Below are positions 1 through 37,745 of a stretch of 37,745 nt of DNA, one piece after another. Source of the DNA: Isohypsibius dastychi (Eukaryota; Tardigrada; Eutardigrada; Parachela; Isohypsibiidae); contig JAQIWT010000085.1 of NCBI GenBank assembly GCA_034696485.1, positions 1 to 37,745 of the forward strand. The letters run 5' to 3'. The notes beneath the pieces are model-generated. The model ran no database searches, was not told the origin of the DNA, and worked only from the letters and a program-made list of their open reading frames with translations. The position numbers were made by a program, and so were the translations under genes. How positions within the stretch are numbered: the stretch's first letter is position 1; every line of letters begins with the position of its first letter.

Positions 1-484
1 TTCAAAACGGCCTCAGATTTGCAGGCACTCAAAGTCCCCTCGATTTCGAAGGCACTCGAAAACGCACCCCATTTGAATGCATGAAAGGGTGTTTGTAGCC
101 ATTAAAAAGGCTTCGAGCCTTTATTTCGTCAAAAACTCTATGCATTGGGAAAATAAGTTCCGCAATTGCTGAACATTTTAAATTGTTGACTGTATTTAAA
201 TCCACATTTTCTCGAGGTTTAGATACCACTTCAAGAGCTCAGATTCGGTATTTAGCTGTTCGCGTTGATAGAAACGTTACGCTTCTCAAAACGCTGTTCA
301 AGCAGCAATCGACTCATCTTTCGGCAAATACAGTGGAGATCATCGCCATATTTATTCAGCCAAAAAAGCTCTCGCAAAACCAATTGACACAAGAAATAAT
401 AATCTCAATCACCGAACAAGAATGTGCTCATCCATATCTCGACTCATAAAGTACATCCTGCATTCTTGTGTTTTCTTCTTAAAG

Positions 485-639
485 GTACTCAGCAAAACAA
501 CAACAACAACGACCGAAAGCCAGGTTTCGGAAATTCCGGAAGCGTTCAACAACCAACTTTCAAGGTTAACAACGGCGGACCATCTTCTTTCCTCGCCGGT
601 CTTGCGTCAATTCTGGCCGGTCTTGTGATCGCTTTATAG
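485..639 (+). CDS. Last exon of a probable GPI-anchored secreted protein (partial)
   Basis: A pyrimidine-rich tract ending in AG at 483-484 is followed by an open frame to TAG at 637-639. It encodes a linker rich in Asn, Gln, Gly and Pro, with a run of five Asn, followed by a C-terminal hydrophobic stretch (SFLAGLASILAGLVIAL) that ends right at the stop with no basic residue after it. A small-residue cluster (NNGGPSS) just before the hydrophobic tail is what a GPI-attachment site looks like. I infer a terminal exon of a gene whose other exons lie to the left or outside the window. I could not find a convincing upstream exon in 1-484 and do not recognise the family. The neighbouring minus-strand gene is also a cell-surface protein, but that gives no functional link. 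Confidence 0.4.
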
Positions 640-2049
640 AAAATGATTTTCATCTCGCACAGTTTGTCTGCCCCGGAAATGATGGGTTTGTTTTTATTCG
701 TTAGAAACCACTTGAGCTTTATTGCGCCATTTTTATACATGATGTTTCAGATAGATCTTCCTTGTTCCGCGTTGACTGTAAATATCATCTGCTTTTTTGT
801 GTGATTTATGTGAGTCTCAGTTAAAAACATTTTCGAATTTCCTGGAAGCTTTCCATTTTGTTGAGAATCAAGGGTGTGTGTCAGTATAACGAAGCATGAG
901 GTAACATCTGCTTGAATAATTCGTCTGTCAATCGTCACGCGTGGGCGAGATTTTCTTGTAGGTAACATAACCTGACATTAGGCGCTGACCATTTTCCATG
1001 TTAATCTGCGTCGCGCAACAGGTGCGCCCGGTTTTTTCTTGCACTTGACTGAGACATGATCTTGGCAGTTTGATATGTTCGCGCCGGCTGACATGGTGGG
1101 ATAAGTGGTCTCTTGGTTGTCTAATTACCGGTATGACTAACGTCTGATGTCAGATTTTACTACTGGTAGCAATTTTGTTTTTTTCCCGCCTCGATATTCA
1201 TTACCCCGGATGTCAGGCATACCACTGATTGGGATCTTTGCATGTGATGTAGATGGACTTACAAGCAGACTAAAAGCTCGTACCATAGTGTTAATAAAAA
1301 GTGTTACAGCATGTGCAAACACCGTTTACTGATCGAGTCCTAGGAAGCGGATGACAAAGCAACAGCTTGCGGATTCTATTTGAAGTAAGTCTGCAAAAAA
1401 CTTGAATGGAATTTTTCATTTTCTCAGCATTAAAACAGCAAGCCCACCCATATTTCAGCGACCAATAGATACAAACGATGGCTTTTCAAGAAAACCTATT
1501 GAAATATTAGGGAAACTCACCACTAAACAAAATTTATAAATCCATGTGTAAGCCACCGTTGTTAGTTACTGCTCGAGTGCGCGCACGTGCATCGCCACTG
1601 CAAACTGCACTGCACGAGGCATGAGCGCAAACGGTGAACAATGATCAATTTGCAAGGCAGCGTACAGTTTGCAGGACAGAGCTCAATTCGCAATATGCAG
1701 TCCACTTTAACTGTTGCATTTCTTATTTTTGAAACAAAATGTAGCTAAGGGTTCGAGGTTTTGCGTTTTCGAAAACTGTATCCCTGTGATTTATTACAGC
1801 GTACACAATTAGAACGATTTTAGCTATATGTATAATCTTTTCACGGTTTGCACGGTTTACGCTACGCTTATTCTTACTGTGTCACCACTGCCTTTCAATC
1901 AGTGCCTGTAAGAACCACGAAGTGGTAAGTTATTGGCATAGCATGGTATGCGAGCTCATGAAAGTAAGGATTCCGAGCGGTTCTTTCCGATGCGATATCA
2001 CTATCGCTTTTGCAAGAATATCAGTAAGAACCTGTTGACTATGTGCACT
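640..2049. other. Intergenic, no supported gene
   Basis: Only short overlapping open frames on both strands, with no recognisable domain or splice pattern. The sequence is mixed composition with no clear repeat. It holds the downstream flanks of both neighbouring genes, which converge here. Confidence 0.5.
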
Positions 2050-2938
2050 TCACTTTTTTATTTCTATAGTCACCTTTTCGTCTATTACCAGATTTTTGCG
2101 TCTTCTACAGCAAAACCAGCAGCAGCTCACGGCAGTAATCAGAACAATGCTTAAAAGTGTGATGCCCATACTAAAAGACACCAGGGACAGCACACTGTCT
2201 TCCAAACCTTGATCTTTGCCTGTCAGCATACCTGTTGCTTCTCCAGAATCTGAGATCCAACCACTGCCCGTTGCCTGGGATGGCGTTCTCCTTCAGATGC
2301 ACAAAGCCATATAACGAAATGACCGTGATCGATTCAATATTACAAGCAGTGCTCACGTGGTTATTGGCCTGGTCGTTGTCGCTGCTTGTGAGATTGCAGT
2401 GGTGCGTTTTTTAACATAAATAATCGTGTTGCACAAATCGGTGTTACAGGCACACAAGCTGCCCTGATTATTCCGCTCGCCCGGGTCGGGATATGGAAGC
2501 TGGATATCTGTGATGTCATGACATTCTCCCGGTTGCAGCTTTGCATGCTGCTTATCGAGGCGGAGGTTTTCAAGTGATGCACATGCTCTCACATCGGCAT
2601 CTGTCAACGTGCAGCATGTTATATTGAAATTCTCCACCGAGGAAGGTTACCTAAATCGTCTAAAGATAAGCTTCGATTGACGAGGTTGGTGATGGCTGTC
2701 CTGCTCATGCAGACATCTTGTCCAGCCAGGCATTCCGTAATTTTCCAATTTTTCTGGAGGCAGCCATCTTCGCCCAGACGACCTTGTACGTCGGGCATCC
2801 TGAATGATTGGCAGGTGTAGCATTGCAACGAAGAAACTGTAACCACGATTTTCCTGTTTGAACTGGCTCTGTAATTCGTCAAGCCTTACCAGAATGAATC
2901 ACGAGAAAAATGGGAAATATCACAAACAGATTTGGCAT
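2050..2938 (-). CDS. Ly6/uPAR-type (three-finger) single-pass membrane protein, 4 exons
   Basis: My exon model is 2938-2890, 2836-2651, 2600-2357 and 2287-2050, with introns of 53, 50 and 69 nt. It totals 717 nt, or 238 residues. Residues 1-19 are a signal peptide (MPNLFVIFPIFLVIHS). Residues 20-136 form a Ly6/TFP domain that opens with LQCYTC and closes with CACNTDLCN. It holds ten cysteines in all, the number usual for this fold. A Thr/Ser-rich stalk follows (ATTTRPITTTPSQATGSG spans the last junction). Then comes a helix around 199-220 (MGITLLSIVLITAV, then CCWFCC, possibly palmitoylated) and a short basic tail. Each intron keeps the frame, has GT-AG ends, and joins parts that make sense only together. 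The third acceptor is weak. Ly6 proteins act at the cell surface as receptor modulators or ligand binders; the partner here is unknown. An AATAAA lies in the last codons. It could also be a decoy-type TGF-beta receptor relative. Confidence 0.72.
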
Positions 2939-3726
2939 TACAGTGTTCACAAGACTTTGAAATACTACAGTTTTACAAGCTCATTTTTGTTTTCATCCTT
3001 CTCAGCGTTTGTTTGGGGTAGTAGAAAATCGATTTATTCTTGGTTGCTTGGCGAAAAAATCTAATGTATGAGAAATCCTTTCATTTTTCATTATCCTTGT
3101 TCTTCAGCTCCAATTGTACGATCCTCAAAAAACTTGACAAGTTTTCCGATTAGAGCTTGAATGAGAACAAGAAGAGCAATAAATGGTAAATGTTCGATTT
3201 CGTTTGGGGGCGGGGGGGGGGGGTAACCAGATATTCACCCAAATGTGGTTTATAAATCGACCAATCCGAAATGTGCTCTGAATGCAAGTTGCATGACTAC
3301 AGATGGGCTGAGATCTGATTGTAACATTCCCCCTTGAGCTTCCCTGGTTCAATGAAGAATCCGAATTCATCACAAAAATTTACACTGCGAAACCAGTTTT
3401 TCTTCATTTTCTAATTGTCTGCTTCGTCTACTGAACATCTTGCTTCTTTGTCGCGTGTCTCCTATTCGTATAACGGTCAATATAACCAGCAAGCAATCGA
3501 GCCAGTTTTCCGTTTGAAAATGCAAATAAATCCTCACTGTACTCATCTCAGTTGTCCCATTCCAAAAAGACAGGTGACAACATTAATGAACTCGGGATGC
3601 TGTAGAGGTTAATCTGTAGAAAATTCTCCTGTGCCAAAACGAAGACGCGTGAGTTCGTCTTGATCGACCCACCGTACGCGTGCTTGCGAAAATAAAGGCA
3701 AATCTACTGAACATAATACAGCAAAA
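2939..3726. other. Intergenic; poly-G tract, no supported gene
   Basis: Upstream flank of the minus-strand Ly6 gene. It contains a G5-C-G12 tract at 3206-3223. Open frames here are short and lack domains. Confidence 0.5.
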
Positions 3727-3935
3727 CCTAAAAAGTGGGACACTGTGTATGTGGGACACCTGTGTATGTGGGACACCTGGGACGGAACCGGACTGGGTCC
3801 TAACAAATTATATTAGGGGGTACCTGTCTATGTGGGACAGATCTAAGTGGGACACCTATATATGTGGGACAGTTGACCTTGAACGATGCCTAAGCAACGA
3901 ACCTATTTTGTGGGACACTCTAGTTTTTTTCTACA
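3727..3935 (+). repeat. Degenerate array of GTGGGACAC units
   Basis: About seven copies of GTGGGACA(C/G) lie in one orientation, several preceded by TGTATG or CTATG (for example TATGTGGGACACCT). Spacing is irregular (roughly 17-80 nt), so it is a decayed tandem array. The same core GTGGGACAC recurs in the foldback element at 13.7-14.2 kb. The 95-codon open frame across it is a by-product of the repeat. Confidence 0.7.
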
Positions 3936-4409
3936 CTTTAGTTTGTAGCGTCAGTAGAGTCCCGTAATTAACACTTGAACGGAGGGGCGCCACTAATATC
4001 ACCGCTATAATTTGGACACGTTACTTGTCCTCCGATGTTGGCAATGATGCGGTTTTGAATGAGATGTAATTGACTAAAACTGACTTGAGCACAAACCAGA
4101 AGACTTGTTTAGAGAAAGGCTCGTGATTCTTACCTTCACTAATCAATCAGCAAACTCCGCTCGCATGATTTTATCCATTCTTAGTCTACTCATTCTGGGT
4201 ATACCACGGGAATTTTCTGGAAATTAATTAACGAGACCGAATGATGTCCGTGACCCGTCGATGATAAAGTAGTTACATGATTCAGTTCTTTTTGGATTTG
4301 TCTGATACACGTAAGTCAGCGATTTTGTGCTCAGCCTGTAACACCGTCTCTACTCTAGAGTACGCTGTCGAAAGGGCAAATTCAATCTACAAAAAAAAAC
4401 TTAAACATT

Positions 4410-4815
4410 TTGCGGAAGGTTGTATCCAAGTAGCAACGTATTGTTTTCTTCCTTTCCGGGTAATGGCTTGGATATAACAGAAGGTTCAGGATCGAGACCG
4501 TACATTCAACTCCTCTGTCAGTTTGCATTTAAAAAATCAAACAAAAATATCATAAAAAATTAGAAAAAAACTCACCGGGGCTAGAGCTTTTGCTTTTTTG
4601 ATTTGTCGGAAATCTGAATTTAGAAAAAAATTCGAAGTTCAAGTGAAAACGATGCGAGCGGGTTCTTTTTGGACAGCAAGATCTAAAAACCTAGACAACA
4701 GAACTTATTTCGAACATATGGTTGATCTTTGGCTTCAATTCGTAATGCCTACGAAGATTCGCAAGAACGTTTATGCTTAATTCGGAATTTGAAATCCTAC
4801 GGCAACCTTCCGCAA
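4410..4815. mobile_element. Short element with perfect 13-bp terminal inverted repeats
   Basis: TTGCGGAAGGTTG at 4410-4422 is the exact reverse complement of CAACCTTCCGCAA at 4803-4815. The 406-bp segment interrupts the coding remnant of receptor copy 1 at a point where copy 2 is continuous. It is AT-rich inside and has no coding capacity that I can see. It looks like a MITE-type non-autonomous DNA transposon. A target-site duplication is not clear, and about 35 further non-homologous bases follow the right repeat, so the outer ends are uncertain. Confidence 0.6.
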
Positions 4816-4974
4816 TATGTCCCACGAGCATCTGGCCGGGGGACGCCCGAAGGTTTATACTGGTGATGTCTCGGCACGTCGGCAAAACATGCGCTGATTT
4901 CGAGTTACTCACTCTGTAGCAGCCAAGGAATTCTACATGGTTAATCTAGCATGGTGGGGATTGCCACATGTGAA

Positions 4975-5402
4975 AATGGCGCCATGAACTTTCGTGGGCA
5001 GAATCTTCGTAGTCTCGAGGTTTCGTTGTTAACTTTTCGTAGCCAAGAGCTCTCGTTGTAGGAACCTTCCGTAGTCACAATCATTCGTAGCCAGCAGTTT
5101 CGTTGTGAACAATCATGGTTTCATGGGTTCCCCGTAAGAAGTTTTGCTTGTGAAACACCCCCTAATTAAATTCAAAGCACACTGAACCATTCACGAGTGG
5201 GGGAGAAACTGCAGAAAACCATAGCACCCCAAAACACCATAACCACGAAAAGTCAGCCTACGAAACCTCTTGCCTACGAGGTCAGCAGACAACGAGATTT
5301 CTTAACTACGAGAAGTATGGCAACGAAATTTCTACTACGAAACGAAATGTCTACTGTATGAAAATTCTTACTGCGAAAGGTGGCCTACGAAAATACATGA
5401 CA
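4975..5402. mobile_element. Foldback-type element, arms of TTCGTAG subrepeats
   Basis: The left arm (about 4980-5125) contains many TTCGTAG(C/T) and TTTCGTTG units on the plus strand. The right arm (about 5225-5402) carries their reverse complements (CTACGAA, CAACGAAA). The ends match as inverted repeats (CCATGAACTTTCGTGGG at the left, CCTACGAAAATACATG at the right). It sits where copy 2 has the short 65-nt first intron, so copy 2 serves as an empty-site comparison. Long inverted arms built of short subrepeats are the hallmark of foldback elements. No coding region is seen. Confidence 0.68.
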
Positions 5403-5787
5403 CGGGTGCAAATATTGAATATCCGGGAGTTGATTGATCGAGTGCACTCGATGCCATAGGTTGTGAAACATCCACTCTAATGCTTGCTTCAGGCAGGTGA
5501 CCTTTCCAATGAACCTTCTTCATGCTCCGAAATATATTTCGGCTTTCAGAATGGAATGCTAAAATTTATCATGTGAGTGCGTTCGAAAAATTGCTTATGC
5601 AACATGCTCGTGCTACTCATGGCAGCCGCAGTCAGTGGCTAAGTTGATGGCTGACAGAATGAGCCATCGGTAATGGCTCATACTCCACAAGGCTGATTAG
5701 TTACAACAACAACAAATTTCACTCAAGTCTGACGTGTTTTTTATGAAGTTCCGACAAAGAGAAATTTAGGAGTTTAGCTAACGTGCG

Positions 5788-6156
5788 CCACTTATGTCAA
5801 CCGTACATTTGAACACGTTTATCCATCCTCAGATGTTGGCACTGATGCGAATGTACTTAATGAGATGAAATTGACTGACATTGACTTGAGCACAGAAGAA
5901 GCAATCGTTTCGGAAAAGGCTCATCCTTCCATCCTTTACTGATATTTCGGCAAACTCCGATCGCAAGATTTGATTCATTCTTAGTTACCTCATTTCAAAT
6001 CTACCACGGAATTTCTCTGGAACCTTATTAGAAAGACCGAATGATTTCCTTGGCCCTTCAGTTAAGACGTAACCGCATTATTCAGTTTTTCTTGTTTGTC
6101 TGGTACAAGCAAATCGACAATTTTATGCTCGGAGTGTGACACCCTAGTTCCACAAA
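5788..6156 (+). promoter_or_regulatory. Duplicated upstream region of receptor copy 2
   Basis: About 350 nt immediately upstream of the copy 2 start is clearly similar to 3990-4330 upstream of copy 1, with matching blocks such as GACTTGAGCACA, GGCAAACTCCG/AGCAAACTCCG and GACCGAATGAT. It was carried along in the tandem duplication and presumably includes the promoter and 5' UTR. No TATA box stands out. Confidence 0.4.
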
Positions 6157-8543
6157 ATGGCATGGAATTTTCAATTTCTATTGTTAATCGCGCTTTTGGT
6201 CGCAAAAGCAGCATCAGCGTTATTCAACATCAAAATTGTCAGCATCGTACCAGATGTTCCAATCGCACCTGGTTTGCGGTACATCGGATCTGCTTTGGAG
6301 CTCGCTGTTGAAAGGGCAAATTCGATATACAAGAACAACCTGAACATTACACTTGTAACGTCTCGGCACGTCGGCAAAACATGCGCTGATTTCGACTCGG
6401 TCACTCTGGACTTTGTAGCCAAGGAGTTCTACAAAATGGATGATGGTGAAGCTTGCATGGCGGTGATTGGTACAGGTAAATATGAATGATCAGCTTACCA
6501 ATTCAGCTCACTAATTTATCGTGTGCAAACATTGCTACAGGTTGTGAAACAGCCGCCTTGGCGCTCGCTGCAGGCAAGTGACCTTTCTAGTGGAAATTTG
6601 TCACACTTGGAAATATCTCCATGGCTTTCAGAATGGAATGCTTTACATTTTGTCATGTGAGTGCGTTGAAAAAAGTGCTTATGCAGCTCGCTGGTTTGTC
6701 CTCATTTCAGCCGGACGCTTTCCAGTGTATACACGTTTTATGAGTTGCAGTACATGACGGCAGATCTAACATTGAAAAATCTAGTTTCTAGATCAAGCCT
6801 TAAGGTTTTTATCGCTACTCACCACTCTCCAAAGAATTCACTTTCTACAGCGGTCACCCAGATTTGTTATCACTTCCTTTGCAGTGGAATAGTCCCTGAA
6901 ACTCACTTGGCTGCGCGTCATACAAGACAAATCTTTCCAAGTGGGTCCAACGGTCAATTCGCAGCTGCTGTTGTTACGATCTGTTTGCATAACAACTGGA
7001 CACGTCTTTCAATCCTGTACACGGATGGCCCCTTCTACCTGGTTCTGAAAGAACCTCTTGTACAAAAAGCGACAGCGAAGAATATGACAACTGATGCTGT
7101 ATTTTTTGAATGTGGCAACAACGGATCCATATCTTCTGCACTCCGGCTAGCTAGATTGGCCAGCAGGGGTGGGTATGACCTGTGCTAACCGAGACCACAG
7201 TCGATGGTAATGCTTTACTTTTACGGTTTAGCTGTTGTCGTCGCAGCATCCACGCAGTGTTTGATAAGGCTTCTGGTCAGTAGCCAAGATTACCTCGGCC
7301 CAAAATGAAAGTAAGACTCAGAACTGTTTGCAGAGCGTTGCGGAAAAGATGAACATGACGAAGAACTATGCAAGTTTTCGACATCATGTGGTCGGGTATT
7401 TTTGATGATTCTTGGGCTATCCTAGGCTTACTTTTCGATCCAACCAGCTCAGCTGAAGACGTATGGGTCGCTGAGCCTTTTCGAAAACCCTGATCCATCC
7501 CTGGTAGACCCCACTCCTTTGATCGGTAGCAGTTGTTCTCTACTCTGTTCTTGGTAGTCTGGTGCTTTTGAGTCTGTCATTTACTTGACAATTGCATCAG
7601 TGAAGCCCGATATTCGGCAGCTTAACGAAGATCTTGCTACAACAGCTTTAGCTCAGTATGGTATGGTGTATGAGAATGCCATGAGAGTAGGTCAACACTT
7701 TGGCGATGGTTGATGGATATGATATTTAACGTCCTAAAATGTCCTCAAGCCTATGGACCTTTACACAGTCCGTGCAACCTTCGACACAATCGAACTGTGG
7801 ACTTCGATGGTGAATCACAGTTTATCCGACAATGCGAAGTGCGATGGTGCTCGAATGATACAGCGAATCATACCAGGAACTCATGAGCTAACCAGTGGAT
7901 CGTTGATGGTGAAAGAGAATGGATTCAAATTGTTTGACATCGACGTTTTTGCGTTTAACAGAAATACACGCAAGATGGAGGTATGTAGCTATTTGATGAT
8001 CATCTCTGCATCGTCCTTTTGAAGAAGGCTAGTGATTTAATGGCTCAATTTAAAATCTCAGTCGAATTCTACGAATAACCCCTTTTGTACCGTTTCTACT
8101 CTCGATATTGTGAGTGCTGTGATGATAGGTCTACGCAAGGCTGGAAGCTAACCATAAAGATTTGATATGGATCAATATGAACGGCACATCGCAGTCGAAC
8201 GTTCTTGTGAGCCCTATGATAGATGTTCGTGACTGCAGTGGGTACTCTTGCACAAACAACGGTATCAGTACAGCATATACAGTGCGGCCCATTCTTCGTG
8301 ACACATGTATTTTGAATTTTCACAGCCAGTTTGCTCACTGCTTGGATCGTTCCTTTGGTGATTATACCGGCAATCAGTTTGTTACTGTTAGGAATAGCAT
8401 TCTGGTACGTACATACCGAGAAACGTTGAGCGAAGCAGTGCACTTATGTCCATTGAAAAATCTTTTCGTACCCCAGGTATCGCAATGTAAACGCATCTCA
8501 CGGCTGGTGGTTAGCAGACTTTAACCAGCTCGTACTGGACTGA
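6157..8543 (+). pseudogene. ANF/natriuretic-peptide-receptor-like protein, copy 2 (two frameshifts)
   Basis: The start at 6157 opens a signal peptide (MAWNFQFLLLIALLVAKAAS), then an ANF-receptor ligand-binding domain. Exons read 6157-6475, 6541-6577, 6885-7168, 7232-7275, 7334-about 7492, about 7603-7703, 7750-7980, 8129-8261, 8326-8404 and 8477-8543. Family landmarks include VERANSIY, GCETAALALAA, HNNWTRLSILYT, AEDVWVAE and GTHELTSGSLMVKENG. Exon 8326-8404 is one transmembrane helix (SLLTAWIVPLVIIPAISLLL). The last exon adds about 21 cytoplasmic residues and a stop. There is no kinase-like or guanylate cyclase domain, so the layout resembles the clearance receptor NPR-C more than a cyclase. 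Frame is lost near 7375-7381 and again near 7471-7480, so it is either a recent pseudogene or carries assembly indels. The junctions around 7500-7750 are the least certain. Confidence 0.7.
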
Positions 8544-8649
8544 GGATTGGTTCTGAACGAAGAATGTCTCCAGATACTCAGTTTTAAGACCCTTTGCCTG
8601 CCATTTGTACCCTTAACCGCGGAAAGCTTGTTGTTGCGCTGTTCCACTG

Positions 8650-10140
8650 CTTTGTTTTTTGTCACCTAACTGTTGCTGCGTAAGGTCGGGCTGTTTTTTT
8701 TTATAACAGCAATGGCCGTACGGACCCAAGTAAAGCGCGCAGGGTATACGTATATGGTTCTCTGGGGGGGGGGGGGATGCTAGATCGTCAGGATTCATGA
8801 GACTTCAGGATCATTGCTCTTTTGCGGCCCGGGGTGATGACACTCCGGCATGTCCGCAGTGAACAAATTTTGTCGATGATGAAGAAGACGGGATAAATAC
8901 TCTTGCTGTCTTTTTCCAAAGATTGACTTCATTTTCTAGAAGTTGGGATTGGATCTTTACCTCGTATGAACACTCTTACCTTTGTCGTAGCAAAATATTT
9001 AAAGATCAAGAAAAAACTCTCAAACGTAGATTGGGATGACAAGTGAGCAAAACAGCAAGTTAACTACTAATACGCATTTTAATCACCGGAGAATAACTGA
9101 ACTGAAAGAACAGAAATAAGCTTGAATGATTTTCTATGTTTATTCAATTTGCTTTCTGACTCTTGTTATTTGCAATTAGGATGAATGCATCGCAATTATT
9201 CGAATTGAGTTTTCAAGAATATGATTGTTTGCTTGTTATAATGGCGTTTCGATGGCCTTATCTGAACAAGAAGATCGCTCCATCCAAGTTCATCCACGCT
9301 CAAGATCAGCTGAATCACCAGCATCTTTTAAGGCTTCTTTGACAGATATCGATTTTTTGAAAACAAAACTACTTAAAAACAATGAATTCATCTGTTTCTT
9401 GCTCCGTTTTTTTCGGTATTTTTTCAAAAATCATTGCCTGCTTCTCCCGAAACGGAGATGTACAAAAAATGGCGAAATTGCATCTGCTCACATTGGTCAC
9501 TTTTATTAAGCGTGATTCAAGGTTCAGTGAAAGGGTGTTTTTAGCTGTTAGCTCAAAGAATCTATAAAAGGAAGTAAAATCGGGTCTGTCAAACAGCAAG
9601 CACCAGGTTGTCATTTTTCAAGTCCGAGAAAATGTAACTTTAAGGTTCAGAAAGAAAAGTTGATGAGGTGTCTGTCTGCGGTTCATCACTCCTTTATAAA
9701 GCTTCGATCTACCAAACTGGGGTATCGGTGCATTTATCCGTCAAAAAGTCGAATAACAAAATCGTTAACGTTAATCGTTATAAAGTTTTGTGGGGATCCG
9801 GGTGTACGACTTGAACATCCGCTTAATTTATGTTTAGCTCGAGTGACAATGCTTTTGTACCGAGCGCTGCCTCGAACTCGGCTTGATTGTTCTTTTGTTG
9901 GTTATTTTACCTCGCACCTCAGAGGTTAACCTAAATTTTCACATTAGGCGGATCTAGATCCAGCAGGCTCGTTATGCTCTCGTGCTAACAGCATGACTGA
10001 CTACATAAGAGCTTTGTTCTTATAGTCGTTTATAAACATACATAACTCCGTCTGTTGAATTACGTGAATCTTTAAGATTACAAACAGACTGATAGTTTCG
10101 TAGTTCAGTATGCTAGTCAAATTTATCCTTAAGAAAACTG
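8650..10140. other. Spacer between receptor copies 2 and 3, no supported gene
   Basis: AT-rich spacer with short unrelated open frames. I see no ANF-domain exons here, so copy 3 was either duplicated as a 3' fragment or has lost its 5' exons. Confidence 0.5.
8764..8776 (+). repeat. G13 homopolymer tract
   Basis: Thirteen consecutive G in the spacer downstream of receptor copy 2. It is one of seven G or C runs of 11 or more in the window. Confidence 0.9.
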
Positions 10141-10160
10141 CCGCCTGAGTGCTGTGACAG

Positions 10161-10595
10161 GTCTACGCGAAGCTGGAAACTGACCAGAGAGACCTGATAT
10201 GGATTGATACTAACGGCACATCGCAGTCGAACGTTCTCGTAAGCCCCCCCCCCCCCCCATGATAGATTTACGTGACTTCAGTGGGTACTCCTGTACTAAC
10301 AATGGTACTAACACCGTATGGTCATTACAGTAAGGCCTCTTTTATTTCATAACTGTATTTTTCAGCCGGTTTGATCACTGTTTGGCTCGTTCCCTTCGTG
10401 ATTCTATCGGCGATTGGTATGTTCCTGTTAGGTATTGCATTCTGGTGTGTCCATGTTAAAGAACAAAATTTTATATTGGACTTTAATATTTGTGCTGAAT
10501 GCGACCATATAAGTTCGCCTTATTCTAGGTACCGAAACGAAAAAACGTCTGACCACTGGGGGCTAGTGAACTTGAATAGGCTCATACTGAACTGA
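10161..10595 (+). pseudogene. ANF-receptor-like gene, copy 3 (3' fragment)
   Basis: Three exons match the end of copy 2: 10161-10304 (VYAKLETDQRDLIWI, then NGTSQSNVLVS), 10366-10444 (transmembrane helix, LITVWLVPFVILSAIGMFLL) and 10529-10595 (WYRN...WGLVNLNRLILN then TGA). Splice sites are in the same places as in copy 2. A run of 15 C at 10244-10258 replaces the two-codon SP stretch of copy 2; as written it shifts the frame and creates stops at once. No ligand-binding exons are found upstream. Similarity to copy 2 continues about 80 nt past the stop. The ending of the cytoplasmic tail is alike in both copies. Confidence 0.68.
10244..10258 (+). repeat. C15 homopolymer inside an exon
   Basis: Fifteen C in the exon of receptor copy 3 at a site where copy 2 has AGCCCTATG. 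It is frame-breaking as written. Confidence 0.9.
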
Positions 10596-11068
10596 ACATT
10601 TGTTTCGACCCACAAAAATTTCGTCAAAGACAGTTTCGAGTACGAGACCGTTTGCCATCTCAACCCGTATTAGTGCGTCTTGTGAAATCAATAGAAACTC
10701 TGTACAACTTAGCCACTATTTGTAAACATGATACAAAATATGAGTGCCAGAAAAATGCAAATCTTGTTAATTTTGATTTTGAATCTTTGCCAGAAAATTC
10801 TAAAAATGTTTCGGCGGCTATCGCACTAAACCGTGGTCAGCGGGATGTGAAGGAAAATGGTAGCACGGACTGCTGTTCACCATGGTCAAAATTCTCCACC
10901 TCATCAAACGGGTCTTTTGACCATGCCATTAGGTGGCATTACTCTCAACGGTTTACACTCACAATGACTGCCGTTATCAGGAATCAACAGTCTGGAAAAC
11001 CTCCCAGTTGTGACCGCAGGTCTGGCTGCTTGAGCATTCATCTGACCAATCCCAGTGACCAAAGAACT

Positions 11069-11806
11069 TTATTGTTGGCACATAGGGCATCTGGCCACAG
11101 GGAGCATTTTCAGCCACGTTTGCAAGCACAGTCTATGGAAGATCTGTTGGCACGTTTTGCAGTATAAGTTCGGCTTCAACATCGGGTCGTCATTATACGG
11201 AACCGACAAGCAAATCTTGCAGTGTGGAGTCTCATTTTTCTGAGCCAGCGTATTGGGCTGGGGTTTCTCAGTCACGGGGATATTCGCCTCAGTCCGAACA
11301 TGTCCCTGCAAAACCTTGGCCTGTTCAGCGGTTAATGTACGTGCATAAAAGTTCTCCTTCGATTCCTTCGGAGGGTAAGCCAAGAACTTATCATTGGGTA
11401 GCCTATCAACTTTGAACGTGGTTTTCCCGCTATTTAGCATAGCTCTTGCTTCTGGACTCAGGTTTGGATCGTTGGCGTATGCATCTTCTCTTCTCACGAA
11501 CTGCTTCGTTGATGGTGGCCCAGAGCCGTCATGCGGCGGTTTTGTGAGCTCCTCAACAGCGAATTCTCTTTTTTCCGTGATTGCCCTAACAGTCGCTTGC
11601 CGGATATATTCGGTGTTCCATTCCGAGTTTTCGTTAATACCACGTCTGGCAGCGGGCTGTCCGGTTTCAGGCAGCATGATCACATTGAACTTCCCGCCTT
11701 TCTTCGCGGCATCTGCAGTGAGCTGTCTGAGTTGGGTTATGTTATAGAATACGTCTGGACCTCCTGCGGGCGCGCCCTGCCCGGAGCCTCCCTGAGCCGC
11801 GCTCAT
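11069..11806 (-). CDS. Intronless C4HC3 RING-type zinc finger protein (probable E3 ubiquitin ligase)
   Basis: A single open frame of 245 residues starts at ATG 11806 in an A-rich context (ATTAAAATG). The N-terminus is Ser/Gly/Ala-rich and low in complexity. The middle part is hydrophilic with no domain I recognise. The last 50 residues carry a zinc finger: CKIC, then CKTC, FHRLCL, W, and CPMCQ at the very C-terminus. The order of ligands is C4HC3, with the FHxxCLxxW core found in RING domains of the Listerin/FANCL and RING-variant type. Such domains bind an E2 and transfer ubiquitin. The stop TAA is overlapped by AATAAA, so the 3' UTR could be very short. The gene has no intron although most neighbours do, which could mean a retrocopy. 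It is divergently placed to the RING gene at 12723. Confidence 0.72.
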   Translation of the reverse strand: MSAAQGGSGQGAPAGGPDVFYNITQLRQLTADAAKKGGKFNVIMLPETGQPAARRGINENSEWNTEYIRQATVRAITEKREFAVEELTKPPHDGSGPPSTKQFVRREDAYANDPNLSPEARAMLNSGKTTFKVDRLPNDKFLAYPPKESKENFYARTLTAEQAKVLQGHVRTEANIPVTEKPQPNTLAQKNETPHCKICLSVPYNDDPMLKPNLYCKTCQQIFHRLCLQTWLKMLPVARCPMCQQ

Positions 11807-12722
11807 TTTAATACAGTAATTGCAGTAGAATCATGTATTACAGATAAATGAGGGACTATTACAAAAATCCGATGATCATTCGATCATAAAGGTTGAGGAC
11901 GATTTTTCTGCGAAAAGAAACTTGATCGTGTCATGGAAACCGATGTCCAGTTAAAGGTTATTGCGGTCACTCTGCGCAAATATCGTTTTCCCAAACCAGT
12001 TTGAGAAATCGGAAACAGAAGTTTCATACGTATGTCGTACACTATCTGTGATCTACTATGAGTGAATCATCAGCCGGCTTTATTGCCTGTCCACTCACGA
12101 GTCACGACATGAGCCTTATCAGGGTTTCTATCTTCATCAGTTGAAAATCTCTGATCGAGCTGATAACTCAGTAGAAAATAAGGCAGCTTCACTAAGGGTT
12201 TTGGATTCTGTGATCAAGACCGATCGGTCTCTCAAGATTGAAACTTCCCACAGAAGCTTAAAATGGACTAACCAGATGGGGGGGGGGGGGGGGGGATTCG
12301 AGTTGGAATTTCAGGTACTTGGAGAAGGGAATGGCAAACAAAGAAGACCTGACCTTGTCTTACAGTCATTGAGCAACAGAACAAAGTAATTCCTACGCCC
12401 CGTCGTTTACAGAGACATCCAACATTCTTTCAGAGAACCGGTCTCAAAACACCGCTTCGTCAAGGAGAAGTGAACCGTCTCACGCTCTGACCAGTTGAGC
12501 AAAGCTGGAGCTACCCTGCTCACGGAAAATTCCCAAATCTTCCATTCCCTTCGTTGAGTCATAGTAGCAAGCAATCAATTCAATCAAACGCTTCGTGAGA
12601 GTCTCAGAAAAGCTCTCTGTGTTGTATTCCTGGTCGTTCTTCCAGTCTGTGAAGTTCCATGCGCACCGCAGTTCACAGTGTCAACTTTTTCATTGTGTTT
12701 AGAAGCAAAGTTCTCCTGCAAA
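11807..12722. other. Divergent intergenic region between two RING genes
   Basis: 916 bp separates the start codons of the minus-strand C4HC3 RING gene and the plus-strand RING gene, so it should hold both promoters. It contains a G18 run at 12278-12295. The 82-codon open frame across that run is not convincing. No TATA box stands out. Confidence 0.45.
12278..12295 (+). repeat. G18 homopolymer tract
   Basis: Eighteen consecutive G in the promoter region upstream of the RING gene at 12723; the longest such tract in the window. Confidence 0.9.
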
Positions 12723-13465
12723 ATGGGCTTCGACCCGGAGATGCTGTATGAGTCAGCTTCAGTCGTCGCCCTTCTGGAACGCGATTACACGTGTGTTGTT
12801 TGTCACCTTATTCTAGAGGATCCAGTTCGGGTTAGTTAATTTTTTTTGCTTTCCCAGAACTTAATCGATACTTGATATTCGAATGCTAGGTTCCGAACTG
12901 TGGGCATACATTCTGTCGAGCTTGCATCAAGCAATGGCTCTCAACCAGCTCCATCTGCCCAGTTGATGGACAAGAAGTCAAGAAGAGAGCCAGATTGACT
13001 GCGCCATCTCCTCGGATTACATCCATGATTGACAATCTCAAGATCCGTTGTCGATTCAGAAGTGAGGGATGTTATGCAATCCGTAAACTGGAAGTCATTA
13101 GAGCCCACGAAAAAACATGCGGGTACGAGCTGATCGACTGCAAACGACGGTGTGGAGCTTGTTTCCATCGACGTCATCAGTACAGCCATGACTGCGTCTA
13201 CGCCATCGTGAAGAAGTTGGACAGTGAGGTCACGAGAGAACTGGACAGATCCAAAGTTCGCACTCAGAACGCTCTTTCGGTCAAAGTCGCAGCGGCCAGA
13301 AAGACTGTGAAAAGAATTCAGTGCAGAGTTCGAGCAAGCTTATCATCGCTGAAGAAACTTGAAGGGACTTTGGAGAAGCGCACTCGTGGCGGCAAGCACT
13401 CAGACACCACAAGCGATGAAGACGAGGATGAGGATGAGGAAGAGGATGAGGATGATTCAGAGTAA
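12723..13465 (+). CDS. RING + TRAF/SIAH-type zinc finger protein A (NRDP1/RNF41-like), 2 exons
   Basis: Exons 12723-12830 and 12890-13465 are joined by a 59-nt intron (phase 0) and give 227 residues. A C3HC4 RING at about residues 22-60 starts with CVVC and continues with NCGHTFCRACIKQWL and CPVD. A second zinc-binding region at about 85-140 (CRFRSEGC, HEKTCGYELIDC, CGACFHRRHQYSHDC) has the spacing seen in TRAF/SIAH-type fingers. This order is that of NRDP1/RNF41-type E3 ligases. A basic helical stretch follows, then a C-terminal tail almost wholly Asp/Glu/Ser. The start at 12723 is supported by the paralogue at 19337, which begins with the same MG(F/Y)D. The likely role is ubiquitin ligation; the substrate is unknown. 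The NRDP1 substrate-binding C-terminal domain is absent. Confidence 0.85.
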
Positions 13466-13712
13466 TGTGCAAGATAGTGTTCTCCATTTCTGTACAGTTT
13501 TTCTTTGGTTAAACCACGAAGCGGATATCAGCAATGCAATTCGTTTTAAAACATGAAATCACTCTTTTCCATTTGTGTAATTGCCTTTTTTAGCTTCAGT
13601 CATTTGATCATGGAAATGTGGTCTGTGTTGAGCATCGCAGAACTTTATAATAATCTGTCCTCCAAGCATATATGGCCTGTCTTGTACAACTGTTGAAAAA
13701 TTTGGACAAGAT

Positions 13713-14200
13713 TTGTATGACTGGCCCACATGCTGTGGGCTTTGTGGGATATGTGGAATACTTACGAATTAAATGGTACCTATCCCACCCTGTGGGATAA
13801 CGTGGGATGACAAGGGTCACGTCCCACACTGTGGGACACGTGGGGTCTGTGGGATACGTGGGATCAGTGGGATGGCGAGCTTCATGTCCCATACTGTAGG
13901 ATACGTGGGATCTGTGGGACACTGTGGGACGACAGATCCCACGTATCCCACAGTGTGGGACATGTAGCTCGCCATCCCACATATCCCACGTATCCCACTT
14001 CTCCTACGAATCCCACAGTGTGAGACGTGACCCTTGTCACCCCACAGTATCCCACGTATCCCACAGTGTCGGACATGAACCTCGCCATCCCACAGTATCC
14101 CACGTATCCCACAGACCCCACGTATCCCATAGTGTGGGACAGGAACACTCTCGTCCAACAGTGTCCCACAGATCTCACGTATCCCACTGGCATACAGAAC
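13713..14200. mobile_element. Foldback-type element, arms of GTGGGATAC subrepeats
   Basis: The left arm (to about 13925) is rich in GTGGGATACGTGGGATC and similar units. The right arm (from about 13930) carries the reverse complement, GATCCCACGTATCCCAC. The best-matched parts are 13799-13919 against 13930-14050, and include non-repeat words such as TGACAAGGGTCACGT and GATGGCGAGCT, so the arms are a true inverted duplication. The outer ends also pair (TGTATGACTGGCCCAC with the complement of GTATCCCACTGGCATACAG). Several open frames of 60-148 codons on both strands are translations of the repeat and not genes. It lies about 250 bp downstream of RING gene A. Confidence 0.75.
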
Positions 14201-14535
14201 GCTGTCTGATTTTTTGAGGTCATGTACAACACATGCCATATCTATATCACCGGATAAGTGCAATTATACTGTCTTCCTAGCTGGAAATCCCACGTACTCT
14301 GTACTGGCGAGAAACAGTACATTGTTTTAAAGATTGTAAAGCACATTCCATCACGTTTTAATGTTAATGGACAGACGAGATGAACAACAGAGCATCGAAA
14401 AACAGCTCTCGGTTAGAACTGACTTGAGCCAGCATCCTTCGCACTCAGGTTGACCACGTAAAACAAAAAGAAAACCCATTCTTCGGAACTTCCAGCTGGA
14501 TTGTACTGAAATATGAAATCGTTGCTCTTGGACTG
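14200..14535. other. Spacer, no supported gene
   Basis: Unremarkable sequence between the foldback element and the tandem array; nothing supported. Confidence 0.4.
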
Positions 14536-14840
14536 TGCGTAAGTATCGGTATGTGCGTAACTTCGGGCACTTATCCGTTTGGTGGGACCCATCAGTTTAA
14601 ATCATATTGGATACGCACGTAACTTTTGGTACGTAGGTCACTTTGTTGCGCTCATTACTTTGGGTACGTACCGTATTTTGATACGGACGACATGTCAAGT
14701 TCTTACGTAACTTTAGATGCACACGTAACTTTGGGTGCTTACGTAACCTCAGATTAACACGCCACTTGGAGTACATGTGTCATTTTGATACGTACGTTAG
14801 TTAGGGTATGTCCGTAACCTAAAGTAAACAGCTTGAATAC
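14536..14840 (+). repeat. Degenerate tandem array of ACGTAACTTTGGGTGC units (left part)
   Basis: Repeated variants of CGTAACTTTGGGT(A/G)C at roughly 20-nt spacing, for example TACGTAACTTTAGATGC, CACGTAACTTTGGGTGC and TTACGTAACC. The same units resume after the retroelement at 18420-18464, showing that the retroelement inserted into the array. Confidence 0.7.
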
Positions 14841-15066
14841 TTAAATGAAAATTAAGAAATGAAACGCCTTAATTGTGGTTAATTCTTTGCGATACGTGTT
14901 TTGAGCGTCGCTTTGTCGGTTGTCTGCTCCCCTCTTTCATGTCTGAAACTGATCATTCTGATGCGCACTTCTGCGCAGTAACGTCTGTTGTTTTGTACAG
15001 CGCCTTCATTCGACTTGCTCGAACGTTTTGAGTCAGTTGTTGTTCGCCGGGTTGTACAGTTTTTAC
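14841..15066 (+). repeat. Retroelement split direct repeat A1
   Basis: 226 bp, identical by eye to 18024-18249 (offset 3183). It begins TTAAATGAAAATTAAG and ends GTTGTACAGTTTTTAC. It contains an ATG at 15028 in frame with the gag ORF. Confidence 0.9.
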
Positions 15067-15093
15067 TTCTACTTTTACTTCTACCGCTGCATT

Positions 15094-16227
15094 ATGTCTG
15101 GATCTGATTCTGATTCTTCTTCCCACCCATCAGCGGATTATCATAAGGATAACATCTCAGCTGCGGATTCAGACCTTCCTATCGCCAACCGGACTCGTCG
15201 TGCTCACGTTCAAATTAATCAGACTCGTTCTGGGAAAGTTCAGAAGAAGAACAAAGAAAAGCCTAGTCGTCCTTCCCAGAATGCTCGGGTTATCGAGCTC
15301 GAAAAGAAAGTAAAGGAATTGTCAGCTCGTCTTCCTTCGTCTTCAGGTAAGACTTTGTTCCGCTTGCCTTCTCCTCCTCTAGTCTCTCCTGTTTCCGTCA
15401 TATCTGTTTCATCTCAAAATTCTGAGTGTGGCAACGGGATTTCTCGGCTGGGTCATCAGAATGTTGATGGGCACACTTCAGCTCTCGGTTTCACGATCCT
15501 CAGATCGGACCTACCAGCTGTCCCTGCCTATCTTCGCTCTGCTCTGGCCAACTTATCCGAACACATTGTCCTCGAAGATCTGCTACCTGGTAATCGAGCC
15601 GTTAGCTCCCACCGGGAACGTGGGTCTCAGTTCGTGCCCGAGCAATTAACCGATTTCGCCGCTTGGTTCCGTGCGTTTCATGTGTTTTTTCTGTATCGAT
15701 CATTCCATCATCCTCATCTTGCTGTTCCATTGCAAAAGTACGCCGAAATCATCGCGGGATTGGCTGATCCAATCTCCGGATATCCACTCGCCCAATGGCT
15801 GAGATATGATGCGCATTTCCGCCTGTTCGCCGCTGCGCACTCCACTGACGTTATCATCTGGACTGAGCCGCATTTTCAAACAGCACAGTCCTGTCTTTTG
15901 GCCCGCGACGCGGTTCAGCCTGAGTTCACCGGTCAACAACAACCATTCTCTCGCCGTTGTCACGAATGCGGCGACCTTCCCCACTTCGCATCCCAGTGTC
16001 ACCAGACGGATCCACTTCCCAACCTTCAGCCCTTTCGTTCCCGCCCCGCCTCGAGCGGGGGACCATGCTTCAAGTTCAACTTGGGAATGTGCAACAATTC
16101 CCCCTGTCCCAACGGATACGCTCACAAATGTATCACCTGCGGAAGAGAAACGCATGGACAGTATAATCACCAAGTCCCAAAACCCGGCATCTATTCCAGC
16201 GGGAATCCTGACGCCACTCAAGATTGA
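15094..16227 (+). CDS. gag: Retroelement Gag-like protein
   Basis: The frame is open from 15028. I prefer the ATG at 15094 because it lies outside repeat A and opens the Ser/Asp-rich N-terminus (MSGSDSDSSS) typical of Gag-like ORF1 products. A short coiled coil (VIELEKKVKELSARL) is near residue 70. The C-terminal part holds a CCHC zinc knuckle (CHECGDLPHFASQC) and a second Cys/His cluster (CFKFNLGMC, CITCG), the pair seen in Gag of tyrosine-recombinase retroelements. The expected role is RNA binding and particle assembly. It overlaps the RT ORF, which lies in the +1 frame, by 74 nt if RT starts at 16154. Starting at 15028 instead would add a hydrophobic leader (LLFAGLYSF). Confidence 0.8.
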   Translation: MSGSDSDSSSHPSADYHKDNISAADSDLPIANRTRRAHVQINQTRSGKVQKKNKEKPSRPSQNARVIELEKKVKELSARLPSSSGKTLFRLPSPPLVSPVSVISVSSQNSECGNGISRLGHQNVDGHTSALGFTILRSDLPAVPAYLRSALANLSEHIVLEDLLPGNRAVSSHRERGSQFVPEQLTDFAAWFRAFHVFFLYRSFHHPHLAVPLQKYAEIIAGLADPISGYPLAQWLRYDAHFRLFAAAHSTDVIIWTEPHFQTAQSCLLARDAVQPEFTGQQQPFSRRCHECGDLPHFASQCHQTDPLPNLQPFRSRPASSGGPCFKFNLGMCNNSPCPNGYAHKCITCGRETHGQYNHQVPKPGIYSSGNPDATQD

Positions 16228-17800
16228 TGGTTTCCGACAACTCCTGTCGAACCACCCAAGCCCAGCTTTCGTGGAAAAGATTTTACATATCCTGCGTTTT
16301 GGCGCTAATATTGGTTTTTTGGGTCCTCAGCACCCTCGTTGTACAGCTAATGCTCGAACCGCGATTGATAATGCTGCGGTAGTGGTTTCTTCTGTGGCGA
16401 AAGAAGTCGAGTTGCTTCACTCTTTCGGCCCGTTTGCTTCCGTTCCTTTTGAAAACTTCGTGTCGAGTTCACTTGGTGTCCGCGCCAAGAAGAATGGTGG
16501 TTTTCGCCTCATAATGGATCTTTCACGACCATTTGGCGACAGTGTGAACGATTTTATTGATCGCGAATCTTACTCTGTTGCTTATTGTACGATTGATGAT
16601 GCCGTCAATTTAGCCATTAACGCGGGTCGTGGTTGTCTCATGGCTAAAATGGACATCAAGCACGCTTACCGCTTGATCCCAGTCCGGCCTGACGACTGGC
16701 ACCTGCTCGGCTTCATGGTTGACGATGAGTACTTTTTTGATGTTGTTCTACCTTTCGGGTTGCGGTCCTCCGCATACCTTTTCTGTCTTTTCTCCGAAGC
16801 CTTCAACTGGATTTTATGCGATTACACTAAATGTGATGCCATCCTTCATTATGTCGATGACTTCTTTTTCGTGGGTTCACCGGCCTCAGACCAGTGCAGC
16901 AAGCTCCTCCACTCTGCTCGCCAGATAGCCCCTCTGCTCGGAATCCCTCTAGCAGAAGAGAAGACCGAAGGTCCGTCCACTGCAATCACCTTCCTCGGAA
17001 TCGTCATCAACTCTAGTTCACAAACTATCCGTCTACCTCAAGGGAAGCTAAAAGAGATCCAAGATCTGATTGCTCTCTGGAAGTCAAAGGTCACATGTAC
17101 AAAGACGGAACTGCAAAGTCTCATCGGGAGTCTTCAATTCGCGACAAAGTGCATCGTGGCAGGCCGGTTGTTCACCCGCCGTTTGATTAGCCTTCTTTGT
17201 GGTCAATCTTACAAGAGTAAGATCAAGCTTGATGAGGATTTCTTCCGGGACCTCGATTGGTGGGAAGAATTTCTTCCTAAGTGGAATGGAACCTCTTCGT
17301 TCATTCCGATCAAGTGGTGTTCTCCTAATGTGTTGAAGCTCTACACCGATGCTGCTGCCGCGGTCGGTTTTGCTGGTTTTCTTGATGGTCGATGGTTTCA
17401 CGGCAAGTGGCCCTCTGAAATGGTGTTCTCTCTTCAGTGTATTGAACTGCTCGAATTGGTTCCGATCTTTGCTGCGTGCTTGTTGTGGTCTGCCGATCTG
17501 TCTGGCAAGCGTGTTCTTTTTCATTGTGACAATCTGGGCTTAGTGCAAGCTTGGGCCAAATTGGGTTCCACTAACCGCGGGGTTCTTCACCTAATGCGGG
17601 CGATTGTTGCAATCGCATCTGAATTCAATTTCGCGCTCAACTTGACGCACATTCCTGGTTATACTAACTCCATCGCTGACGCCTTATCCCGCTTTCATAT
17701 GGAGAAATTCCGTCAACTAGCTCCACATGCCGACGCAACTCCGATTCCTCTGCCCTCCAAGTTTTACGACATTTTGGAACAAGCTGTGAAGTGTGTCTGA
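16154..17800 (+). CDS. pol: Retroelement reverse transcriptase - RNase H
   Basis: 548 residues from ATG 16154; the frame is open further up to 15806, inside gag. The reverse transcriptase has KKNGGFRLIMDLSRP, MAKMDIKHAYRLIPV, VLPFGLRSSAYLF and the catalytic box HYVDDFFF, followed by AITFLGIVI. These are typical of the DIRS/Ngaro group. The RNase H domain follows with its acidic residues in LYTDAAAA, ELLELVPIFAA, FHCDNLGLV and ADALSR, after the THIPGYTN word. The frame has no internal break, so the protein may be functional. Translation may use reinitiation at the overlap or a +1 frameshift; I see no decisive signal. No recombinase or methyltransferase domain follows. Confidence 0.88.
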   Translation: MDSIITKSQNPASIPAGILTPLKIDGFRQLLSNHPSPAFVEKILHILRFGANIGFLGPQHPRCTANARTAIDNAAVVVSSVAKEVELLHSFGPFASVPFENFVSSSLGVRAKKNGGFRLIMDLSRPFGDSVNDFIDRESYSVAYCTIDDAVNLAINAGRGCLMAKMDIKHAYRLIPVRPDDWHLLGFMVDDEYFFDVVLPFGLRSSAYLFCLFSEAFNWILCDYTKCDAILHYVDDFFFVGSPASDQCSKLLHSARQIAPLLGIPLAEEKTEGPSTAITFLGIVINSSSQTIRLPQGKLKEIQDLIALWKSKVTCTKTELQSLIGSLQFATKCIVAGRLFTRRLISLLCGQSYKSKIKLDEDFFRDLDWWEEFLPKWNGTSSFIPIKWCSPNVLKLYTDAAAAVGFAGFLDGRWFHGKWPSEMVFSLQCIELLELVPIFAACLLWSADLSGKRVLFHCDNLGLVQAWAKLGSTNRGVLHLMRAIVAIASEFNFALNLTHIPGYTNSIADALSRFHMEKFRQLAPHADATPIPLPSKFYDILEQAVKCV

Positions 17801-17921
17801 CCTCATCCCTCCCAAACGGAACCCTCCAAGCGTTGAAAAAATCAAACTCACCTCACCTTTCTGAACTACGGCACCGTCTTTCAACCTCGTCTGATTTGGC
17901 TTGGATGTTTTGGGGGATTTT

Positions 17922-18022
17922 GGGGGTTTTTGAGTGGTCAGTTTTATGCCTACGCTTTGGGCTTTCTGACCTCTTGGAGCCCCCGAACCGGCAACCCCTT
18001 CGAGTTCGTTCCACAGCAAAGA
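17922..18022 (+). repeat. Retroelement split direct repeat B1
   Basis: 101 bp, identical by eye to 18303-18403 (offset 381). It abuts A2 with one extra A at the junction (18023). Confidence 0.9.
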
Positions 18023-18023
18023 A

Positions 18024-18249
18024 TTAAATGAAAATTAAGAAATGAAACGCCTTAATTGTGGTTAATTCTTTGCGATACGTGTTTTGAGCGTCGCTTTGTC
18101 GGTTGTCTGCTCCCCTCTTTCATGTCTGAAACTGATCATTCTGATGCGCACTTCTGCGCAGTAACGTCTGTTGTTTTGTACAGCGCCTTCATTCGACTTG
18201 CTCGAACGTTTTGAGTCAGTTGTTGTTCGCCGGGTTGTACAGTTTTTAC
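18024..18249 (+). repeat. Retroelement split direct repeat A2
   Basis: Second copy of repeat A. It carries the same ATG (18211), but the frame then leaves the gag sequence, so this copy encodes nothing useful. Confidence 0.9.
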
Positions 18250-18302
18250 CCGCCCGGCCCGCCCATTGTCCTTATCACCGTTTGTACAGTTCTGTCAATA
18301 AA

Positions 18303-18403
18303 GGGGGTTTTTGAGTGGTCAGTTTTATGCCTACGCTTTGGGCTTTCTGACCTCTTGGAGCCCCCGAACCGGCAACCCCTTCGAGTTCGTTCCACAGCAA
18401 AGA
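18303..18403 (+). repeat. Retroelement split direct repeat B2 (right end)
   Basis: Second copy of repeat B; right boundary of the element. The sequence continues CTTAACTGACTCAAG and returns to the host tandem array. Confidence 0.9.
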
Positions 18404-18419
18404 CTTAACTGACTCAAGT

Positions 18420-18464
18420 AAATGCGTCACTTTGAGTAAGCACGTAACTTTGGGTGCATACGCC
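18420..18464 (+). repeat. Tandem array, right part
   Basis: Two to three units (GCGTCACTTTGAGTAAG, CACGTAACTTTGGGTGC) continuing the array at 14536-14840. They end where the next foldback element begins. Confidence 0.6.
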
Positions 18465-18970
18465 TGTAACCGTTTTTGCGAACTCCCCGTTTTCTTGAAG
18501 CCGGGGTTCACAAACCCCGTATTTGTGAACTTTTCAAGATTCACAAACAAACCCCGTTTTCTTGAACCCAGCCGTTTTTCTGAACGGGTTCACAAAACCC
18601 GTTTTCTTGAACTCCGCCGTTTACGGTTTTTATCACTTGCAAATTAAGGGAGAATAGTTCATCTGATAATGCAGCTCAGTTTTAGTTTCAGTTTCAGCTT
18701 TTCAGCCAACCGTTTCAAAATGTAAAGACTAGTATTCCTGCTTGCTCCACATGCTGCACCCTACCTCGAACGTGAGTTTTCTGTTGAAAAAAGCTGTCTC
18801 ATGAGATGAGCTGTTTTCCCTAGTTTGCAAGTGACAGAAACCGTAAGCGGTGCAGAGTTCAAGAAAACGGGGTTTGTGAACCGGTTCAGAAAAACGACTG
18901 GGTTCAGAAAAACGGGGCTTATGAGCCTTGATCGGTTCAAGAAATCGGGGAGTTCAAGAAAACGGTGACA
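18465..18970. mobile_element. Foldback-type element, arms of CCCCGTTTTCTTGAAC subrepeats
   Basis: The left arm (18465-about 18645) holds several CCCCGTTTTCTTGAA(C/G) and related units. The right arm (about 18825-18970) holds the reverse complement, GTTCAAGAAAACGGGG. The ends pair (TGTAACCGTTTT at left, AAAACGGTGACA at right). The inner edges also pair (CCGTTTACGGTTTTTATCAC with the complement of GTGACAGAAACCGTAAGCGG), as do the adjoining CTTGCAAA words. The spacer is about 180 bp and non-coding. It is the same architecture as the elements at 4975-5402 and 13713-14200 but with an unrelated subrepeat. Confidence 0.75.
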
Positions 18971-19078
18971 ACCGTGTTCACGCTTACGTTATCTCCAAGA
19001 AATAACTACATTCAAACTATGATAGTTGGTTCGGTCCACAGATTTGCAGGTGCAATCCAGTCATAGACTGATATACGT

Positions 19079-19091
19079 GGGGGGGGGGGGG
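19079..19091 (+). repeat. G13 homopolymer tract
   Basis: Thirteen G about 245 bp upstream of the start codon of RING gene B. Confidence 0.9.
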
Positions 19092-19336
19092 TTGAATTAC
19101 CACTTAATTTCGGTTTACTTGGTAATTTTTATTTTTATGCTTCGCTTCGCTAACAGTAGCGAAGCTGTTTTCCCAGGCCGCTCAAGCTATTACTGTCTTT
19201 ATCCCATTTAGCAAATTCTACTTCCTCGTTGCCAAATCTGTCTTTGAAGTCTCCTATTTACTGCAGTCCGCAGCATCAGCTTCTGAAAGAGTTAGCTTCT
19301 GAATTCAGTGTGCAGAGTGCAGAACTTCACAACAGA

Positions 19337-20056
19337 ATGGGCTACGACACCGAGATGCTGGACGAACCAGCTCCAGTTCTCGAGCTTCTGAAACGTGATT
19401 ACACCTGCGTGATTTGCCAGCTCATTCTGGAGGACCCAGTTCAGGTTAACATCAATCTACTCTCAACCCCAATAACTTTCATGTCAGGATTTGTCTTTCA
19501 GGTTCCAAAATGTGGTCACACATTCTGTCGAGCTTGCATCAGGCGATGGCTCTCAACCAATCCTACTTGCCCAGTTGATCGTGAGGAAATCAAGAAGAAG
19601 ACCAAGCTGACTGCACCATCTCGTATAATCACATCCATGATCAACAACCTCAAAATCCATTGTCGATTCAAGAAGGATGGATGCCCTGAGATACGTAAAG
19701 TGGAAAATATGGAAGCTCATGAGAGCGCATGTGGATTTGAGATGATCAGCTGTGAATTGCGATGTGGAACCACGTTTCGACGAGCCAACCAGCTAGGCCA
19801 CCACTGTGTCAAGTCCATCGTGGGAAGATTGAAAAAAGATCTCGACGGAGAACTCGCCAGCTTTGTGTGTTTTGCTGGACGCTCACTTCCGGGCAAAGTC
19901 GCATCTGCAAGACAACTCATGAAAAGAATCCAGAAGAAAGTTCGAGTCAACTTATCCTCGCTGAAGAAGGTTGAAGCGACACTGAAGAAGCGCGGAAGTC
20001 CAGGTGGTGATGCCGACACCACTAGCGAAGACGAAGACTGGGATGAGGATGAGTAG
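19337..20056 (+). CDS. RING + TRAF/SIAH-type zinc finger protein B (NRDP1/RNF41-like), 2 exons
   Basis: Paralogue of RING gene A. Exons 19337-19444 and 19502-20056 are joined by a 57-nt intron at the same position and phase and give 220 residues. The RING runs from CVIC through KCGHTFCRACIRRWL to CPVDRE. The second zinc region has CRFKKDGCPEI, HESACGFEMISC and CGTTFRRANQLGHHC. A basic helical stretch and an acidic tail ending in DEDWDEDE follow. The 57-nt intron is a multiple of three with no in-frame stop, so an unspliced mRNA would still encode a full protein with 19 extra residues inside the RING. The open frame extends upstream to 19229, but gene A supports the MGYD start. The likely role is E3 ubiquitin ligase, substrate unknown. 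Confidence 0.85.
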   Translation: MGYDTEMLDEPAPVLELLKRDYTCVICQLILEDPVQVNINLLSTPITFMSGFVFQVPKCGHTFCRACIRRWLSTNPTCPVDREEIKKKTKLTAPSRIITSMINNLKIHCRFKKDGCPEIRKVENMEAHESACGFEMISCELRCGTTFRRANQLGHHCVKSIVGRLKKDLDGELASFVCFAGRSLPGKVASARQLMKRIQKKVRVNLSSLKKVEATLKKRGSPGGDADTTSEDEDWDEDE

Positions 20057-20625
20057 GAGTTACCTGTAAGACTGTCCCTTCCGTTTCTGTACAGTTTTTT
20101 CTTGCGTTAAATTAAGAGACGAAAAATGAAATGTGAATTTATACAATTGCTCAATGACTGCGTTTACATGTTTTGATTCCAAAATTTAATCTTTGGTTGA
20201 TTTCTCAGCCCTCCATGAAGAATCTGTACCCATAAGTAACGTTTTCCACATGTTTGGATAAAGTTCCGAAAAGCTTAGTTGGAAGGCGAATGTTTGAATG
20301 CTAAGTGGGTGCCGAAGTCGCTTCAAACAGAACATACATTCTTCTCAGAATGTTACATTTAATACGGCGAAAGGCCTAACGTTCATCAGAGCTGTGAATG
20401 ATCGCAAAAATATTCAGATTTCACGATCCGAAATCTCATAAAATTCTCGGGTGTGTTATGGTCCGTTTCAGAAGTAAGATTCAAGTCAATCTGCGACGAC
20501 ACCATTCGACATTCATCGCCGCTGGACTGTACAAGTTTTGCTCTGCGCCATCTTAGCATGAGGGGTGGAGGCGAAGAAATACGCCGGCAGACTATAATAT
20601 TGTCATAACTATGGTGGCACACAGT
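20057..20625. other. Intergenic, no supported gene
   Basis: 3' flank of RING gene B, which lies tail-to-tail with COE. Short open frames only. Confidence 0.45.
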
Positions 20626-20633
20626 AGACGGGC

Positions 20634-20815
20634 GGAACTAGACGAGGTCAATCACACAGTGAGAGGTGACGACGTATCAGGTGCGAGTGAGTGGGACAGA
20701 GACAGGGTAGAGGCTCATAAGAGTCGGATTATTAATGACAGATGGTCAAAACATAACAGATCGCCCTCGTCAATCAATATCTGTAAAGCAACTTCTGTTT
20801 CGTATTGCGCAAACG
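20634..20815. repeat. Dispersed repeat segment R1, left copy
   Basis: Shares a conserved core (CACAGTGAGAGGTGACGACG, then TATCAGGTGC) and further words (GACAGATGG, AACAGATCGC, AACTTCTGTTTC) with 29530-29690, in the same order and orientation. It is decayed and non-coding. See R2 for a second shared block. Confidence 0.6.
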
Positions 20816-21239
20816 CATCCCAATCGGTAACCCGAGAACAATATTCCAGTCTCATCACAAGCTGCCGCCGAGAGAAGGTATCGGCTGTTTGTCGCAAATT
20901 AACTGATGCCTTATGAAACAATGCTGATTTTTCTTTCACAACGAAGAGAACAGATTGAAGTTCCAAACTGATTTTTGATAAAGTTGTGCAGCCCAATCAG
21001 TTTTCTTTTTAATTAAGTCGTTGGCACGCTGAGATTCATGAAAGCTACATTAAGTCTAATTTAAAGCGGAACATGGTTATGCGACTGAATCAACTTTAAA
21101 TCTTCGAGATGAAAGCCCAGCAAGCATAGAGTTTATGAACCGAAATTATTCCACTGACGAAAAAGGTCCAATGAATGTGAGAATTGTGGTGGGAAATGCA
21201 GGGTTTGTGTTTAAGCAAATTTACCACGGTATTGTACAA

Positions 21240-21420
21240 GAGTTTCAATCTGACGTGATAGAACTACGCTGATCATGAAAAGACATTATCTTTTCTGGCT
21301 TTGTTAATTTGTTCCCATTCCCAAAAGAGAGACTTCTCGCTGACAGAGTCAAATTAAATTATTCGCGCCATCGGTCACCTTCAACCTCTCAGTAAATTCC
21401 ACTCTAAAATCATGTCTTGA
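21240..21420. repeat. Dispersed repeat segment R2, left copy
   Basis: About 165 bp similar to 30830-30995. Shared words include TTTGTTAATTTGTT, CCATTCCCAAAAG, GACTTCTCG, AAATTAAATTAT and CACCTTCAACCTCTC. It lies in the same order and orientation relative to R1 as on the other side of the COE gene. Confidence 0.65.
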
Positions 21421-21693
21421 TATTCCGGATCTTCCGAAACCCATACTTCGTCTGCAAAAACTCAGTAGATTGTCGGACAAAGTTTTCATGTTTGATTATA
21501 ACTGCATGAGTATTTTGCATTGAAGGAGTACACACCATATGACAGCTTCCTCAGAACTTCAAAAAGCCGTGGTTGGCTTCACAAAACTGGGGAAAAAATC
21601 ATCCAAGAACAACATAAAATTCACATAATGAAGAGAAACCCGCAAAAACTATTCAATTTTTGCAAAAGAAAACAAAATATGCCATTAAAATTT

Positions 21694-28783
<7,090 letters not shown>

Positions 28784-29089
28784 TTGTGAGGGAAGCATTG
28801 AGGAGAATGGGGAATCGAGAAGGGAATTGCGAAATGAGAGATTAGCACAGTCCGAGGTCGCCAATAAACCTCTGCTGGGAGAATTAGGGCTCTTCTCTAC
28901 GGACAGAATCAAAACACTGGACAATCCTGGTGGATTTCGATGTCCCGCTATTCAAATGAGGCGCAGGGGACAAACTCCCAGTAAAGGAGAACAGAGCTTT
29001 TATGGCCCCTTGATTCTTCGCGTTCCCAAATGGAGAAGAAAAAGGTCCACACTCTACTAATCCTCCAGTTGCGAATATTATCCTGACTC

Positions 29090-29109
29090 GGGAATATATT
29101 TATATTCCC
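29090..29109 (-). promoter_or_regulatory. Candidate TATA box within a 20-bp near-palindrome, upstream of COE
   Basis: GGGAATATATTTATATTCCC reads GGGAATATAAATATATTCCC on the minus strand and contains the TATA-box match TATAAATA about 315 bp upstream of the COE start codon. A start site about 30 bp further down would give a roughly 290-nt 5' UTR. It could be a chance AT-rich palindrome. Confidence 0.3.
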
Positions 29110-29370
29110 AAGGAATAAGCCCAGAATATGCCCATTCAGCTTCCCTCTTTTCACTTTCCATCCACCGTGTTTACGTTCTTCTCCCTGTGCTCTCCTTCTG
29201 CTGACTCCTCTCGCACTCTATCGCTAATTGTGATCTTGTCTTGCCTGTCTCATCTCTGTTGTTTTTCATTCCACTGATTGGATCTCAAATGATATCCAAG
29301 TGAGAGATGTCTCATGGGAGTTGACCAAGGGGCGGAGCCTCAAACTTATTCTGTGACATCCACGGCTGCA

Positions 29371-29381
29371 CCCCCCCCCCC
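29371..29381 (+). repeat. C11 homopolymer tract
   Basis: Eleven C in the upstream flank of COE. Confidence 0.85.
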
Positions 29382-29529
29382 TGCATCTATACCACTTATG
29401 GTAGCTATTTCCTTCCGTATTTTTACTGTATTGCAGTTCAACAAACGTTAAGAATATAATTTCCCATTCAAACAAAACTGTCTGTGATTTTTAACAGTTA
29501 TCCGTATTTAAACGTGAAACTTCTGAGGC

Positions 29530-29690
29530 GGTCATGGACACAGTGAGAGGTGATGACGTATCAGGTGCTAATGGAAATTCGAGCGCCTGCCGCGAATCAG
29601 GAGTTGACAGATGGCCGTTCAAAACAGAACAGATCGCAATTCAACATTTAGACAACGAGACTGATGTAACTCTTGTTTCAACTTGACCTA
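29530..29690. repeat. Dispersed repeat segment R1, right copy
   Basis: Matches 20634-20815 (CACAGTGAGAGGTGATGACG, TATCAGGTGC, TGACAGATGG, AACAGATCGC, CTCTTGTTTC). Non-coding. Confidence 0.6.
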
Positions 29691-29699
29691 CCGACAATG

Positions 29700-30825
29700 T
29701 ATGTTCAGGTCAAAAAATTCATTAGTCAGAAAATTATCCAGAAATCTAACGACTAATTATTTTTTCAGGAACATGTTTTTCAATAAAAAAAACATGTGGT
29801 CAGTTACGGACAATTCTCGTATAAGTTCATCACAACATACAAAACCCATGTAACTGTATACATATGTTGCATTCATATAATTGTTTATAGATGAAAAATT
29901 GTAGGATTATCGGTGGTCTTTTTATTGTACGTATATGATGTGTGGGCATTTTCGTTTTCCGTTATAATCAGCATATGGTCACTGGGGAGTGCGGTGTCAT
30001 TTAATATTAACAATAATTTTTCCATGCATCGGCAATTACGGATGATACACTAATCCACCCAAGCATAACCATTCTTAATTGCCTCCACATCTTGAATAGT
30101 TCATAGGCAATATCTTGTTTGTACGTCGCATTCTGCCACAGTGGCTCCAATTATTTTTCCCCCCAAATAATATTCATTTCGTTCAGAAACGATGTAAACA
30201 CCGCCGGGATAGAAATTCATTACTTCGAACATTTTTCATTCGTTGAACACGGAATGCCAGTCTCTGAACTCACAAATGCGTGCCTCATCAAATGGATTAT
30301 AAATTCAGCTGATTTCATGGAGCGACAAAGCAACAAAGATAAACCTCACAAATAATAAAGAAATATGGAGGGTCGACTTTTTATTGAAACGCAACATAAT
30401 AAGGAAAATAGTACATTCAGTCGATTACTAGCCTTAATGTGTGCTTTAACGATACACCTGACCTCACTTTACACACGCTAACCTCATATTCTATTCATGG
30501 TAAATCGAAATAAATGCTCAGGAATTTCAGACATGTCGTGTCTGTCCAAGAAATAAATTTCTCTTTCTCGGGGAAAAGTTTGAATTGATATCAGCTTGCT
30601 GGTCGTTGATTGTTTTTCGGTTTGGAAAATGGTTCGAGTTACGAACTCTAATCGAAACCGAGGAAGACTGACAGTTTGAAATCCCAAGATAATTCCAGAG
30701 TATCTTCTGTTCAAATCCATTTATTGACTGAATTTACTTTAAAAAGCAACGTCTGCCAAACGAGACAGTCGTCAGGAATTTAACTCTGTATTTGTCCGTT
30801 TGGGAAATTGAGAATGTCAGGTTGA
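29700..30825. other. Intergenic, no supported gene
   Basis: AT-rich sequence between the two repeat blocks R1 and R2. Short open frames only, with no domain or splice pattern. Confidence 0.45.
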
Positions 30826-30829
30826 TTCT

Positions 30830-30995
30830 GACAGGATAAAATTACGCTGATCAAGAAAGGACATTAACTTTTCGGACTTTGTTAATTTGTTTCCATTCCC
30901 AAAAGGGGGACTTCTCGTTGACAGAATGAAATTAAATTATACGCGTCATCGGGCACCTTCAACCTCTCGCAGAACGCTCACTCTAAATTCGTCTA
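30830..30995. repeat. Dispersed repeat segment R2, right copy
   Basis: Matches 21240-21420 at roughly 85% by eye. The 68-codon open frame here is broken in the other copy, so it is not supported as a gene. Confidence 0.65.
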
Positions 30996-31230
30996 CATTC
31001 TGCCAATCGCAATCACTGCGTTCCAAGAATTCTCTTCGACGTTCTTTTGTTGCCGTGAACCCTTTGAATATTCAACTGTTTAACAACTGTTAGCAAGTTG
31101 CAAAACTGTGAGACGTGGGTATTTGCAAGCCATTCGCATGCAATCACATGATTCCCGTTCTCTCAGAACAAAAAAAAACAATACTGCCTTTCGTTTGCTG
31201 AGAACGCTGTGCGTACCATCGTACTTCAAA

Positions 31231-31472
31231 AACCAGCGGGTCCAATTGCATTAGGGTACCAGTATAACACGTCATCCCGAAATTTTTTTCTGCGGAATAC
31301 TCCCGACAGCCCCCCAGCCCCACTACAGAGTATAAGATGAAGCTTGGTCTTTCTTGAACCATAAATGTTTCGGTGGGGGTTGGGGGGCTGTCAGGATTAT
31401 TTCCGCAAAAGTATTTGCCGGGATTATGTGTTATGTTGGTACACTTATCACATGGACCAACTGCCGGTCTGG
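31231..31472. repeat. Long imperfect hairpin (about 95-bp arms)
   Basis: The left arm 31231-31323 and right arm 31373-31472 pair as inverted repeats around a 49-nt loop. The best core is CCCGACAGCCCCCCAGCCCC against GGGGTTGGGGGGCTGTCAGG. Outer words also pair (GGTCCAATTGCATTAGGGTACC against GGTACACTTATCACATGGACC, and ATAACACGTCATCCCG against CGGGATTATGTGTTAT). It could be a MITE-like element or the source of a hairpin RNA. No coding capacity is seen. Confidence 0.65.
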
Positions 31473-32071
31473 TCCCAAATCGTAATGAGTAATGACATGG
31501 TTGGAGATTGGGTCGGCCACGGCTCCTCTTGCCTGGCGGCTGAGCACGGTTGGGGCGAGGGGACTACCTGGGTAGTCGATCTTGGTGAGGAACATCGATG
31601 GATCTGACTGCGGTGACCATAACTCTTTCCGCGGCCAGAGCATCGCGATTTAATCATCTACGCAGGTCACCGGTAACGCACATTGGGTGTACAAAATCGG
31701 ATTTTACAGGTTGTACCTACTTTGAGTTCAGGTTGTTCGAGCGATTGAGAACATGCGGTTGATTGTTGCGCCTTTGTGAAATTGAGTCTACCACTTCTAA
31801 ACATATGGCCTTCTAACCGATCCCCCAGCCCCCCACCAGGTAGTGCAGGAAAGCCATTATGTCACGAGCATTTCAAGCATGTTAGCTACCGTAGCCACAT
31901 GTCCAGAGTATGCATACATAGTCCAGGATTTGAGATCAAATTTTGAATCACAATCACCAAGTGCAAGGTGCTTAAATTACCGGCTTTCAAAACGCAATCA
32001 TTAGAAAGCTTCATAAAACGAAGAAAATGTCCACTGTGGATTGCTTGATTTTGGAAGACTAATTCGGTATT

Positions 32072-35000
32072 TCAGAACGGCTCATCCCAGCCGCTTGTTT
32101 CATCGGGAGGAACATCAAAATCATCTGGGAAGTCTTGATCGAAATTCGAAGCGTCATTGGGGCTTTTCACAGTAGGTTTTATTGGAGGCTCCAAAGTTCG
32201 GCTGGAAAGTCCTAGCCAATCGAATCCTTGGAAGAATCTGGAAACGCATCAATCAATACACGACAAAAAATAATCTCCGATCCAAATTACTTGTGTCTTT
32301 TTATATCACTGATTCCGTTCCGCTGATATCCCAATCTTTCGGCGGGGTTTGTGCGACAAAGTCTCTTCATCAACGACTGAGAATTGCGACTTATTCTTCT
32401 TGGAAATTCAACCGACTAAAAACCGGCGCACTTGAAAAAAACGGTATCAGGTGTTTTTTTAAGGGGACTCACCGAAAGACCTCGAAGAATGGTGTTGTAC
32501 ACTTGAAGCTGATCACCATTGTATTCGAACGGGGGACTGAAACAAACAACAGCACGCTGTCCAACTACCAACCATGCCATCTGTCGGTCTACTCACTTCC
32601 CTGTAGACAACTCGTACATGAAAATACCGAGTGCCCAATAATCGACCGCATGATCATGGCCTTTGTTCAGGATGATTTCGGGAGCAATGTACTGAGGGGT
32701 TCCGCAGAACGTCCAAGTTTTGCGTGATATTTCAATGTCTTTTGCAAATCCAAAATCAGCCTGGATAACAAGTAACTCGATATACCAAAATTATATTCAA
32801 GCAGAAAATCTTTGACTCACGATTTTCGCATAACCATTTGAATCCAGAAGTACCTATTTTATTCAATGTGGTTTATTTGGCTGAATTTGAGAGCAGATAT
32901 AGATTGCTCACATTTTCTGGCTTGAGATCCCGATAAATGATGCAGCGATCATGGAGGTACTCAAGCGCCATTACCGCACATGCCGCGTAGAAGCGAACCG
33001 TGTTGTCATCGAAAAAGTTCCTGAGATAAAACGTTTGGTTCATGAAGTGACCAGTTTTGTGAAATCAGGTGGATCGTTACCGATCACGAAGAATGGACCA
33101 CAGTTCCCCACCAAGACAGACTTCCATCAACATGTACAGATACTTTCGGTCTTTGAACGAAGCGTACATTCGGCAAATAAACGGACAGTTCAATCGGAGG
33201 GTGATATTTTTTTCCGACAGAACATGCTCCTAAACACACCAAAGAATTGATTTAAGGTACCATAAAGAATATTTAGCCATCAAATTGTGGTAACAGACCC
33301 TACGTTTAACAAAGCGTACCTGTTGTCGTTGTTTGACGATATGATTTTTCTTCATGCATTTCATTGCGAAAGTCTTGGTCTTGTCAGCGGTAAGCTGAAC
33401 GAGTACAACTCTGCCAAATCCTCCCTGTCCCAGCGTGGCGATGGTTTCGATGTCAGCCAGTTGTATATGAGAGAACTCATTGGGTGGCAGGACATGGCGA
33501 TATTTTTCGGCTTTATGGCCAGGTGTGCGATGACGATGGTTTCTGACGCTGTGCTGTTTTGCAAGAGAGGCCTTGCGCTGCTCGTCACCGTAGTCATGTT
33601 CCTTCAGTTCACGCAGATCTCCGATCAGCTTTGTGAAGGAACTGAAAAATATTAAGTGAAGAGTTTACCGAGTTTCTGATTGCTTAGATGTCGGGATTCT
33701 TAGATGCCGGGAAAATTAAGTGTTTTATGACTTAGGAAACAGTTTTGGTTGTGGAGACAGAATCCTATGCTTATCACGGCGAGTGGTGCTTATAGCTGAT
33801 GGGCTAAACACTGAACACTCATTTTATTATTTTCGTATATAGTAATTTCAATCGAACGTACACAAGGTCATTTGCATACATAGCGAGACTTAGTCACCCT
33901 GCCACCGCACTGAGGATCTGTTCTTTTTGTCACGAGGCATGCTTTTTTTGCTTTTGCCAAAACGATACAGCTTTGTTCATCATCATCAAGGTGATTGCTG
34001 TCTTAGTACTCAGTCAACGAAACCATTCATTTCATCATTCAGAACCCCGTCCTAGAGCCATTTCATGACCTCCGTCACGATGACTTCACTGCGCTGTTCA
34101 GCACAGAGTGTTCTCTTACAACAAATGGATGAGCTACAGGATCAGAGAACACTCGGAAAGTAAAAATTAATGCTGCGGAAAATAACGGTCTTTTTCGGCT
34201 CTTTCACCGGGGGGGGGGGGGGGCTTCAATTACGGGAGAATCTTTATTGCGGGCAGTACGGTAGCTGATTTTCTAGCCAAGCTTCATGCTTCTAGACCAC
34301 TTGCCAAATTTCAATGTCATCACCAAACCAAACTCACTCTCGATCGAGGGTCAAGCATTCGACGTCGGTCACAGCAGTGATCGTCGCTGTTCTCCGCTCT
34401 TCCTGCAACAGTGCCTTCTCTCCGAAATAACGGCCTTTCTCCAGCGAGCGCACAACAAGTGGATCCCCTTTTCCTGGCACCTTTTGCGTCACTTTCACCT
34501 AGAGAAAAAAATCAAGAGATGAAATTCAATCCAGCTTCCGATCTGAAATGAAATTCTCGAGCAAATTAGAGAGGCAAAGAAATGCGCACCTCCCCTTCAT
34601 AGAGGACGAAAAACGTGTCACCCGTCTCTCCTTCACGAACAATAGAACTGCCGGCGGTGAAATACTCAACCTGCAAACCGTATAAGAGATTAATTCCGGT
34701 GCAAGCCCCGGCACCGACCTACAGATACAGTACAAACCTCTAGCGCATCTGCCACTTTGCGTAATTTATCCTCCTCCAAATTCTGCAAATCGGGAACACT
34801 CCTCAGGAACCGCACAATCTCTTCTTGGCGTTGTATACCGTTCCGCATCATTACCACTTGGAATACGGACCTGTCCAGTACCCATAGCTTGGCGTCTGAC
34901 AAGGCTGGAATAGAACAAAAATTTATGAGATAACTCGAATTAACATTTATTTTCAGAAACTTTTGAAATTCTGCTGATGACCTTCAAACTAAATCTTTGA

Positions 35001-37142
35001 CAGCAGGTGACCGAGACGTGATTAAATAATTCAATCAAGATGTAGGGTATCTCGTTATACGAGGAGCCGATTACCTCGAACGGAAGCTGTCCGCGTGCAA
35101 TTATACAAGATGGCTAGTTCCCCGAACGCTTTTCCGGCTGTAATCTTCCCCAAGGGCTTCTCGTCTTTTAGCACTTCAGCTTCACCTTCCGCCAAGACGT
35201 ATAAGTAGACACCTTCATCTCCTGCGAAGAACAGAACATTCGATTATGTTTTTAATGAGATTTCGTCCGACCAACGATTCACATGTTCAAGGGTTATGCA
35301 TTAATCAGCCTTGTCATATTCAGTACTCTACTTATCTATTAATTATGAAGCAATGTGACTGACATTTAAAACATTCATCATTTTGAGGAAAAAACGACCT
35401 CATTCAAATAGCAAGCAAGTCTGCTCGCAAAATTCAACCGCCAGTTAAAAAATGGAAGTCGAAACTAAATTTTGTATTTGCACATGTTAAGTTTTCAGTA
35501 TTGCAACTTTGAAAACAGAAAATGATAAAAACGGCTTAAAAGATCAGTACGAGTATACGACGTAGGTTTTGAGCTCGTCAATGAAAAATATCGCGTCGCG
35601 TTTTCGGATGTTTTACACAGTAGCAGTCTGTGCTATTTCTTTGTCTGAAATCTGTCAGGTAAATCTGGATCGTCTCACGTGACGGGATTACCCGAGCTCA
35701 GCCGAGCACACCCGTGGAAATTAGATTGAATTATTGTCTGTTAATCTTGCAGAAGAACGTTGGGCACGGAAACAGATCACTTGACTGCTCGTTTGCCAGT
35801 AGCTTTAAAAATAGGAAAGATGGCACATATTCGTGTTGCAGTCAAGCTATTTTAAAGAGCATGACGGAGGTGATCACGTTTTATAAGTGATCTAGTCACA
35901 TTCAAAATCCCAGGGGAAAACTATGTCGTTCAGGTGAAATGAACTGGAGCAGCATGCGTGTTGTTTGACCGCTCACTGTACCAGCCTGTCACCGTCTATG
36001 ATTGATACCTGCGGGTTTGCAAAGCTCTTCAAGTTTATCACGGTGCACACGATTCTCATGCCCATTTGAGAAAACCAGTTGTGAAAAACATCTGTGCATT
36101 TCTGGTCAGAGAGAATATTACGTTTGCATTTACATACACGTTGGAGCTCGAAAGCTTGGGCAGGTTGGCAGAATATGTAATGTACTGTAGGAGATTCTCA
36201 TCAGTCAGAAATCAGAGAGTTTCGTGCTGGAACATTTGTGGATAAGACAAGACCCGCTAAACATTGCGAATTAAACGCCGTTCGGCCATCTCATGCTAAC
36301 TTTAGTACACCAGGGTAAATTTGTTAGACAAAAGAATCAATCAAAAATCTGGAATAAAAAACTTGTATTCCTTTGAAGCTTTAGACACACAGCTACGATC
36401 GAAAGCTTATTGAGTTCTAATCAGCAGGTCAAACGATCCACTGCTATCGGGTTTTTGAGCCTTCTCTGCTTGCTCCAGTGCAACTTGAACTGAAAAACGC
36501 GGGAGACATTTTTAGGTTGCGGCTATAATCAGCATTCCCCCAGTGCCAAAAGAAGTATACAGTCCACCATGCGGACAATCCCCATGGGAAGTTCAGGATA
36601 ATCGAAAATACACTTGTTTTCCAACAACGCTGAAATACCTTAGTTTTCCAGCCGTAAAGGATTGGTAATTTCACCTGAAAGCTCATTCATCGAAATCGAC
36701 TGACGTCATTGTCAATGTGACTGTGCAAATTGGCCGGCATTCAATTTATAATTCAAATGCTCTAGAAGCCCATTTCATTTTATTACTTCCACTCTGAACT
36801 GTTCATTTGCTCTCGTAAGTAATGTCCAAGTCACGCAACCATTTTTTGTTTTGGGTAATCTACTCACCCTTGCAGTAAAGTTATATTGAGTTGACAGGTG
36901 ATAACTGGAATTTTCAATTTTCGGGCCCCAAGTCAAGAGATTGAGTGCCGACGTGAGGTTTAATGAAACAGAGGTAAATGGGAGCAATTTTTAAGAGTGT
37001 ACAAGTACCTTGGCGGATTATATACGAGTCGGCTTCGACGTCGATGGGATACATATAGTCGATAATTTCACGCGTTTGTGAGGAGTCAAGATTGGCCAGG
37101 AAATCATTTTCGTGCAGTGCGTGCTTTATCACATGCTTTGAC
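32072..37142 (-). CDS. PRKG1: cGMP-dependent protein kinase (PKG I type), 5' partial, 13 exons
   Basis: Exons: 37142-37009, 35221-35075, 34904-34738, 34670-34590, 34498-34338, 33641-33320, 33229-33081, 33020-32912, 32853-32821, 32760-32597, 32536-32473, 32415-32291 and 32237-32072. All GT-AG junctions keep frame, giving 606 residues plus a split codon; the leucine-zipper and inhibitory N-terminus is to the right of the window. cGMP site A has [17 protein letters not shown]; site B has [17 protein letters not shown]. Both keep the Arg-Thr pair that favours cGMP. The kinase shows [11 protein letters not shown] (catalytic Lys), [29 protein letters not shown] and [10 protein letters not shown]. 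The C-terminal extension ends [10 protein letters not shown], as in PKG I. Orthologues are Drosophila foraging and C. elegans egl-4, which phosphorylate Ser/Thr targets in response to cGMP. Exon 9 is only 33 nt. It is intact and clearly constrained. Confidence 0.96.
34209..34223 (+). repeat. G15 homopolymer tract in a PKG intron
   Basis: Fifteen G inside the intron between the exons at 34338 and 33641; C-rich in the transcript sense. Confidence 0.9.
35222..37008 (-). other. PKG intron (1.8 kb), nothing else supported
   Basis: The longest intron of the PKG gene inside the window, within cGMP site A. Open frames are short and have no domain. It could host an internal promoter for short isoforms, as known for foraging, but I see no direct sign. 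Confidence 0.5.
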
Positions 37143-37677
37143 CTGGAAAGGACAGAAATTAAATCAAAGAAGAAAATCCCGCAGGTCCTTTGTAGTTTTT
37201 TGCGATAATATTTTTCGCATCTGACAGCGAAACGTGAGTATTATTCAATTTTTTTATGAACTGAGATTTTCCCATTTTTGTTTTTGGTTCACAAATTGCA
37301 TTATGTTTTTGATTCTCGTTTTTCGTTATTCTTCTTCATTCCCTGTGATTAACGGTGTTGAACAATATTCACAAGGTCATCTGGATTTTATGCTAGTAAA
37401 AATGGACATATAAATACATGTTTTCCTTGAGGCAACAAATTTTCGGTGAACGGTTTCTGCTTAGTGAAAGAGTCTTTTGAAGAAGATACATTTTTCTCGC
37501 TTTAAGGTAATGAAATCGATGAAATCAATCGAGCTCCACATTCTTTTTCTCTCATTCTTATCCATCAATAATCCCTACTCGAGAAGTTTAGCCAGGTAGG
37601 TTAAAGCACGTGATCAAATCGATTCCAGAAATCCATAATAAAAACTCAACTCTGTTAAGTGCATCGACACCAGAGGT

Positions 37678-37745
37678 GGGCAGTTTTTTTCCAACGCGCC
37701 TGAGTTTTTTGAGTTTTTATAGTTTTTTGAGTTTTTTTCCAACGC
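37678..37745. repeat. T-rich repeat at the right edge
   Basis: TTTTTTTCCAACGC occurs twice, separated by short GAGTTTTTT units, and runs into the window end. Simple repeat or start of a larger repeat. Confidence 0.5.

Follow-up and report, generated by a model that had tools for sequence, protein, structure and literature searches.

The window, that is, the whole stretch of 37,745 nucleotides analyzed here, is contig C85 (JAQIWT010000085.1) of the Isohypsibius dastychi assembly, which comprises 30.4 Mb in 1648 contigs. It contains three elements, designated F1, F2, and F3, each consisting of inverted arms that are built of short degenerate tandem units. Their borders, taken from the comparison with their copies, and the flanks of F1 are as follows:

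F1, 4978..5404, no strand assigned: non-autonomous foldback with TTCGTAG-type arm units every 14–16 bp and the ends GGCGCCATGA and CGTGTCATG.
Left 9-bp flank of F1, 4969..4977, no strand assigned: TGTGAAAAT, identical to the right flank at 7 of 9 positions.
Right 9-bp flank of F1, 5405..5413, no strand assigned: GGTGCAAAT, identical to the left flank at 7 of 9 positions.
F2, 13672..14244 (approximate), no strand assigned: almost spacer-free foldback with GTGGGATAC-type arm units and short non-repetitive terminal parts.
F3, 18465..18970, no strand assigned: foldback with a spacer and ends of the type TGTAACC...

The left arm of F1 has seven copies of [TC]CGT[AT]G that are 14–16 bp apart, and the right arm has seven copies of its complement, six of them at the same spacing. 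In F2, the arms (13792-13915 and 13932-14055) are 124 nt long, 87% complementary, and separated by 16 nt; in F3, CCCCGTTTTCTTGAAC-type units lie on either side of the spacer. The unit sequences of the three elements are unlike one another, as the original prediction had described, and its account of F2 as almost spacer-free and of F3 as having a spacer also holds. The reality of the arms was assessed by local alignment of one half of each element with the reverse complement of the other half, together with 300 dinucleotide shuffles of each. F1, F2, and F3 have scores of 43, 158, and 154, respectively, as compared with shuffle maxima of 36, 30, and 31, and no shuffle reached the observed score in any of the three (0/300 each), in agreement with the predicted foldback architecture. 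Elsewhere in the window, 272 stretches of 500 bp have a mean score of 17.9; one of these stretches scores 71, more than F1, and F1 is therefore not outstanding by inverted pairing alone. It is the weakest of the three in this respect, and its case rests on its regular units and its copies. Among ORFs of 120 residues or more, none encoding a transposase was seen inside F1, F2, or F3, as had also been noted before; the reverse transcriptase ORF at 15806-17800 is part of a separate retroelement.

At least 54 genomic matches were obtained for F1 and at least 140 for F3; these counts are lower bounds because 40 of 57 candidates were scored for F1 and 40 of 72 for F3. With up to three mismatches allowed, the F1 end pattern has 135 matches in the genome as compared with 7 for the reversed control, and the F3 end pattern, TGTAACC...GGTTACA, has 107 as compared with 5. 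F1 and F3 each form a dispersed family whose ends are fixed, and the layout of Drosophila FB elements that had been proposed for the window is borne out by the inverted arms of tandem units and by the copies with shared ends. The two arms of the same F3 element have an identity of 0.903 (n = 14) and those of different elements 0.892 (n = 364); these values are nearly equal and therefore give no sign of strong arm conversion. Single F3 ends are found at C404:357, C1091:57, C1185:123, and C328:23082 (C328 is 23202 bases long), in each case at most a few hundred bases from where the contig ends, as if F3 hairpins had broken the assembly at these places.

For the analysis of target-site duplications (TSDs), ends were paired by motif, the flanks were compared at lengths of 3–11 bp, and shuffled partners served as control; the ends were picked by the fewest motif mismatches, and the TSD was not used in the choice. 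An end pair was obtained from 34 of 36 F3 sources (none from L104 and L105), a set that takes in one-ended loci and two overlapping C13 loci (L049 and L108). For F1, 27 of 34 sources gave a pair (none from L066, L073, L074, L077, L078, L080, and L084), in a range that takes in the F2 loci L072, which was paired and has no TSD, and L073. F3 has a TSD peak at 6 bp, perfect in 14 of 34 pairs and with at most one mismatch in 21, the shuffled partners giving a mean of 1.58 and a maximum of 5. The F1 peak is at 9 bp (perfect in 5 of 27 pairs, at most one mismatch in 8, shuffled partners 0). All 14 perfect F3 duplications, read by eye, have CG at positions 3–4; the frequency of this dinucleotide in the retrieved DNA is 0.046. 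A TSD within one mismatch is absent from 13 of the 34 F3 pairs and from 19 of the 27 F1 pairs, including the window copies of both. The flanks of the window F3 copy, TACGCC and ACCGTG, are identical at only 2 of 6 positions, a pattern compatible with chimerism or rearrangement of this copy, as described for Galileo.

Two F3 copies have related empty sites. The joined flanks of copy L086 match L078 across the junction (75% over 219 bp), where L078 has CACACA at the place of the insertion-site CACGTA, and the joined flanks of copy L036 match L044 (72% over 140 bp), where GTCGAC is present once. These matches are direct evidence of F3 insertion with precise borders. For F1, no empty site was found among the retrieved loci for the 16 copies tried.

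F2 is rare, with copies detected on three contigs (C85, C196, and C35) that have non-repetitive end parts in common; the C196 copy is cut off by the contig end. One or both borders are common to the three places, but a consistent TSD is lacking: in the C35 copy, a 12-bp direct repeat (0/500 shuffles) lies beyond the shared right border by about 38 bp, and the window copy has a single 9-bp pair with one mismatch, away from the borders. At the right end, the non-repetitive terminal parts are 95–98% identical between contigs, and, judged from the shared ends, F2 is likely to have been mobile. In L072 (C196, ∼475-1296), the F2 copy is directly adjacent to F1-type sequence, within which lies a further inverted repeat (CCCCAGTTGGGCGGAGG...), an arrangement that suggests nested foldbacks. 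At 3735-3779, the window has a short array of tandem GTGGGACACCTGTGTAT units similar to the arm units of F2.

It had been suggested that foldbacks are made here from local tandem arrays, and local inverted duplication of satellite arrays could in principle have formed each hairpin in place, without transposition. The long tandem arrays of F2, its presence in only three places with no consistent TSD, and the window F3 copy without a TSD are what such a process might leave, and the F2 ends with 95–98% identity between contigs are difficult to accommodate. F1 and F3 have precise borders, fixed ends, and TSD peaks, and F3 has empty sites in addition; therefore these two were not made from local arrays, and we consider local duplication very unlikely as an account of the three. 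The expectation that mobile elements would have several copies with shared ends and TSDs, as opposed to being unique and without TSDs, is borne out for F1 and F3 and only in its first part for F2. Rather than local satellite accidents, all three are best interpreted as remnants of transposons.

Larger foldbacks with a transposase between the arms, which the original prediction had proposed to search for, exist in the same genome. MULE domains are encoded at 16 places, 15 of them above the Pfam cut-off, and ten of these loci were examined together with up to ∼1.5 kb of flanking DNA per side, depending on the extent of the contig. They comprise three groups. (i) In L097, L100, and L098, the gene is enclosed by inverted arms of tandem units. 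(ii) L096 has a 136-bp inverted repeat of a different kind. (iii) The remaining six showed no arms of this kind within the examined stretch. L100 (2220 bp, TSD GGTGCTATT) and L097 (2140 bp, TSD GGGTCCAGC) encode FLYWCH and MULE domains between foldback arms of TT[CG]GGAG units, mostly spaced every 14–16 bp and close to the TTCGTAG of F1. L098, in which the MULE match contains a stop, has a further arm type, with 30-bp TGCGCTCACGGGTG-type units at 682-761 and 2577-2648. On C762, L100-like arms span 6650-8609. The first named protein match of the L100 transposase is from the tardigrade Paramacrobiotus metropolitanus, with 41% identity over 54% of the query; protein searches with ORFs of the window returned no match.

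L100 has two unlike ends, as F1 has, and over 22 end positions the corresponding ends of the two agree at 15 and 14 as compared with 12 and 11 for the swapped ends. BLAST detected no similarity to F1 in the ten MULE loci, so that the link of F1 to L100 and L097 rests on the ends and the unit spacing. No transposase was found within an element with true F1 ends, and a comparison by eye of the 16 MULE places with the 100 listed of the 135 F1 ends showed no contig common to both. A candidate autonomous partner, L112, has F1-like ends ∼3.3 kb apart; it was rejected, having no matching 9-bp flanks and no transposase recognized among its ORFs by inspection. The 9-bp duplication of F1 (7 of 9 positions in the window copy) agrees with the 8–10 bp, usually 9 bp, of Phantom/Mutator elements. 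We read F1 as most likely a non-autonomous Phantom/Mutator foldback, with the Phantom class taken from the domain content of L100 and L097.

The 9-bp and 6-bp duplications set F1 and F3 apart. Because of this difference the two do not belong to one superfamily, and at least two transposition systems of this genome have foldback arms. The original prediction had allowed for a single diverse FB-like superfamily, in which F1, F2, and F3 would have subrepeats diverged beyond recognition. The three do have a common layout, and variation of the arm units among the genome's MULE elements is indeed seen (F1, L097, L100, and L098); with unlike TSD lengths and unrelated ends in F1 and F3, such a common origin is nevertheless highly improbable. 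We consider it likely that both F1 and F3 are foldback-armed DNA transposons of the cut-and-paste type, non-autonomous and each dependent on a different transposition system, that F1 is moved in trans by a Phantom-type MULE, and that F2 is probably a third family. The FLYWCH and MULE enzymes that move F1 would be of the L100/L097 kind. Such an enzyme, supplied in trans, would bind the end motifs and probably also the repeats of the arms, cut F1 out, and insert it at a target site opened with a stagger of 9 bp. The arm units would then be putative transposase-binding sites; sites of this kind in the arm repeats of Galileo are reported by Marzo et al. (2013), as cited in PMC4079207. F3 would follow a similar route with another enzyme, presumably its own, and a 6-bp stagger centered on CG.

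No transposase was found for F3, for which the search covered longer F3-ended elements, loci behind single F3 ends, and the rve, hAT, and P-type domains of the genome. Two longer elements with F3 ends were scanned in six frames, stops being read as residues, for Pfam matches up to E 0.1. L107 (1964 bp, TSD GTCGAG) gave no match, and the sole match of L108 (4159 bp, flanks GTCGAC/GTTGAC) was raffinose synthase (E 0.071), taken as chance; neither was retained as an autonomous partner. L113, behind a single F3 end on C1336, proved to be another degenerate F3 copy. L102, behind a single F3 end on C957, contains ORFs, one of which may be BTB-like. Domains of the rve, hAT, and P types occur at 71, 18, and 5 places in the genome, respectively; the place nearest to any of the 100 listed of the 107 F3 ends, judged by eye, is ∼5 kb away on C198, beside a self-complete F3 copy.

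It is moderately likely that F3 belongs to a known DNA-transposon superfamily, for example of the rve, hAT, or P type, whose autonomous copy is missing from the assembly, which is fragmented; domains of these types are present in the genome. According to the excerpts available, TSDs of 6 bp are found in IS3EU and of 6–7 bp in Dada, and IS481EU elements have TGT...ACA ends. Each likeness is accompanied by a difference: fungal IS3EU families end in TAYGG..CCRTA (PMC12730594), unlike F3; Dada elements lack terminal inverted repeats and are inserted in small RNA genes, whereas F3 has long inverted arms and no RNA gene was detected by Rfam and tRNA scans of the window; and IS481EU has TSDs of about 4, 15, or 25 bp. 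The nearest domain place is moreover ∼5 kb from the listed ends, and a 7-bp duplication, as in the P superfamily and Galileo, is present within one mismatch in 0 of 34 F3 pairs. By their descriptions, Mutator, Dada, IS3EU, and IS481EU do not fit the TSD and ends of F3. A further reading, which we regard as rather unlikely, is that F3 is a foldback lineage with a transposase outside the assigned superfamilies and with a strict CG-centered 6-bp target, the arms having arisen independently on two or three unrelated systems in one animal genome. The view that foldback structure could arise separately in distinct lineages is cited in PMC4079207, and F3 is a possible candidate for a variant not described before.

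Comparison with known foldback systems is limited to what the available excerpts of their descriptions contain. F1 closely follows the plan of Tm1, a Mutator/Foldback element of root-knot nematodes (Meloidogyne; PMC3169594), and by this likeness would be a known kind of element. Tm1 has tandem arm units of ∼14 bp, 9-bp TSDs, and different motifs at its two ends, as F1 does; its unit and end sequences differ from those of F1, and it has both MITE-like members and members that carry a FLYWCH and MULE transposase, whereas an F1-ended carrier was not found. Rehavkus (PMC6446971) is similar in its 9-bp TSD and a minisatellite near one end, but has a PHD finger in place of the FLYWCH domain of L097 and L100. 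Tetris of Drosophila virilis (PMC4079207) is likewise a foldback without an autonomous copy; it differs in its TSDs of 8–10 bp and is assigned to Mutator. Foldbacks are mostly assigned to Mutator, with Galileo of the P type as an exception (PMC4079207). Galileo, of Drosophila (PMC3573991), has long, internally repetitive arms and chimeric copies with non-matching flanks, which the window F3 copy could resemble; its flanking duplications are of 7 bp, as compared with 6 bp in F3, and its transposase is of the P type. Among the entries read from searches of the open-licence PMC literature on foldbacks, MITEs, and inverted repeats, none describes a foldback with a 6-bp TSD, and the sole match for a tardigrade foldback concerns a fungus gnat. 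The occurrence in a single genome of foldback arms on two systems, which differ in TSD length (9 and 6 bp) and one of which has a CG-centered 6-bp target, may be new. The MULE foldbacks with the gene in place make it testable whether the arm units are transposase-binding arrays and change with each enzyme, and F3, with its sharply defined CG-centered target, lends itself to a biochemical test.

The retroelement at 14841-18412, which contains an RVT_1 ORF (15806-17800) and ends 52 bp before F3, has two direct repeats: 14841-15066 is repeated at 18024-18249 (226 bp, 100%) and 17922-18031 at 18303-18412 (110 bp, 98%). It looks young. We take this layout of split direct repeats to be that of PAT/Ngaro-type DIRS elements; no recombinase domain was present in the two ORFs scanned. 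Degenerate TACGTAACTTTGGGTGC-type units flank it at 14607-14820 and 18437-18462, as if the retroelement and F3 had been inserted into one older array of such units. Close to the elements are a RING-finger ORF at 19229-20056 and a TIG-domain ORF at 22149-22547; the latter, which suggests an animal, is presumably EBF-like, the TIG domain being typical of EBF proteins.
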